This document shows, in pieces, positions 1-64,000 of a stretch of 64,000 nt of DNA. The notes below the pieces were generated by a model, which saw only the letters and a program-made list of their open reading frames with translations, was not told where the DNA came from and searched no databases. Origin of the DNA: Nocardioides plantarum (GTDB lineage Bacteria; Actinomycetota; Actinomycetes; Propionibacteriales; Nocardioidaceae). A program made the position numbers and the translations under genes. The stretch covers positions 1,984,001 to 2,048,000 of the forward strand of contig NZ_VDMS01000001.1 of assembly GCF_006346395.1 (NCBI RefSeq). Reading direction: 5' to 3'. The stretch's first letter is position 1, and each line of letters opens with the position of its first letter.

Positions 1-808
1 CGAAGTCGTGGTGGCCGCGCTCGGCGTTCCAGCGCAGCTCGGGGTCGGGGAAGGTCACGCCGAGCACCTCGGCCTGCGGCACGCTCATGTCGACGAAGCG
101 CTGACGCAGGTCGTCGTTGGTGTTGCGCTTGATGCCCCAGGCCATGGACTGCTCGGTGTTGGGCGAGTCGTCGTCGGGCGGACCGAACATCATCAGCGCC
201 GGCCACCAGAACCGGTCGACCGACTCCTGCACCATCGCGCGCTGCTCGTCGGTGCCGCGCATCATCGTCATCAGCAGCTCGAAGCCCTGGCGCTGGTGGA
301 AGGACTCCTCCTTGCAGACGCGGATCATCGCGCGGCCGTAGGGACCGTAGGAGGTGCGGCACAGCGGCACCTGGTTGCAGATCGCGGCGCCGTCGACGAG
401 CCAGCCGATGGTGCCGACGTCGGCGTACGACAACGTGGGGTAGTTGAAGATCGAGGAGTACTTCTGCCGGCCCTCGATGAGCATCTCGGTGAGCTCCTGG
501 CGCGACACGCCGAGCGTCTCGGCGGCGGAGTAGAGGTAGAGCCCGTGACCGGCCTCGTCCTGCACCTTGGCCAGCAGGATCGCCTTGCGCCGCAGCGACG
601 GGGCCCGGGTGATCCAAGCGCCCTCCGGCTGCATGCCGATGATCTCGGAGTGGGCGTGCTGGGCGACCTGGCGCACGACCGTACGGCGGTAGGCGTCGGG
701 CATCCAGTCGCGCGGCTCGATCCGGTCGTGGCGCGCGATGGTCGCCTCGAACTGAGCCTGCAGGTCCGTGTCGCCCCCGGCTTCGGTCTCGCTCTCGGTG
801 GTGGTCAC
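1..808 (-). CDS. paaA: 1,2-phenylacetyl-CoA epoxidase subunit PaaA (3' end cut by window edge)
   Basis: Catalytic di-iron subunit of the ring-1,2-phenylacetyl-CoA epoxidase, which opens aerobic phenylacetate degradation. The reverse strand reads open from a GTG at 808 to the window edge (269 codons; the family is a little over 300, so only the C-terminus is missing). Recognisable segments are a start rich in [38 protein letters not shown], the iron-ligand stretch [14 protein letters not shown] and [21 protein letters not shown] lies just upstream of the GTG. It is divergent from paaZ over a 94-bp gap holding a TetR-type operator. paaB, C, D and E would be expected beyond base 1. Confidence 0.95.
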
Positions 809-831
809 GGGTCCTCCTCGACGCTTTACTG

Positions 832-845
832 ACCGACCGGTCTGT
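832..845. promoter_or_regulatory. TetR-type (PaaR-like) operator between paaA and paaZ
   Basis: ACCGACC followed directly by GGTCTGT is a 14-bp inverted repeat with one mismatched pair. It sits in the short divergent promoter region, where TetR-family PaaR repressors commonly bind in actinobacterial paa clusters. TTGACA at 852-857 may be a -35 for paaZ, and TATAAC on the reverse strand overlaps the operator edge on the paaA side. No regulator gene is visible nearby; the assignment to PaaR is inference. Confidence 0.5.
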
Positions 846-902
846 TATACCTTGACACGGCTGCACGTCGCCACGCAAGCACCCCCGACGAAGGAGTCAC
901 CC

Positions 903-2954
903 GTGACCGCACTGCTGGAGAGCTACGCGTCAGGACGCTGGTTCTGCGCCGACGACGACGGGCAGCCGGTGCGCGACGCGGTCACCGGCGAGGAGGTCGC
1001 CCGGGTCAGCGCCGCCGGCCTCGACCTCGGGGCGATGGTCGCCCACGGCCGGACCGTGGGCGTCGCCGCGCTGGCCCCGCTCACGTTCCACGAGCGCGCC
1101 GGGCTGCTCAAGGCGGTGGCCAAGCACCTCACCGACCACAAGGACGAGCTCTACGAGCTGTCCTTCCGCACCGGCGCGACGCGCCGGGACTCGGCGGTCG
1201 ACATCGACGGCGGCATCGGCACGGTCTTCTCCATCGCGAGCAAGGGCACCCGCGAGCTGCCCAACGACACGGTCCACCTCGACGGCGGGCTCGAGCGACT
1301 GGGCCGCGAGGGCACGTTCGTGGGCCAGCACGTGTGGACCAGCCGGCCCGGCGTGGCCGTGCAGGTCAACGCGTTCAACTTCCCGGTCTGGGGCTTCCTC
1401 GAGAAGCTCGCGCCCGCGTTCCTCGCCGGATCCCCGACGATCGTCAAGCCCGCCGCGCAGACCGCCTACCTCACCGAGCTCGTCGTACGCCGGATCATCG
1501 AGTCGGGCCTGCTGCCGGAGGGCTCGCTGCAGCTGCTGTGCGGCAGCCCCGCCGGCCTGCTCGACGAGCTCACGGTCCAGGACCGGGTCGCGTTCACCGG
1601 CTCGGCCCACACCGCCGGGCTGCTGCGCAACCACACGCAGGTCCTGCACGGCGGCGTCGAGCTGACCGTCGAGGCCGACTCGCTCAACTGCTCGATCCTC
1701 GGCCCCGACGTCAGCGCCGACGACCCCGAGCTCGACCTGTTCGTCAAGGCCGTCGTGGCCGAGATGACCGTCAAGGCCGGCCAGAAGTGCACCGCGATCC
1801 GCCGGGTGCTGGTGCCCCGCGCCCTGGCCGGCACCGTCACCGACGCGATCGCCGCACGGCTCGCCACCATCACCGTCGGCGACCCGCGCTCGACCGACGT
1901 CCGGATGGGCGCCCTGGTCAGCCTCGAGCAGCGCGACGAGGTCCGCAAGGCGATCCAGTCGCTGCGCGCCTCGGCCGAGATCGTCTTCGGCGATCCCGAC
2001 CACGTCGACCTGGTCGACGCCGACGCCGAGCGCGGCGCGTTCCTCTCCCCCGTGCTGCTGCGCGCCGCCGACGGCGCGGTCGAGCCGCACGACGTCGAGC
2101 CGTTCGGCCCGGTGTCCACCGTCGTCGCCTACGACGGCGTCGACGACGCGATCGCGCTGGCCGCCCGCGGCAAGGGCAGCCTCGTCGGGTCGCTGGTCAC
2201 CCACGACCCCGACGTAGCGCGCCGGGTCGTGCTCGGCGCGGCGCCCTGGCACGGACGCATCCTGGTGCTCGACCGCGACGACGCGCGGGAGGCCGCGGCT
2301 GCCGGTGGCCACGGCTCCCCCCTGCCCGTGCTGGCGCACGGCGGTCCCGGTCGGGCCGGCGGCGGCGAGGAGCTCGGCGGCATCCGCGGTGTCCTGCACC
2401 ACCTGCAGCGCACGGCGATCCAGGCCTCGCCCGACATGCTCACCGCGATCACCGGTCGCTGGACCACCGGCGCGCAGCGCACCGAGGACCCCGACGGCAC
2501 CCACCCGTTCCGCAAGAGCCTGGCCACCCTGCGGGTCGGCGACACCATCGCCTCCGCGTCGCGCCGGGTCACCCGCGCCGACATCGACCACTTCGCCGAG
2601 TTCACCGGCGACACCTTCTACGCCCACACCGACCCCGAGGCCGCGGCTGCCAACCCGCTCTTCGGCGGCATCGTCGCCCATGGCTACCTCGTGGTCTCGC
2701 TGGCCGCGGGCCTGTTCGTCGACCCCGACCCCGGCCCGGTGCTGGCCAACTTCGGCGTCGACCACCTGCGCTTCCTCACGCCGGTCAAGGCCGACGACAC
2801 CATCGCCGTCACCCTGACCGTCAAGCAGATCACCCCGCGCACCTCCGCCGACTACGGCGAGGTCCGCTGGGACGCCGTCGTCACCAACGCCGACGACGAG
2901 CCCGTCGCGACCTACGACGTGCTCACCCTGGTCGCCAAGCAGTGGCCCGCCTGA
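903..2954 (+). CDS. paaZ: bifunctional oxepin-CoA hydrolase / 3-oxo-5,6-dehydrosuberyl-CoA semialdehyde dehydrogenase
   Basis: Opens the oxepin-CoA ring and oxidises the resulting aldehyde in phenylacetate degradation. At 683 aa it matches the family (about 680). The N-terminal aldehyde dehydrogenase domain (about 1-520) has the general base E257 (VELTVEADS) and the nucleophile C296 (GQKCTAIRR). The C-terminal MaoC-type hydratase (about 540-680) has D570 and H575 in GDTFYAHTD, the spacing seen in E. coli PaaZ. The GTG at 903 is chosen because AAGGAG precedes it and the N-terminus VTALLESYASGRW starts like PaaZ. It is divergent from paaA. Confidence 0.95.
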   Translation: MTALLESYASGRWFCADDDGQPVRDAVTGEEVARVSAAGLDLGAMVAHGRTVGVAALAPLTFHERAGLLKAVAKHLTDHKDELYELSFRTGATRRDSAVDIDGGIGTVFSIASKGTRELPNDTVHLDGGLERLGREGTFVGQHVWTSRPGVAVQVNAFNFPVWGFLEKLAPAFLAGSPTIVKPAAQTAYLTELVVRRIIESGLLPEGSLQLLCGSPAGLLDELTVQDRVAFTGSAHTAGLLRNHTQVLHGGVELTVEADSLNCSILGPDVSADDPELDLFVKAVVAEMTVKAGQKCTAIRRVLVPRALAGTVTDAIAARLATITVGDPRSTDVRMGALVSLEQRDEVRKAIQSLRASAEIVFGDPDHVDLVDADAERGAFLSPVLLRAADGAVEPHDVEPFGPVSTVVAYDGVDDAIALAARGKGSLVGSLVTHDPDVARRVVLGAAPWHGRILVLDRDDAREAAAAGGHGSPLPVLAHGGPGRAGGGEELGGIRGVLHHLQRTAIQASPDMLTAITGRWTTGAQRTEDPDGTHPFRKSLATLRVGDTIASASRRVTRADIDHFAEFTGDTFYAHTDPEAAAANPLFGGIVAHGYLVVSLAAGLFVDPDPGPVLANFGVDHLRFLTPVKADDTIAVTLTVKQITPRTSADYGEVRWDAVVTNADDEPVATYDVLTLVAKQWPA

Positions 2955-2982
2955 GCCCGGCCTGGGCCACTAGCGTCGGCAC

Positions 2983-3999
2983 ATGACCGAGGCCGACGTC
3001 GCGACCTGCCCCAAGCACATGACCTTCGGGCCGTGCGGCGGGGTTCGCGACGACGGCAGCTGCGAGATGCGGGCCCATCCCTGCCCCTTCGCGCTGACCG
3101 CGGAGCCGGTCGCCTGGACCGACCCGCCACGGTCCGAGCCGCCACCGTCGTCCGGCCTCCTGGCCGCGCTCGCGACCGGCCGCGCCGTGATCACCGACCT
3201 CTCGCTGCCGCCGTACGACGCCGAGGCGGTCGCGGCGATGACCCGCCTGCTGGCCGACTCGTGCGACGCGTTCCTGGTGGGCGAGCACCAGAGCCGGCCC
3301 GACTTCCCCCCGGTGCTGATGGCCCAGCTGATCCGCGGCGCCGGCGGCGTCCCGTGGCTGACCCTGGCCTGCCGCGACCGCAACCGGGTCGTGCTCGAGC
3401 AGGAGGTGACCGGGCTGCGGCTGGCCGGCGTCGACGGCGTCCTGTGCGTCACCGGTGACGGCCGGGCCCCGGGTGTGCGCGACGGCGTCACCCAGGTCTT
3501 CGACCTCGACGGCACCGAGCTGGCCGCCCTGGCCGCCGCGGCCGGGCTCGCGGTCGCCGTGCCCGAGTCGCCCGACGCCTTTCCGCGCGAGCTGCGACCG
3601 GGCCGGCTGGTCGAGAAGCAGCGGGCCGGCGCCCACGTCGCGTTCCTCAACCACGTCGGGAGCCCGGCCCGGGTCGCGACGTACGTCGCCCGCGCGCGCG
3701 ACCTGGGGCTGACCATCCCCGTCGTGGCCGGGGTCGCGGTCTACACCGACGAGCGCTCGGCCCGGGTGCTGCAGAGCTTCCCGGGACTCCAGCTCGACGA
3801 CGCCCGGGTCGAGCGGGTCCTGGCCGCACCCGACACCCGCGCGGCCGGCATCGAGGCGGCCGTCGAGGAGGCCCGTGCCCTGCTGGCGATCGACGGGGTG
3901 GCCGGGGTCGATCTGTCGGGCCGGGGCAGCTCCCGCGGTGAGTTCCACGAGGCGGAGGTGAAGGCCGAAATCGGGTACCGGCTCCGCGATGCCTCCTGA
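2983..3999 (+). CDS. methylenetetrahydrofolate reductase-like protein with N-terminal cysteine-rich MTHFR_C module
   Basis: 338 aa. Residues about 9-40 carry CPKHMTFGPCGGVRDDGSCE followed by CPF, the cysteine-rich module usually placed at the C-terminus of some methylenetetrahydrofolate reductases (DUF5981/MTHFR_C). The remainder reads as a MetF-type TIM barrel (LVGEHQSRPDFPPVLMAQL; DGVLCVTGDGRAPGVRDG). It may act on folate C1 units or another pterin; the substrate cannot be read from sequence. The stop overlaps the next gene by 11 nt, so the two are probably co-translated. It follows paaZ by 28 nt on the same strand. A dedicated C1-transfer partner for the methyltransferase downstream is an inference. 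Confidence 0.75.
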   Translation: MTEADVATCPKHMTFGPCGGVRDDGSCEMRAHPCPFALTAEPVAWTDPPRSEPPPSSGLLAALATGRAVITDLSLPPYDAEAVAAMTRLLADSCDAFLVGEHQSRPDFPPVLMAQLIRGAGGVPWLTLACRDRNRVVLEQEVTGLRLAGVDGVLCVTGDGRAPGVRDGVTQVFDLDGTELAALAAAAGLAVAVPESPDAFPRELRPGRLVEKQRAGAHVAFLNHVGSPARVATYVARARDLGLTIPVVAGVAVYTDERSARVLQSFPGLQLDDARVERVLAAPDTRAAGIEAAVEEARALLAIDGVAGVDLSGRGSSRGEFHEAEVKAEIGYRLRDAS

Positions 4000-4753
4000 C
4001 GACGCGATGGTCGACGAGTTCGACACCTATGCCCGATGGACCGCCGACGCGGTCGCCGAGCTCGGCGACGACCACGCCCTCCCGGCGGCGTGCCGGGGCA
4101 GCGGGAGCCCCGCCGCGCTCGACTGGCTGGCCGGGCGGATGGGGCTGCGCCGTGGGACCCGGCTGCTCGACAGCGGGGCCGGGGTCGGCGGCCCGGCCGA
4201 GCACGTCGCGCGGGGCCTCGGCGTGGTCCCGGTCCTGGCCGAGCCCATGGAGGGCGCGTGCCGTGCGGCCGCGCGCCTCTTCGACAACCCGGTCGTCGTC
4301 GGTGACGGCGCGGCGCTGCCCTTCCCCGACGGTGCGTTCGACGCGGTCTGGTCGCTGGGGGTGCTCTGCACCGTCGACGACAAGGTGGCCCTGCTGGCCG
4401 AGCTGGCCCGCGTCGTGGTGCCCGGCGGGCCCGTGGGGCTGCTGGTCTTCGAGCGCCGGGTCGAGCACCTGGCCGACCAGCCCGAGGGCAACTCGTTCCC
4501 CACCTCCGCCGAGCTCGCCGCCCACCTGGAGCGCGCCGGGCTCGTCGTACGCGACGAGACGTGGGTCGAGGACCTGCCCGCGACACCGCGGGACTGGACG
4601 CGGGCGGTGGAGGAGGTCGAGCGGGTCATCGCGCGCGACCACGGCGACGACGAGGGGTTCCGGGTCGCCCAGCGGCAGTCGGACCAGGTCGGGCACCTGA
4701 TGGGTGACGGCCTGGTCGCCGGACGGCTGCTGGTGGTCACCACCCCGGTCTGA
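3989..4753 (+). CDS. class I SAM-dependent methyltransferase
   Basis: 254 aa Rossmann-fold methyltransferase. Motif I is LLDSGAGVGGPAEHVA (near residue 55), followed by an acidic/promoter-type motif (DGAALPFPDGAFDAVWSLGVL) and the post-motif LARVVVPGGPVGLLVFE, the usual order for ubiE/methyltransferase-11 types. The start ATG overlaps the upstream MTHFR-like gene by 11 nt; an in-frame ATG at 4008 is a possible alternative. The substrate is unknown. Its coupling to a C1-metabolism protein suggests a role in methyl transfer near phenylacetate metabolism, but that is inference. Confidence 0.85.
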   Translation: MPPDDAMVDEFDTYARWTADAVAELGDDHALPAACRGSGSPAALDWLAGRMGLRRGTRLLDSGAGVGGPAEHVARGLGVVPVLAEPMEGACRAAARLFDNPVVVGDGAALPFPDGAFDAVWSLGVLCTVDDKVALLAELARVVVPGGPVGLLVFERRVEHLADQPEGNSFPTSAELAAHLERAGLVVRDETWVEDLPATPRDWTRAVEEVERVIARDHGDDEGFRVAQRQSDQVGHLMGDGLVAGRLLVVTTPV

Positions 4754-4811
4754 CCCGGCCTGACCGCCCCCGGCCGGAGCCGGCGACACCGCCTCCGTCA
4801 CGCTGGGACCC

Positions 4812-5117
4812 ATGAGCCACCGCCTCACCGTCCAGTACTTCGAGCCGACCGACGGCCCCGCCTTCGAGGCCGCCTACCGCGAGCGCCACGTGCCGCTGGT
4901 CCGGGCCGTGCCCGGCCTGCGCAGCTTCACCCTGACCCGGCCCCGGGGCGGCGAGGGGACGCCGTACCTCGTCGCCGAGCTGTGGTTCGACGACGCTGCC
5001 GCGTTCGAGGCGGCGATGACCTCGACCGAGATCGCCGCGACGGGCGCCGACGCCGAGACCTACGACGTCGCCCGCAAGGTGATGTTCAGCGGCGACGTCG
5101 ACGACGTCACCAGCTGA
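4812..5117 (+). CDS. EthD family protein
   Basis: 101 aa, a single EthD/dimeric alpha-beta barrel domain: an N-terminal strand with RLTVQYFEP, then YRERHVPLVRAVPGLRSFTLTRP and a C-terminal YDVARKVMFSGDVD. Relatives include EthD, needed for ether-fuel degradation, and small monooxygenase- or cyclase-like ferredoxin-fold proteins; the family name does not fix a reaction. It lies 58 nt after the methyltransferase on the same strand and converges with the LLM gene that ends at 5131. Confidence 0.85.
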   Translation: MSHRLTVQYFEPTDGPAFEAAYRERHVPLVRAVPGLRSFTLTRPRGGEGTPYLVAELWFDDAAAFEAAMTSTEIAATGADAETYDVARKVMFSGDVDDVTS

Positions 5118-5130
5118 CCCGCCCGGCCGG

Positions 5131-6099
5131 TCAGCCGAGCAGCGCGGCGACGGCCGCGTCCGAGGCCGCGAGCGCGTCGCGGTCGTACGTCGAGCCCGTC
5201 ACCAGCAGCTCGTCGGCCCCGGTGCGCTCGGCCAGCTGCTCGATCCGCTGCCGGATCGTGTCACCACGGCCGGCCGCGACGCCGTCCAGACCGGCCTCGA
5301 CCCGCTGGCGGTCCTGGTCCTCCCAGCGGGCGGCCCTGATCTGCGCGACCGGCTCGAGGGGTGCGAAGACCCCGGTCCGACGCGAGCGCACCATCGCCCA
5401 CACCTCGGGCAGCGCCAGGTCGCGCGCCTCGCGGTCGGTGTCGGCCACGAGCACGTCGAGCGAGACCGTGACCCGCGGGAGGCTCCCCCGGTGCGCACGG
5501 AAGTCGCGCCGGTACGCCGCCAGGCGGTCCCCCACGTCGGGCTCGGACAGCACCGGGCCACCCACGACGACCGGCAGTCCCAACCGCGCCGCGACGTCGA
5601 TCCCGCGCCCGGTAGCCAGCACGAAGAGCGGGATCTCCTCCTCGACGAGGGGGCGCGCGGTCACCGGGGCGGTGCCCTCGAGGTAGCCACGCAGCTCGAC
5701 GACGTCCTCGACGAACGCGTCCGACTGCTCCGCACCCTGCCGCAGCGCGCGGCGTACGGGGGCGGTGAAGCCGGGCGACCGACCCAGCCCGAGGTCGATC
5801 CGGCCCGGGTGCAGACCGGCGAGCATCAGGAACTGCTCGGCCACGACGAGGGGCTGGTGGTGGGGCAGCATGACGCCGCCCGACCCGAGCCGGATGCTCC
5901 GGGTGCGGGCGCCGATCGCGGCCAGCAGCACCGCGGGGGCCCCGGACGCGATGCCCGGTACGCCGTGGTGCTCGGCCACCCAGAACCGGTCGTACCCCAA
6001 CGCCTCGGCCGCGACGGCCCGCTCGAGCGTGTGCTCCAGGGCGTCGCCCTCCGCGGCTCCGGCCCGGGTCCGGGAGCGGTCGAGGAGGGACAGTCTCAT
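5131..6099 (-). CDS. LLM class flavin-dependent oxidoreductase
   Basis: 322 aa luciferase-like monooxygenase fold. Hallmarks are YDRFWVAEHHGVPGIASGAPAV, ARTRSIRLGSGGVMLPHHQP and HPGRIDLGLGRSPG, typical of the MsnO8/alkanal-monooxygenase-like branch. The ATG at 6099 is preceded by GTGCCGACC with no strong ribosome site. It is divergent from the MerR regulator with about 108 bp between starts, so it could share MerR control. Substrate unknown. Confidence 0.88.
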   Translation of the reverse strand: MRLSLLDRSRTRAGAAEGDALEHTLERAVAAEALGYDRFWVAEHHGVPGIASGAPAVLLAAIGARTRSIRLGSGGVMLPHHQPLVVAEQFLMLAGLHPGRIDLGLGRSPGFTAPVRRALRQGAEQSDAFVEDVVELRGYLEGTAPVTARPLVEEEIPLFVLATGRGIDVAARLGLPVVVGGPVLSEPDVGDRLAAYRRDFRAHRGSLPRVTVSLDVLVADTDREARDLALPEVWAMVRSRRTGVFAPLEPVAQIRAARWEDQDRQRVEAGLDGVAAGRGDTIRQRIEQLAERTGADELLVTGSTYDRDALAASDAAVAALLG

Positions 6100-6170
6100 G
6101 GTCGGCACAACCGTCGGTGACGCCGCGACGTTCCCCGCGGCGCGGCGTGCCCGTGTGACCCGGGCGACCT

Positions 6171-6200
6171 TTGACTTCGAGTACTCGAAGTTCCTAGCGT
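6171..6200 (+). promoter_or_regulatory. MerR-type promoter with 18-bp perfect palindrome
   Basis: TTGACT (6171-6176) and TAGCGT (6195-6200) are 18 bp apart and bracket the perfect palindrome ACTTCGAGTACTCGAAGT (6174-6191). A palindrome lying between -35 and -10 with a slightly long spacer is the classic MerR-family arrangement. The -10 is 7 bp before the ATG at 6208, so the merR transcript is probably leaderless. Confidence 0.75.
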
Positions 6201-6207
6201 CGTCGAC

Positions 6208-6669
6208 ATGAGCCCACGGACCGCGCAGCGCGGCTACACGATCAAGGAGACCGCCGCCCTGACGGGGATGCCGGCCTCCACGCTGCGCTACTACGAGCAG
6301 ATCGGCGTCATCCCGGCCATCGGCCGCGACGCCAGCAGCGGCCACCGCGTCTACGACGAGGACGACCTCGACCAGCTGGTCTCGGTCGCCTGCCTCGCGG
6401 CGACCGGGCTGTCGGTGAGCGACATGCGGACCTACGTCGCCAACAACCGGATCGGCGCCGCGGCCGCCGCCGACCAGCGTGCGCTGCTCGAGGCCCAGCA
6501 GCGGCGCCTGGCCCACGAGGCCGAGCACCTGGTCCTGCGCCAGCAGTACGTGCGACTCAAGATCGACTACTGGGACGCGGTCGAGGCGGGTGACGAGGCC
6601 CTGGTCGAGCAGATCACGACCCGCGCCCACGCCCTGGCCAACGAGCTCCAGCAGACCAAGCAGCACTGA
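6208..6669 (+). CDS. MerR family transcriptional regulator
   Basis: 153 aa. The N-terminal winged helix reads [26 protein letters not shown], with [17 protein letters not shown] following; residues about 85-150 form the dimerising coiled coil. There are no cysteines in the C-terminal effector region, so it is not a metal or redox-iron sensor of the CueR/SoxR kind. It most likely autoregulates from the palindromic promoter immediately upstream and controls the alcohol dehydrogenase 25 nt downstream. This layout is common for aldehyde/electrophile-responsive MerR regulators. Confidence 0.93.
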
Positions 6670-6694
6670 CCCAGACAGAAGAGAGATCACCACC

Positions 6695-7744
6695 ATGCCC
6701 AGCACCACTGTCACCGCCTACGCCGCTCCCGCCTCCGGCGAGCCGCTCGCCCGCACCACCATCGAGCGCCGCGAGGTCGGCGCCCACGACGTCCTCATCG
6801 CGATCGAGTACGCCGGGATCTGCCACTCCGACATCCACACCGTCAACGGCGACTGGGGTCCGCAGCCGTTCCCGGTCGTCCCCGGCCACGAGATCGTGGG
6901 CACCGTCAGCGAGGTCGGGGCCGAGGTCACCACCCACCGGGTCGGCGACCGGGTCGGCGTCGGCTGCATGGTCAACTCGTGCGGCCGGTGCGTCAACTGC
7001 CGCAACGGCGACGAGCAGTACTGCGTCGACGGCACCGTGCTCACCTACGCCTCCACCGACCGCGACGGCTCCACCACCCAGGGCGGCTACTCCACCCACG
7101 TCGTCGTCGACGCCGGCTTCGTGCTGTCGGTGCCCGAGGGCCTCGACCCCGCGGCGGTCGCGCCGCTGCTGTGCGCCGGCATCACGACGTACAGCCCGTT
7201 GAAGCGGTGGGGCGCCGGCCCCGGCAAGCAGGTCGCGGTCGTCGGCCTCGGCGGGCTGGGCCACCTGGGCGTCAAGATCGCGCACGCGATGGGCGCGGAG
7301 GTCACCGTGCTGTCGCAGTCGCTGAAGAAGCAGGAGGACGGTCTGCGCCTGGGCGCCGACCACTACTTCGCGACGTCCGACCCCGACACGTTCGAGCAGC
7401 TCGCCGGGAGGTTCGACCTGATCGTCAACACCGTCAGCGCGGGCCTCGACATCGGTCCCTACCTGCAGCTGCTCGCCGTCGACGGCGCGCTGGTCAACGT
7501 CGGCGCCCCGCCGGAGCCCTACAGCGTGCCGGCCATGCTGCTCGTCAGCGGCCGTCGCACGTTCGCCGGCTCGATGATCGGCGGCATCGCCGAGACCCAG
7601 GAGATGCTCGACTTCTGCGCCGAGCACGGCATCGCCTCCGAGATCGAGGTGATCCGCGCCGAGCAGGTCAACGAGGCCTACGAGCGGGTCCTGGCCTCCG
7701 ACGTGCGCTACCGCTTCGTGATCGACGCCGCGACGATCGACTGA
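6695..7744 (+). CDS. NAD(P)-dependent zinc alcohol dehydrogenase (cinnamyl-alcohol dehydrogenase type)
   Basis: 349 aa medium-chain dehydrogenase. The catalytic zinc site is in [16 protein letters not shown] and GHE ([10 protein letters not shown]); the structural zinc cysteines are in [19 protein letters not shown]; the cofactor motif is [15 protein letters not shown]. The sequence [10 protein letters not shown] is typical of the YahK/AdhC subgroup that reduces aldehydes with NADPH. GAAGAGAG precedes the ATG. It lies 25 nt after merR, so it is probably co-transcribed and induced by its substrate or an aldehyde. Confidence 0.95.
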
Positions 7745-7768
7745 CACGGGTCCGGCGCCTGCTCTTCG

Positions 7769-8341
7769 TCACGTCGTGAGGGCCACGAGCGGTGACGGTG
7801 CCCACGTGGGCCACTCGACCGGTCCGGTGACGACACCCTTGGTGAAGGCGGCGCACACCCGGAACGGTTCCTCGGCGTTGCTGTTGTCCAGCACCTCGGT
7901 GACATCAGCGATCCGGATGGCCTGGGCGACGTAGTCCCACAGGCGTTCGTAGCGGCCCCGGATCTTGTCCTCGTCGACCCGGTGGCCGCCGAGCCGGACA
8001 CGGTCGTGGACACGGCGGACCGTCAGGCCGACCGGGACGATGACGACATGGAGGTTGACGATGTAGCCGAGCGCAGACGCGTCCGAGACGAGCGCGACCT
8101 TGCTCTCGTGTGAGAACACGGTCTCGCTGATGAACGACTGCCCCAAGTTGAGCGACTGCCTCCGCAGGGCCTCCGCGAATTGAGCCGCCTCATAGGCATG
8201 CGGCTCAGGGTCGGCCCACGTCTGGGCTGCGATGACATCCGCGTTGATGAAGGGGAGCCCCGTCACAGGAATGAGGACGTCGTCGGCGTAGGTCGACTTA
8301 CCTGCCCCGTTGGACCCGGCCAGGAGGTGGAATACCGGCAC
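7769..8341 (-). CDS. zeta-toxin-like P-loop kinase (toxin of a type II TA pair)
   Basis: 190 aa. The Walker A motif GSNGAGKST is at residues 9-17 right after the first strand. It is followed by PFINADVIAAQ and SFISETVFSHESK, the pattern of the zeta-toxin/UDP-GlcNAc kinase family, and by RVHDRVRLGGHRVDEDKIRGRY. Zeta enzymes phosphorylate UDP-sugars and poison wall synthesis; this substrate is not proven here. The GTG start shares one base with the antitoxin stop (TAGTG), implying translational coupling. The usual epsilon antitoxin is replaced by a ParD-like protein. Confidence 0.85.
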   Translation of the reverse strand: MPVFHLLAGSNGAGKSTYADDVLIPVTGLPFINADVIAAQTWADPEPHAYEAAQFAEALRRQSLNLGQSFISETVFSHESKVALVSDASALGYIVNLHVVIVPVGLTVRRVHDRVRLGGHRVDEDKIRGRYERLWDYVAQAIRIADVTEVLDNSNAEEPFRVCAAFTKGVVTGPVEWPTWAPSPLVALTT

Positions 8342-8697
8342 TACTCAGAGCCGGGGTGAATGATGACGTTGCCGTCCTCGTCAGCCTCGGAGTACGCCTG
8401 ACCGGACGCCCTGAACGTGGCTCCATAGTTCAAGCTCGACCGTCGCTCAGCGATCCGTTCGGTCCAAGCCCCACGCACCACGGCCTGCTCGCGCTGGCCG
8501 AGCTCGTCGTAGGAACCCTCACCTGAGAGGACCTGCCTGATCGCGCGATGGTTGACCTGGGGCGACATCTCGAGCTCGCGACCGATCCGAGCCCAGTGCG
8601 CGATCTGCTGAGGAACCGTGCGGGAGTCCTGTCGGGCCGCCGCCGCCGCTGAGTCATAGATGTCAGCCGGGAGTCGGGTCGGTGGAGTCGTCCGCAT
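8341..8697 (-). CDS. ParD-like antitoxin
   Basis: 118 aa. The N-terminal part (TRLPADIYDSAAAAARQDSRTVPQQIAHWARIGRE cut across about residues 7-41) looks like the ribbon-helix-helix/ParD-like antitoxin family: a short strand, a helix and the conserved QQIAHWARIGRELE. The C-terminal half is acidic and probably wraps the toxin. It is first in a two-gene operon with the zeta-like kinase. The ATG is probably leaderless, 6 nt after the -10 TACACT. Autorepression through the overlapping inverted repeat is likely. Confidence 0.82.
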   Translation of the reverse strand: MRTTPPTRLPADIYDSAAAAARQDSRTVPQQIAHWARIGRELEMSPQVNHRAIRQVLSGEGSYDELGQREQAVVRGAWTERIAERRSSLNYGATFRASGQAYSEADEDGNVIIHPGSE

Positions 8698-8703
8698 GCC
8701 GCG

Positions 8704-8721
8704 AGTGTAGCACCGTGCTAC
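8704..8721 (-). promoter_or_regulatory. autoregulatory operator/promoter of the ParD-like/zeta operon
   Basis: GTAGCAC, one base, GTGCTAC (8707-8721) is a perfect 7-bp inverted repeat overlapping the -10 hexamer TACACT (reverse strand, 8709-8704). The antitoxin ATG follows 6 nt after the -10. A repressor dimer here would cover the promoter core, as expected for TA autorepression. Confidence 0.6.
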
Positions 8722-8775
8722 CGAGTAGGACGGAGCCAGACCGTGAACAGAAGACCGGCGGGCCTCTAGACACGG

Positions 8776-8818
8776 TTGGCTAATCGATGTAGCTTTTGGC
8801 TAATCCAATAAGCTAACC
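8776..8818. promoter_or_regulatory. repeated AT-rich TetR-type operator upstream of the hydrolase-tetR operon
   Basis: TTGGCTAAT occurs at 8776-8784 and again at 8796-8804 (20-bp period). The second copy forms an imperfect dyad with AATAAGCTAA (8807-8816; 7 of 10 positions paired). The block is strikingly AT-rich for this DNA and lies 15 bp before the ATG at 8833. It is most simply the binding site of the TetR regulator encoded by the second gene of the operon. Confidence 0.55.
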
Positions 8819-8832
8819 GTTCGGAGGACGCC

Positions 8833-9669
8833 ATGACCCGCCACCTGACCATCGACGACCACACCCTCGCCTACGACGTGAGCGGCGAGGGGCCGCTCGT
8901 GGTCCTCGCCCACGGCATCGGCGACAGCCGCCACTCCTACCGCTTCGTGGCCCCGGCGCTGGCCGCGGCCGGCTACCGGGTCGCCGTCGTCGACGTCCGA
9001 GGCTGCGGTGAGTCCAGCGTCGGCTGGGACGGCTACAGCCGCACCGACATCGGCGGTGACCTGGTCGCCCTGGTCCGCCACCTGGGCGGGCCGGCCGTCA
9101 TCGTCGGCCACTCGATCAGCGGCGGGGCCGCGACCATCGCCGCCGCCACCGCACCCGAGCTGATCACCGGCCTGGTCGAGCTGGCCCCGTTCACCCGCGT
9201 GCAGAAGATCCCGCTCGGCGGTCTGGTGAGCAACCGGCGCTACCGCCGTGGCACCATGCGGCTGGTGCGGACCTTGCTGCTCGGCAGTGTGTCGAGCTGG
9301 TCGGCCTACCTCGACCTGGCGATCCCGACCAAGCCCGCCGACTGGGACGCCGAGCTGGCCCGCATCCAGACCACGCTGGGCGAGCCCGGCCGGATGAAGG
9401 CGCTGCAGGCCATGTGCAAGACCAGTCCCGCAGACGCCGGCGACCAGCTCGCCCACGTCGCGTGCCCGGTCCTGGTGATCGAGGGAAGCCTCGACCCCGA
9501 CTGGACCGACCCGCGCGCCGAGGGCGAGAAGATCCTCGCCGACCTGCCCACGGGCCTCGGCGAGCTGGCCGTCATCGAGGGTGCCGGCCACTACCCCCAC
9601 GTCCAGACGCCCGACGAGGTCGTCGCCCTGACCCTGCCGTTCCTGGCCCGGACGCTGACCGGTGCCTAG
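8833..9669 (+). CDS. alpha/beta-fold hydrolase
   Basis: 278 aa. HGIGDSRHSYRFVAPAL (oxyanion region), the nucleophile elbow GHSISGGAA with serine near residue 96, the acid region VIEGSLDPDW and the catalytic histidine in GAGHYPHVQTP place it in the alpha/beta-hydrolase 1 family. GGAGG lies 6 nt before the ATG. The substrate (ester, epoxide or C-C bond) cannot be decided. It overlaps the TetR gene by 8 nt, so they form one operon. Confidence 0.92.
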   Translation: MTRHLTIDDHTLAYDVSGEGPLVVLAHGIGDSRHSYRFVAPALAAAGYRVAVVDVRGCGESSVGWDGYSRTDIGGDLVALVRHLGGPAVIVGHSISGGAATIAAATAPELITGLVELAPFTRVQKIPLGGLVSNRRYRRGTMRLVRTLLLGSVSSWSAYLDLAIPTKPADWDAELARIQTTLGEPGRMKALQAMCKTSPADAGDQLAHVACPVLVIEGSLDPDWTDPRAEGEKILADLPTGLGELAVIEGAGHYPHVQTPDEVVALTLPFLARTLTGA

Positions 9670-10279
9670 GGCCGGACTCACCCCGGCCACCGTCACGGCG
9701 GCGGGCGCCGCCCTGGCCGACGAGATCGGGCTCGACCACCTCAGCATGGGCCTGCTCGCCGAGCGGCTCGGCGTCAGGACCCCCTCGCTCTACAAGCACG
9801 TCGACGGACTGGGTGACCTGACCCACCGGATCGCCGTCCTGGCCATGACCGAGCTCGCCGACGCCGTCCGCGACGCCACCCAGGGCCGGGCCGGCAGCGA
9901 CGCACTCGTCGCCGCGGCCCAGGCGGTGCGCTCGTTCGTCACCGAGCGGCCCGGGCGCTACGCGGCGGGCAACGCGGCCCGCCCCTCCGGCCCCGACGAC
10001 CCCCTGCTCCCGGCGGCCGACCGGTTCCTGGGCTCGCTGTCGGCGATCCTCCGGGGCTACCGGCTCGACCCCGCCGACGAGATCCATGCGCTGCGGATGC
10101 TGCGCAGCATGCTGCACGGTTTCGCCAGCATCGAGGCGGCCGGTGGGTTCATGATCGACACCGACATCGGCGACAGCTTCGCCTGGATGGTCGACCTGGT
10201 CGACCGCGGCCTCACCGTGCGCGCCCAGGTCGCACCCTCGATCCCTACGCCGCGACCGAGTCCAGCGCCTCGGCGGTGA
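9662..10279 (+). CDS. TetR/AcrR family regulator with WHG domain
   Basis: 205 aa from a GTG that overlaps the hydrolase stop by 8 nt. The helix-turn-helix spans about residues 20-50 (LSMGLLAERLGVRTPSLYKHVDGL). The C-terminal ligand domain contains RMLRSMLHGFASIEAAGGF, the WHG-type signature of actinobacterial TetR proteins. It likely represses its own operon through the repeats at 8776-8818. Its 3' end runs 35 nt into the convergent LLM gene. Confidence 0.9.
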   Translation: MPRAGLTPATVTAAGAALADEIGLDHLSMGLLAERLGVRTPSLYKHVDGLGDLTHRIAVLAMTELADAVRDATQGRAGSDALVAAAQAVRSFVTERPGRYAAGNAARPSGPDDPLLPAADRFLGSLSAILRGYRLDPADEIHALRMLRSMLHGFASIEAAGGFMIDTDIGDSFAWMVDLVDRGLTVRAQVAPSIPTPRPSPAPRR

Positions 10280-11234
10280 GCGTGACCGACCTCAGCCGGG
10301 CCGCGGTGCTGGGTGCCTGGTGGGCGGTGATCAGCTCGTCGGCGCCGATGCGGTCGCGGAAGTCCTCGAGGTAGCGCGCCACCGCGGGACCGTCGCCGAC
10401 GGCGGCGTAGGTGAACATCTGGTCGACGTGCTCGGCCGCGCCACGGCGCAGCAGGACGTCGGCCTCGACGTCGCTCAGGGTCTGCCCGCGTCCGAAGAGC
10501 GTGACGGCGATGGTGCGACGGGCCGCCTGCAGGTTGGCCGCGGCCTCCTCGGTCGTGTCGGCGGCGACCACGTTGACGCCCGCGATCACGTACGGCGCCG
10601 CGAGCTGGTCCGAGGGCCTGAACTCGCGCCGGTAGGCGGCCACGGCCGCCTCGAGCGCCTGCGGAGCGAAGTGGCTGGCGAAGGCGTACGGCAGCCCGAG
10701 GGCCGCCGCCAGGTGGGCGCCGAACATCGACGAGCCGAGGATGTAGAGGGGCACCTCCGTGCCCTGGCCGGGCACGGCCGTCACGCCGGGCACCCGGGAC
10801 TCCGTGCCCAGGAACGCCTGCAGCTCCTGCACGTCCTCGGGGAAGCGCTCGGAGGCGGAGGGGTCGCGCCGCATCGCCTGGGCCGTGGCCTGGTCCGAAC
10901 CCGGCGCGCGCCCGAGACCGAGGTCGATCCGGTCGGGGTACATCGCGGCGAGGGTGCCGAACTGCTCGGCGATCGTCAGCGGCGAGTGGTTGGGCAGCAT
11001 CACGCCGCCGGCGCCGAGCCGGATCGTCGAGGTGTGCGCCCCGACGTGCGAGATCAGCACGCTGGTCGCGGACGACGCGATGCTCGACATGTTGTGGTGC
11101 TCGGCGTACCAGACCCGGCGGTAGCCGTGGGCCTCGGCGCGCTGCGCGAGGGCGACGCTGGCCGCGATGCTGCTGCCGACGGTCTCCCCCTTCGCGATCG
11201 GGGCGAGGTCGAGCACGGACAGGGGGAAGCTCAT
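10245..11234 (-). CDS. LLM class flavin-dependent oxidoreductase
   Basis: 329 aa, of the same MsnO8-like branch as the enzyme at 5131-6099: PLSVLDLAPIAKGET, RVWYAEHHNMSSIASSATSVL, STIRLGAGGVMLPNHSPL, YPDRIDLGLGRAPG and a C-terminal IGADELITAHQA. GAGAGG sits 8 nt before the ATG. It is monocistronic and convergent with tetR (35-nt overlap of coding ends). Reaction unknown; these enzymes use FMNH2 supplied by a separate reductase. Confidence 0.9.
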   Translation of the reverse strand: MSFPLSVLDLAPIAKGETVGSSIAASVALAQRAEAHGYRRVWYAEHHNMSSIASSATSVLISHVGAHTSTIRLGAGGVMLPNHSPLTIAEQFGTLAAMYPDRIDLGLGRAPGSDQATAQAMRRDPSASERFPEDVQELQAFLGTESRVPGVTAVPGQGTEVPLYILGSSMFGAHLAAALGLPYAFASHFAPQALEAAVAAYRREFRPSDQLAAPYVIAGVNVVAADTTEEAAANLQAARRTIAVTLFGRGQTLSDVEADVLLRRGAAEHVDQMFTYAAVGDGPAVARYLEDFRDRIGADELITAHQAPSTAARLRSVTLTAEALDSVAA

Positions 11235-11320
11235 GGGTGGTGCCTCTCGGGTCGACTACCCGTTCCAACAAGACAGTGGGTGTCCCTCTTCCCCGGTGAG
11301 GGACACCGGCACGGCGCGCG

Positions 11321-12517
11321 TCAGCCGGTGGCCGAGGCGGCGGCGCGTGAGGGATCGGCCGCGGCGGCCAGCCGGGAGTCGACGGCCGCGGGGCTGAGGA
11401 CCTGGTCGAGGGCCATCGCGGCGCAGCCGACCAGGCCGGCCCGGTCGCCGAAGGTCGAGGGCAGGAAGCGCAGGTCGCGCGTGGCCAGGGCCGACGCGCG
11501 CGCGTAGACGGACTCGCGGACCCCGGCCGCGTAGACGTCGAAGGCGGCGGCCATGTCACCCCCGATGACGACGGCCTCGGGGTTGAGGATGTTGATGGCG
11601 ACGGCGAGCACCTCGCCGAGCCGGCGGCCGCTCTCGCGCAGGCGGTGCTTGGCCTCCGCGTCGCCGCCGGCAGCGAGGGCGGCGAGGTCGCGCACGTGGT
11701 CGACGGGGTGGCCGGCCTCGCGCAGCTCGGCGACCAGCGCCCAGCCGGCCGCGATCGTCTCCAGGCACCCGACGTCACCACAGCGGCAGGGCCGACCGGC
11801 AGCGGCCTCGACCTTGGTGTGGCCGATCTCGCCGGCGGCCCCGAGGTGCCCGGCGACCACCCGGCCCTCGGCGAGGATGCCGAGGCCGAGACCGGTCGAG
11901 GCCTTGACCACGAGCAGGTCGGGGTGGTGGCGGGCGTGCCCGAGCCGCTCGGAGCGGGCGAGCACGTCGGCGTCGTTGGCGACGAAGGTGGACCCCGGCT
12001 CGATGCCACCGGCGACGAGGGCCGCGCGCAGGTCGACGCCGTCCCAGCCGGGCATGGCCGGCGACTCGATGCTGACCCCGAGCACCGGGTCGACGGTGCC
12101 GGGCAGGCTGATGCCGGTGCCGTAGACCGGCTGCGCCGTCGGGAGCGGCTCGATCAGCTCTCGCAGGTGGGCCGCGACGACGGGCATCACCACGTCGGGC
12201 GAGGCGCCCACCTCGTGCTCGACCGAGGACGAGCCGAGCTCCTGGCCCTGGAGGTCGAAGACGGCCAGCTGCGAGCGGGACCGACCGATCGCCACCGCCA
12301 GCACGACCGCCGCGTCGGCGTTGAGGGACAGCCCGGCGGGGGGCCGGCCGCCGGTGGAGGCGAGCTCGTCACCGGTGACCACGAGGCCCGCGGCCTCGAG
12401 CAGGGCCAGGCGGGCGCCGACCGCGGTGCGGGAGAGCCCGGTGAGGCGTCCGAGGTCCGAGCGGCTGCTGGCCCGGCCACGGCGGACCAGCTGGAGCAGG
12501 TCTCCGGCGGTCGTCAT
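11321..12517 (-). CDS. ROK family transcriptional regulator
   Basis: 398 aa. The N-terminal winged helix (about 1-60: SSRSDLGRLTGLSRTAVGARLALL) is followed by a ROK sugar-kinase fold with the zinc/ROK signature CRCGDVGCLE (near residue 250), GTGISLPGTVDP and INILNPEAVVIGGD. ROK repressors of this class sense sugars or sugar phosphates. It is divergent from zwf-edd-eda across a 93-bp, locally AT-rich gap, making it the obvious candidate regulator of that Entner-Doudoroff operon (inference). Confidence 0.92.
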   Translation of the reverse strand: MTTAGDLLQLVRRGRASSRSDLGRLTGLSRTAVGARLALLEAAGLVVTGDELASTGGRPPAGLSLNADAAVVLAVAIGRSRSQLAVFDLQGQELGSSSVEHEVGASPDVVMPVVAAHLRELIEPLPTAQPVYGTGISLPGTVDPVLGVSIESPAMPGWDGVDLRAALVAGGIEPGSTFVANDADVLARSERLGHARHHPDLLVVKASTGLGLGILAEGRVVAGHLGAAGEIGHTKVEAAAGRPCRCGDVGCLETIAAGWALVAELREAGHPVDHVRDLAALAAGGDAEAKHRLRESGRRLGEVLAVAINILNPEAVVIGGDMAAAFDVYAAGVRESVYARASALATRDLRFLPSTFGDRAGLVGCAAMALDQVLSPAAVDSRLAAAADPSRAAASATG

Positions 12518-12574
12518 AGTCGCATCCTAGACACAAGTTGCGCGTAGTTATGTCTTTGTCATGCGTAAGTTTGC

Positions 12575-12603
12575 TTGTTCAGAGCAGTCTTTGGCTCTAC
12601 CGT
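12575..12603 (+). promoter_or_regulatory. zwf promoter, probable leaderless start
   Basis: TTGTTC (12575-12580), 17 bp, TACCGT (12598-12603) form a good promoter. The expected transcription start falls on the GTG at 12611, so translation from the upstream TTG at 12575 is unlikely and zwf is probably leaderless. The AT-rich stretch 12535-12575 just upstream is where a ROK operator would be expected. Confidence 0.55.
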
Positions 12604-12610
12604 GGTCCGG

Positions 12611-14105
12611 GTGACCCTTCCGACCTCCGAGCTCGCCGACGGCATGCCGACCTGCGACTTCACCATCGTCGGTGCCACCGGTGACCTGTCCCTGCGCAAG
12701 CTCGTGCCCGCGCTCTACCGCCGCGAGGCCGAGGACCAGCTGCGTCCCGGCACTCGCATCATCGGCGTCTCCCGCTCCGACCTCGACGACGACGGCTACC
12801 GCGCGGTGGTCGGCGAGGCCCTGGCCCACCACATCGGCGACGAGCTCGACCCGGTGGTCGTCGTACGGCTGCTGGCCCGCGTGCACCACCTCGTCCTCGA
12901 CGCCGCGACGCCCGACGGGTGGCACCTGCTCCACCACCTGCTCAAGGAGGGCGACCCCGACGCCGTCCGCGTCTTCTACCTGGCGACCGCCCCGGCCCTG
13001 TTCGGACCCATCTGCCACCGCCTCGACGAGATCGGCGTCGTCGACCCGAGCGCCCGTGTCGTGCTGGAGAAGCCGATCGGTACCGACCTGGCCTCGGCCC
13101 GCGCCGTCAACGACGCCGTCGGCCAGGTCTTCGACGAGCAGCAGATCTTCCGGATCGACCACTACCTCGGCAAGGAGAGCGTCCAGAACCTCCTGGTCAC
13201 CCGGTTCGCCAACACCTTCCTCGAGCCGCTGTGGAACTCCCGGTGGGTCGACCACGTGCAGATCACCGTGTCCGAGACCCTCGGGGTCGGCGAGCGCGGC
13301 GACTACTACGACGGCTCCGGTGCGTTGCGCGACATGGTGCAGAACCACCTGCTGCAGCTGCTCTGCCTGGTCGCCATGGAGCCCCCGACGTACGTCGGAC
13401 GCGAGACCGTGCGCGACGAGAAGCTCAAGGTGCTCCAGGCCCTCAAGCCGATGAGCGCCGACGACGTCGACCGCGACACCGTCCGCGGCCGCTACGGCCA
13501 GGGGCTCGCCGACGGTGTCGCCGTGCCGTCGTACACCGAGGAGCTGGGGCGGCCCGGCAGCGCGACCGAGACGTTCGTCGCCCTGCGCGCCGAGGTGCAG
13601 AACTGGCGCTGGGCCGGCGTCCCGTTCTACCTGCGCACCGGCAAGCGGATGGACCGCAAGATCTCCGAGATCGTGGTGGTCTTCAAGGAGCCGCCGCACG
13701 CGATGTTCCCCCACCACGAGGGCACCCAGCCGAGCCCGGCGGCCAACCGCCTGCACATCCAGGTGCAGCCCGACGAGGGCATGCAGCTGCACATGACGGC
13801 CAAGGAGCCCGGCCCCGGTGGCATCCGGCTGCGGCCGGTGTCGCTCGACCTGAGCTACGCCACCGCCTTCGACGCCCGGATGCCCGACGCCTACGAGCGG
13901 CTGCTCATGGACGTCATCCGCGGCAACCCGACGCTGTTCATGCGTCGTGACGAGGTCGAGGCGGCCTGGACCTGGGTCGAGCCGATCCTCCGGCGCTGGT
14001 CGGTCACCCCCGACCGCCCCCGGCGCTACCCGGCCGGCACCAGCGGGCCGACCGCCGCCGCCACGCTCATCGAGCGCGACGGCCGAACCTGGCAGGAGTC
14101 CGACC

Positions 14106-14113
<8 letters not shown>
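12611..14113 (+). CDS. zwf: glucose-6-phosphate 1-dehydrogenase
   Basis: Oxidises glucose-6-phosphate to 6-phosphogluconolactone with NAD(P)+. 500 aa from GTG 12611, the usual family length. The nucleotide motif [11 protein letters not shown] is near residue 20, and the active-site signature RIDHYLGKE begins at residue 181. VEKPIGTDL (here LEKPIGTDL) and the C-terminal [12 protein letters not shown] are also present. The GTG was preferred over the ATG at 12644 because of the promoter position. It overlaps edd by 8 nt, so the oxidative step feeds directly into the Entner-Doudoroff enzymes. Confidence 0.96.
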
Positions 14114-15954
<1,841 letters not shown>

Positions 15955-15971
<17 letters not shown>

Positions 15972-16584
15972 GTCCCTGCTCGACGCCGTACCCGTGATGC
16001 CGGTCGTCGTCGTCCACGACCTCGCCGACGCCGTACCGATCGCCCGCGCCCTCGTGGCGGGCGGCCTGCCCGCCATCGAGCTCACCCTCCGTACGCCGGT
16101 CGCCCTCGACGCGATCGCGGCGATCGCGGCCGAGGTGCCCGAGATCCTGGTCGGCGCCGGCACGATCGTCACCCCCGGCCAGGCCAAGCAGGCCCAGGAC
16201 GCCGGCGCGCAGTTCCTGGTCTCCCCCGGCGCGACGCCGTCGCTGCTCGCGGCGATGACCGACACCGGGCTGCGCTTCCTGCCCGGCACCGCCACCGTCT
16301 CCGAGGTGCTCGCCGTGCTCGAGCTCGGCGTCACCGAGATGAAGTTCTTCCCGGCCGAGGCCTCCGGCGGAGCCCCGTTCCTCTCCTCGATCGCCTCGCC
16401 GGTCCCGGCCGCCCGCTTCTGCCCCACCGGCGGCATCACCGCCACCTCGGCACCGCGCTACCTCGCGCTGCCCAACGTCGGGTGCGTCGGCGGCTCGTGG
16501 CTCACCCCGAGCGACCTCGTCGCCGCCGGCGACTGGGCCGGGATCGAGTCGCTCGCCCGCGAGGCCGCGGCGCTCGGCGACTGA
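15955..16584 (+). CDS. eda: 2-dehydro-3-deoxyphosphogluconate (KDPG) aldolase
   Basis: Cleaves KDPG to pyruvate and glyceraldehyde-3-phosphate, completing the Entner-Doudoroff pathway. 209 aa TIM barrel: catalytic E42 (AIELTLRT) and the Schiff-base lysine K130 ([13 protein letters not shown]), with [11 protein letters not shown] and FCPTGGIT. It starts at TTG 15955, supported by GGAGG six bases upstream; the next starts would remove the first conserved strand. It overlaps edd by 17 nt and is the last gene of the operon. Confidence 0.95.
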
Positions 16585-16936
16585 GTCCAGGGCCCACCGC
16601 GCTCGGTGAGTCATCCGCGGCGGCCGCTTGGTCCCGACCCCCTCACGAGTCGCCGTCCGACGGATCGACCGACTCGGCCACTACGTCGGCGCCTGGTCGA
16701 TCTGACGATCAACACCACGACGCGGTCGGTCCAGAGCGCTTTCGATCCCGCCAGGGCCGACCGTCCGAAAGGCACCCACCCCAGGGGTGCGTCGCAGCAT
16801 CCGGGGTCCTCGGCCTCAGGATCGGGTCGGTCGGCAAGAATTCACCGTGCGTGGTGTGGGCCCGATCGCGGTTGAGGTGACATCCTCCGAGGAGTCGTCT
16901 TGCATCGGGTGAGACGCACTCTCGGAAGGCACCATC
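16585..16936 (+). other. 352-bp intergenic region without a convincing gene
   Basis: No open frame here has coding-like composition or homology I can recognise on either strand. The right end should contain the promoter of the secreted protein (TTGAGG around 16871 is a possible -35), and GGAAGG at 16924 is its ribosome site. No clear intrinsic terminator for eda is visible. Confidence 0.5.
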
Positions 16937-17356
16937 ATGCGTCGTCTCGCCATGGCCGCTGCGGCTTCTGCCACGCTCGTCACCGCGGCAACCGGGTTCG
17001 CCACTCCCAGCACCGCTGTGCAGCCCCCCTCGCAGAGCATCACCGACTGGACCCGCGTGGGCTGCGCCGACCTCCAGGGCTACACCGGGGCCCGTATCTG
17101 CCTGGACTACTCACCGGGCACCGCCGGTGCGGCCCGCGGAATCCTGTTCAACGACTCCCAGTCCGCCATCCCGAACAAGGGCATCTTTGTGAACCTCGGC
17201 TCTGGTGCAGACGTTTCTTGCAGCCAGGTCGTCACTCCAGCCGGCGACCGGGTCCAATGCGTCAAGACCCTCAACGGCCGCTTCGCCCTTCGCTTGAACT
17301 ACACCAAGGGCAGCGGCGCCCCCGACAGCGTCCAGACCGCAGCCCACACCTTCTAG
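16937..17356 (+). CDS. small secreted four-cysteine protein, function unknown
   Basis: 139 aa. Positive start MRRLA, a hydrophobic alanine-rich stretch and a likely signal-peptidase site around ATG-FATPSTA give a mature domain of roughly 110 residues. It contains four cysteines (GCADL, RICLD, VSCSQ, VQCVK), enough for two disulfides, and a beta-rich look (RFALRLNYTKG). GGAAGG precedes the ATG. I do not recognise the family. A hairpin terminator follows immediately, so the gene is monocistronic. Confidence 0.85.
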   Translation: MRRLAMAAAASATLVTAATGFATPSTAVQPPSQSITDWTRVGCADLQGYTGARICLDYSPGTAGAARGILFNDSQSAIPNKGIFVNLGSGADVSCSQVVTPAGDRVQCVKTLNGRFALRLNYTKGSGAPDSVQTAAHTF

Positions 17357-17365
17357 CCCACCTGT

Positions 17366-17404
17366 GGCGGTGGCCACGTCGCAGCCTGGGACGTGGCTGC
17401 CGCC
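17366..17404 (+). terminator. hairpin terminator after the secreted protein gene
   Basis: Arms 17366-17380 and 17390-17404 pair over 15 bp with two G-U wobbles around a 9-nt loop. There is no U-tract, as is common for actinobacterial hairpin terminators. It starts 10 nt after the stop codon at 17356. Confidence 0.65.
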
Positions 17405-17547
17405 GTACACGTAGAGCGAGAGCCCCGGCACCGATCGTCCGGGGCAGGGGTTCTCTCCGCTGGTCCTGTACGCCGGGTGGAACCTCGACGAGGAGTCAAC
17501 GACCTGCGCCTCCGCGTTGGCCCAGGCTGCCGCACTCCACGGTCAGC

Positions 17548-17654
17548 GCGACTGCAGTTCCAGTGGGACGTGGATCGACGGTGGCACACGGCCGCCACGG
17601 CAGATGGCACCGTCGTCGGCATCGCGATCCCGTCAGCGACCCCGACGCACCGCA
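17548..17654 (+). pseudogene. relic copy of the downstream tandem-GNAT gene with an in-frame 63-codon deletion
   Basis: 17548-17579 matches 18255-18286 and 17580-17654 matches 18476-18550, each with about three mismatches. The two blocks are fused in the relic, so 189 bp (exactly 63 codons) of the intact gene is missing. Both peptides read LQFQWD..DR and WHTAATADGTVVGIAIPSA. Similarity stops after 17654. The surrounding 17357-17823 has no other supportable gene, although short protein-like stretches suggest further decayed coding sequence. Confidence 0.75.
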
Positions 17655-17823
17655 TCGACATGGCCCAGATCGCAGCGTCCTGCGACCCAGGTGGAAGAGG
17701 CGGGCGTCGACCGTGCCCGCTACACGACCGTAGGCGAACCCTGCCATCCGGCGTCCGCCCCGGTCGTGCCGATCGGCGACAACTGGATTGCTTGCGGTCG
17801 AGACGGCCTGGGAGGGTCGGGAG

Positions 17824-18756
17824 ATGCGAGTCATCCAGCCCTCAGCAGCCCAGCTGGCCGCTGCGGCGACACTGAGCGTTCCGGTCGAGACCTCCCTCCC
17901 GGCCAGGGAGGCAGCAGCGGAGATCGAGGCGGGCCGCATCCGGCCCGAGTGGTCCGTCCTGGCTTTGGACGAGTCCGACGCAGTCATCGGGCGAGCGATG
18001 TGGTGGGGCCGGGACACGACCGCTCCGATCGCGTTGGACGTGTGGGAGGTTCATCCGCACGTGCGCGACCGCGACATCCTGGCCAGGGCTCTTCTCGAGG
18101 CCGGGCACGAGGCCCTGTCGCGTCGCGGCGTGGCCGTTCCGCTGCCGCACACGATGCGGCTGTCTCACGACTGGCGCGACCAGGCGGCCTTCGTCGCCGA
18201 GGTCGACCTCAAGACTCGTGCCGCTGCTGCCGTGGGCCTGACGCAGGTCAACGAGCGACTCCAGTTCCAGTGGGACGCCGATCGACCGTGGCCGGCCCAC
18301 CGCGGCTCGCTCGCGTTCGCGCCCGCCGACGACGAGACCTTCGTACGACTGTTCGCCGCGGCCGCAGAGGGCTCGCTGGACGTCATGACCCGCCGCGAGC
18401 TCGCGTCCACCAGTCCCGACGAGCTGGCCCGTGCCGAGGTCGACTACTACCTGACCTGCCCGGGTGAGCGCTCCTGGTGGCACACGGCCGCCACGGCCGA
18501 TGGCACCGTCGTCGGCATCGCCATCCCGTCAGCGACCCCGACACACCGCAACGTCGGCTACCTCGCCGTGCTCCCTACGCACCGAGGTCGGGGCTACGTC
18601 GACGAGATCCTCGCCTTCATCACCCGCTTCCACGCCGAGCAGGGCGCCTCCCGCGTCACGGCGACCACGGACGCCGCCAATGCGCCCATGGCTGCCGCCT
18701 TCCGCCGCGCCGGCTACCGTTGCACCGAGACGCGCATCGACCTCGAACCACTCTGA
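17824..18756 (+). CDS. tandem-GNAT acetyltransferase
   Basis: 310 aa. Two GNAT-like halves: residues about 1-150 (VIGRAMWWGRD; EVHPHVRDRDILARALLEAG) appear degenerate, while residues about 160-310 hold the acetyl-CoA loop region VGYLAVLPTHRGRGYVDEIL and the closing AANAPMAAAFRRAGYRCTE. The ATG at 17824 follows GGGAGGGTCGGGAG. Such two-domain acetyltransferases modify small molecules or antibiotics; the substrate is unknown. A deleted partial copy lies just upstream. The esterase follows 45 nt later. Confidence 0.88.
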   Translation: MRVIQPSAAQLAAAATLSVPVETSLPAREAAAEIEAGRIRPEWSVLALDESDAVIGRAMWWGRDTTAPIALDVWEVHPHVRDRDILARALLEAGHEALSRRGVAVPLPHTMRLSHDWRDQAAFVAEVDLKTRAAAAVGLTQVNERLQFQWDADRPWPAHRGSLAFAPADDETFVRLFAAAAEGSLDVMTRRELASTSPDELARAEVDYYLTCPGERSWWHTAATADGTVVGIAIPSATPTHRNVGYLAVLPTHRGRGYVDEILAFITRFHAEQGASRVTATTDAANAPMAAAFRRAGYRCTETRIDLEPL

Positions 18757-18801
18757 AGCCGGCATGCACACCTACCACCCCGACGACGAGGTACCGGCCG
18801 G

Positions 18802-20166
18802 ATGATCGACCGCACCGACGACGACCGTCGCCCCAGGATCGTCGAGCTCCAGACGGCTGACGGTCCTGTCCGGGCCGTCCAGGCCGACGGTCTGGTCCGG
18901 GCTCGGGGCATCCGCTACGGCCGCGCCGCACGGTTCGCCCCGGCCGAGCCCATCCGCCCCTGGGACGGACCCGTCGACGCCACCGAGAAGGGACCCGCGC
19001 CCCCGCAGCAACCATCGCGGCTCGAGCTCGTCATGGGGTCCTCGACCCGTGGGCTGCGGCAGGACGAGGACTGCCTCGTCGTGTCCGTCACCGCGCCCGC
19101 CAGCGGCACCTCGATGCCGGTGATGGTCTGGTTCCACGGCGGCGCCTACCTCACCGGCTCCGGCGAGTCCGACAAGTACGACCCCACCCAGCTCGCCCTC
19201 GAAGGCGGCGTGGTCGTCGTCAACGTGTCCCACCGCCTCGGCGTCCTGGGCTACCTCACCCCTCGCTCCGTCTCCGACCAGGAGCAGAACCTCGGGCTCA
19301 CCGACCAGGTCCTCGCCCTGCACTGGGTCCATCGAAACATCTCCGGCTACGGCGGCGACCCGGCCAACGTGACCGTGTTCGGCCAGTCCGCCGGAGCCGA
19401 CTCCATCTGGGCGATGCTGCTCAGCGAAGGAACCACCGGGCTGTTCCGCCGGGCCATCCTTCAATCCGCGCCGCTCGGTCTGCGCACCGGGCGCGACGCC
19501 CTCCGCAACGCCATGCTGGACGTGCTCGACGCACACCCCGAGCTGATGGGCGTCCAGGACAGCGCCGACCAGACCGCCGCCGTCCTCGCGACCCAGGCCA
19601 CCGCCGTCCGAGCCGCCCGACGGTTCGGGGCCGCCGGCGCCCTGCCGTTCGCCCCCGCCCTCGGTGGCACCCTGCTACCTCCCCCCGAGCAGGTGCTCGA
19701 CCAGATCGGCAGGGTTGCCCCCGGCGTCGACCTCCTCCTCACCCACACCCGCAACGACGCCCTGCCCTTCGTCCTGGCCGACCCCAGAATCAGCCGGCTA
19801 GCCGCCCGCCGGATCGCTCGCTCGACCGTCATCGAGCAGGTCGACCGTCTGGTCACTCGCCGCGTGTTCGCCAAGCCGGCCGCCTCGCTCGCCAAGACCT
19901 GGCGCGCCGCTGGCGGCCAGGCGGCGCACTACCAGTTCGACTGGGCCACACCCGACAGCGGCTGGGGCGCCTGTCACTGCATCGAGCTGCCGTTCCTGTT
20001 CCCCGGCGATGACACCTGGGCCGATGCGCCGATGCTCGGCACCACGTCGATCGGCGACGACCCGACCGACCTCGTCGGCGCCAGCCTGCGCGCGGCGTGG
20101 GCAGCGTTCGCCACGAGCGGGCAGGTGCCGGGTACGGGACATGGGCTGCGACTCCTCACGCGCTGA
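18802..20166 (+). CDS. type B carboxylesterase/lipase family protein
   Basis: 454 aa, without a signal peptide, so cytoplasmic. It has the oxyanion-hole loop FHGGAYLTGSGESD, the EDCLVVSVTAP motif, the nucleophile GQSAGADS (serine near residue 196), NISGYGGDPANVTVFGQSAG just before it, and the late histidine region CHCIELPFLF. These are the hallmarks of bacterial para-nitrobenzyl esterase relatives. GAGG occurs about 12 nt before the ATG. It probably hydrolyses hydrophobic esters; the natural substrate cannot be told. Confidence 0.93.
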   Translation: MIDRTDDDRRPRIVELQTADGPVRAVQADGLVRARGIRYGRAARFAPAEPIRPWDGPVDATEKGPAPPQQPSRLELVMGSSTRGLRQDEDCLVVSVTAPASGTSMPVMVWFHGGAYLTGSGESDKYDPTQLALEGGVVVVNVSHRLGVLGYLTPRSVSDQEQNLGLTDQVLALHWVHRNISGYGGDPANVTVFGQSAGADSIWAMLLSEGTTGLFRRAILQSAPLGLRTGRDALRNAMLDVLDAHPELMGVQDSADQTAAVLATQATAVRAARRFGAAGALPFAPALGGTLLPPPEQVLDQIGRVAPGVDLLLTHTRNDALPFVLADPRISRLAARRIARSTVIEQVDRLVTRRVFAKPAASLAKTWRAAGGQAAHYQFDWATPDSGWGACHCIELPFLFPGDDTWADAPMLGTTSIGDDPTDLVGASLRAAWAAFATSGQVPGTGHGLRLLTR

Positions 20167-20481
20167 GCCTGGCTTGCTCGCTGGGGTAGCGCAGGTCAGC
20201 GTGCGCCCGGGCGCCGTGGTGGTCGAGAAGACGGCCGCGAAGCCGCCGAGGGTGGGGGAAAGGGCGGCAACGTGCGACCGAGAGTGTTCACGAGGGGGGT
20301 TCTCCAGACCTAGGGAGTCTCTGTTCTGGGTCATGCGCCCCGGCGCCAGCCCCATGGTGGCCACACCTTACGCACAAATTGGCAAGTATGTGAGACATGA
20401 GGTTGCATCCGTACGGACGACCTGGACAACATCGGGCTCGCGCGTGCCCGACTGGTCGCAGGGCCGCACGGCCCGGGTGGG
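20167..20481. other. 315-bp convergent intergenic region, probable terminator only
   Basis: No gene is supportable. GGGCCG-CA-CGGCCC at 20461-20474 is a small perfect hairpin placed just after the lipoprotein stop (reverse strand) and could terminate it. An AT-richer patch around 20370-20410 is unexplained. Confidence 0.45.
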
Positions 20482-21183
20482 TCACTCCACCCGGACGACG
20501 GTGCCACCGAGCCCCGTGAGCACGGCCGTCACCCCGGCGCGCAGCGCGTCACCCGCGCGCCGCGAGGTGAAGCTGGCCGGGTCGAACGAGTCCGGCCGAC
20601 CCAGGCCCTCGCCGCGGTAGCCGGCGCCGTCCCAGTCGGCGGCGGTGACGTTGAGGGTCGGCTCGGCCAGCTCGGCCCCGAGGACGAGGAACTGCTGGTC
20701 GAGGTTGCTCGCGGTGACCAGCGCCAGCGGGTCGACGAGTCCGTCGCCCGTGGTGACGACGAGGTCGGGGTGGGCGTCGATGGCCTCCTGGATCCGGGCG
20801 AGGTAGTCGTCGGGGTCGGCGGCCTCGACCTCGGTGAGGTCGACCCCGGTCTCCTTCGCCCACGCGCGGGTCGCCTCGGAGAGCACCCGCGTCCTGGCCC
20901 CCTTCTCGGTGGTCAGGAGCACCACGCGGTACCCGGCGGGCGGGTTCGTCCCGGCCCACGACTCCGGAGCGGGCGTGAACGTACCGGCCGGCGGTGGCGG
21001 GGTCGCCGGGGCAAAGCCGGGGCCGGCGGTGAGCACGGCGCTCGGGGTGTCCGAGGCTCGGTCGCTCCCTGCCTCCGAGCCCCCGTCGGCGGAGCAGCCC
21101 GCCGTGGTGAGGAGCAGGCCGAGCAGCGCCCCGGCGAGCAGCCCGGGTGAGGGACGCGATGACTCAGGACGCCTGGTGGGCAC
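20482..21183 (-). CDS. lipoprotein, BMP-like substrate-binding fold
   Basis: 233 aa from GTG 21183. The N-terminus is charged then hydrophobic and ends in the lipobox LTTAGC, so the protein is likely anchored outside the membrane. The mature part has a proline/threonine linker, then VVLLTTEKGARTRVLSEATRAWA, and ends DALRAGVTAVLTGLGGTVV. This recalls the basic-membrane-protein/periplasmic-binding fold but is only about half the usual length. AGAGGA precedes the GTG; an ATG at 21243 also has a ribosome site, so the start is uncertain. Ligand unknown. Confidence 0.8.
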   Translation of the reverse strand: MPTRRPESSRPSPGLLAGALLGLLLTTAGCSADGGSEAGSDRASDTPSAVLTAGPGFAPATPPPPAGTFTPAPESWAGTNPPAGYRVVLLTTEKGARTRVLSEATRAWAKETGVDLTEVEAADPDDYLARIQEAIDAHPDLVVTTGDGLVDPLALVTASNLDQQFLVLGAELAEPTLNVTAADWDGAGYRGEGLGRPDSFDPASFTSRRAGDALRAGVTAVLTGLGGTVVRVE

Positions 21184-21383
21184 GTGGTTTCCTCTGCTGG
21201 GCAACGGGTCTGGCGGTACGTCGGGCAACGAGACGGCGTTCATTGTGCCCACCTCGCAGCGGCACGTCGGGACCACCTCGACGCCGGTGCCGGCGGTTGG
21301 CCGGACGTTCGCGCTGCGTCCCCCAGTCGTTCGTGAGACCTCGGGAAGGTGACGCGCCCCCGCTCAGATTGAGGTTCCCTTCC

Positions 21384-22592
21384 GTGGCTGTCGTCCTCCG
21401 CCGGTGCTCTGCCGGCGTCCTGCTCCTCCTGCTCGTCCTCGCTCTCGTCCTGGCCGGGGGTCGCGCCGAGGCCCACGGCTTCAGCTCCGTCGTCTACGCC
21501 GACGTCACCTCGCCGCAGAGCGGCACCGTGCGCGTCGCCCTCGAGCTCGAGTACGACCTGCTCGTCGTCTCGGCCGCCGACGCCCAGGGCGACGACGACC
21601 TCTTCGAGGAGGGTGACGGCGCGTGGCAGGACGGCGACCTCCCCGGCCAGGTCCGGGCGCTGCGCGACCACAGCAGCACGGTGCTCGACTACGTGACCGC
21701 ACGGTTCACGGTGACCGCCGACGGGCGGTCGTGCACCCCCGCGCTGCACGGCGACTACACGGTCGGGCTGCGCGACGTGCCCTACGCCCACCTGACCCTC
21801 GACTACACGTGCCCCCAGGCCGACGAGCACGAGATCGCCACCAGCCTGTTCCCTGACTCCGAGGGCTACGTCAAGGGCACCAAGGCCGTCGTGACCTACG
21901 ACCTCGACCTGCGCGAGGGCAGCGCCGCCCTCGACCCCGAGCGACCCTCGTTCTCGACGCACCAGACCACCGCCGAGCGGTTCTGGGACTTCTTCCGCCT
22001 CGGCGCCGAGCACCTGCTCGGCGGCCTGGACCACCTGCTGTTCCTCGCTGCCCTCATCGTCGGGTCGCGGCGCCTGCGCGAGGTCGTGCTCGCCGCATCC
22101 GCCTTCACCCTGGCCCACTCGGTCACCTTCGTGCTGGCGGCCCTCGGCCTGGTGACGGTGCCGGCCGGGCTGGTGGAGCCGGTCATCGCGCTCTCCATCG
22201 CGGTGGTGGCCGGATGGCACCTGGTGGCGCTCGTACGCCGCGGCCGGTCCGCGACCGACCTCGACACCTCCTCGAGCAGCCACCTCAGCCTCGACCGCTC
22301 CGGGTGGGGTCGCCTGGCCGTGGTCTTCTCGTTCGGGCTCGTGCACGGGCTGGGGTTCGCCGGGGCCCTCGGCATCGACGCCGCCTGGTCGTGGACCCTG
22401 CTGTGGTCGCTGCTGGTCTTCAACATCGGCATCGAGACGGTGCAGCTCGGCCTGATCGTCGTGACCTTCCCGCTGCTGGTCCTGGTCCGGCGCCGCTCGC
22501 CCACCGCCGCCCTGTGGCTGACCGGGACCGTCGCGGCCGTGGTCACGGTGATGGGCCTGATCTGGTTCGTGCAGCGGGTCGCGGCGTCCTGA
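21384..22592 (+). CDS. HupE/UreJ family membrane protein
   Basis: 402 aa. A signal peptide or first membrane segment (residues about 5-28) is followed by a 200-residue extracytoplasmic beta-rich domain. A C-terminal block of about six helices begins LLGGLDHLLFLAALIVGSRRLREVV and contains AFTLAHSVTFVLAALG and GLVHGLGFAGALG, with the histidines typical of HupE/UreJ_2 proteins proposed to move nickel, cobalt or other metals. The GTG at 21384 follows GAGG. No hydrogenase or urease genes are in view, so the metal role is open. Confidence 0.88.
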   Translation: MAVVLRRCSAGVLLLLLVLALVLAGGRAEAHGFSSVVYADVTSPQSGTVRVALELEYDLLVVSAADAQGDDDLFEEGDGAWQDGDLPGQVRALRDHSSTVLDYVTARFTVTADGRSCTPALHGDYTVGLRDVPYAHLTLDYTCPQADEHEIATSLFPDSEGYVKGTKAVVTYDLDLREGSAALDPERPSFSTHQTTAERFWDFFRLGAEHLLGGLDHLLFLAALIVGSRRLREVVLAASAFTLAHSVTFVLAALGLVTVPAGLVEPVIALSIAVVAGWHLVALVRRGRSATDLDTSSSSHLSLDRSGWGRLAVVFSFGLVHGLGFAGALGIDAAWSWTLLWSLLVFNIGIETVQLGLIVVTFPLLVLVRRRSPTAALWLTGTVAAVVTVMGLIWFVQRVAAS

Positions 22593-22596
22593 CACA

Positions 22597-22617
22597 CCGG
22601 TCGGATCGACCGACCGG
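22597..22617 (+). terminator. hairpin after the HupE-like gene
   Basis: CCGGTCGG-ATCGA-CCGACCGG is a perfect 8-bp stem starting 5 nt after the stop, with no U-tract. It is probably an I-type terminator. Confidence 0.55.
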
Positions 22618-22770
22618 CCCGCAGTGGTGGTTGTCGCCCGCAACCGTCGACTGCCGACCCATCGTGCGCCGCACGTCGTTCACCTGCCCGCCATCGCGCG
22701 CCGCCACGGTGGATCGGCTCGGGCGGTTCGTCCGCAGCACCCTCCTCCAGTTCTGAAAGGGACTTCCTTG

Positions 22771-24903
22771 ATGAAGCTCCACACTGCGACGGCCGGGGCC
22801 GGCCGTCGTCGCATCGCGGCCGCCGCGGTCGCGCTCACCGTGGGCATCGGTGGCCTCGGCATCCTCAACCTGCCGAACGCCGAGGCCGACGACACCGCCG
22901 CCGACGTCACCGACGTCGTCCTGACCGTCGGGGCCACCACCTCCGAGCGCGTCATCTCCTGGTCCGGCAGCACCGTCGGACCCCAGGGCGTCCAGTACGC
23001 CCCCACCAGCACGCTGACCGGCGGCGCCTTCCCGAGCACCGCCGTCACCCTGCCGGGACAGGTCGCTGCGAACACCAGCGGAGCGGCCGCGGGCTACGCC
23101 AGCCCCACGCAGGAGGTCGCGAACGGCTACGCCGTGCTCTCGGACCTCACGCCGAGCACCGAGTACTCCTACCGGGTCGGCAGCGACGGGCACTGGTCGG
23201 CGACCTACACCTTCAAGACCACCGCCCCCACCGGCGACTTCGACTTCCTCTTCTTCGGCGACCCGCAGATCGGCTCCTCCGGCGACACCACGCGCGACGG
23301 CCAGGGCTGGGCGCACACCATGGACGTCGCCTCCGACCTCGACCCCGACGCCGAGCTCTACGTGTCCGGCGGCGACCAGGTCAACACCGCCGACCGCGAG
23401 ACCGAGTGGGACGCGTTCCTCAGCCCCGACGAGCTCCGCTCCACCCCGTGGGCGGCGACGATCGGCAACCACGACGTCGGCAAGAAGAACTACGAGCAGC
23501 ACTTCCACGTGCCCAACTCGGACAAGTCGGGCGAGTACTACGCCAACGGTGACGCGTCGTCCAACACCTCCGGTGGCGACTACTACTACGTCTACAAGGA
23601 CGTGCTGTTCATCGACATCAACTCGAACAGCTACCAGGTCAGCGGCAGCGGGACCGGCACCGGCGACGCCGCCCACATCAACTACGTCTCCGACGTCATC
23701 GCCGACCACGGCGACGAGGCGAAGTGGACGGTGCTCGTCTACCACCACTCGATCTACTCCCCGGCCGACCACGCCAACGACGGTGACAACGCCAAGCGCC
23801 GTATCGACTTCCCCAAGGCGTTCTCCCGACTGGGCGTCAACCTGGTCCTCCAGGGGCACGACCACTCCTACTCGCGCAGCTACCTCATCAACCGCGGCAA
23901 GAAGGCCGACGCGGCCGAGCAGCCGAAGGCCAACGACGTGTTCGCCGGCCCCGGTGGCGTGCTCTACGTGACCGCCAACTCGGCCTCGGGGTCGAAGTAC
24001 TACGACCTGACCGAGCCCGACACGTCGGCCAACGCCGGCGACTACGGCCCCGACCCGCTCGACGCGGGCGACCCGGACCAGGACGGCCACGTCCGGCACT
24101 GGGCCAACTCGGTGGAGAACCAGGAGCACGTCCCCACCTACGTCCGCATCGGTGTGACGGACAAGAAGCTGACCGTCTCCAACATCCGCAGCGGCGAGTG
24201 CGACGGCAGCACCCCCAACCCGGCCGTCGAGCGCGGCACCGTCGGGGAGAAGTGGTGCGGCACGGCCGACAACACCCTGACCCTCAACGGCACCACCTAC
24301 ACCGCCGGCAAGAACCCCCGCGGCGGCGTCGGCACCACCGTCGACCAGGTCAACATCCACCGGGTCCTCTCGGCCCCGGCGTCGGCCGCCATCACCGGCA
24401 CGCCGACGGTGGGCCGCACGCTGACCGCCACGGTCAGCGGCGCCTGGCCGAAGGGCACCACGGCGACGTACACCTGGAAGGCCGACGGCGTCACCCTCGC
24501 CGGCCACGGTGCCTCGATCGTCCTGAGCCCGTCGCAGCTCGGCAAGAAGATCACCGTCGCCGTCACCGGCAACAACGACCTCTACGAGAGCGCCACGGTG
24601 ACCGCACCGGCGACCACCGTGGTGACGGCCGGCACGCTCACGGCGGCCACCCCCCGCATCCAGGGGACCGTCCGTGTCGGGCAGAGGCTGACCGCCGTCC
24701 CGGGCACCTGGACCTACGGCACGACGCTCGCCTACCGCTGGTACGCCGACGGCAAGGCGATCGCGGGCGCGACGTCGCGGACCCTCCAGCTCGGCACCGG
24801 GGTGACCGGCAAGCGGATCACCGTGCGCGTGACCGGCAAGCACGCCGGCTACGTCACGGTGGTCAAGACCAGCGCGGCGACGGGCAAGGTCGCCAAGCGC
24901 TGA
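22771..24903 (+). CDS. secreted purple-acid-phosphatase-like metallophosphoesterase with two C-terminal Ig-like repeats
   Basis: 710 aa. Signal peptide (about 1-40, ending near NAEADD), a PAP-type fibronectin-like N-domain (45-150), then the calcineurin-like catalytic domain. Its metal ligands lie in FFGDPQIG (~157), SGGDQVN (~200), GNHDVG (~232), YHHSIYS (~325) and LQGHDHSYSR (~363). Residues about 540-710 are two repeats of the TVGRTLTA-type and VGQRLTAVPGTW-type Ig-like module. It probably releases phosphate from organic esters outside the cell. A TTG one codon upstream of the ATG is an alternative start. No Pho-box was identified. Confidence 0.92.
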   Translation: MKLHTATAGAGRRRIAAAAVALTVGIGGLGILNLPNAEADDTAADVTDVVLTVGATTSERVISWSGSTVGPQGVQYAPTSTLTGGAFPSTAVTLPGQVAANTSGAAAGYASPTQEVANGYAVLSDLTPSTEYSYRVGSDGHWSATYTFKTTAPTGDFDFLFFGDPQIGSSGDTTRDGQGWAHTMDVASDLDPDAELYVSGGDQVNTADRETEWDAFLSPDELRSTPWAATIGNHDVGKKNYEQHFHVPNSDKSGEYYANGDASSNTSGGDYYYVYKDVLFIDINSNSYQVSGSGTGTGDAAHINYVSDVIADHGDEAKWTVLVYHHSIYSPADHANDGDNAKRRIDFPKAFSRLGVNLVLQGHDHSYSRSYLINRGKKADAAEQPKANDVFAGPGGVLYVTANSASGSKYYDLTEPDTSANAGDYGPDPLDAGDPDQDGHVRHWANSVENQEHVPTYVRIGVTDKKLTVSNIRSGECDGSTPNPAVERGTVGEKWCGTADNTLTLNGTTYTAGKNPRGGVGTTVDQVNIHRVLSAPASAAITGTPTVGRTLTATVSGAWPKGTTATYTWKADGVTLAGHGASIVLSPSQLGKKITVAVTGNNDLYESATVTAPATTVVTAGTLTAATPRIQGTVRVGQRLTAVPGTWTYGTTLAYRWYADGKAIAGATSRTLQLGTGVTGKRITVRVTGKHAGYVTVVKTSAATGKVAKR

Positions 24904-24931
24904 GCACCACCCGCAGCACCACCTGACAGCC

Positions 24932-24962
24932 GGGCCCGGCAGCGTTCGACGCTGCCGGGCCC
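24932..24962. terminator. strong bidirectional hairpin terminator
   Basis: A 13-bp perfect stem (24932-24944 with 24950-24962) around loop TTCGA lies between the convergent phosphatase and FMN reductase genes and can serve both. Confidence 0.85.
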
Positions 24963-24983
24963 GTCTGCTTCGTCACTGCGTCG

Positions 24984-25619
24984 TCAGGCTCGGCCGGCGC
25001 GGGCCAGCAGCTCCTCGAACGGCGTGGGCTCGGCCAGCTCGGCCTCGACCGTGCGACGCCGGGCGCGGGTCGCGTCGGGTCCGGAGACCCCGGCGCCGAG
25101 CTTGCCCACCAGGGTCGCGAGCTCTCCGGCCGCCCGGGCGATGCGCGCGTCGAGGTCGGTGCCAGCAGTGCCGAAGTCGTCGGTGGCGGCGAAGACGCCG
25201 GTCGGGACGACGACCGCGTGCAGGTAGGAGAACAGCGGTCGCAGCACGTGGTCGAGGACCAGCGAGTGCCGGGCGGTGCCGGCCGTCGCGGCGATCAGCA
25301 CCGGCGTCGCGTCGAGGGCGCCCTGGTCGAGGACGTCGAAGAACGTCTTGAAAAGCCCGGAGTACGACGCGCTGAACACCGGCGTGACCGCGATGACGCC
25401 GTCGGCGTCGCGCACCTGCGCGAGGGCCTCGGCCAGCCGCGGCGACGGGAACCCGGTCAGCAGGTGGTCGGTGAGGTCGTGGGCGAGGTCGCGCAGCTCC
25501 ACGTGGACGACCTCGACCTCCTCGAGGGCCTCGACGGTGGCGTCGGTCAGGCGGTCGGCGAGCAGCCGCGTCGACGAGGGGTTCGAGAGCCCGGCGGAGA
25601 CGACGACCACGGTGCTCAT
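24984..25619 (-). CDS. NAD(P)H-dependent FMN reductase (CE1759-type)
   Basis: 211 aa flavodoxin-like fold: VVVVSAGLSNPSSTRLLADRL at the N-terminus (phosphate-binding loop SNPSSTR) and VIAVTPVFSASYSGLFKTFFD, the FMN-reductase signature. Its ATG overlaps the upstream LLM gene stop by 4 nt (ATGA). The pair is therefore a translationally coupled two-component flavin monooxygenase in which this subunit supplies reduced FMN. It ends at a shared terminator. Confidence 0.9.
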   Translation of the reverse strand: MSTVVVVSAGLSNPSSTRLLADRLTDATVEALEEVEVVHVELRDLAHDLTDHLLTGFPSPRLAEALAQVRDADGVIAVTPVFSASYSGLFKTFFDVLDQGALDATPVLIAATAGTARHSLVLDHVLRPLFSYLHAVVVPTGVFAATDDFGTAGTDLDARIARAAGELATLVGKLGAGVSGPDATRARRRTVEAELAEPTPFEELLARAGRA

Positions 25620-26761
25620 GCGGACACCGGCTCACCGGTGGGGACCTGACCGGTCACGTCGTCGACGGCGTGCACGGTCGTGTCGTGCGCACCGCCGGCC
25701 GCGACGACCAGCGAACCGTGGGTGGGCGCGTCCGGCACGTGCGCCGGGCGCCCCTCGGCGAAGCCGGCCCGCATGGCGGGCAGGATCTCGCCGAGCAGGT
25801 CGAGCTGCTCGAGGACGGTCTTGAGCGGCAGGCCGGCGTGGTCGATCAGGAACAGCTGGCGCTGGTAGTCACCGGCGTACTCCCGGAAGGACAGCGTCCG
25901 CTCGAGCACCTGCTGCGGCGAGCCGACGGTCAGCGGCGTCTGGCTGGTGAAGTCCTCGAGCGAGGGCCCGTGCCCGTAGACCGGGGCGTTGTCGAAGTAG
26001 GGGCGGAACTCGCGCACGGCGTCCTGGCTGTTGCGGCGCATGAAGAACTGCCCGCCCAGGCCGACGATCGCGGTGTCGGCCGGGCCGTGGCCGTAGTGCT
26101 CCCAGCGGCTGCGGTAGAGGTCGACCATCTGCGCGGTGTGCGAGGCCGGCCAGAAGATGTGGTTGTGGAAGAGCCCGTCGCCGTAGTAGGCCGCCTGCTC
26201 GGCGATCTCAGGGCTGCGGATCGACCCGTGCCACACGAACGGCGGTACGCCGTCCAGCGGCCGGGGCGTGGAGGTGTAGCCCTGGAGCGGGGTCCGGAAC
26301 CGACCGGACCAGTCGACGACGTCCTCGCGCCACAGACGGTGCAGCAGCGCGTAGTTCTCGATGGCGAGGTTGATGCCCTGGCGGATGTCCTTGCCGAACC
26401 ACGGGTAGACCGGCCCGGTGTTGCCGCGACCCATCATCAGGTCGACCCGACCGTCGGTGAGGTGCTGGATCTTGGCGTAGTCCTCCGCGATGAGGACCGG
26501 GTCGGTGGTCGTGATCAGCGTGGTCGCCGTCGACAGCACGATCCGCTCGGTCTGGGCCCCGATGTAGGCGAGCGTCGCGGTGGGGTTGGACGAGACGAAC
26601 GGCGGGTTGTGGTGCTCGCCGGTCGCGAAGACGTCCAGGCCCACCTCCTCGGCCTTGAGGGCGATCGCCACCGTGGCCTTGATGCGCTCGTGCTCGGAGG
26701 GGGTGCGGCCCGTGGTGGGGTCGGCGGTGACGTCGCCGACGGAGAAGATGCCGATCTGCAT
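25616..26761 (-). CDS. LLM class flavin-dependent monooxygenase (CE1758-type)
   Basis: 381 aa. Starts MQIGIFSVGDVTADPTTGRTP, characteristic of the CE1758 family, with VFATGEHHNPPFVSSNPTA, STATTLITTTDPVLIAEDYA and HLTDGRVDLMMGRGN. It uses FMNH2 from the coupled reductase downstream (4-nt overlap) to oxygenate an unknown substrate. It is divergent from the PucR regulator across about 155 bp, a plausible regulatory pairing. A C-terminal tail of roughly 40 residues beyond the barrel (AAGGAHDTTVHAVDD) is extra. Confidence 0.92.
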   Translation of the reverse strand: MQIGIFSVGDVTADPTTGRTPSEHERIKATVAIALKAEEVGLDVFATGEHHNPPFVSSNPTATLAYIGAQTERIVLSTATTLITTTDPVLIAEDYAKIQHLTDGRVDLMMGRGNTGPVYPWFGKDIRQGINLAIENYALLHRLWREDVVDWSGRFRTPLQGYTSTPRPLDGVPPFVWHGSIRSPEIAEQAAYYGDGLFHNHIFWPASHTAQMVDLYRSRWEHYGHGPADTAIVGLGGQFFMRRNSQDAVREFRPYFDNAPVYGHGPSLEDFTSQTPLTVGSPQQVLERTLSFREYAGDYQRQLFLIDHAGLPLKTVLEQLDLLGEILPAMRAGFAEGRPAHVPDAPTHGSLVVAAGGAHDTTVHAVDDVTGQVPTGEPVSA

Positions 26762-26917
26762 GATGACCTCCCGGAGGGTGCTCGCGCCGCCCGGACCGGG
26801 AGCGCTGGTGTCGCTCGGCCCAACCTAGGTGACGCGTCAACTATTCCGTGACGCCGGGCTGGTGGCAGGATGGCATGACACGATCCGACTTCCGGGTCCT
26901 GGCAAGCGGAGGACGTG

Positions 26918-28072
26918 ATGGCTCGACTGGACGAGGTCGGTGCCGCGGCGGCCCGCGACGCCGGCGGCATCGACCCCGGGCTCCTCGGCGACTTCCTGTC
27001 GATCGTCGTCGAGGCCGCCGCCTCGGGCCGGCGCCTGCGGCGCGGGGAGCTGAGGGCCTGCGGCGAGCGCGGTGCCGCCGCGGCCCTGGTCGGCGTCCCC
27101 CTCCGGGCGCTGGTCGACCTCTACCTCTCCGCGTGCTGGCGGCTGTGGGAGGAGCTCGACACCGGCGCGGACGTCGCCCAGGTGCGCGCCTCCGCCCTGG
27201 CGGTCCTGCGGGCCGCCGACGACGCCGTGGCGGCGCTGGCCGAGGGGTTCCAGCTGGCCCGCAACGACGTGTCCCGTCAGCAGGAGTCGACCCGCCACGA
27301 CGTCTTCGACCTGCTGCTGGCCGGTGGCCCGACGGCGGTCGAGGCGACCGGCCGGGCCGCCGACCTCGGGCTCGACCTGACCAGCCCCCACGCGGTCCTG
27401 GTCGCCCGGCACGACCTCACCTTCGACCACCCGTCACTGACCTCGGTCCCCCGCCGGCTGGAGACTGCACTGAGCGGCCGCCACGGTGACACCTCTCCGC
27501 TGGTCGCGACCCGCAACGGCCTCCTCGTGTGCATCTTCGCCGCGCCCGACCAGAGGAGCGTCACGCTGGTCGGCGAGCGTCTCGCCGGGGTGCTCGACTC
27601 CGTCGCCCCGCCGGCCCGCGGGTCGGGACGGCCACGCGCCTGGCAGGCCGCGGTCGGGCGGACCCAGCCGGGTGCCGCCGCGGTCCGGGTGTCCTACGAG
27701 CAGGCCAACAGCGCGCTCGACCTGGCCGACCGGCTCGGCCTGGAGGACGCCGTGGTCGACTCCGGCACGCTGGTGGTCTACGAGGTGCTACTGCGCGACC
27801 GCGCCGCGATCGACGAGCTCATCGCGTCGGTGCTGGGACCGCTCAAGGGCGCGCCGGGCGGCGCGACCACCATGCTCGAGACCCTCGAGGCCTACTTCGC
27901 CAGCGGCGGCGTCACCACCGCCACCGCGACCCGGCTCAACCTCTCGGTGCGGGCCGTCACCTACCGGCTGCAGCGGATCGGGGAGGTGCTCGGCCTGGAC
28001 CCCACCGACCCCGCGCACCGCTTCACCCTGCACGCCGCCGTGCTCGGGGCTCGGCTGCTCGACGTGTTCTGA
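26918..28072 (+). CDS. PucR family transcriptional regulator
   Basis: 384 aa. The middle is a GGDEF-like domain (about 170-290; WQAAVGRTQPGAAAVRVSYEQA). The C-terminal PucR helix-turn-helix reads LETLEAYFASGGVTTATATRLNLS then VRAVTYRLQRIGEVLGLDP (residues about 320-370). Such regulators respond to small metabolites. The ATG at 26918 is chosen because GGAGGA lies 4 nt before it; GTG 26915 is too close. It is divergent from the LLM/FMN reductase operon and 144 nt ahead of terC. Confidence 0.9.
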   Translation: MARLDEVGAAAARDAGGIDPGLLGDFLSIVVEAAASGRRLRRGELRACGERGAAAALVGVPLRALVDLYLSACWRLWEELDTGADVAQVRASALAVLRAADDAVAALAEGFQLARNDVSRQQESTRHDVFDLLLAGGPTAVEATGRAADLGLDLTSPHAVLVARHDLTFDHPSLTSVPRRLETALSGRHGDTSPLVATRNGLLVCIFAAPDQRSVTLVGERLAGVLDSVAPPARGSGRPRAWQAAVGRTQPGAAAVRVSYEQANSALDLADRLGLEDAVVDSGTLVVYEVLLRDRAAIDELIASVLGPLKGAPGGATTMLETLEAYFASGGVTTATATRLNLSVRAVTYRLQRIGEVLGLDPTDPAHRFTLHAAVLGARLLDVF

Positions 28073-28101
28073 CCGATCCGTCCCGGCCGATACCGGCGGC
28101 G

Positions 28102-28152
28102 TTGCCGGATGTCGGCAATGTGCGAGGTCGAAGTCGTCCCGCTTTCGACCTC
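28102..28152 (+). promoter_or_regulatory. two inverted repeats in the terC leader
   Basis: TTGCCG-GATGT-CGGCAA (28102-28118) is followed by GAGGTCGAA (28124-28132) and TTCGACCTC (28144-28152), a perfect 9-bp stem with an 11-nt loop. The first resembles an operator; the second could be an RNA stem-loop in the 5' leader. It does not show the conserved features of the manganese yybP-ykoY riboswitch that precedes some terC-like genes. Confidence 0.4.
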
Positions 28153-28216
28153 GTTCGAGGGCTCCGGCCGGCCGAGACTGGAGAGGTATCCCGACCACCT
28201 CGAAGAGGAGACCATC

Positions 28217-29227
28217 GTGCACGACGTACCCGTCTGGCTGTGGGGCGTGTTCGCCGCCACCGTCGTCATCGCCCTGGCCATCGACCTGCTGGCCCACCGC
28301 GACGCCCATGTCATCGGCTTCAAGGAAGCCGCCCGTTGGAGCGTCGGCTGGGTGGGGCTCGCGATCGTCTTCGGCATCGTGGTCTTCGCCGTGGTCGGAC
28401 GCGACGCCGGCGTCGAGTACACGACCGCCTGGTTGCTGGAGAAGAGCCTCTCGGTCGACAACCTCTTCGTCTTCGCCCTGATCTTCGGCTACTTCAAGGT
28501 CCCGGCGCAGTACCAGCACCGGGTGCTGTTCTACGGCGTCATCGGCGCCCTGGTGTTCCGCGGCATCTTCCTGGCCCTCGGCGTCGCCGTGGTCAGCCAG
28601 TTCACCGCCATCCTCTTCGTCTTCGCCGCGATCCTGCTCTACAGCGCCTACAAGCTGATCAAGGGTGACGACGACGACTACGACCCCAGCACCAGCCTGG
28701 CCCTGCGCCTGATGCGCAAGATCGTCCCGATGAGCGACGAGTACCACGGCACGAAGTTCTTCATCAAGGAGGCCGGCAAGCGCGTCGGTACCCCCATGCT
28801 CGCCGTCGTGGTCGCCATCGAGGCGGCCGACCTGCTGTTCGCCGTCGACAGCGTGCCCGCCGTGCTCGCGGTGAGCGACGACGCGTTCATCGTCTACACC
28901 TCCAACGCCTTCGCCATCCTGGGCCTGCGGGCGCTCTACTTCCTGCTCTCGGGCCTGCTCGACCGGTTCCACTACCTCGGCACCGGCCTGGCCCTGATCC
29001 TCGCCTTCATCGGCGTCAAGCTGATCCTGCAGGCGGCCCACAAGACCATCGACACCTCCATCCCGGAGATCCCCTCCCTGGTCAGCCTGGGCGTGATCGT
29101 CGTGGTCCTCGCCGGCTCGGTCGGGCTCAGCTTCCTGCGCCCCAAGGCCGAGGAGCCGGCGGACGCCGACCCCCTGGCCGGCCCCGAGCACGCCGGCGAC
29201 CAGCCGACCGAGGTCGAGCCCCGCTGA
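28217..29227 (+). CDS. TerC family integral membrane protein
   Basis: 336 aa from GTG 28217 (AGAGGAG upstream). About eight membrane helices with the family's paired acidic motifs: WLLEKSLSVDNLFVFALIF and VVAIEAADLLFAVDSVPAV, whose aspartates and glutamates sit in the membrane, plus SNAFAILGLRALYF. TerC/Alx/YkoY-type proteins are linked to tellurite resistance and to manganese export or metal loading of exported proteins. A strong terminator follows. Regulation may use the leader repeats at 28102-28152. Confidence 0.93.
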   Translation: MHDVPVWLWGVFAATVVIALAIDLLAHRDAHVIGFKEAARWSVGWVGLAIVFGIVVFAVVGRDAGVEYTTAWLLEKSLSVDNLFVFALIFGYFKVPAQYQHRVLFYGVIGALVFRGIFLALGVAVVSQFTAILFVFAAILLYSAYKLIKGDDDDYDPSTSLALRLMRKIVPMSDEYHGTKFFIKEAGKRVGTPMLAVVVAIEAADLLFAVDSVPAVLAVSDDAFIVYTSNAFAILGLRALYFLLSGLLDRFHYLGTGLALILAFIGVKLILQAAHKTIDTSIPEIPSLVSLGVIVVVLAGSVGLSFLRPKAEEPADADPLAGPEHAGDQPTEVEPR

Positions 29228-29250
29228 CCTGAGGCACCCAGCACGACGAA

Positions 29251-29285
29251 CAGCCCCCGACCGGCATCACGCCGGTCGGGGGCTG
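29251..29285. terminator. strong bidirectional hairpin terminator
   Basis: A 15-bp perfect stem (29251-29265 with 29271-29285), loop ATCAC, lies between terC and the convergent small membrane protein gene. Confidence 0.88.
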
Positions 29286-29319
29286 TCGTGCGTCTCGGGT
29301 GGTGTCGGGTGGTGTCGGG

Positions 29320-29496
29320 CTAGGCGACCTGGTCGACGACCGGCGCGGGACCCGGGGCCGGGGTGGTCAGCAGGACCGGCGGCGCCGGCGCCGCCATGCG
29401 CGGCGGCTCCAGCCGAGCCAGGAGCAGGATCAGGAAGAAGCCGCCGGCGAGGATGCCGCCGATGAGGAGGAGGATCTGGTCCAGGTCCTGGCCCAT
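29320..29496 (-). CDS. small single-pass membrane protein, unknown
   Basis: 58 aa: MGQDLDQ, then a hydrophobic segment ILLLIGGILAGGFFLILLL (residues about 8-27), RLEPPRM, and a proline/alanine-rich C-tail ending VVDQVA. The gene ends 35 nt from the terminator shared with terC. No strong ribosome site is visible before the ATG (GGAAAG is 14 nt away). The reading frame has normal third-position GC bias and a sensible membrane topology, which is why I report it. Function unknown. Confidence 0.5.
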   Translation of the reverse strand: MGQDLDQILLLIGGILAGGFFLILLLARLEPPRMAAPAPPVLLTTPAPGPAPVVDQVA

Positions 29497-29790
29497 GAGG
29501 TCACTGTGTCTTTCCGGTCAGCGGCCGAGTCCGCGCTGATGAGGTGCGCCCGCGAGGCGGGGCGCACGACGATGTCGGACAAGTTTCTCCCAGGCCCTTG
29601 ACTTTCATGACGCCCCTACGGGTGAGATCCCCGCTGCGGGGCGCCGGGCCAGCCGGCCGGTCGTTCACGCGATGGTCTCGTCCTCGCCGCTGCCGAGGGT
29701 GTCGACGGCTTCCCGGAGGTCGTCTCCGGTTCACCCGTCGTCCCTACGTTCCTGGAGGTTCTCGACCCTCCCGCCCAGGAAAGCAGCTGC

Positions 29791-32700
29791 ATGATCACCT
29801 CCCCTCGGCGTGGCTCACGCACGCCACGTCTCGTCCCCACGGCCCTGGCCACGTCGCTCGCCGCCGCGCTCGCGGTCGGCGGTCTGGCCTCGACGGCACC
29901 GGCTGGTGCCGCGACGACCGCCCCGGCGGCCGCCGCTGCCCGGGCGACGACCGACTACACCGACCTGGTCAACCCGTTCATGTCCACGCAGGGCGACAAC
30001 GGGCAGAACATCCCCGGCGCCCAGGTGCCGCACGGCCTGGCCAAGCCCAACCCGATGACCGCGCCGGGCCGCACCCACTCGGGCTACGACTACGCGCAGG
30101 GCAACATCCGGGGCTTCACGCTGACCAACCTCGACGGAGTCGGCGGGTCGGGCGGCGGGGGCGACCTGCTCGTCGTACCGACCTACACCGGCTACACCGC
30201 GCGACCCGCGAGCAGCACCTACGCGCTCCCCTTCTCCCACGACGACGAGAGCGCCGAGCCCGGCTACTACCAGGTCGGGCTGAAGGCCCCCCAGGGCACG
30301 ATCGAGGCCGAGCTGACCGCCACGGTGCGCAGCGGCCTCGAGCGGTTCACCTTCCCCACGGCCGGCAAGGCCTCGCTCGTGCTCGACCTGCAGAACAACT
30401 TCACCGGCCGCCTGGCCTCCGACCTGGCGGTCGAGAAGCTCGCCGACGGCCGCGCCGAGCTCTTCGGCAGCGTCACCGGCACCTTCAACGGCTACAACTA
30501 CAAGCTCTACTACGACGCCGTCACCAGCGCGCCCGTGACCAGCGTGAAGACCTGGGGCGAGGGTGCGGCCTTCGGCCCGACCACGCGGCGTACGGGCACC
30601 GACACCGGTGCCGTGATGACCTTCGACGTCACCGCCGGCCAGGCCGTGCAGCTCACCACGACGCTCTCGCCCGTCAGCATCGAGCAGGCCCGCAGGGACC
30701 AGGCGGCCGAGCTGACCGGCAAGTCGTTCGACGAGGTCCGCGCCGCCGCCCACGAGGACTGGCAGGAGACCCTCGGCAAGGTGGCGGTCACCTCCGACGC
30801 CACCAGCGACCCCGACGGCGACATCGCCGCGATCTTCTACACCAGCCTCTACCGGATGCTGGCGACCCCGACCAACGCCACCAGCACCGACGGCACCTAC
30901 CGCGGTGTCGACGGTGCCGTGCACCGCGCCGACGGCTACACGCACTACGACGGCTGGGGCACCTGGGACGACTTCCGCAAGTACTCCGTGCTGGCCACCA
31001 CCCACCCCGATCTGTACGCCGACGTCGTGCAGTCCCTCGTCGACATCTACGCCGACGACGCCAACGTGGGCAACGCGACCCTGAGCAGCCGCACCATGGC
31101 AGTGCCGACGGTCCGCTTCGAGCGCTCCGCGATCGTCATCGCCGACGCCGTCTCCAAGGGCGTGCACCTCGACCGGCTCGCGCAGGCCTTCCCGGCCCTG
31201 GTCGCCAACGCCAACACCTACAACGCGGCCAACCAGGCGCTCGGCTACATCGCCGGCGACCCGGGCACCACCGTCGCGACGTCGTACGACGACTACGCGC
31301 TGTCGGTGATCGCGACCGAGCTCGGCCGCACCGCCGACGCGGCGACGTACAAGAGCCGCTCGGCCAACTACCGCAACGTCCTGAAGCCGAAGGCCTGGAC
31401 GGCGCCGGACGGCACCGACGTCTCCGTGCTCTCCTCGCGCGACGCCTCCGGCGCCTTCGCGGCCGACGACCTGGAGCAGTTCCAGGCGGCGAAGCTCTAC
31501 CAGGGCACGCTGTGGCAGTTCCACTGGTACCCGGCCCAGGACATGGCCGGCCTGGTCGCCGCGATGGGTGGCACGGACGCCGCCCGCAAGGCGCTGAGCC
31601 ACTACTTCGGGGAGCAGGCGCCCGACGACGGCACCAAGATGCTGAAGTCCAACGCCAACGAGGTCGACCTGCAGACGCCGTACCTCTTCAACTACCTCGG
31701 TCAGCCGGCCAAGACCCAGAAGTGGGTCCGTGACCTCTACACGAAGCAGACGTGGCAGCAGTACATCGCCACCGGCGGCACCGACGGCAACAACCCGCCG
31801 TCCAGCAACGGCAAGCTGACGCCGCCGATCAAGACCAAGGTCTTCAAGAACGAGCCGCTGGGCTTCCTGCCGACGATGGACGACGACACCGGCGCGATGT
31901 CGGCCACCTACGTCGCGGCCGCGCTGGGTCTCTACCCGGTCACCGCCGGCTCGTCGCAGTACCAGGTCGGCTCGCCGTTCTTCCCGCGCGTCGACATCAG
32001 CCACGACGACGGCACGGCCTTCAGCATCGTCGCCAAGGACGTCTCGCCGGACCGCTTCTACATCCAGGACGCGACGCTCGACGGCAAGGCCTACGGCAAC
32101 ACCTGGGTCGACTACGACGACATCGCCGGCGACGGCTCGTTCGACGTGACCATGGGCGCCGAGGCCTCGACGTGGGGCACCACGGGCGCGCCCGCCTTCT
32201 CGCTGAGCACCGCCGGCGCCGGCACCCCCGCGGCCGCCACGGCCACCTCGGACCGCACCACGCTCACCGCGGACGCGGCCGGCGCGGTCGACGGCACCAT
32301 CACCATGACCCTGAAGGGCGCGACCCTCGCCGGCGCCGACGGCGACGTGCTCACCACCACCGGCCGCGCGACCGTCACCGGGCTCCCCGACGGGGTCACC
32401 GTCACCGTCACCCGGACCAGCGCCACCACCCTGGCGGTCAAGGTCAGCGGCACGCTGGCCGCCCAGCGCCGGACGAGGTTCGCGGTCCGGCTGACCGACG
32501 CGGCGCTGGTCGGCACCACGGCCGCCGCCGTGACCGGCACGGGTCTCTCGACCCGTGACCCGTTCACCATCCTGGTCACCGACCACTGGCGCGACGCGCT
32601 GCGTGACTCCTACGAGGAGGCCCGACTGGTCGTGGCCGGCAACTGGGAGGGCTCGACGTACGCCGCCCTGGTCACGGCCCGCGCGAGCGCCCGGACCGTG

Positions 32701-35637
32701 CTGGCCGACGCCACCGCGACCGACGCCGAGATCGATGGCGCCGACGCCGCGCTCACCGCCGCCCTCGACGGGCTGACCCTGAGCCAGGGCGGCTACCGCC
32801 GCCTCGAGGCCGAGAAGCACGACCTCTGGTCGGGCGGTGCAGACCTGCACGACGAGCCCACCGGCATCGGCGGCGTGCGCCCCGGCGCCTGGATCGCCTT
32901 CAACGGCGTCAGCTTCAGCGGCGGCCAGGTGCCCGACCAGGTGCAGGTGCGCTACTCCGGTGCGGTCAACGACGGCTACGCCAACGCCGCGGTCGAGGTG
33001 CGTCTCGGCGCGGTCGACGGCCCGCTGCTGGCGACCGTGGCGACCCCGCCGACGGCGTCCGGCTTCGGCACCTACGCCACCGCGACCGCCGACCTGACCG
33101 GCGTCGACGCCCTGCTGGCCGCCGCGCCGGCGACCGTCTACTTCGTGTTCCGCGGCTCCAACCCGACCTCGAGCGACACCACCCCGCACTGGGTCGGCAA
33201 CGTCGACTTCATGCAGTTCGCCGAGTCGGGCGCCACCGAGGAGCCCGTCGAGAACGACGTCGTGCTCACCCCCGACGGCCGGGCCGGCTGGGGCGGCGAC
33301 GGCGTCAGCGTCGGCAGCGGCACCCTCAAGACCGAGACCGACCAGGGCTCGGCCGGGCCGTTCACCGCCATCGCCAACACGCACAACGGCGACTGGGTGA
33401 AGTGGGCCGGTGCCGACCTGTCGGGCGCGCCCACCAGGCTGTCGGTGCACTACGTCAACAACTCCAACCGGGTCGCACCGGACGCCAACCTCGACGTCTA
33501 CCTCGACACGATGACCGGTACCCCGCTGGTCAACGTGAAGCTGCCCGCCACCGGAACGGCGTGGACCCAGGACGGCTACGCGACCGTCGACCTGCCCCAG
33601 GTCACCGGCACCCACGACGTCTACCTCGTCATGCACGGCACCTACACCGCCGAGCGTCCCTACGTGGGCAACCTCGGTGACCTCACGTTCGTGATCCCCG
33701 ACGCCCCGAGCTCCGACGGCCTCGAGGTCCAGTTCGAGAACCGGACGTCCTGGACCGGGCCCGAGCTCAAGACCGAGTCGTTCAGCTGGAACGACGGCAC
33801 CAGCGGGACCAACGTCGGCGGCACCCACGACGGCGACGTCCTGGAGTACGACGCCCTGCGGTTCGCCGACACGGCGACGTCACTCTCGGTGCACTACGTC
33901 AACAACTCCTCGCGCGTCGGCAACAACTCGCGCATCGAGGTCTACCTCGACGCACGCACGGGCACCCCGCTGGTCACCGTGCCGCTGCCGGTCACCGGCT
34001 CGGCCTGGTCCAACGCCGGCACCACCAAGATCACGCTGCCCACCGCGGTCAGCGGGACCCACAAGGTGATCCTGGTGCTGCGCACCGACGTCCCCGACGC
34101 CAACCACCCGTTCGTGTCCAACCTGGACTCGTTCACGTTCAACTACGGCGTCGACAAGACCGCCCTGCAGCGGGCCTACGACGGCTACGCACCCAGGCTG
34201 GCCGAGACCGGGCGCTACGTCCGCGTCGACCTCCGCGCGTTCTCCGAGGCGATGGCCGTGGCCCAGGACGTCCTGGCCGACGACACCGCGACCGGCTCGG
34301 ACGTCTCCGGCGCCCTGCGCACCCTGCAGCTCGCGGGTGGCCAGCTGGCGCCGCGCGCCCAGCGCTCCCTGCTGGCCGCGGTCTCCGACGCCCGCGAGCT
34401 CGACCTCACCCGCTACACGCAGAAGACCGGTGAGGCCCTGACGGCGGCGCTGGGCGACTCGACGGCCATGCTCACGGCGGCGACCGCGACCGACGAGCAG
34501 TACGCCGCCCAGGCGGCCACGCTCGAGGGCGCGATCGACGCCCTGGAGCTCAAGGTCACCAGCGTGCCGGACGCGCCGCAGGCGGTGTCGGCCACCGGCG
34601 TCGGGCAGCGCATCACTGTCGCCTGGGCCGCCCCGGCCTACGACGGCAACTCGCCGGTCACCGGCTACCTGGTGCAGCTCGAGGGCGGCGACCCGGTGAC
34701 GGTCCCGGCCGACCGGACGTCGTACACGTTCACGGGGCTGGAGCGCGGCCGGTCCTACCGGGCCACCGTCAAGGCGGTCAACGCGCTCGGGACCTCGGCG
34801 GCCAGCGCCTACACGGCGTACGTGCCGGTGGCGACGACTCCCCCGTCGAACCCGGCCCGGCCCGGGATCAGCGCGGTCGGCCAGGCCGTCACCGTCACCT
34901 GGGTCACGCCCGACGACGGTGGCTCGACGATCACCGGCTACACGGTGCGCCTCAGTGCCGGCACCGTGGCGCAGGTGGAGGGGACGGCGACGAGCCACAC
35001 CTTCACCGGCCTGGCGGCCGGCACCTACACCGCCACCGTCGCGGCCACGAACGTCGCCGGCACCTCCCCCGCCTCGCCGGTCTCGGAGAGAGTCACGGTC
35101 CTGCCGGCTCCGACGGTCACGAAGGTGACCGCCACGGCCCAGACCTGGTCGCAGGTCCAGGTGGGGTGGCGCACGACCGCCGGCTCGGAGCGCTTCGTGG
35201 TGAAGGTGTCGCTCACCCGTGGTGGCCGGGTCGTCGCCTCTCGCCAGGCGTGGTCCGACGCCTCCGGGGTGCGCTTCACCGGCCTGGCCGCGGCGACGTC
35301 GTACGGCGTCAGCGTCACGCCGGTCGGTGGTGACACCGCCGCGCGCACCACGGTGCGCACCCCGGCCCGCCCGAAGGTCGTCGCCCACGCGGTGCAGATC
35401 AAGGGCAAGGCGAAGGTCGGCGCGACCCTCTCCGTCGACGTCCACCACAGCTCCTGGAGCTCGGGCACCCGGTTCGCCTACCAGTGGCGGGTCGAGGGCA
35501 AGATCGTCGGCTGGACCAGCCGGCTCAAGGTCAAGAGCAGCTTCGCGGGGCGCAAGATCACCGTCCGGGTCACCGGCACGCGCGGTGACTGGACGCCCAC
35601 CGCGGTGACCAGCAAGGCGGTCCGCGTCGCTCGCTGA
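29791..35637 (+). CDS. secreted modular GH92 alpha-mannosidase with carbohydrate-binding, Fn3 and Ig-like modules
   Basis: 1948 aa exo-enzyme. Signal peptide (about 1-38), then the GH92 catalytic region (about 55-810). GH92-type signatures are DLVNPFMSTQGDNGQNIPGA, DGWGTWDDFRKYS, FHWYPAQDMAGLVAAMGG, NEPLGFLPTMDDDTGAMSA and VGSPFFPRVDI. GH92 enzymes are calcium-dependent exo-alpha-mannosidases. Downstream are a beta domain and FIVAR-like helices (~815-1000), three CBM6-like modules (~1005-1155, 1158-1305, 1311-1450), a helical FIVAR-like stretch (~1454-1590), three Fn3 or Fn3-like modules (from ~1593, 1688, 1772) and an Ig-like repeat (~1864-1948). It probably trims fungal or yeast mannan. AGGAAAG precedes the ATG. 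Confidence 0.93.
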   Translation: MITSPRRGSRTPRLVPTALATSLAAALAVGGLASTAPAGAATTAPAAAAARATTDYTDLVNPFMSTQGDNGQNIPGAQVPHGLAKPNPMTAPGRTHSGYDYAQGNIRGFTLTNLDGVGGSGGGGDLLVVPTYTGYTARPASSTYALPFSHDDESAEPGYYQVGLKAPQGTIEAELTATVRSGLERFTFPTAGKASLVLDLQNNFTGRLASDLAVEKLADGRAELFGSVTGTFNGYNYKLYYDAVTSAPVTSVKTWGEGAAFGPTTRRTGTDTGAVMTFDVTAGQAVQLTTTLSPVSIEQARRDQAAELTGKSFDEVRAAAHEDWQETLGKVAVTSDATSDPDGDIAAIFYTSLYRMLATPTNATSTDGTYRGVDGAVHRADGYTHYDGWGTWDDFRKYSVLATTHPDLYADVVQSLVDIYADDANVGNATLSSRTMAVPTVRFERSAIVIADAVSKGVHLDRLAQAFPALVANANTYNAANQALGYIAGDPGTTVATSYDDYALSVIATELGRTADAATYKSRSANYRNVLKPKAWTAPDGTDVSVLSSRDASGAFAADDLEQFQAAKLYQGTLWQFHWYPAQDMAGLVAAMGGTDAARKALSHYFGEQAPDDGTKMLKSNANEVDLQTPYLFNYLGQPAKTQKWVRDLYTKQTWQQYIATGGTDGNNPPSSNGKLTPPIKTKVFKNEPLGFLPTMDDDTGAMSATYVAAALGLYPVTAGSSQYQVGSPFFPRVDISHDDGTAFSIVAKDVSPDRFYIQDATLDGKAYGNTWVDYDDIAGDGSFDVTMGAEASTWGTTGAPAFSLSTAGAGTPAAATATSDRTTLTADAAGAVDGTITMTLKGATLAGADGDVLTTTGRATVTGLPDGVTVTVTRTSATTLAVKVSGTLAAQRRTRFAVRLTDAALVGTTAAAVTGTGLSTRDPFTILVTDHWRDALRDSYEEARLVVAGNWEGSTYAALVTARASARTVLADATATDAEIDGADAALTAALDGLTLSQGGYRRLEAEKHDLWSGGADLHDEPTGIGGVRPGAWIAFNGVSFSGGQVPDQVQVRYSGAVNDGYANAAVEVRLGAVDGPLLATVATPPTASGFGTYATATADLTGVDALLAAAPATVYFVFRGSNPTSSDTTPHWVGNVDFMQFAESGATEEPVENDVVLTPDGRAGWGGDGVSVGSGTLKTETDQGSAGPFTAIANTHNGDWVKWAGADLSGAPTRLSVHYVNNSNRVAPDANLDVYLDTMTGTPLVNVKLPATGTAWTQDGYATVDLPQVTGTHDVYLVMHGTYTAERPYVGNLGDLTFVIPDAPSSDGLEVQFENRTSWTGPELKTESFSWNDGTSGTNVGGTHDGDVLEYDALRFADTATSLSVHYVNNSSRVGNNSRIEVYLDARTGTPLVTVPLPVTGSAWSNAGTTKITLPTAVSGTHKVILVLRTDVPDANHPFVSNLDSFTFNYGVDKTALQRAYDGYAPRLAETGRYVRVDLRAFSEAMAVAQDVLADDTATGSDVSGALRTLQLAGGQLAPRAQRSLLAAVSDARELDLTRYTQKTGEALTAALGDSTAMLTAATATDEQYAAQAATLEGAIDALELKVTSVPDAPQAVSATGVGQRITVAWAAPAYDGNSPVTGYLVQLEGGDPVTVPADRTSYTFTGLERGRSYRATVKAVNALGTSAASAYTAYVPVATTPPSNPARPGISAVGQAVTVTWVTPDDGGSTITGYTVRLSAGTVAQVEGTATSHTFTGLAAGTYTATVAATNVAGTSPASPVSERVTVLPAPTVTKVTATAQTWSQVQVGWRTTAGSERFVVKVSLTRGGRVVASRQAWSDASGVRFTGLAAATSYGVSVTPVGGDTAARTTVRTPARPKVVAHAVQIKGKAKVGATLSVDVHHSSWSSGTRFAYQWRVEGKIVGWTSRLKVKSSFAGRKITVRVTGTRGDWTPTAVTSKAVRVAR

Positions 35638-35653
35638 CCGGTAGCGCAGACCT

Positions 35654-35692
35654 GAAGCGGGTCCGGTGGCGAGCAGCCGCCGGGCCCGCTTC
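35654..35692 (+). terminator. hairpin terminator after the GH92 gene
   Basis: GAAGCGGG...CCCGCTTC arms (35654-35670 with 35676-35692) pair over 17 bp with two wobbles, loop GAGCA, 16 nt after the stop. Confidence 0.8.
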
Positions 35693-35782
35693 GGCGTTCG
35701 GCCACGGCTCGGGCGGTCAGCGACTACCGTCCCTCACGCCTGGTACGTAGGCGTTCCCTCTCGGACCCACCACGGAAAGCCC

Positions 35783-37375
35783 ATGACACCGAAGCTCGTT
35801 GCTCTCTCCCTGGCCGCTGCCACCACGGCCCTGGTCACCGCGTTCACCGGCACCATCACCGCGGCCGACGAGGCACAGGCCGCCGAGGCGGGCGGGATCG
35901 CTGGCGTGGTCACCCGTGCCGACGGCCGCCCCGACTCGCGCTACATGATCTACGTCGACCCGGTCGACCCGGCCTCGTCGACGCCGGAGGGCTGGCACAA
36001 CGGCACCAACGACGGCGCCTTCCAGGTCGACCTGCCGCCCGGTGCCTATTGGGTGAAGTTCGCCGGCTTCCCCGGTATCGCGACGGAGTGGTGGGGTGAC
36101 GTCGCCACCCGCGGCGCCTCTACCAAGGTGGTCGTCGAGGCGGGTCGGCTCACCCGTCTGAACCCACAGCTCTCGGCCGGCGGATCCATCAGCGGAACGA
36201 TCGACCGGGCAGCGTTCGAACCCGATCCCCTCTGGACCACGTCGACCGCCGAGGTCTTCGCGGCCGACCCCACCGTGCCCGGTGGATACGTGCGCATCAA
36301 CGCCGACGCGGGCGACGGAGACGGCCGGTACGACGTGCCCCGCCTGCACGCCGGCAACTACGTGGTGCGCTACTACACCCACGAGACCGGGCTCGAGGGG
36401 TGGTGGCGGGGCTCCGGCTCCACGGCCACCGCCGCCCGTCTCGCGACCACGGTGACCGTGACCGAGGGAGAGGACACCGCAGGCGTCGACCCCGTCGGGC
36501 TGCACCCCCAGGGCACCGTCACCGGCACGGTCCGACGCGGCGACGGCAAGCGCCTCGGCGGCGTCACCATCACCGTGCTGCACCTCAACGACTACGGCGA
36601 GTGGGTCACCGACTACGAGGACGAGGGAGCCGAGCGGACCGTCACCAGCGCGCGCGGCACCTACCGGTTCCGTGCCCCGTCCGGGCCCTACCGCGTGCGC
36701 TACGCCGAAGGACCTACTGACTCGCCGATCCGCACGGAGTTCTCCGGCGACGCCGCCACCGTCGAACGAGCCCGTGATGTCGTTGTCCGCATCGACCAGG
36801 AAACCAAGGCCGACACCTCCGTGGAACCCGTGGCCGTGGTCGCCGACGTACGGGCCGTCCAGTCCGGCACCCCGCGCGTCGGCGCGACCCTCACCGTGAG
36901 CCGGGGCTCGTGGTATCCCACCACCGCCAAGGTGGCCTACCAGTGGGCACGCAACGGGGTTCCGATCAGCGGCGAGCACGGCCGCACCTACCGCGTCCGG
37001 CCGTCGGACCTCGGCGCCCGCATCATCGCGCGGCTCAGGGCAGTCAAGCCGGGGTACACCTCGACCTACACCTACGTCACCCCACGTGCCCCGAAGGTCC
37101 TGACCGGCAGGTTCACCGTCGAGTCCGGGCCCCGGGTCCGCGGGCGCCTCACCGTCGGCTCGACGCTCCGCGTGACCCGACCCGTCACCCACCCCTTCTC
37201 CAGCCCGCGCTACCAGTGGCAGCGCGACGGCCGGGCGATCGGCGGGGCCGACGGCGCGTCGTACGAGCTGAGGCCCGCCGACCGCGGCCACCGCATCAGC
37301 GTGCACGTGCGAGCCTTCCGCGGCGCCTACGACGAGATCCACTGGCGCACCCGGCCGCTCGGCCCGGTGCGGTAG
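35783..37375 (+). CDS. secreted multidomain protein with carboxypeptidase-regulatory-like and Ig-like modules
   Basis: 530 aa. A signal peptide ends near AQAAEA (residue about 36). Then come repeated beta-sandwich units: IAGVVTRADGRPDSRYM (~40), SISGTIDRA (~135) and VTGTVRRGDGKRLGGVTITV (~245), the style of carboxypeptidase-regulatory/Cna-B-like domains. Residues from about 365 are two Ig-like repeats (RVGATLTVSRGSWYP; RLTVGSTLRVTRP with YQWQRDGRAIGGADGASYE) of the same type found at the ends of the phosphatase and GH92 proteins. No catalytic domain is visible; probably a surface or matrix protein. GGAAAG precedes the ATG. Confidence 0.85.
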   Translation: MTPKLVALSLAAATTALVTAFTGTITAADEAQAAEAGGIAGVVTRADGRPDSRYMIYVDPVDPASSTPEGWHNGTNDGAFQVDLPPGAYWVKFAGFPGIATEWWGDVATRGASTKVVVEAGRLTRLNPQLSAGGSISGTIDRAAFEPDPLWTTSTAEVFAADPTVPGGYVRINADAGDGDGRYDVPRLHAGNYVVRYYTHETGLEGWWRGSGSTATAARLATTVTVTEGEDTAGVDPVGLHPQGTVTGTVRRGDGKRLGGVTITVLHLNDYGEWVTDYEDEGAERTVTSARGTYRFRAPSGPYRVRYAEGPTDSPIRTEFSGDAATVERARDVVVRIDQETKADTSVEPVAVVADVRAVQSGTPRVGATLTVSRGSWYPTTAKVAYQWARNGVPISGEHGRTYRVRPSDLGARIIARLRAVKPGYTSTYTYVTPRAPKVLTGRFTVESGPRVRGRLTVGSTLRVTRPVTHPFSSPRYQWQRDGRAIGGADGASYELRPADRGHRISVHVRAFRGAYDEIHWRTRPLGPVR

Positions 37376-37562
37376 TTCCCGGTCATCCCCGTCACGGCAT
37401 CTGGTTGTGACGCGGTACGACCCCCATCGCGCGTCCCGCATTGCAGGACCGCTCTCGGTCTGTGTGTCGCGCAGATTCCGGCTCGGTCGAGCGGCACAGG
37501 GGAGCACGCCGCTTTCGCCGCCTCAAGGACACCGATACGCCCGGACATGGCACCCCTCTGTG

Positions 37563-38178
37563 TCAAGCAGGGGTCGCGAGCAGCGTTCTAGACTCGTCGT
37601 CGGCGGGTCCGGGAAGTGACTTGTCCGAAGAGCTGGTGTGGGGCTGTGAGCCGGTCGCGCTGGATTCAGAGTCGTTGCCCCGTTGTCCTCCCGGGCCCGT
37701 CGCCGGATTGTTGCTGTCATCGGCGACGACGGTCCTGATGGAGTCGTCGAGCATCGTTCGATAGACGACGTCGGACAGCCGTCGTTTGAGGCATCGCATT
37801 GCTTCCATCGATGACTTCCCGTCGGCCTTCTTCTTGTCGTAGTAGTCGCGACCTGGGCCGGGGTTACGCAACTGAACGACCGCCATGACGTGCAGCACGT
37901 GGTTGATCTGACGGTTGCCCAGACGTGAGAGTCGATGGCGCACGACGTCGCCAGAGGACGCATCGATCGGTGCGGTGCCGTTCCACGATGCGAAGTGGCC
38001 GCGGTCGGGGAACCGGGTGATGTCGCTGACCTCGGCCAGGAGCCGGGCTGCCGATGCCGTTGAGGTCCAGCAGGCTGGTCCCAGTCGCGGACCAGGTCAC
38101 GCAGTTCCTTGTTCGCTGCTTCTTGCCCGCAAGGTGTAACAGCAGATCGGGCATTGGCATGGACTGCATCATCTGCAT
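37563..38178 (-). mobile_element. IS110-family transposase remnant (5'-truncated, frameshifted)
   Basis: The reverse strand encodes the C-terminal Transposase_20 half of an IS110-type transposase in pieces: ANKELRDLV, GTSLLDLNGIG, AEVSDITRFPDRGHFASWNG, TAPIDASSGDVVRHRLSRLG, GNRQINHVLHVMAVVQLRNP and SSMEAMRCLKRRLSDVVYR, then the usual GPGGQRG...SSDKSLPGPA tail to a TGA at 37563. The blocks fall in different frames around 38050-38110, and the N-terminal DEDD catalytic half is missing. It cannot be active. It marks the left side of the accessory segment that ends at tRNA-Arg. Confidence 0.85.
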
Positions 38179-38218
38179 GTTCGCGAGGTACAGTGGTCGA
38201 GAAGCCCAAGGAGGTCAC

Positions 38219-39079
38219 GTGAGCCAGAAGGACGCAGCCAAGAGCACGCCGCGAGGCGGAACGACGAGCGCAGCGATGAGCGCCACGAAGGGCACCACGA
38301 AGGGCACCACGAAGGGCGCGGCGAAGGGCGCTGTGACGGGCACGCGACGAGGAGTCGGGAAGGACCCCACGGCCAAGAAGGCCGCGTCCGCGCGGAAGAC
38401 GACAGCCAGGACCGGCAAGGCCGCTTCGGGGCTGAAGCCGGTCCCACCGTCGGCGTATCAGCAGGCGGTCGGCAAGCGGGTGCGGCCCGCCGTGCCGGGC
38501 GGGGTGCCGGGTGACTACCGGGAGGCGCAGTCGGGACTGGCCTTTGTCGCTGGGCCCGCTGGCTCGGGCCTGAGCACGGTCGCGACGATCCTGGCCGATC
38601 TGAGTGCCCGGATGCTTCGTACGGCTGCCTCCCTCGGGCCAGCGATCGCGGCCGTCGAGGTCGACGCGTCCCCGCAGATGGTGCGTGCAGCCCGGGCCCA
38701 GGAAATCTTCTACGACCGGATCGACGGGACCTTCGGTCTTCTCTCGGCCAGCGAGGCTGGACGCCGTATGGGCTCGACGGCCACTCGGCCGGACAACCTC
38801 GCTACGCATGCTCGCAAGGCGGGGCGACTCCTCGCCCTTGAACGCGGCAGCCGCCTGCTCTTCCCTGGCTGGAACTTCGACGCGGACGGTCAGCCATTGC
38901 CTGTCGTCGCGGACCTTCGCGTCTTGGGCGCCCAGCACGGCCGGTCGGAGCGCGGGATCATCGAATGGGCGAGCGCGCCAAGTGCCTTCTTCGGCGGCGA
39001 CGCCCCTGCCTCGTACCTGGCCGTCGACCCGGAACTGGTCCTCCAGAGCGCCGCGAACGCCTGGTCGACGGAGTGGTGA
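38219..39079 (+). CDS. Xre/MbcA/ParS-type antitoxin of a RES-Xre system with lysine-rich N-terminal tail
   Basis: 286 aa from GTG 38219 behind a canonical AAGGAGG. Residues about 1-78 are basic and low-complexity (repeated TKGT/TKGA, KKAASARKTTARTGKAA), resembling histone-like or DNA-coating tails. The C-terminal half is the Xre/ParS-like antitoxin: ILADLSARMLRTAASLG, RIDGTFGLLSASEAGRRMGS (helix-turn-helix-like) and LLFPGWNFDADGQPLPVV, the toxin-binding DUF2384-like segment. It overlaps the RES toxin by 4 nt (GTGA). It probably neutralises the toxin and represses the operon; the tail is not part of the usual family layout. Confidence 0.82.
   Translation: MSQKDAAKSTPRGGTTSAAMSATKGTTKGTTKGAAKGAVTGTRRGVGKDPTAKKAASARKTTARTGKAASGLKPVPPSAYQQAVGKRVRPAVPGGVPGDYREAQSGLAFVAGPAGSGLSTVATILADLSARMLRTAASLGPAIAAVEVDASPQMVRAARAQEIFYDRIDGTFGLLSASEAGRRMGSTATRPDNLATHARKAGRLLALERGSRLLFPGWNFDADGQPLPVVADLRVLGAQHGRSERGIIEWASAPSAFFGGDAPASYLAVDPELVLQSAANAWSTEW
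38285..38332 (+). repeat. 12-bp tandem repeat (4 units) inside the antitoxin gene
   Basis: ACGAAGGGCACC twice, then ACGAAGGGCGCG and GCGAAGGGCGCT, in frame, giving TKGT TKGT TKGA AKGA. Copy number could change by slippage without breaking the frame. Confidence 0.85.
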
Positions 39080-39711
39080 GGCTCGGCGGGACCGTCGCAG
39101 ACCCTCCCGACCCGTTCGACGCCGAGCCTGTCGTCCTGGACGAAGGCACCCTCCTGTACCGGACGCACGGCGAGGGTCGCCGTGTCACGGAGTTCAACCC
39201 GGGCATCGGTGCGCCGACTCGTTTCGCCTTCTTCGGCGACCCGCCCGTGCCCGTCCTGTACGCCGCCGAGACCGAAGAGGCCGCGGTCGCCGAGACGCTC
39301 CTGCATGACGTACCACTCGGCGGCGGCATCTTGTCCTTCGACGACTACCGCAAGCGCATCATGGGGCGCTTCGCGGTGAGGCGCACCTTGCGCCTCGCCC
39401 GTCTTCACGGTCTCGGGCTGCGCCGTCTCGAAGTCGACAACACCGACGTGATCGACGTGCACGGCCCGGGCGTCTACGAGCGCACGGTCGCCTGGGCCGA
39501 AGCCGCTCACGACGCCGGCTTCGACGGCGTCGAGTGGATGTCGACGCGATGCAATAGCGACCGCGCCCAGGTCTTCTTCGGCGATCGTGTCGACGCGGAC
39601 GACCTCGCTCAAGACGTGACGTTCGCGCGCGTCTTCGGCATCGAGTCGGGGTTCAACTGGCTCGTCGACATCTGCGCCCCGTTGCGCGTCGACGTCATGC
39701 CTCCTACCTGA
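39076..39711 (+). CDS. RES domain toxin
   Basis: 211 aa from GTG 39076, which overlaps the antitoxin stop by 4 nt. RES-domain features are LLYRTHGEGRR (conserved arginine), FNPGIGAPTRFAFFGDPPVP, VLYAAETEEAAVAETLLHD (conserved acidic region) and a C-terminal DGVEWMSTRCNSDRAQVFFG with the conserved serine. RES toxins deplete NAD+ (the Mtb MbcT/P. putida type). A longer in-frame extension exists upstream, but it would overlap the antitoxin by over 100 nt, so the coupled GTG is preferred. Confidence 0.87.
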   Translation: MRLGGTVADPPDPFDAEPVVLDEGTLLYRTHGEGRRVTEFNPGIGAPTRFAFFGDPPVPVLYAAETEEAAVAETLLHDVPLGGGILSFDDYRKRIMGRFAVRRTLRLARLHGLGLRRLEVDNTDVIDVHGPGVYERTVAWAEAAHDAGFDGVEWMSTRCNSDRAQVFFGDRVDADDLAQDVTFARVFGIESGFNWLVDICAPLRVDVMPPT

Positions 39712-39848
39712 CGGGTCGAGACGGGCTCCTAAGCCCGGACGTCTTCGTCAGCGGCGCCACTCCGCGTCGATGGCCCGCGCTTAGGCGACGAGCGTCTTCA
39801 GGTCTCGTCCCTGGCGGACACAGGCGAGGCTTTCCGCGCCGCAGGTTC

Positions 39849-39902
39849 CGCCCGACCATGCCGCGGAGCGCGCGCGCCCGCGAGGTGCATCTTTCCGTCG
39901 CC
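39849..39902 (+). repeat. direct repeat, left copy
   Basis: Begins CGCCCGACCATGCCGCGGA, identical over 19 bp to 40319-40337. It continues with scattered mismatches and a 2-bp indel through CTTTCCG...CGC. The two copies frame the orphan gene at 39967-40317. Confidence 0.75.
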
Positions 39903-39966
39903 TCTAGGACTGGCAATCCGCCCGCTCGTGCCGAGAGCCGGGCTCGGCGATGGGAGACTGAGTTGC

Positions 39967-40317
39967 ATGACGGACGACCTGGTGGCGGAGGATTACGACT
40001 CCGTCGATGAGGCCATGAGGGCGGTCGGCTGCACGTCGTTGAACCAGCTCTTCGACATCTGGCAGGACCTAGTGAGGCAGGTCGAGGAGGGCTACGCCTG
40101 GACCGAGTACGAGTACTGGGATGAACTCTCTAGCCGAGACGCGATTGCGCGCGCTTGGCCAATCTTGACGCCACGGATAAGGCGGCTGCGTGAGCCTGCC
40201 CTCCTAGCGATAGACACCCGGTTCCGCCTGGCGACAGTCCCTAACGGCGCTGACGCCGATGCGACGCCTGGCTGGTGGCGGAGACGGTGGCCCCGCTTGA
40301 CGGACGACTTTCAGTAG
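39967..40317 (+). CDS. orphan acidic protein, unknown
   Basis: 116 aa starting MTDDLVAEDYDSVDEAM and ending WWRRRWPRLTDDFQ. It is acidic, tryptophan-rich and soluble-looking, with no family I recognise. The codons include several ending in A or T (CTA, ATA, AGG), unlike the flanking core genes, suggesting transfer. It lies downstream of the RES-Xre pair and between two 54-bp direct repeats. Start ATG at 39967; no clear ribosome site (GAGACTGAG upstream). Confidence 0.6.
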   Translation: MTDDLVAEDYDSVDEAMRAVGCTSLNQLFDIWQDLVRQVEEGYAWTEYEYWDELSSRDAIARAWPILTPRIRRLREPALLAIDTRFRLATVPNGADADATPGWWRRRWPRLTDDFQ

Positions 40318-40318
40318 A

Positions 40319-40371
40319 CGCCCGACCATGCCGCGGACCGCGCGCTCCCGAGGTGCGGCTTTCCGCCGCGA
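40319..40371 (+). repeat. direct repeat, right copy
   Basis: The second copy of the 39849 repeat, starting 2 nt after the orphan gene stop. It contains the hairpin GCGGC-TTTCC-GCCGC, degraded in the left copy. Immediately beyond it, the reverse strand of 40372-40405 reads like a gene 3' end (GTYRAVITVA then stop), so the repeat may derive from the tail of another gene. Confidence 0.7.
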
Positions 40372-40428
40372 TCAGGCGACGGTGATGACGGCGCGGTAGG
40401 TCCCCGTTCCCGAACTAGGCTGAGCCCC

Positions 40429-40968
40429 ATGGCGGCCGGCGCGACGATGCACACGTTTGAAGTCGAGCTGGCCGACACCGATCGCGGCGTCTACGAGGAG
40501 TTCACGCTGCGCGCGGCGCGGCATCCCTCAGAGACCGAGGCGTACCTCGTGACGCGCGTGCTGGCCTACTGCCTCGAGCACGAGGAGGGCATCACATTCA
40601 GCGAGGGCATCTCGGCGACCGACGCCCCGGCGGTGCTGGTGCGTGACCTGAGCGGGAAGCTGCTCGCCTGGATCGAGGTCGGCGCACCGGATGCCGCGCG
40701 GCTTCACACGGGCAGCAAGGCTGCCGAGCGCACGACGATCTACACGCACCGCGACCCGGCCAAGGTGCTCGCGCAGTGGGCAGGGGCGCGGATCCACCGG
40801 GCCGCCGAGATCGTGCTGCACAGCTTCGATCCCGGGTTCATCGATTCAGCGGTGGACACGATGGAGCGCCGCAACACGATCACGCTCACCGTCACGGAGC
40901 GGCAGCTCTACCTGGAGCTGAACGGCGTCCACCTCTCATCGGCGGTGCACGACCACGCGATCAACTAG
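40429..40968 (+). CDS. YaeQ family protein
   Basis: 179 aa, essentially E. coli YaeQ length. Conserved features are HTFEVELADTDRGVYEEFTL, ARHPSETEAYLVTRVLAYCL, GLS-like SEGISATDAPAVLVRDLSG and LLAWIEVGAPDAARLHTGSK. YaeQ belongs to the PD-(D/E)XK nuclease-like fold; its cellular role is poorly known (early reports linked it to suppression of an rfaH defect). It is better known from Proteobacteria, as far as I recall, and its presence in this tRNA-bordered segment suggests transfer. Confidence 0.87.
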   Translation: MAAGATMHTFEVELADTDRGVYEEFTLRAARHPSETEAYLVTRVLAYCLEHEEGITFSEGISATDAPAVLVRDLSGKLLAWIEVGAPDAARLHTGSKAAERTTIYTHRDPAKVLAQWAGARIHRAAEIVLHSFDPGFIDSAVDTMERRNTITLTVTERQLYLELNGVHLSSAVHDHAIN

Positions 40969-41224
40969 CGGGAGCGACGTCCCGCTGCCATTCCTGATGC
41001 GCGACTTCCAACGCCCGTCAATGCCCCGCCTTCGAGCTAGCCGTCGAGGGCGGGTGGAGCAGGACACGTAGGTCGGACCCTATGCCTTCGCGGGGCAGCG
41101 GTCCCGTCGGCGAGCACGCCCCCGGGACGCTCGCACCCGGCGATGGCTGGCACCGAGTCCGCACGGAAGCCGCCGGTCGAGTCGCAGGTCGTGGCGGTGC
41201 CGCCCGGCCCTCTGCACAACGAAG

Positions 41225-41257
41225 AAGCCGCAGGTCAGCTGGGCTGACCTGCGGCTT
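41225..41257 (-). terminator. terminator of tRNA-Arg
   Basis: A 15-bp perfect stem (41225-41239 with 41243-41257), 3-nt loop, just after the tRNA 3' end on the reverse strand; CTTCGTT follows. Confidence 0.88.
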
Positions 41258-41261
41258 TCTG

Positions 41262-41334
41262 TGCGCCTGTAGGGATTCGAACCCCAAACCTTCTGATCCG
41301 TAGTCAGATGCTCTATCCGTTGAGCTACAGGCGC
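41262..41334 (-). tRNA. tRNA-Arg (anticodon ACG)
   Basis: 73 nt. Acceptor arms GCGCCTG/CAGGCGC, D-arm GCTC/GAGC, anticodon stem TCTGA/TCAGA with loop CTACGGA (anticodon ACG), T-loop TTCGAAT and discriminator A. CCA is not encoded. Its 3' end faces the accessory segment at 37.5-41.2 kb. Confidence 0.97.
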
Positions 41335-41425
41335 ATGCCCCGCGGACTTGCCGCAGGACTGGACGAGAATAGCCGACCCCGCGAGCGTTGCCGAATCGGT
41401 ATGTCGTTCCTGGGGCGGTGCCGGG

Positions 41426-42046
41426 CTAGTTGTCCTCGAAGAGCCGGATGGACCAGGTGAGCCCGCCGCCGTTGACGTCGGTCCGCCCGTGGCCCGCCGT
41501 GTAGGTGTAGCGCGCCCCGGCCCGCAGCGTGACGGACCGGTTCAGGGTGTAGGCGGCGACCTGGTCGCCGTCGCAGGTCACGGCGCCGTCGACGAACGGC
41601 CGGTGGCCGGGCTGACCGATCACCACTGCGCCGGGCACGCACGTCGCCCCGGACCTGCTCACCCGGACCTGCACCTTCCACCGGGCGGTGCGCTTGACGG
41701 AGAAGGACACCTTCACCTGGTTGCGGGCGGTCTTGGTGATCTCCGCGACCGCGGTGCCTCGCGTGCGGCCCGTGGAGGTGAGGCTGTGGACGCCGATCTT
41801 GTCGGTCTGGGTGACCGAGACACCGCTCCCCGCCCGCGTGAGGGTGAAGGAGCCCCGGTGCCGGACGGACCCGCTGTCGTAGGAGTACGCCGTCGCGCCG
41901 GGGCCTGAGACGTCTGCCGAGACCTCGGACCGGCCGGCGGGTGCGGGGAGCTTCTCGGGCGCCGGGGTGGTGGCCCCGGCCGAGCCGGGCAGCAGGACGA
42001 GGGACGCGAGGAGGAGACCGGCCAGGCCAGTAGCACGACGATTCAT
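41426..42046 (-). CDS. secreted protein of unknown function
   Basis: 206 aa. Signal peptide MNRRATGLAGLLLASLVLLP with cleavage near SAGA. The mature protein is beta-rich and basic (RGSFTLTRAGSGVSVTQTDK; NQVKVSFSVKRTARWKVQVR) with two cysteines (ATCVPG, AVTCDG) that may pair. It is divergent from pckG. I do not recognise the family. Confidence 0.8.
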   Translation of the reverse strand: MNRRATGLAGLLLASLVLLPGSAGATTPAPEKLPAPAGRSEVSADVSGPGATAYSYDSGSVRHRGSFTLTRAGSGVSVTQTDKIGVHSLTSTGRTRGTAVAEITKTARNQVKVSFSVKRTARWKVQVRVSRSGATCVPGAVVIGQPGHRPFVDGAVTCDGDQVAAYTLNRSVTLRAGARYTYTAGHGRTDVNGGGLTWSIRLFEDN

Positions 42047-42268
42047 GCCCGCACGCTACGCCTCTCCGCCCCCGGGTGTGACCTGGCCCACGCCCCTTGG
42101 ATCGGTCCAATATGAGCGTCCGCGACACCGGGTTAGCCTCACGGAACTCGAATCGCAGCAACGGCGCCCGCGATCCACACCACGACTCCACGACATCGTC
42201 GACACCGATCGACGGCCGGCCCGGGGCACTCCGCCCGAGGGCCGAGAATGCGCGAGAGGGACCACGGC

Positions 42269-44113
<1,845 letters not shown>

Positions 44114-44130
44114 CCCGACCACCCGTCGTA

Positions 44131-44170
44131 CGACGGCCCCTCACCCCGACGTCGGGGTGAGGGGCCGTCG
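44131..44170. terminator. 40-bp perfect palindrome, terminator of pckG
   Basis: Bases 44131-44150 and 44151-44170 are exact reverse complements with no spacer, so the RNA stem has a 4-nt minimal loop. It starts 18 nt after the pckG stop. Confidence 0.85.
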
Positions 44171-44224
44171 GCGTCAGTAGGATCTGCCGCACGCTCGGGA
44201 CCAGCGCGACGAAGGGGACAACTC

Positions 44225-45226
44225 ATGACGTACGGCCCGGACGAGCGTGCCCTGTTCGCCGACGGGGCCGCGACGCTCTACGACGAGATCGTGATGAGCC
44301 AGGGCATCGCCGCGGGCGACCCGCGCGTGGCCGACGGCGGCCCGGACCGGCCGGCCTTCGACCTGCTGGTCGACCTGGGCCTGGTTCAGCTCGACCGCGA
44401 CACCGACCGCTGGCTGCCCGAGGACCCCACGACCGTCCAGTCGCGGGTGGTCTCGCCACTGAGCCAGCAAGCGGCGCAGCTGCTCGAGGAGTCGTCGCAC
44501 TGGGCGCGGGCGTTCGGCTCCCTGAGCCAGTCGTGGCGGCGATCGCCGCTCTCCCAGGCGCGCGGCCCGTTCACCTACCTGCACGGCGACGCGATCGGAC
44601 CGTTCATCGCCGGCCTGGTCTCCGAGGCCGAGGAGGAGATGCTCACGGCTCAGCCGCAGGCCGGCCGCGACGCCGCCTCCCTCGCGGCCGCGGCGCTGCG
44701 CGACACCGCCGCGCTCGAGCGGGGCATGAAGATGCGCACGCTCTACCAGCACAGCGCGCGCCGCAGCTCCTTCACGGCCAAGTACGTCGCGGCGGTGACC
44801 GACCGCGGGGCCGAGGTCCGCACGCTCGACGAGTTCTTCAACCGGATGATCGTGGTGGACCGCCGCGTCGCGGTGATCCCGGCCAGCGACGACCTGACCA
44901 GCGCGGTCGCGGTCCGTGAGCCGTCGGTGGTGACCTACCTGGTCGACATCTTCGACCGCACGTGGGAGCGCGCGCGGCCGTTCACCAACCGCGAGTCGAC
45001 CACGATGAAGGACATCGCGGCCGAGCAGCGGGCGATGACGATCCGGATGCTGATCGAGGGCCACTCCGACCAGGTCAGCGCCAAGCGGCTCGGGGTCAGC
45101 CCCCGCACCTACGCGGGGTACGTCGCCGACCTCAAGCAGGAGTACGAGCGGGAGACCCGATTCCAGCTGGGCTACGCGATGGGGCAGGCCGGGGTCTCCG
45201 GCCAGGAGCCCGTCGACTCGGACTGA
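44225..45226 (+). CDS. LuxR-type HTH regulator with TrmB-like N-terminal half
   Basis: 333 aa. Residues about 5-100 look like a winged-helix/TrmB-like domain (ALFADGAATLYDEIVMSQG; FDLLVDLGLVQLDRDTDRWL). The middle (about 160-240) has RTLYQHSARRSSFTAKYVAA, TLDEFFNRMIVVDRRVAVIP, typical of the PLD-like sensor part of actinobacterial LuxR solos. A C-terminal LuxR helix-turn-helix follows (about 260-315; QRAMTIRMLIEGHSDQVSAK, RLGVSPRTYAGYVADLK). It converges, 42 bp apart, with a gene for a 45-aa secreted peptide, so peptide sensing is a reasonable hypothesis. Confidence 0.87.
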   Translation: MTYGPDERALFADGAATLYDEIVMSQGIAAGDPRVADGGPDRPAFDLLVDLGLVQLDRDTDRWLPEDPTTVQSRVVSPLSQQAAQLLEESSHWARAFGSLSQSWRRSPLSQARGPFTYLHGDAIGPFIAGLVSEAEEEMLTAQPQAGRDAASLAAAALRDTAALERGMKMRTLYQHSARRSSFTAKYVAAVTDRGAEVRTLDEFFNRMIVVDRRVAVIPASDDLTSAVAVREPSVVTYLVDIFDRTWERARPFTNRESTTMKDIAAEQRAMTIRMLIEGHSDQVSAKRLGVSPRTYAGYVADLKQEYERETRFQLGYAMGQAGVSGQEPVDSD

Positions 45227-45268
45227 CCCTGCTAGGGAGACGTCGTCAGCGGGTCGCAGCCGGAAAGG

Positions 45269-45406
45269 TCAGTGGCCGGGGCGGCAGGCGCCGCCGCAGC
45301 CCCACGAGGAGTCGTAGGCGTGAGCGGCCGGGGCCGAGAGGCCGATCAGCGACGCACCCAGGGCCGAGGCAGCCAGGGTCAGGGCGAGCTTACGAGCGAG
45401 CTTCAT
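45269..45406 (-). CDS. 45-aa secreted peptide precursor, mature YDSSWGCGGACRPGH predicted
   Basis: Reverse strand ATG 45406 to TGA. Residues 1-30 form a textbook signal peptide (MKLARKL, hydrophobic core, cleavage after SAPAAHA). The remaining 15 residues, YDSSWGCGGACRPGH, hold two cysteines spaced CGGAC and a tryptophan. No strong ribosome site is near the ATG; AGAAGGTG is about 11-18 nt upstream. It is convergent with the LuxR-type gene. A promoter region with an inverted repeat lies upstream (45458-45492). A signalling peptide is the working idea; a small bacteriocin or structural peptide is the alternative. Confidence 0.72.
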   Translation of the reverse strand: MKLARKLALTLAASALGASLIGLSAPAAHAYDSSWGCGGACRPGH

Positions 45407-45457
45407 GGAGATTCACACACCTTCTGGTCTCGGACCCACGGAAAGGTCCGTGAACGT

Positions 45458-45492
45458 ATTGTCGGTTGCGACCGCCAGGGTTGCCAGACAAT
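45458..45492 (-). promoter_or_regulatory. inverted-repeat operator candidate upstream of the secreted-peptide gene
   Basis: ATTGTC (45458-45463) and GACAAT (45487-45492) are an inverted pair enclosing GGTTGC/GGTTGCC-like sequence on the same strand, about 52-86 bp before the peptide ATG. The reverse strand offers TACGTT as a -10 just downstream of the left arm. This fits regulated transcription of the peptide, possibly by the adjacent LuxR-type protein (inference). Confidence 0.4.
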
Positions 45493-45612
45493 CGCCAGTG
45501 CAGTTTCGTGCATTGCAGTGATCCGCAGCCAGTCATAGCGAGTCATACCGCGACCTGCGCTCATCGGGCCCCTCCCCCGCCGGGCGGTGGCCCAAACCTG
45601 GCACCGACCAGC

Positions 45613-45643
45613 ACCACCCGCCCAGCGGGGCTGGACGGGTGGT
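45613..45643 (-). terminator. terminator of tRNA-Ser(GCT)
   Basis: ACCACCCG (45613-45620) pairs with CGGGTGGT (45636-45643), and inner CCAGC with GCTGG, just 3' of the tRNA on the reverse strand. Confidence 0.75.
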
Positions 45644-45656
45644 CACGGTCATGTGG

Positions 45657-45747
45657 CGGAGGCGGAGGGATTTGAACCCTCGATGGGGTTGTAGCCCCAA
45701 ACCCGCTTAGCAGGCGGGCGCCATAGACCGGACTAGGCGACGCCTCC
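45657..45747 (-). tRNA. tRNA-Ser (anticodon GCT)
   Basis: 91 nt class II tRNA. Acceptor arms GGAGGCG/CGCCTCC, anticodon stem CCCGC/GCGGG with loop CTGCTAA (GCT), long variable arm TTTGGGGCTACAACCCC, T-loop TTCAAAT and discriminator G. CCA is encoded at 45656-45654. Confidence 0.97.
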
Positions 45748-45839
45748 ACGCTGCCGTGCACGCACGACAGCGCGCTCAGGCTACAAGGCGGCCGGGGGGC
45801 TGGGCCAATCGGATCGGTGGCCGGGGAGGCAGGGGGCGA

Positions 45840-46295
45840 TCAGGAGCCGCTGGCGGCGGCCTCGAGCCGCTCGCGGACGTCGGTCGCGAACCGGTCGCGG
45901 TCACCGGCGAGCATCTCGACCGGGATCGAGGTGGTGGTGCCGTCGTGGCGCTCGAGCACCAGGCACACGACGTCGCGCGGGTGGGCGGAGCCTGCCTCGC
46001 GCACCTCGTCCCAGCGCCCCTCGGCGACGCCCACGCCTCGGACGAACCGCACCCGGTAGCCGGTGTCGGTGAGGCGGACGACGTAGGCCCGTGAGCGCAG
46101 CCAGGACGCCGTACCGAGGACGGCGACGAGCCCGAGCGCGACGACCACGACGATCAGGTCGCCGGGCCACGACCAGGCGAGGGCGGCGGCCGTCAGGCCG
46201 AAGGCGAGGACCGCGAGGACCATGAGCCCGAGGCCGACGAGACGGGCGGCGAACACCGGAGCCAGGCGATAGTCGGTGACGGTGGACGCGCTCAT
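45840..46295 (-). CDS. PH-domain-like membrane protein, unknown
   Basis: 151 aa. Two membrane helices (about residues 17-40 and 43-65) are followed by a soluble domain of about 85 residues (YVVRLTDTGYRVRFVRGVGV; VVCLVLERHDGTTTSIPV) of the kind often described as bacterial PH-like. It is monocistronic beside tRNA-Ser and has no recognisable catalytic motif. Confidence 0.78.
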   Translation of the reverse strand: MSASTVTDYRLAPVFAARLVGLGLMVLAVLAFGLTAAALAWSWPGDLIVVVVALGLVAVLGTASWLRSRAYVVRLTDTGYRVRFVRGVGVAEGRWDEVREAGSAHPRDVVCLVLERHDGTTTSIPVEMLAGDRDRFATDVRERLEAAASGS

Positions 46296-46415
46296 GGGAC
46301 CATCATCGCTCGACCTTGTCCGTCGACTCGACGCCGGTCATGCTCGTGAGCAGGACCACACCTGGGACCCGATCCCACCCCCAACCCCACCTCGACCCAC
46401 ACCGAAGGGCAACCC

Positions 46416-46799
46416 ATGGCAGCCACGAGCGCGACCCTGACGAGCGCCCTGCGCGGGCTCGTCGGGGCCAACGACGCCCCCGGGCGCGAGGGGCCGGGAC
46501 TCGGCAGCTGGCGATGGACGATGCGGCAGCGGATGACGGCCGTGCGCGAGGCGCTGCTCGAGGAGAACACAGGCGGCGAGGACGAGTGGCTCGCGGCCCG
46601 CGGCGGTACGGCGTTCCGCGAGCGCAACGCGCTGCTGATGCGCCTCGGCACCCTGGGCACCCGGGTGCTGGAGGACCCCGACGTGGGCGCAGTACGCGCC
46701 GAGGTGGCCCGGCTCGTGGCCGACGTGACCCGGCACGTGCAACGTCTCAACGACCTCGCCTACGACGCGGTCGAGATGGAGCTCGGCGGGTCGGAGTAG
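46416..46799 (+). CDS. conserved-looking alpha-helical protein, unknown
   Basis: 127 aa, mostly helical: TMRQRMTAVREALLEEN, FRERNALLMRLGTLGTRVLE and VRAEVARLVADVTRHVQRLNDLAYDAV (the latter spans about 95-118). It is soluble, with no signal peptide, and GAAGGGC precedes the ATG. It resembles small actinobacterial proteins of unknown function. It converges with tRNA-Ser(TGA). Confidence 0.75.
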   Translation: MAATSATLTSALRGLVGANDAPGREGPGLGSWRWTMRQRMTAVREALLEENTGGEDEWLAARGGTAFRERNALLMRLGTLGTRVLEDPDVGAVRAEVARLVADVTRHVQRLNDLAYDAVEMELGGSE

Positions 46800-46828
46800 C
46801 GCTCGCCGACGCAGTGGGAGCGTCCGTT

Positions 46829-46955
46829 CAACTCGCGCAATCGAACGGGTCGAGCCGGTCTGAGGGACCTTGACCGCGCCGACTCGTTCGATTGAACGAG
46901 TCGGCCCGCGCCGGCGCCGTCCCGCGGCCCCAACTCGTTCGATTGCACGAGTTGG
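46829..46955. repeat. three related stem-loop repeats
   Basis: Variants of AACTCGTTCGATTGcACGAGTT occur near 46829-46852 (degenerate, inverted orientation), at 46878-46905 (12-bp perfect stem around GATT) and at 46930-46955 (9-bp stem around TCGATTGC). They fill the gap between the convergent gene at 46416 and tRNA-Ser(TGA). At least the central one could terminate both. Confidence 0.65.
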
Positions 46956-46996
46956 CCGACCGCCGATGGCCGACCGGCGACCACCGACAAATTAAG

Positions 46997-47081
46997 CAGA
47001 GGGGGCGGGATTCGAACCCGCGGTAGGTCTCCCTACGACCGCTTTCAAGGCGGTTCCGATCGGCCGCTCCGGCACCCCTCC
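46997..47081 (-). tRNA. tRNA-Ser (anticodon TGA)
   Basis: 85 nt class II tRNA. Acceptor arms GGAGGGG/CCCCTCT (one G-U at the end), anticodon stem ACCGC/GCGGT with loop CTTGAAA (TGA), variable arm CGTAGGGAGACCTACC, T-stem GCGGG/CCCGC with TTCGAAT and discriminator G. CCA is not encoded. Confidence 0.96.
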
Positions 47082-47131
47082 TCGTCCCCGGGCACGCCCG
47101 CGGACGGGTCGATCCTAGTGGGGGCGCGCGA

Positions 47132-47362
47132 TCAGGGCGTGAGGGAGATCAGGACGTCGCCCTCCTGGACGACGTCGCCCTTGGCGACCTTGACGGCCAC
47201 GACGGTGCCGGCGGTCTCGGCGAAGACGGGGATCTCCATCTTCATCGACTCCAGCAGGGCCACCTCGTCACCGACGGCGACGGAGTCACCCGGTACGACG
47301 CTGACCTCGAGCACCCCGGCGACCATCTCGGCGACGAGATCGACACGCTGCTCCCGGACCAT
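47132..47362 (-). CDS. stand-alone mini biotin/lipoyl carrier protein (TB7.3-like)
   Basis: 76 aa: a single biotinyl domain whose core LLESMKMEIPVFAETAGTV contains the biotin-accepting lysine in ESMKM (residue about 42). EMVAGVLEVSVVPGD and GDVVQEGDVLISL complete the fold. It closely resembles the 71-aa M. tuberculosis TB7.3. Such free carriers may serve acyl-CoA or other biotin-dependent carboxylases, but none is encoded nearby. TAGCGT lies 7 nt before the ATG, suggesting a leaderless transcript. Confidence 0.9.
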   Translation of the reverse strand: MVREQRVDLVAEMVAGVLEVSVVPGDSVAVGDEVALLESMKMEIPVFAETAGTVVAVKVAKGDVVQEGDVLISLTP

Positions 47363-47406
47363 GGGGGCGACGCTATCCGTTACCCCTCGGTACGCCGAAG
47401 CGTGGG

Positions 47407-48549
47407 TCAGAGCAGCGCCCGACCACGCGCCGGCTCGGGCCGCAACGCGGAGGCCTGCTCGGCCGCGCGGCTGCGGCGCCCCCGCGAGCCGCGGGTCTCG
47501 CCGGTGAGGAGCAGATCGAGGCGGATGACCAGGAAGCCGATCACCAGGCCCACGAGCAGGCCGTAGACCACGGACAGGGCGCTCTCGGTGCGGGTGATGG
47601 CGGGGTTGGCCAGCGAGTTGGCGACGGCCGAGGTGGCAGCGGCACCGAAGGCGCAGATCCACCAGCCCTGGCGGCGGCGGGCGCGCATGTGACACCCGTA
47701 GGCGAGGGCCGGGACGCCGAGCACGGACTCGATCGGCCGCGGGAAGGCGCCGAGGTGGTCGCGGCTCCAGCCGACCACGTCGAGCAACGACGAGACGAGC
47801 TCGGGGGTGCCGTAGCGGCGCAGCATCTCGGCGTACAGCAGGGTCGCGGCGAGCAGCAGGCCGCCGACGACGACGATGACGACACCGCGCCGGCCGAGGC
47901 CGTGCAGGCCGGCGCCGAGGCGGTAGACGACGGCGAAGGCCCCGGCGAGCGCCAGGCCGAAGGTCGCGTACTCGAAGCGGGTCACGGTGACGACGGGCTC
48001 GAAGCCGAGCGTCGCGAGCGCACCGATGGCCGAGATCGTCACGGCGAGCACGCACTCGCGGGCCGCACGCCAGTAGGTCACCGCGGGCACGGTCGCCATC
48101 ACCCCGAACACGGCGGCGACGGCGGCGGTCGTCACCGCGGCGCCCGTGCGCAGGCTGTCGTCGTCGAGGACCAGCGCGGCCGCGCCGAGGACGGCGGCCA
48201 GGACGCCGAAGACGACCGGGCGGCCGCCGGTGCGCGCCGCCAGCCCCCAGGAGTACGCCGCCACGACGGTCACGCTGCCCGCACCGCCCAGCCAGTCGGG
48301 ACCGGCCGGGACCATCGCGCAGACCAGGGCCGCGGTGCCGACGAGGACCACGAGCGTCCACAGGACCGCCGCCGTACGGGTCTCGCCGAACCGGCTCAGC
48401 CGGTCCTCCCACGAGCGCCGCGGACGGGCTCCTGCGGCGGCCGGCTCGGCCGACGGCTCCTCGACGGCCGCCGGTGGCGCGGTCAGGACCGTGCCCGACG
48501 GCGGCGTCGGAGGGGTCCCGGCGCGACGGCGACCGGGGGCTCTGGACAT
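47407..48549 (-). CDS. polytopic membrane protein, unknown
   Basis: 380 aa. A proline/alanine-rich cytoplasmic N-terminus (about 1-55) is followed by roughly ten hydrophobic segments (for example TAAVLWTLVVLVGTAALVCA and GLLVGLVIGFLVIRLDLLL) and a basic C-tail. There are no transporter or enzyme motifs I can name. It lies 11 nt after the amidohydrolase gene on the same strand, so it is probably co-transcribed. Confidence 0.82.
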   Translation of the reverse strand: MSRAPGRRRAGTPPTPPSGTVLTAPPAAVEEPSAEPAAAGARPRRSWEDRLSRFGETRTAAVLWTLVVLVGTAALVCAMVPAGPDWLGGAGSVTVVAAYSWGLAARTGGRPVVFGVLAAVLGAAALVLDDDSLRTGAAVTTAAVAAVFGVMATVPAVTYWRAARECVLAVTISAIGALATLGFEPVVTVTRFEYATFGLALAGAFAVVYRLGAGLHGLGRRGVVIVVVGGLLLAATLLYAEMLRRYGTPELVSSLLDVVGWSRDHLGAFPRPIESVLGVPALAYGCHMRARRRQGWWICAFGAAATSAVANSLANPAITRTESALSVVYGLLVGLVIGFLVIRLDLLLTGETRGSRGRRSRAAEQASALRPEPARGRALL

Positions 48550-48560
48550 GACTACGGAGG

Positions 48561-49319
48561 TTACAGACGTCGGTTGCGCAACGACGGGTTGGTGCGACGG
48601 GCCTCGTCGAGCACCTCGCGGTGCAGCGTCGCCCGGACGACCTCGGGGGCCTCGCCGGCCTCGGCCAGCACGTCGCCGAGCGGGTCGACCGCCATCGAGT
48701 GCCCCGAGTAGCGCGGCGCCGGCTGCCCGGCAGCGACCACGAAGACGGTGTTCTCGATGGCCCGCGCGCGCAGCAGCGTGCGCCAGTGGTCGACCTTGCG
48801 CTCCCCCGCCACCCAGGCGGCCGGGACCACGACCACCTCCGCGCCGGCGTCGACGAGCAGCCGCGCCATCTCGGGGAACCGCAGGTCGTAGCAGGTCATC
48901 AGCCCGACCTGCCAGCCACCGACGGTCACCACCACCGGCGCCGGGTCGCCCGCCACCAGGCGGTCGGACTCGCGGTAGCCGAAGGAGTCGTAGAGGTGCA
49001 CCTTGCGGTAGGCCGCCGCCGTCGCCGCGCCCCGCACGACCAGGGTGTTGAACGGGCGGGCCGGGTCGTGGCTGGTCTCGAACTGGCCGGCCACGATCGT
49101 CGTACGGCGGGCCTCGGCGACCCGCGCGGCCTCGGTGGCGAAGGGGCCCGTCACCGGCTCGGCGTAGGCGCTGACGTCGGAGCCGGCCTCGCCGAAGTCG
49201 CGGGCGAACGCCTCGGGCCACACCACGAGGTCGGTGTCGTCGGGGGTCAGGGCGTCCAGCCGGGCGCGGTTGGCGTCGGGCTCGAGCCCCGAGGCCTCCT
49301 GCACCAGGGCGACGCGCAT
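48561..49319 (-). CDS. carbon-nitrogen hydrolase (nitrilase superfamily amidase)
   Basis: 252 aa. The catalytic triad is visible: glutamate in VVWPEAFARDF, lysine in YRKVHLYDSFGY and cysteine in LMTCYDLRFPE, with the usual NTLVV and NTVFVVAAGQ strands. The family includes omega-amidase/Nit2 and deaminated-glutathione amidase; the DLRFPE context fits either. The ATG at 49319 is divergent from mobA with about 50 bp between. Probably a housekeeping amidase. Confidence 0.92.
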   Translation of the reverse strand: MRVALVQEASGLEPDANRARLDALTPDDTDLVVWPEAFARDFGEAGSDVSAYAEPVTGPFATEAARVAEARRTTIVAGQFETSHDPARPFNTLVVRGAATAAAYRKVHLYDSFGYRESDRLVAGDPAPVVVTVGGWQVGLMTCYDLRFPEMARLLVDAGAEVVVVPAAWVAGERKVDHWRTLLRARAIENTVFVVAAGQPAPRYSGHSMAVDPLGDVLAEAGEAPEVVRATLHREVLDEARRTNPSLRNRRL

Positions 49320-49368
49320 CACGTCTGCTCTGTCGGGCTCCACGTCTCCAGGGTGGCACGCTGGGCCC

Positions 49369-49953
49369 GTGGATGACGTGCACCTGGAGTCGTACGCCGC
49401 GATCGTGCTGGCCGGCGGCCAGGCGATCCGCCTCGGCGGGTTCGACAAGGCGTCGGTCGAGCTCGACGGACGCTCGCTGCTGGCGCACGCGCTCGAGGCC
49501 GTGATCGACGCCGCCGAGGTGGTCGTGGTGGGCGAGCAGGTCCCGACCGACCGGCCCGTGACGTTCGTCGTCGAGAGCCCCCGCTTCGGCGGCCCGGTCG
49601 CGGGCCTGCTGACCGGCGTCGACGCGTTGCTGCGGCGTACGACGTCGGTGGCGGTCCTGGCCGTCGACATGCCGTGGGTGGGTCCGGGCACGCTGCGCCG
49701 GCTGCACGAGGCCGCCGCCGGGCGCGACGGGGCGGTGCTCGTCGACCCCGACGGCCGACGCCAGCTCGCGTTCGTCGTCGAGCGTGCGCGGCTGGACGCC
49801 GTACGGCCCGACCACGAGGGTCAGCACAACCACGCGCTCCACCGGCTCCTCGCGCGCCTCGACCTGGCCGAGGTGCCGGCGACCGGCCGCGAGCACCGCG
49901 ACATCGACACGTGGGCCGACCTGCGCGACGCCGGCGACCGGGTTGCGGAGTGA
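49369..49953 (+). CDS. mobA: molybdenum cofactor guanylyltransferase (MobA-like)
   Basis: 194 aa nucleotidyltransferase: IVLAGGQAIRLGGFDKA (LAGG...R.GG.DK), VVGEQV, FGGPVAGLLTGVDAL and VLAVDMPWVGPGTL (metal aspartate). It transfers GMP to molybdopterin to make the guanine dinucleotide cofactor. The N-terminus may instead be the GTG at 49378, as no ribosome site separates them. It is followed 25 nt later by a DUF6457 gene, a common actinobacterial pairing. Confidence 0.85.
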   Translation: MDDVHLESYAAIVLAGGQAIRLGGFDKASVELDGRSLLAHALEAVIDAAEVVVVGEQVPTDRPVTFVVESPRFGGPVAGLLTGVDALLRRTTSVAVLAVDMPWVGPGTLRRLHEAAAGRDGAVLVDPDGRRQLAFVVERARLDAVRPDHEGQHNHALHRLLARLDLAEVPATGREHRDIDTWADLRDAGDRVAE

Positions 49954-49978
49954 CCCGCATCGTGTCCAGGGTGGGGGC

Positions 49979-50365
49979 GTGAACCTCCACGACTGGATCG
50001 ACGAGCTGTGTGACGTGCTCGACCTCGAGACCGAGGTCGACGAGGGGCTGCTGAACGACCTGTCCGAGCTGGCCCACGACAAGGTCGACGTCCACGCCGG
50101 ACCGGTGATCGCCTACCTGCTGGGCTACGCCGCCGGCGGCCGCGGGGCTGGCCCGGTGACGATCGAGAAGCTGGCCGCCAGGGCCCAGGCGCTGGCCGAG
50201 AGCTGGGACCGGCCCGCCGACGCGCCCGACCCCGACGACGTCGACGACGTCGTCCCCGCCGACCTGCCCGCCGACCTCGTGATCGACGTCGACTCGGTCC
50301 TCGTGGAGGACGACGAGGACGACGACGAGGACGACGCCCCGGCGCCGAGCGCGGTGACCAGGTGA
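49979..50365 (+). CDS. DUF6457 domain protein
   Basis: 128 aa from GTG 49979. An N-terminal DUF6457 domain (WIDELCDVLDLETEVDE, LLNDLSELAHDKVDVHAGPV, about 1-85) is followed by a highly acidic tail (DDEDDDEDDAPAP). The domain is often fused to or next to MobA in actinobacteria, suggesting a role in molybdenum cofactor chemistry. It overlaps the quinone reductase by 4 nt (GTGA). Confidence 0.85.
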   Translation: MNLHDWIDELCDVLDLETEVDEGLLNDLSELAHDKVDVHAGPVIAYLLGYAAGGRGAGPVTIEKLAARAQALAESWDRPADAPDPDDVDDVVPADLPADLVIDVDSVLVEDDEDDDEDDAPAPSAVTR

Positions 50366-51339
50366 GGGCCGTCGTCGCCGACGGCGCCGGCGGACCCGAG
50401 GTCCTGTCGGTCCAGGAGGTGCCCGACATCGAGCCCGGGCCCGGCGAGGTCGCGATCGAGGTCGCGGCGACCGCGGTCAACCGCGCCGACACCCTGCAGC
50501 GCCAGGGCTTCTATCCCCCGCCGCCCGGCGCCAGCGAGACCATCGGCCTGGAGTGCAGCGGGACAATCTCGGCGCTCGGCGACGGCGTCGAGGGCTGGGC
50601 CGTGGGCGACGAGGTGTGCGCGCTGCTCGCCGGCGGGGGCTACGCCTCGCGGGTCGTCGTACCCGCCGGGCAGGTGCTGCCGGTGCCGGCCGGGGTCGAC
50701 CTGGTGCACGCCGCGGCGCTGCCCGAGGTGGCCTGCACGGTGTGGTCCAACGTGTTCATGGTCGCGGGCCTGAAGCCCGAGGAGTCGTTCCTGGTGCACG
50801 GCGGCGCCGGTGGCATCGGCACGTTCGCCATCCAGCTCGCGCACGCGCTCGGCTCGCAGGTGCTGACCACCGGCGGCACCGCCGACAAGCTCGCGTTCTG
50901 CGCCGGGCTCGGCGCCGACGTCACCATCAACTACCACGACGACGACTTCGTCGAGGTCGCCAAGTCCGCCACCGACGGCGCCGGGGTCGACGTCATCCTC
51001 GACAACATGGGCGCCTCCTACCTCGGGCGCAACGTGTCGGCCCTGGCCACCGAGGGGCGGCTCGTCGTCATCGGCATGCAGGGCGGCAGCAAGGGCGAGC
51101 TCGACCTCGGCAAGCTGCTCACCAAGCGGGCAGCCGTCATCGCCACCTCCCTGCGCGGCCGCCCCGTCGAGGGCAAGGCCGCGATCGTCGCCTCGGTGCT
51201 CGAGCACGTGTGGCCGCTGGTCGCCGACGGGTCGATCCGCCCGATCGTCGAGCAGACGCTGCCGCTCGAGGAGGTCCGCCGGGCACACGAGCTGATGGAC
51301 GCCGGCTCGCACACCGGCAAGATCGTGCTGACGCTCTGA
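50362..51339 (+). CDS. NAD(P)H-quinone oxidoreductase (MDR, PIG3-like)
   Basis: 325 aa zinc-free medium-chain reductase: MRAVVADGAGGPEVLSVQEV at the start, NRADTLQRQGFYPPPPGASE (PIG3/TP53I3-like), the cofactor loop LVHGGAGGIGTFAIQLA and GADVTINYHDDDF. It reduces quinones or conjugated ketones with NADPH. GTG 50362 overlaps the DUF6457 stop by 4 nt. A possible terminator (GGGCCGG repeats) follows at 51340-51400. Confidence 0.93.
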   Translation: MRAVVADGAGGPEVLSVQEVPDIEPGPGEVAIEVAATAVNRADTLQRQGFYPPPPGASETIGLECSGTISALGDGVEGWAVGDEVCALLAGGGYASRVVVPAGQVLPVPAGVDLVHAAALPEVACTVWSNVFMVAGLKPEESFLVHGGAGGIGTFAIQLAHALGSQVLTTGGTADKLAFCAGLGADVTINYHDDDFVEVAKSATDGAGVDVILDNMGASYLGRNVSALATEGRLVVIGMQGGSKGELDLGKLLTKRAAVIATSLRGRPVEGKAAIVASVLEHVWPLVADGSIRPIVEQTLPLEEVRRAHELMDAGSHTGKIVLTL

Positions 51340-51420
51340 GCTGAGCTGGGCCGGGCTGGGCTGACGGCCGGCCCGGCGGGGGCCGGGTGGATCGGGCGCG
51401 TCTGGATACCGTAAGACGCA

Positions 51421-52040
51421 TGAGCGAGCAGCAGCCCGACCCCCAGCCCGAGGCGACGTCCGAGCAGGACCAGCACGTCGTCATCATCGGCCCCGACGGC
51501 AAGGCGATCGGCGCCGTACCGGCCTCGGCGCTGAGCGGGGGCGACGACGACGCCGAGGACGACGGCGAGCGCAACCTCACCGACCTGGTCGAGCAGCCGG
51601 CCAAGGTGATGCGGATCGGCAGCATGATCCGCCAGCTGCTCGAGGAGGTGAAGGCCGCGCCGCTCGACGAGGCCAGCCGGGCCCGCCTGAAGGAGATCCA
51701 CGCGTCCTCCATCAAGGAGCTCGAGCAGGGTCTGGCTCCCGAGCTGGTCGAGGAGCTGCAGCGGCTGTCGCTGCCGTTCGCCGAGGGCACGGTGCCCTCC
51801 GAGGGCGAGCTGCGCATCGCACAGGCCCAGCTGGTCGGGTGGCTCGAGGGCCTCTTCCACGGCATCCAGACCGCGATCTACGCCCAGCAGATGGCGGCGC
51901 GGGCGCAGTTCGAGCAGATCCGGCGGGCGCTGCCGCCCGGCATGGGACTGCCCGGCCAGCCGGAGCAGGGTGCGCCGGGTCAGCCCGGCGCGGCTCCGCA
52001 GCCCGGCGACAGCCCCTCCAGCGGGGGCATGTACCTCTGA
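51421..52040 (+). CDS. bpa: bacterial proteasome activator Bpa
   Basis: 206 aa. The central four-helix bundle (about 55-165; QPAKVMRIGSMIRQLLEEV, ASSIKELEQGLAPELVEELQ and LRIAQAQLVGWLEGLFHGIQ) matches Bpa/PafE of actinobacteria, which forms a dodecameric ring that opens the 20S proteasome without ATP. The C-terminus GGMYL carries the HbYX-type tail (M-Y-L) that docks into the alpha ring; many relatives end GQYL. Its presence implies that proteasome genes exist elsewhere in the genome. Confidence 0.94.
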
Positions 52041-52056
52041 CGGCGCTGGCGGCAGC

Positions 52057-52818
52057 TCAGGAGCGGCGCGGGCGGCCCATCCGGCGGGCCAGCACGAGGC
52101 CGAGCACGCCGACGATGACGAGCGCGAGGCCCGGCGCCGCGGCCCGGTCGAACGACTGGCTGTCCTCGAGCGACGAGCACGAGTCGCGGTCGTCGATGTC
52201 GACCTCGTCGCCGGTGTCGGGGCAGCGCAGGCCGACCTCGTCGACCGGGGCCGCGGGCTCCTCGGCGGCACCGGGCGCGCGGCCCTCGCCGTACTGGACG
52301 GTCAGGGCGATCAGCCCGTCGGCGTCGGCCAGGGCGACGTCGTCGCAGGACGAGATGACGTACTCGGCGCCGGAGCGGACGGCCACGAAGCTGCGCAGGC
52401 GCTTGTCGACGGTGGGGACCGCGGGGGTCTGCGTGGGCGACGGCTCGCCGGTGGCCGTGGCACCGCTGGACGGCGTGGCCTGACCCTGGCTGGCCGACCC
52501 CTGGCCGACGCCCGAGCCTCGGGGACGGCAGGTCTCGAGGTTGAGTCGCGAGCGCACGGTGACCCGCTTGGTCGTGATGGTGACCGGACCGAAGACCTGG
52601 TCGATCGCGACCTGGTAGCGGCGCACGGGTCCGGCGCCGTCGGCCTCGACCTCCGGCGCGCGCACGAACCGACCCGTGAAGACGGGCCGGTCGGCGTCGG
52701 CCCGGGCGGCCACGGCCTGCGCTGCGGGGGCGGCGTCGGCGTGGGCGGGCGACCACGCCGGGACGGCCAGCAGCGCCACGAGGAGGGCCGCTGCCAGGCC
52801 ACGCAGAGCGGAGGTCAC
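52057..52818 (-). CDS. exported membrane-anchored protein, unknown
   Basis: 253 aa from GTG. Signal peptide (about 1-27), an extracytoplasmic domain of about 190 residues ([20 protein letters not shown]; a Ser/Thr/Pro-rich linker; [12 protein letters not shown]), and a C-terminal membrane helix [16 protein letters not shown] followed by RRMGRPRRS, so the bulk faces outside. Cysteines in ETCRP, SSCDD, LRCPD and DSCSS could form two disulfides. It lies 7 nt after the HAD gene. No family recognised. Confidence 0.8.
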
Positions 52819-52825
52819 GAGTCCA

Positions 52826-53611
52826 TCACAACAGATCGGGGGTGATCGGGACCAGTCGGGCCAGCGTGCGCGAGACGCCGTCGGCGTCGTTGGCGGCCAC
52901 CACGTGGTCGGCGGCGCCGAGCACCGAGGGGTGGGCGTTGGCGACGGCGTACGACGTGCCGGCCCACGCCAGCATGGGCAGGTCGTTGGGCATGTCGCCG
53001 AACGCGATCACCTCGGCCGCGGGCACGCCGAGGTCGGCGGCCACCTCGGCGAGGGCGGCCGCCTTGGTCACGCCGGTGGCGCTGATCTCGACCAGGCCGG
53101 GCATCGACCAGGTCACCGTCGCGGCGTCGCCGACCGCCGCGGCGATCGCCCCGGGCAGCTCGGCCGCGCCGATGCCGGGGTGGCGCACGAGGAGCTTGGT
53201 GACGCTGTCAGACCACAGCTCCGCGAACGGCCCGACCCGGTCGGTGAGGTCGTCCTTGAACTGGGTGGACTCGACGGCGATGCCCTCGAGGTCCTCGAAC
53301 GCGAACAGGACGCCGGGGACAGCGGCACGGATCGCATCGGCCACGGCGAGACCGGCCGTGCGCTCGATGCCGTGCAGGTGGCGTACGGCGCCGGCCGCGA
53401 CGTCGTAGACGACCGCGCCGTTGCCGGCGACGGCCACGCCGTGGGCGCCGACCATCGGCCAGAGCTGGGTCATCCACCGCAGCGGGCGCCCGGTGACGAA
53501 CACGACCGGCACCCCGGCCTCCTCGACGGCGCCCAGCACCCGCCGGGTCGCGCCGGACACCGTGCCGTCGGAGCGCAGCAGGGTGCCGTCGAGGTCGGTC
53601 GCGACGAGCAT
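52826..53611 (-). CDS. HAD-superfamily (Cof-type) phosphatase
   Basis: 261 aa. Motif [16 protein letters not shown] (DxDGT), motif II FVTGRP, the C2-type cap and motif [16 protein letters not shown] (GDxxND) define a Cof-like sugar-phosphate or FMN phosphatase. The ATG shares one base with the acetyltransferase stop (TGATG). It is third in the compact operon HAD-GNAT-HAD downstream of serS. Confidence 0.92.
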
Positions 53612-54123
53612 CAGACCGCCACCGCGGGCAGCGGTCGGGCCATCACCAGCAACCCCTCGTCGTCGCTGCCGCGCAGCTCGGTGAACCCGGCCTTGGCCAG
53701 CACCCGCACGCTGGCCCGGTTGGTCGGCTCGGTGCGCGCGCGGACGCGGACGCCCAGCCGGTCGGTCTGGTTCAGCACGCAGCGCAGGGCCTCGGTGGCG
53801 AGCCCGCGGCCGCGGACCTGCTCGACGAGGCCGTAGCCGACCTCGACCTCCCCCTCGTCGGGCGGGCCGAAGAACCCGAGCGACCCGACGGCGAGCCCGT
53901 CGTGGACGAGGTGGCGCGGGCCCCAGGTGCTGGGCTCGTGGATCATCGACGCGGCGTCGCGGTCGTCCTGGCGCGGGTAGTCGGGGTGCCAGCGGTCCTG
54001 GTGGCGGCCGTCGCGCATGTCGGCGGCGTCGGCGAGGGTGACCAGGATCAGCCGGAGCCGGTCGGTGGCGAGTCGCTCGGGCAGCTCGGGCGGCTCGGGT
54101 GTGGGCGTCGCCGGCTCGGTCAC
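53611..54123 (-). CDS. GNAT family N-acetyltransferase
   Basis: 170 aa from GTG 54123, which overlaps the preceding HAD stop by 4 nt (GTGA). RimJ-like order: LATDRLRLILVTLADAADMR, VEVGYGLVEQVRGRGLATEAL (acetyl-CoA loop QVRGRGLA) and NRASVRVLAKAGFTE. A TTG three codons upstream is a less likely start. Substrate unknown; sandwiched between two HAD phosphatases with overlapping ends. Confidence 0.9.
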   Translation of the reverse strand: MTEPATPTPEPPELPERLATDRLRLILVTLADAADMRDGRHQDRWHPDYPRQDDRDAASMIHEPSTWGPRHLVHDGLAVGSLGFFGPPDEGEVEVGYGLVEQVRGRGLATEALRCVLNQTDRLGVRVRARTEPTNRASVRVLAKAGFTELRGSDDEGLLVMARPLPAVAV

Positions 54124-54950
54124 CCGAACCAACGCTCGATCTCGACCGCCGCACCGTCGTCGTACACGGTGTCGGTGACGTGGTCGGCGGCCTCGCGGAC
54201 CGGCTCGATGGCCTGGCCCATCGCGACCCCGCGTCCGGCCCAGCGGAGCATCTCGATGTCGTTGCGGCCGTCGCCGATCGCGAGCACGTCGGCGGCGGTG
54301 AGGCCGAGCTCGTCGACGACGTGCTGCAGGCCGGAGGCCTTGGAGACGCCGACGGGGGTGAGGTCGAGCCAGGCGGTCCAGCCGACGACGTAGTCGGTGC
54401 CGTGCAGACCGAGGCCGGCCGCGAGGGCCACGAAGTCGTCGGCGGTCGCCTCGGGGTCACGGATGATGACCCGGCTGACCGGGAGCCGCACCAGGTCCTC
54501 GATCTCGGTCAGCACCATCTCGCCCGAGAGCTCGCCCTCGGGGAACGGCGTCGACACGCGGTAGCCGAGGCCCCGCTCCTCGATCGCGACCCGGGCGGTC
54601 GGGCGCGCCTCGAGGATCGCGCGCACGGCCGGGGCGGCGTCGAAGGTCTCCTCGACGACGACGTCGATCTCGGCGCCCGGCAGGTAGCGGAAGACGACCG
54701 CGCCGTTGCTGGCCACCACCCAGAGCGGCTCGGAGCCGGGCGCGACCACCCCCAGCAGATCGGCGGTACCGGTCATGCCATGTGGCGAACGACCCGAGGA
54801 CAACACAATGTGAGCGCCTGCGGCGTGAGCACGTTGGATGGCCGCGTGCACGCGCGGAGTGACCGTGCCGTGCGTGGTGCCGGATCCCTTGATCCATGCA
54901 AGCAGGGTGCCGTCGATGTCGAGGGCGAGTAGCCGAGGAAACGTCTTCAT
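54120..54950 (-). CDS. HAD-superfamily (Cof-type) phosphatase
   Basis: 276 aa. ALDIDGTLLAW (motif I), VLSSGRSPHG (motif II), VIIRD and VLAIGDGRNDIEML (motif IV) place it in the Cof subfamily like its neighbour at 52826-53611. It is the first gene of the three-gene operon. In related actinobacteria such phosphatases commonly follow serS directly; here an AT-richer insert separates them. Confidence 0.92.
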   Translation of the reverse strand: MKTFPRLLALDIDGTLLAWIKGSGTTHGTVTPRVHAAIQRAHAAGAHIVLSSGRSPHGMTGTADLLGVVAPGSEPLWVVASNGAVVFRYLPGAEIDVVVEETFDAAPAVRAILEARPTARVAIEERGLGYRVSTPFPEGELSGEMVLTEIEDLVRLPVSRVIIRDPEATADDFVALAAGLGLHGTDYVVGWTAWLDLTPVGVSKASGLQHVVDELGLTAADVLAIGDGRNDIEMLRWAGRGVAMGQAIEPVREAADHVTDTVYDDGAAVEIERWFG

Positions 54951-55081
54951 CTCAGGACCAGAGTAGGAGGGTCCACCGCAAGCTGACCCACGGGCTGGGC
55001 GCCTGACGAGCAGGAGACCAGACACCTAGGCGGTCGACACTGGGGCGGCTTACGAATGTGCGCCAACCCCGGCGCCCAGCC

Positions 55082-56026
55082 TCACGCCACAGGCCTCTCG
55101 AAGACTGCCAGGAACGAGTATGACTGCTCGCCATCGCCAATTCCGCACAACTCAAGCTGTGAGAGACCCAGATCAGCAGCGTGTTGCGCGATGCTTAATG
55201 GGTTGACAGGATTCGTACGCAGCGCGAACTTTTCACCATCGACCAAAACGGCATAATAAGGATTTAGTGCTGTATAGACTGGGTTGATGTCTGCGACAAT
55301 TAGTCGGCCTCCTGGTTTTAGCAACCCCGCGAAGGGTCGGAAATCTGGCGATGCTGGCATCGAAGACAGCACGAGGGAGAATAGAATGATGTCGAATTCT
55401 TCATCCCGGACCTGTAATGGAACTTCCGCAATGTCACCGAAGATTAGCCGGTTGTTCTTGCCCAACTTCGTTCCTGCGAGGTTGGCCTGAAAAGCGGAGC
55501 TCATCGAGAGGCTGAAGTCCGAATATGTCCAGTGCATATTGGACTTGTGGAAGAACTGGGTAGCAATCTGCTTTCCGGTTCCTCCGCCCAAGTCGAGGAC
55601 CTTGAAATTGGTCTTGCGCTTCAGGTGCGACCGAATCTGCGTCACCACCGCTTGGTGCGTCTTCAGCAGGTCCGACGAGTTGCGGAGATCATAATTTCCC
55701 GCAATATGGTCGTAGAAACTCTTGGCTTCCGACGCCGCGAACTCCTTGTCGAATAGCGACGGCTTCGCTTGCGCAACCACAGGTTGATCAGTGCCGATAT
55801 CGAGTTGAGCGGCAGCAAATTGACGGTTTAGGGTATCGGGCGGTTCAGCCGCAACTCCAAGTCCGCCGGATACAGGATCCACTGGCTTGGCACCAATCCT
55901 CGGCGGCCACACGCTAACTTCGCGACCGTTCAGGACAGCCCAAATGGCGAGGCCGATGAATGCGAATAACAGTGCGCCCCCAACGAAAGGTGCCGCAACG
56001 CCGAAGAACTCCTTGAACTCACCCAC
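55082..56026 (-). CDS. membrane-anchored class I methyltransferase, horizontally acquired
   Basis: 314 aa from GTG 56026 (GAGG upstream). One membrane helix (residues about 11-32), then the juxtamembrane motif GREVSVWPPRIG (34-45), a linker, and a cytosolic SAM methyltransferase from about 90. Its motifs are SFYDHIAGNYDLRNSSDLLK, motif I VLDLGGGTGKQIA (143-155), LIFGDIAEVPLQ, FDIILFSLVLSSM and LLKPGGRLIVADI. Base composition drops sharply compared with flanking genes, with many A/T-ending codons. Substrate unknown. The position between serS and the HAD operon and the membrane anchor point to an accessory, possibly defence or signalling, role (inference). Confidence 0.85.
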   Translation of the reverse strand: MGEFKEFFGVAAPFVGGALLFAFIGLAIWAVLNGREVSVWPPRIGAKPVDPVSGGLGVAAEPPDTLNRQFAAAQLDIGTDQPVVAQAKPSLFDKEFAASEAKSFYDHIAGNYDLRNSSDLLKTHQAVVTQIRSHLKRKTNFKVLDLGGGTGKQIATQFFHKSNMHWTYSDFSLSMSSAFQANLAGTKLGKNNRLIFGDIAEVPLQVRDEEFDIILFSLVLSSMPASPDFRPFAGLLKPGGRLIVADINPVYTALNPYYAVLVDGEKFALRTNPVNPLSIAQHAADLGLSQLELCGIGDGEQSYSFLAVFERPVA

Positions 56027-56243
56027 TTGAACCCACCCTCAAGCTCCCCTGCCATTGTCTGTCAGCACTACGCCGGACGCCAGAATCTGATTCTTAGGAC
56101 GTTACTAGCGCGTATCTTGGCATGACGGACGCGCCGGAAGTGGCGGAACCAGCAACTCACCGGTGCCGTAGCTCAACCGCCGTCCGATGGAAGGGTCCAC
56201 GACGTGAGCGATCATCTGTGCCTACGACCTGCTCGACGTTGAC

Positions 56244-57521
56244 CTACTGAGTCAACGGCTTCAGGACCTCGAGGCCGCCCAGGTAGGGCTGCAGCGCCTT
56301 CGGCACCCTGACCGACCCGTCGGCCTGCTGGTGGGTCTCGAGCAGCGCGATCATCGGGCGGTTGGTCGAGCACAGGGTGCCGTTGAGGGTCGCGACCGGG
56401 ACGGTGCTGCTGCCCTGCTCGCCGGCCCGGGTGCGGATGTCGAGGCGCCGGCTCTGGAAGTCGGTGCAGTTGGAGGTCGACGTCAGCTCGCGGAACCGGC
56501 CCTGCGAGGAGATCCAGGCCTCGCAGTCGAACTTGCGCTGGGCCGACGTACCGAGGTCGCCGGCGGCCACGTCGATGACGCGGTAGTGGAGCTCGAGGAG
56601 GTCCATGAACTCCTTCTCCCACTCCAGGAGCCGCTGGTGCTCGGCGTAGGACTCCTCGACGGTGGTGTAGACGAACATCTCGACCTTGTCGAACCAGTGC
56701 ACCCGGAAGATGCCGCGGGTGTCCTTGCCGTGGGAGCCGGCCTCCTTGCGGAAGCAGGAGCTGAAGGCGGCGTAGCGCAGCGGCAGCGCCGCGGCGTCGA
56801 GGATCTCGTCGGAGTGGAAGGCCGCCATCGGCACCTCGGAGGTGCCGACGAGGTAGAGGTCCTGGCCCTCGATCCGGTAGACCTCGTCGGCGTGCTCGCC
56901 GAGGAAGCCAGTGCCCTCCATGGCGTGCGACTTGACCAGCGCCGGAGCGACGACCTCGGTGAAGCCGTTGGCGGCGGCGGTGTCGAGCGCGAGGTTCATC
57001 AGCGCACGGTGCAGGCGGGCACCGATGCCGGTGAAGAAGTAGAAGCGCGAGCCGGACACCTTGGCGCCCCGCTCGAGGTCGATCGCGCCGAGCATCTGGC
57101 CCAGCTCGACGTGGTCGCGCGGCTCGAAGTCGAACTCGGGCTTGGTGCCGCGGGTCTCGAGCACGACGAAGTCGTCCTCGCCGCCCGCCGGGGCCTCGTC
57201 GGCCGCCGGGTTGGGGATGGAGCGGATGGCGTCGTCCCAGGCCTGCTCGGCGGCCGCGCGCGCGGCGTCGGCCTCCTTGACCTCGGCCGAGAGGGTCTTG
57301 GTCTGGGCGAGCAGCGCCTGCTTCTCCTCGCCGGAGGCCTTCGGGATGAGGGCGCCGAGCGACTTCTGCTCGCCGCGCTTGGCCTCGAAGGTCGCGATCG
57401 CCGTACGGCGTGCGGCGTCGGCGGCGAGGGCCACGTCGACCACGTCGCCGGACAGGCCGCGCTTGGCCTGGGCGGCACGCACGCGGTCGGGGTCGTCACG
57501 CAGGAGTCGGGCGTCGATCAT
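56244..57521 (-). CDS. serS: seryl-tRNA synthetase
   Basis: 425 aa, full length. The N-terminal coiled-coil tRNA-binding arm (about 1-110; [20 protein letters not shown]) is followed by the class II core: motif 2 [20 protein letters not shown] and motif 3 with [20 protein letters not shown], plus the serine-pocket [10 protein letters not shown]. It starts [15 protein letters not shown] as in most SerRS. Two tRNA-Ser genes lie 9-12 kb away in the window. It ends before the AT-rich insert. Confidence 0.97.
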
Positions 57522-57613
57522 GACGCGAGGCTATCCGTCGGGCCGCGGGCGCCTCACGTCAGTTGCGGTTCGTCATACTTGGTCGTTCCGTCCCCGCCTC
57601 CCCAGGAGCCTCG

Positions 57614-59242
57614 TTGCTCGACCGACCGCGCACCACCCGGCTCGCCTGGGCCCTGGGGTGCCTGCTGCTCTTCGCCCTGATCGCCACGGCGGTCCAGCAG
57701 GGCTGGGGCTGGCTCGACGACGTCGACCACCGCGGCCGGACGGCCCGCACCTGGGCGATCGACGACCGCGGCCTGCGCGGCGTGCTCCAGGTCGTCGAGG
57801 ACCTCTTCGCCGTGGTCGGCATGACCGTCTACTCCTGCCTCCTGGTCGCGGGCCTGTGGGTCAAGAACCACCGGCGCGCGGCGGTCTACGTCGCCGGGGT
57901 GATGCTCGTGACCTCCGGGCTCACCACCCTCGCCAAGCTGCTCTTCGCCCGCTCGCGGCCCGAGTGGCAGGACCTCGAGGAGGTCCTCAACAGCAAGTCG
58001 TTCCCGTCCGGGCACGCCTCGTCGTCGGCAGCCCTCGCCGGGGTCGTGATCGTGATCGCCTTCATGCTCGTACGCCGCAGCGCGATTCGCCGGCTGCTGT
58101 CGGCCCTCGCGGCACTGATGGCCGTCGTCGTCGCCCTCGACCGGGTGCTGCTGGGTCGCCACTACCCCTCCGACGTGGTGGCCGGGGCGCTGCTGGGCGT
58201 CGCGGTCGTGCTGCTGGGCCTGGTGGTCTACAGCCCGCTGCCGCGCAGCCACGCCCTCAAGAGCGAGCCGCTGCCCCAGGCGCTGCCGTCGGCCAAGCGG
58301 CTCGCCGTCGTGCTCAACCCGATCAAGGTCGAGGACGTCGAGGTCTTCCAGGGCATCGTCACCGCGATGGCCCGCGGCGCCGGCTGGCAGGACCCCACCT
58401 GGCACCTCACCACCCCCGAGGACTCCGGCACCGGCCAGGCCGAGGAGGCCTCGGTGGCCGGCGCCGACCTGGTGATCGTCTGCGGCGGCGACGGCACGGT
58501 CCGCGAGGTCGCCGCCGAGCTCGCCGGCACCGGCATCCCGGTCGGCATCGTGCCCGCCGGCACCGGCAACCTGCTGGCCCGCAACCTCGACATCCCGCTC
58601 TACATCCGCGCCGCCATCGACATCGCGCTCACCGGGCAGGACCGCGCGATCGACATGGTCGCCGTACGCGGGGACAAGCCGGCCGACCCGCACGGCGAGC
58701 CGCTCGACGCCGACACCGACGGGACCGCCGAGCAGTTCGAGAGCCACTTCATGGTGATGGCCGGCATGGGCTTCGACGCCGCGATCATGGAGGGCGTCAA
58801 CGAGGACATCAAGAAGAAGGTCGGCTGGCTCGCCTACGTGCTGTCCGCCCTGAAGTCGCTGATGTTCCCGGTGACCAAGGTCGAGATCTCCATCGACGGC
58901 GGCGAGTTCACCAAGCACCGCGCCCGCACCGTCCTGGTCGGCAACGTCGGCTACCTGCAGGCCGGGATGCCGCTGCTCCCCGACGCCTCGATCGACGACG
59001 GCCAGCTCGACGTCGTCGTCCTCTACCCCCAGCGCTTCCTGTCCTGGATCCCGCTCGCCGTGCGCGTGCTCGCCAAGCGCACCCGCACCGACGACACCAT
59101 CAACCGAATGACCGGCCGCACCGTCTCGATCCGGGCTGGCGTCGACATCCCCCGCCAGCTCGACGGCGACTCCATCGGCCCCGGGCGTGAGCTGCACATG
59201 GAGTGCATCCACGGGCGGCTGCTCGTGCGGGTCCCGCGATGA
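57614..59242 (+). CDS. PAP2 phosphatase / diacylglycerol kinase fusion
   Basis: 542 aa from TTG 57614 with AGGAG six nt upstream. The N-terminal half is a six-helix PAP2 phosphatase: FARSRPE (KxxxxxxRP-like), FPSGHASSSAALAG (PSGH) and LLGRHYPSDVVAG (SRxxxxxHxxxD). From about residue 230 it is a DgkB/YegS-type lipid kinase: LNPIKVEDVE, IVCGGDGTVREVA, GIVPAGTGNLLARN and late VPRQLDGDS-like DIPRQLDGDSIG. It probably interconverts phosphatidate and diacylglycerol, or acts on polyprenyl phosphates, at the membrane. Confidence 0.92.
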   Translation: MLDRPRTTRLAWALGCLLLFALIATAVQQGWGWLDDVDHRGRTARTWAIDDRGLRGVLQVVEDLFAVVGMTVYSCLLVAGLWVKNHRRAAVYVAGVMLVTSGLTTLAKLLFARSRPEWQDLEEVLNSKSFPSGHASSSAALAGVVIVIAFMLVRRSAIRRLLSALAALMAVVVALDRVLLGRHYPSDVVAGALLGVAVVLLGLVVYSPLPRSHALKSEPLPQALPSAKRLAVVLNPIKVEDVEVFQGIVTAMARGAGWQDPTWHLTTPEDSGTGQAEEASVAGADLVIVCGGDGTVREVAAELAGTGIPVGIVPAGTGNLLARNLDIPLYIRAAIDIALTGQDRAIDMVAVRGDKPADPHGEPLDADTDGTAEQFESHFMVMAGMGFDAAIMEGVNEDIKKKVGWLAYVLSALKSLMFPVTKVEISIDGGEFTKHRARTVLVGNVGYLQAGMPLLPDASIDDGQLDVVVLYPQRFLSWIPLAVRVLAKRTRTDDTINRMTGRTVSIRAGVDIPRQLDGDSIGPGRELHMECIHGRLLVRVPR

Positions 59243-59243
59243 C

Positions 59244-59906
59244 GTGACCGAGCGGTCTGCGGACCGGGTCGCCGCCTGGGAGCGTCGCTCCGAGATCCCG
59301 CTCCTGCTGCTCGCGGTCGCCTTCCTGGTCGCCTACGCCTGGCCGGTGCTCGACCCGACGCTGGACGCCGGCGTCGAGGACTCGTTGCGGGCGGTCTCGT
59401 GGACCGTCTGGGTCGCCTTCGTGCTCGACGTCGCGATCCGGCTCGTGCTGGCCGACCACCGTGTCCGGTACGCCCGGCAGCACTGGTGGGACATCGCCCT
59501 GGTCGCGCTGCCCATGCTCCGTCCCCTCCGCCTGCTCCGGCTGCTGGCGTTCGCCCGCCTCCTCCACCGCTCCGCACGGGTCAACCTCGTGGGCCGCGTG
59601 GGCATCTACGTCTCCGGTACGGCGGTCGCCGCGGTCGGGCTCGGGGCGATCGCCGTCCTCGATGCCGAACGGGAGGCACCCGACGCCACCATCACCACGT
59701 TCGGCGACGCCGTGTGGTGGGCGGTCACGACCGTCAGCACGGTGGGGTACGGCGACCTCTACCCCGTGACGACCACCGGGCGACTCGTGGCCACCGTCCT
59801 GATGATCGTGGGCATCGCCGTCGTCGGCACCGTGACGGCCACGGTCGCCGCCTGGCTGATCGCCGAGGTGGCCGACCAGCCCGCCGAGCCGCCGCCGACC
59901 CGTTAG
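59244..59906 (+). CDS. voltage-gated-type potassium channel
   Basis: 220 aa. About six hydrophobic segments with an arginine-rich S4-like helix (LRPLRLLRLLAFARLLHRSA) and the potassium selectivity filter TTVSTVGYGDLYP in the pore loop before the last helix. No cytoplasmic RCK/TrkA_N domain follows, so it is a minimal 6TM Kv-like channel. GTG 59244 starts 1 nt after the PAP2-kinase stop (ATGACGTG context), implying translational coupling. Confidence 0.92.
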   Translation: MTERSADRVAAWERRSEIPLLLLAVAFLVAYAWPVLDPTLDAGVEDSLRAVSWTVWVAFVLDVAIRLVLADHRVRYARQHWWDIALVALPMLRPLRLLRLLAFARLLHRSARVNLVGRVGIYVSGTAVAAVGLGAIAVLDAEREAPDATITTFGDAVWWAVTTVSTVGYGDLYPVTTTGRLVATVLMIVGIAVVGTVTATVAAWLIAEVADQPAEPPPTR

Positions 59907-60478
59907 GCCGCGGCGCGCAGCGCGTGCCGCGACGCCTGCAGCACCGTGTGCGCCAGGGCGGCGCAGCAGGCGACCGCGGGACTGTCGTCGCGGTGGCCGG
60001 GGCGGGTGTGGTCGAGCCGGTCGGCGGCGTCGATCAGGCACCGACCGCAGCGCACGAACTCGCGGTCGAGCCCGGGTCCGGTCGGACCGTCGGCCAGCTG
60101 GTGCAGGCGCTCCTCGCCGAAGCGCGCGAGGAGCACCAGCGCCTCGGTGTGCGCCACGCCGATCCCGCCGTCGACGCGGCCGACGAGCACGAGCCGGGCG
60201 AGGTGGTCGAGCAGCCGGGACACCCGGGCCGCGTCGGCGACCAGCAGCAGCCGGTGCGTCGCCGCCTGGCGTCGTACGGCGGACCCGACGATGTCGCGCC
60301 GGGCCTGCAGCTCCGCGGCCGCGACCAGGGTGTGCCGGTGGGCCCCGTCGCGCAGCACCCGCCGGGCGGCGTCGCGGTCGGCGTCGAGCGACGCGCGCAC
60401 GACGTCACCGAGCGCGGTGGCGAGGGAGTCGAGGAGCTGGTGGTGCACGTCGGGTTGCGGGGCGGTGCGCGTGGTCAT
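59903..60478 (-). CDS. alpha-helical protein, distantly PhoU-like
   Basis: 191 aa, almost entirely helical: LLDSLATALGDVVRASLDAD, LQARRDIVGSAVRRQAATHR and LLVADAARVSRLLDHLARLV. The spacing of acidic and QA motifs recalls a PhoU domain, but it is shorter than PhoU and the resemblance is weak. It converges with the channel gene, the stop codons overlapping by 4 nt. No phosphate-transport genes are nearby. Confidence 0.75.
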   Translation of the reverse strand: MTTRTAPQPDVHHQLLDSLATALGDVVRASLDADRDAARRVLRDGAHRHTLVAAAELQARRDIVGSAVRRQAATHRLLLVADAARVSRLLDHLARLVLVGRVDGGIGVAHTEALVLLARFGEERLHQLADGPTGPGLDREFVRCGRCLIDAADRLDHTRPGHRDDSPAVACCAALAHTVLQASRHALRAAA

Positions 60479-60624
60479 GCCTCTGTTCTATGACCCCTGC
60501 GGCGGACGCCGGGCCGGTCTTGACGGGGTCCTGACGCACGAGGCGCCGGTCTTGACGCCGGACGCACGTCAGGGCGGTCGGTGACCCGGCCGCCCTGACG
60601 TTGTCGATGCTCAGCTGTCGATGC

Positions 60625-62052
60625 TCAGCACGCCTGCGCGGTCGTCCTGTCGACGCAGGTCCGGCCGAGGAGGGTCGGGCGGAACGTCGAGTCCTCCGAG
60701 TCGAGGGTCCACGAGTAGACGAGGGCGTCGTTCTTCTCCATGTCGGGATAGACCCGGGTGTAGAGGCCCTTCCCGCCACCGGCGGTGAAGGTCTCGTACC
60801 TCCCGGTGACACCACTGTCGGAGGTGAAGCCGCTCCCGAAGGGCACCTGGCCGTCGTACTCGTCGACGACCAGGTCGCCGCCCGCGAACGAGACGACGGT
60901 GTAGCGGGTGCTGTCGCCCCCGCCCAGCTCGTCTCGGATCAGCCAGCCGGTGCTGGAGCCGTAGCGCAGCAGCTGCGTGTCGAGCGTCGGATCGACGGCG
61001 CCGGGAACGTCGACCTGGAGCGGGCTCGTGTCGCCGTCGACGAGGAGCGCGAAGCCGGCGCCGCTCGGGACCAGCTCGGCGGTCCAGCCGTCTCCCCCGG
61101 GGTAGGAGACCTGCTCGCCCGGGGCGACCGTGTCGACCTGGTCCTGGGCCGGCAGCTCCGGCGCGTCGTCGACACCGTCGAAGGGGTCGCTGGGGCACGC
61201 GGTGGCCACGCCGTCGGCGATGCAGTAGGTGCCCTGCCGGGTCGGGACCAGGTCGACCGCGTCGCTGTCGGGCCCGCCGCCTCCCTCACCGGGACCGGTG
61301 ACCTCCCAGTCGTAGACGTCGTAGCGTCCCTCGTCCGGCGTGCCGATGGAGAGGCGCGTGCGCAGGACCCCGTCGTTGAGCCAGGTCAGGTAGCCCTGGT
61401 CGTCGGCGGTGTAGCCGTTGCCGAACGGCACCGAGGCGGGCTCGGTCGCCGCGACGAGGTCGCCGGAGCGCAGGACCAGGACGGTGAGGTCGGCGTGCTC
61501 GTCGCCACTGCGGACCAGCCAGCCGTTGCCGGCCTGGCCGAGCCCGAGGGTCTGGCTGGACAGCCGGTTGGGCGAGCCGTCGTCGGCGACGTCGAGGTCG
61601 GCCGTGTAGGAGGTCCCGCGGTCGTCGGTGACGGTCAGGGTCGTGGAGTCGGCCGACACGACGGCGGTCGATCCGTCGTCGCCGGTCACGGTGGTGCCGG
61701 GATCGACGTAGCCGAGGTCGGTCTCCTCGAACAGTCCGTCCGCGCCGGTCACCGGGGTCGTCGGCGGGGCGGAGGGCCCGTCGGACGGTGCGGAGGACGC
61801 GGACGGGGACGCGAAGTCCTTGTCCCCCCTCGCGGAGGGCGCGTCACTGGTGACGGCGACCGCCACGACCGCGGCCGCAGCCACGAGCCCGGCGGTCACG
61901 ACGGCCGCGACGACAGGGCCGCGCCGGTGGAGAGGGACGACGACCGCCGGCGGGGCCGCCGGGGTCAGGTCATGCGCGTCGACGAGCTCGGCACGGGCGT
62001 GGAGGGCCTCGGTGAGGAGGCCCTCGAGCGGGTTGGTGGCGGGGGCGCTCAT
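60625..62052 (-). CDS. membrane-anchored protein paired with the ECF sigma factor (probable anti-sigma or sensor)
   Basis: 475 aa. The cytoplasmic N-terminus (about 1-45; MSAPATNPLEGLLTEALHAR) is followed by one membrane helix (VVAAVVTAGLVAAAAVVAVAV, about 47-67), a Ser/Pro-rich linker and a large outer beta-rich domain with two similar halves (ETDLGYVDPGTTVTGDDGST...; QDQVDTVAPGEQVSYPGG...). Four cysteines lie in the outer part. Its start overlaps the sigma-factor stop by 4 nt (ATGA). There is no zinc anti-sigma HxxxCxxC motif, so the mode of action is inferred from the operon alone. Confidence 0.82.
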   Translation of the reverse strand: MSAPATNPLEGLLTEALHARAELVDAHDLTPAAPPAVVVPLHRRGPVVAAVVTAGLVAAAAVVAVAVTSDAPSARGDKDFASPSASSAPSDGPSAPPTTPVTGADGLFEETDLGYVDPGTTVTGDDGSTAVVSADSTTLTVTDDRGTSYTADLDVADDGSPNRLSSQTLGLGQAGNGWLVRSGDEHADLTVLVLRSGDLVAATEPASVPFGNGYTADDQGYLTWLNDGVLRTRLSIGTPDEGRYDVYDWEVTGPGEGGGGPDSDAVDLVPTRQGTYCIADGVATACPSDPFDGVDDAPELPAQDQVDTVAPGEQVSYPGGDGWTAELVPSGAGFALLVDGDTSPLQVDVPGAVDPTLDTQLLRYGSSTGWLIRDELGGGDSTRYTVVSFAGGDLVVDEYDGQVPFGSGFTSDSGVTGRYETFTAGGGKGLYTRVYPDMEKNDALVYSWTLDSEDSTFRPTLLGRTCVDRTTAQAC

Positions 62053-62591
62053 CGGCCCTCTCCCTTCAGGATCAGCTCGAGCGCGTCGAGCGCGCGCGAG
62101 GCGGTGGACTTGACCGAGCCGCGGGAGATCCCGCAGGCCTCGGCGATCTCGGCCTCGGAGAGGCCGGACCAGTAGCGCAGGACGAGCACCTCGCGCTGGC
62201 GCGGGGCGAGCCGGTCGAGGCCGGCGAGGACCTCGCGGTGCTCCTCGGCCAGCACCGCGCGGTCGTCGGGCCCCGGTGGCTCGGCCTCGGCGGGCGGCAC
62301 GTAGCCCCGCGCCGTACGACGACGCCGCAGCGCCGAGCGGGAGCCGTTGACCACCGACGTGCGCAGGTAGCCCAGCGCGGCGTGGGGTTCGCGGACCTGG
62401 TGGAGCCGTCCCGCGAGGGAGGCGAACGCGTCCTGCACGACGTCCTCGGCCGAGGCCCGGTCGTCGACGAGCAGGAGGGCGAGGCGCACGAGCGAGAGCC
62501 GGTGCGCGGCGTACAGCTCGGCCAGGTCGTCGGCCGTGAGGCCCCGCCGTCCGGGCCTGCTGGTGATCCCCGAGAGATCCGTGGTGGTGGT
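62049..62591 (-). CDS. ECF (SigE-type) RNA polymerase sigma factor
   Basis: 180 aa. Region 2 (LYAAHRLSLVRLALLLVDDR; ASAEDVVQDAFASLAGRLHQ) and region 4 (LDRLAPRQREVLVLRYWSGL; SEAEIAEACGISRGSVKSTASRAL) are clear. The ATG 62591 is used; a GTG two codons upstream is possible. It is translationally coupled to the membrane protein downstream. Divergent from the NTF2-like gene (59 bp), it may autoregulate from that gap. Confidence 0.93.
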   Translation of the reverse strand, partial: TTTTDLSGITSRPGRRGLTADDLAELYAAHRLSLVRLALLLVDDRASAEDVVQDAFASLAGRLHQVREPHAALGYLRTSVVNGSRSALRRRRTARGYVPPAEAEPPGPDDRAVLAEEHREVLAGLDRLAPRQREVLVLRYWSGLSEAEIAEACGISRGSVKSTASRALDALELILKGEGR

Positions 62592-62649
62592 CATGCCCAC
62601 TGAGACGCCTCGGGGTGCTGTCGGTTGTCTCGCGCGGTTGACTGGCCTC

Positions 62650-63048
62650 ATGACGACCCCCGCGCCCGTCCTCGCCTGGCACGACATCGCCCGCACCCGC
62701 GACCCCGCGGGCCTCGACGCCCTCCTCGCCGACGACTGCGTGTTCCGCTCGCCGGCGGTGCACACGCCGCAGGAGGGCAAGGCCGTGACGACGGCCTACC
62801 TGCGCGCGGCGATGGTGGTGCTCGGCCCGACCCTGCGCTACCTCGACGAGTGGTACGCCGGCGATGACGACGGGGGCTCCGCAGTCCTGGAGTTCGAGTG
62901 CGAGGTCGACGGCAGGGCCGTGCACGGCGTCGACATGCTGCGCTGGGGCAGCGGCGGCCGGCTGACGTCGTTCACGGTGATGGTGCGGCCGGTCAAGGGG
63001 CTCGAGGCGGTCATCGCCGGCATGGGCGCCGAGCTCATGAGGGGCTGA
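62650..63048 (+). CDS. NTF2-like (SnoaL-type) nuclear transport factor 2 family protein
   Basis: 132 aa cone-shaped alpha+beta barrel: VLAWHDIARTRDPAGLDALL, DDCVFRSPAVHTPQEGK, VLEFECEVDGRAVHGVDMLRW and FTVMVRPVKGLEAVI. Members bind or isomerise small hydrophobic molecules; the function here is unknown. It lies 4 nt before the dehalogenase-like hydrolase, so the two are probably co-transcribed. Confidence 0.87.
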   Translation: MTTPAPVLAWHDIARTRDPAGLDALLADDCVFRSPAVHTPQEGKAVTTAYLRAAMVVLGPTLRYLDEWYAGDDDGGSAVLEFECEVDGRAVHGVDMLRWGSGGRLTSFTVMVRPVKGLEAVIAGMGAELMRG

Positions 63049-63052
63049 GGAC

Positions 63053-63937
63053 GTGGTCCTCGGGGACTTCGACGAGGTCGACACCGAGGTCGACGACGTG
63101 CGCATCCACGCCCGCGTGGGTGGCTCGGGCCCGCCGGTGCTGCTGCTCCACGGCTACCCGCAGACCTCGGCGATGTGGCACCGGGTCGCCCCCGGGCTCG
63201 CCGAGACGCACACCGTGGTCGCGCCCGACCTGCGTGGCTACGGGCGTTCCGACCGACCGGCATCGACCGGCGACCACGCGTCGTACGGCAAGCGGGCGAT
63301 GGCCGCCGACCAGGCCGGGCTCATGCGTGCCCTGGGCCACGAGCAGTACGCCGTCGTCGGCCACGACCGCGGCGCGCGCGTGGCGCACCGGTTGGTGCTC
63401 GACCATCCCGACGCGGTCACCCAGGCTGCCGTGCTCGACATCGCACCCACGCGGCACGTGCTGGCCCACGTCGACCTGTTGCTCGCACGCGTCTACGACC
63501 ACTGGTTCTTCCTCGCCCAGGACAACGACCTGCCCGAGGTGCTCATCGGCGGTGCCCCCGAGCACTGGCTGCGCACCAAGCTGGGCCAATGGTCGGGCCC
63601 CGGCGCGGTCTTCGACGAGGCGGCCGTGCGTGAGTACGTCGACTGCTTCGACGCCGACTCGATCCGCGGCTCGACCGACGACTACCGCGCCGGCGCGACG
63701 ATCGACCTGGTCGACGACGAGGCCAGCCACGTCGCCGGTGACCGGATCGGCTGCCCGCTGCTGGTGCTCTGGGGAGACGCAGGGTTCGTCGGCCTGGCCT
63801 ACGACCCGCTCGCGGTCTGGCGGGAGTACGCCGAGCACGACGACCTGGTGAGTGGGCAGGCCCTGCCCGGCGGGCACTTCCTTCCCGAGGAGGCACCGGC
63901 CGAGACGCTGGCCGCGCTGCGCGCGTTCCTGGCGTGA
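63053..63937 (+). CDS. alpha/beta hydrolase, haloacetate dehalogenase-like
   Basis: 294 aa from GTG. HGYPQTSAMWHRVAPGLAET, VVAPDLRGYGRSDRPAST, the nucleophile elbow GHDRGARVAHRLVLDHPD (aspartate, not serine) and C-terminal ALPGGHFLPEEAPAET with the catalytic histidine match fluoro/haloacetate dehalogenases and close epoxide hydrolases. The Asp nucleophile with RGAR points to haloacetate dehalogenase-type chemistry; the substrate is unproven. It is followed by a hairpin. Confidence 0.9.
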   Translation: MVLGDFDEVDTEVDDVRIHARVGGSGPPVLLLHGYPQTSAMWHRVAPGLAETHTVVAPDLRGYGRSDRPASTGDHASYGKRAMAADQAGLMRALGHEQYAVVGHDRGARVAHRLVLDHPDAVTQAAVLDIAPTRHVLAHVDLLLARVYDHWFFLAQDNDLPEVLIGGAPEHWLRTKLGQWSGPGAVFDEAAVREYVDCFDADSIRGSTDDYRAGATIDLVDDEASHVAGDRIGCPLLVLWGDAGFVGLAYDPLAVWREYAEHDDLVSGQALPGGHFLPEEAPAETLAALRAFLA

Positions 63938-63944
63938 GCCCGGT

Positions 63945-63969
63945 CCACCACCTGAGCTCGAGGTGGTGG
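63945..63969 (+). terminator. hairpin after the dehalogenase-like gene
   Basis: CCACCACCT-GAGCTCG-AGGTGGTGG, a 9-bp perfect stem 7 nt after the stop. The remaining 31 bases to the window end hold nothing I can support. Confidence 0.7.
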
Positions 63970-64000
63970 GCGTAGACCACGAAGCCGAGCGGTGCTCGAC

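Follow-up and report, generated by a model that had tools for sequence, protein, structure and literature searches.

Actinobacteria are regarded as signalling mainly through small molecules, gamma-butyrolactones for example, and most descriptions of quorum sensing by peptides come from Firmicutes (PMC10075063, PMC4748050). Peptide systems of the RRNPP type are recognized computationally by five criteria: a propeptide of 10-100 aa, a Sec signal, a receptor of 250-500 aa, direct neighbourhood of the two genes, and TPR repeats (PMC10075063). In NprR-NprX, the RRNPP system of Bacillus with a neutral protease in its regulon, a small exported precursor is encoded next to a cytosolic transcription regulator (PMC5641580).

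A comparable arrangement lies in the 64-kb window analysed here (C1:1984001-2048000 of a 4.68-Mb Nocardioides genome, labelled G000; Table 1), where the sequence-only reading had reported a regulator gene and a 45-aa ORF converging across 42 bp, exactly as we find them. The locus resembles NprR-NprX in its small precursor gene, its transcription regulator and a putative protease regulon, and differs from it in that the receptor is of unrelated fold, a TrmB/PLD-like domain flanked by two HTHs taking the place of TPR repeats, the genes are convergent and the phylum is another. Four of the five RRNPP criteria apply here if the Sec signal, predicted by rule of thumb, is counted, and TPR does not; RRNPP systems have been described from Firmicutes (PMC10075063). 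A locus with the RRNPP signature save TPR would thus work like an RRNPP system without being a member. In overall fold the regulator matches the archaeal TrmB and TrmBL2 proteins, from which the additional HTH at its C-terminus and its linkage to a peptide gene set it apart. The effectors known for TrmB are sugars. With the orphan or solo LuxR proteins of actinobacteria it shares the C-terminal HTH; unlike them, it has no acyl-homoserine-lactone-binding domain. In the open-licence papers searched we found no description of the pairing or of its core motifs, and an earlier report may exist elsewhere; we regard the unit as a probable chemical signalling system of a kind not recognized in the phylum before.

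Table 1. Features of the regulator-peptide locus, in window coordinates.
Feature	Position	Strand	Basis or remark
PEP carboxykinase (PEPCK) gene	42269..44113	+	upstream neighbour; context only, outside the unit
Perfect inverted repeat after PEPCK	44132..44169	.	terminator-like without T run; separates PEPCK from regulator
Regulator gene, 333 aa	44225..45226	+	TrmB-type fold with C-terminal HTH; orthologue in 140/150 congeneric genomes
N-terminal winged HTH, residues 5-65	44237..44419	+	AlphaFold secondary structure; Foldseek TrmBL2/TrmB
PLD-like / TrmB effector domain, residues 116-249	44570..44971	+	Foldseek: TrmB 2f5t, Nuc 1byr
C-terminal HTH, residues 256-321	44990..45187	+	best-conserved segment (GVSPRTYAGYVADLK)
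Gap of 42 bp between convergent stop codons	45227..45268	.	
Precursor peptide gene, 45 aa	45269..45406	-	MKLARKLALTLAASALGASLIGLSAPAAHAYDSSWGCGGACRPGH; Sec-type signal peptide
Conserved core D-S-S-W-G, residues 32-36	45299..45313	-	from 165 D..W cores
Hairpin at predicted 5' end of peptide transcript	45428..45453	-	arms 45428-45436 / 45445-45453
Predicted -10 element GACAAT	45458..45463	-	sequence inspection
Predicted -35 element CTGGCA	45482..45487	-	sequence inspection
Four-box operator TGCG-N6-TGCA-N-TGCA-N6-TGCA	45499..45527	-	15/16; ~92 bp upstream of peptide start
tRNA-Ser(gct)	45654..45747	-	downstream neighbour; context

The conserved regulator and its precursor

The regulator consists of an N-terminal winged HTH, a coiled coil, a PLD-like effector domain and a C-terminal HTH, and its AlphaFold model (pLDDT 85.8, pTM 0.53) places winged HTH, long helix, alpha/beta domain and helical HTH in this order. 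The top PDB matches in Foldseek were TrmBL2 (E 6e-13) and TrmB (E 2e-07), together with the sugar-binding domain of TrmB and nucleases of the PLD family, so that the earlier description as TrmB-like holds by fold. In Pfam, DUF7436 and TbsP_N matched the regulator below threshold, and the TrmB models matched some relatives only, mostly under the cut-off. The label LuxR-type is approximate: GerE had no match in the 333-aa regulator and matched 15 of 17 distant relatives, while the autoinducer-binding domain PF03472 matched neither the regulator nor the relatives searched. TPR repeats were likewise unmatched in the regulator.

Orthologues 325-354 aa long occur in 140 of the 150 congeneric (Nocardioides) genomes, nearly always singly and at 52-86% identity, the regulator of N. 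rubriscoriae being 86% identical to that of the window; strict orthologues were found in eight genera of the family. To score the association with small secreted genes, a test that the sequence-only reading had itself proposed for relatives of the regulator, we applied a blind rule (a secreted-looking ORF with [DS]xxW after residue 20, on the opposite strand and at most 500 bp from the regulator) to the 131 orthologue loci whose downstream sequence extends for 500 bp or more. Such an ORF was present at 120 of the 131 loci, as compared to 0/100 for DNA 900-1400 bp downstream, 1/131 upstream and 1% of dinucleotide shuffles, so the pairing exceeds chance. Inspection resolved the eleven failures and placed a peptide at 131/131 loci: three have longer precursors (L155-L157), two variant cores (L013, L070), one a different spacing (L056), and one a long leader (L030); at two loci (L071, L084) the core is preceded by no clear signal, and the peptide genes of L036 and L067 lie ~1.6 kb from the regulator.

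The ancestral block in the genus reads tRNA-Arg / PEPCK / regulator / peptide / tRNA-Ser. The peptide is present in 71 of 74 cases with PEPCK and in 34 of 36 without it, and the pair is also retained where the tRNA is missing. One genome, G057, offers a clean empty site at which regulator, peptide gene and operator are all gone and PEPCK and tRNA-Ser(gct) stand ~170 bp apart. Together, the sequence comparisons strongly support peptide and regulator as a conserved cognate pair. Elsewhere in the window, an ORF at 55082-56026 of ~56% GC (window 72%) has methyltransferase-like sequence and was perhaps recently acquired.

The precursors are 37-109 aa long and convergent with the regulator at a median gap of 137 bp. 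Signal peptides were called by a hydropathy rule, which predicts one at 127 loci; two loci have no clear signal. In the window's precursor, a cut behind AHA would yield YDSSWGCGGACRPGH. The invariant part of the Nocardioidaceae precursors is D-[T/S]-x-W-(G), in one to six tandem copies. Of 165 D..W cores, 144 have T or S at position 2 and 112 have G at position 5; S, G and T predominate at position 3. One copy is found in 100 of 127 precursors, two to six in 25 (DTGWD six times in one of them) and a variant core in two, and tandem cores of two to six copies account for ~12 changes along the regulator tree. A Cys C-terminal of the Trp is clade-specific and occurs in only 33 of the 127 precursors; we therefore reject the CGGAC disulfide, suggested earlier as a possible means of cyclisation, as an essential element, and as the signal it is not supported. 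The conserved element is thus a core of four to five residues rather than a disulfide ring and, with its tandem copies, resembles those of pheromone precursors, in keeping with the signal precursor proposed before. Core position 2 varies together with residues 159-161 in the PLD-like domain, but only three of six independent contrasts show a change at residue 160. The phylogenetic independence is too small to uphold this link, and the covariation is suggestive only, a lead rather than a result.

A candidate operator at peptide and metalloprotease genes

Upstream of the peptide genes we identified a four-box motif with the consensus TGCA-N6-TGCA-N-TGCA-N6-TGCA, and the window's copy is the top four-box score within the 64 kb. 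At least 13 of 16 positions match in 105 of 127 peptide promoters, as compared to a control maximum of 11, and the median distance to the start codon is 92 bp. Of the 94 matches to TGCANTGCA in 697 kb of locus DNA, 93 fall in peptide promoters. These counts strongly support the four-box site as the operator candidate of the peptide gene. Measured from the predicted start site, its centre falls at about -62, just upstream of the predicted -35 element, a usual position for an activator. Consensus scans for Sigma-70 promoters and terminators found nothing and also missed the predicted -10 element. About 16 loci of one clade (L037, L039, L043, L049, L051-L054, L056-L059, L062, L064, L065, L070) have regulator and peptide, mostly DTGW, and no recognizable TGCA operator, and a search revealed no motif that they have in common in its place.

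The inverted repeat that had been noticed in the peptide promoter region exists, but it is not the likely operator, since it maps to the predicted 5' terminus of the peptide mRNA and behaves there like a hairpin; the four-box candidate lies ~45 bp further upstream. The hairpin, with loop TTCCGTG, has five pairs that are 100% paired in 14 sequences, and two of them are changed on both sides in close relatives.

The operator recurs elsewhere in the genome. With up to two mismatches allowed, 20 genomes with the pair contain 1-7 sites each and G057 none, and the summed counts are 65 for the forward and 19 for the reversed pattern. The additional sites precede genes for secreted metalloproteases: an M4 protease of thermolysin type adjoining dapB, further M4 paralogues, and an M43 enzyme encoded between a HAD gene on one side and rimP/nusA on the other. 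Among 30 M4 protease genes, 18 have an operator scoring 13/16 or more at a distance of up to 420 bp; in the reversed control none does. An M4 protease is lacking from some genomes that carry the pair. At the dapB-linked M4 gene of the window's genome (C2:378415-379980) the operator reaches only 13/16, and two operator sites are kept at the M43 locus, where the protease gene appears lost. Where relatives have an M43 protease, two operator copies near 444.7-445.1 kb of C2 (L381:6751-7041) enclose a short secreted ORF carrying EVEQ repeats, by its appearance a target gene that has decayed or been rebuilt.

A putative pheromone circuit and its rivals

The analysis yielded a conserved pair, a repeated core, the regulator fold, an operator that recurs upstream of proteases, and one genome from which both genes are absent. 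We consider a peptide-pheromone circuit controlling secreted proteases the best explanation, with a probability of roughly 0.7. We infer that the precursor would be exported by Sec and processed extracellularly into a short linear peptide containing D-[S/T]-x-W-(G). The processed peptide would be taken up again and, inside the cell, bind the TrmB/HTH regulator through its PLD-like domain, presumably the peptide-binding one; that the regulator would read the peptide had also been suggested in the sequence-only reading. The regulator would occupy the four-box TGCA operator of its own peptide gene and of the M4 and M43 secreted metalloprotease genes and probably activates them, and the circuit is probably autoinducing. 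High cell density or confinement would then turn on secretion of shared proteases. Points that speak against this circuit are the ~16 loci with the pair and no recognizable operator, the genomes with the pair and no M4 protease, the apparently lost M43 target and 13/16 M4 site of the window's own genome, and the many class-level regulator homologues without a small secreted gene.

In the main rival, which we regard as unlikely, the peptide serves as endogenous inhibitor, or guardian, of the metalloproteases under the same control, with the regulator sensing something else and inducing both. An operator common to the peptide gene and the M4/M43 metalloprotease genes would fit this, and snake venoms provide a parallel, in which tandem xxW tripeptides (pEKW, pENW, pERW) inhibit venom metalloproteinases (PMC5308247). 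Like the precursors described here, those of the venom inhibitors are secreted, carry short Trp peptides in tandem and have a metalloprotease link (PMC5308247), and several of our precursors contain Trp-ended tandem copies, as an inhibitor would allow; the organisms, however, are unrelated, and the tie here is to a transcription regulator. We disfavour the inhibitor since the peptide gene is linked to the regulator, not to the proteases, both at the 131 loci and in distant families whose gene order differs. Genome G083 also argues against it, having the pair and its own operator only, with no M4 protease match, as do distant regulators that pair with Trp peptides by NRPS or AfsA-type genes rather than proteases.

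Still less probable is an effector (antimicrobial, toxin-like or a ribosomally made modified peptide) that is merely under the adjacent regulator. Small size, secretion, richness in Cys and Trp, clade-specific tails and a position beside a regulator would suit an effector, but no maturation, immunity or exporter gene was found adjoining the peptide gene, and no RiPP maturation enzyme nearby, the neighbours being PEPCK, tRNA-Ser and a small membrane protein. A tiny invariant core repeated up to six times between variable flanks, present in nearly all genomes of the genus, likewise speaks against this role. That regulator and peptide are functionally unrelated neighbours held together only by a conserved chromosome stretch, as descent within the ancestral block could suggest, is very improbable, given that the pair outlasts PEPCK or the tRNA and was lost jointly in G057, that related pairs stand in opposite orientation in other families, and that the same operator marks the peptide promoter.

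The pheromone circuit predicts a peptide, receptor, operator and target genes, all of them testable. If it holds, many orphan regulators would gain a ligand, and there would be a handle on secreted proteases and perhaps on antibiotic clusters.

Relatives beyond the family

Related regulators with Trp peptides also occur outside the Nocardioidaceae, here under genus labels (Kribbella-like, Streptomyces-like) that are inferred. In the Kribbella-like genus, 30 of 30 loci have a divergent precursor of 38-50 aa ending in C-x2-6-CW. All seven genomes of the Streptomyces-like genus have a divergent precursor by the regulator, with the ends SLWD, NIWA, NIWF, SVWD, NYWG and, twice, ANYWE. Regulators on Streptomyces and Kitasatospora plasmids are 37-46% identical to P0001 or the S. 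globosus regulator, and their peptides carry DVGWN three times, DTGWGAP three times, or DDTSWGG or CDTSWGG; six of the 15 plasmid loci sampled have such a small secreted gene adjoining the regulator. At class level, ~25 of 30 regulator homologues are without a small secreted gene. A similar peptide pair was not found at the paralogues L003 and L004 of the window's own genome, and no relative was found in the viral contigs searched.

We lean slightly towards a broader proposal, in which regulators with a TrmB fold and a C-terminal HTH are widespread actinobacterial receptors for short Trp pheromones (DxxWG, CxnCW, NYWE) and peptide quorum sensing extends across the Actinomycetes. If so, it would be directed at secreted proteases in the Nocardioidaceae, and in Streptomyces its target may be secondary metabolism.

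Several further loci were observed. A second regulator of the window's genome, near 1.55 Mb of C1, has a divergent secreted peptide ending in PCIGCW (L178:2108-2257; also L179), and this regulator type occurs in G000 and G070 only among the 150 congeneric genomes. The S. globosus plasmid NZ_CP030864.1 encodes a secreted peptide with three DTGWGAP copies (L434:972-1235), divergent from a homologous regulator and adjoining MbtH/NRPS genes. On Streptomyces plasmids, divergent small secreted genes with an NCPxDDxWxxxCP ending (L440:1128-1271, L441:1130-1333) adjoin the regulator and an AfsA-type gene, which suggests a signalling island.
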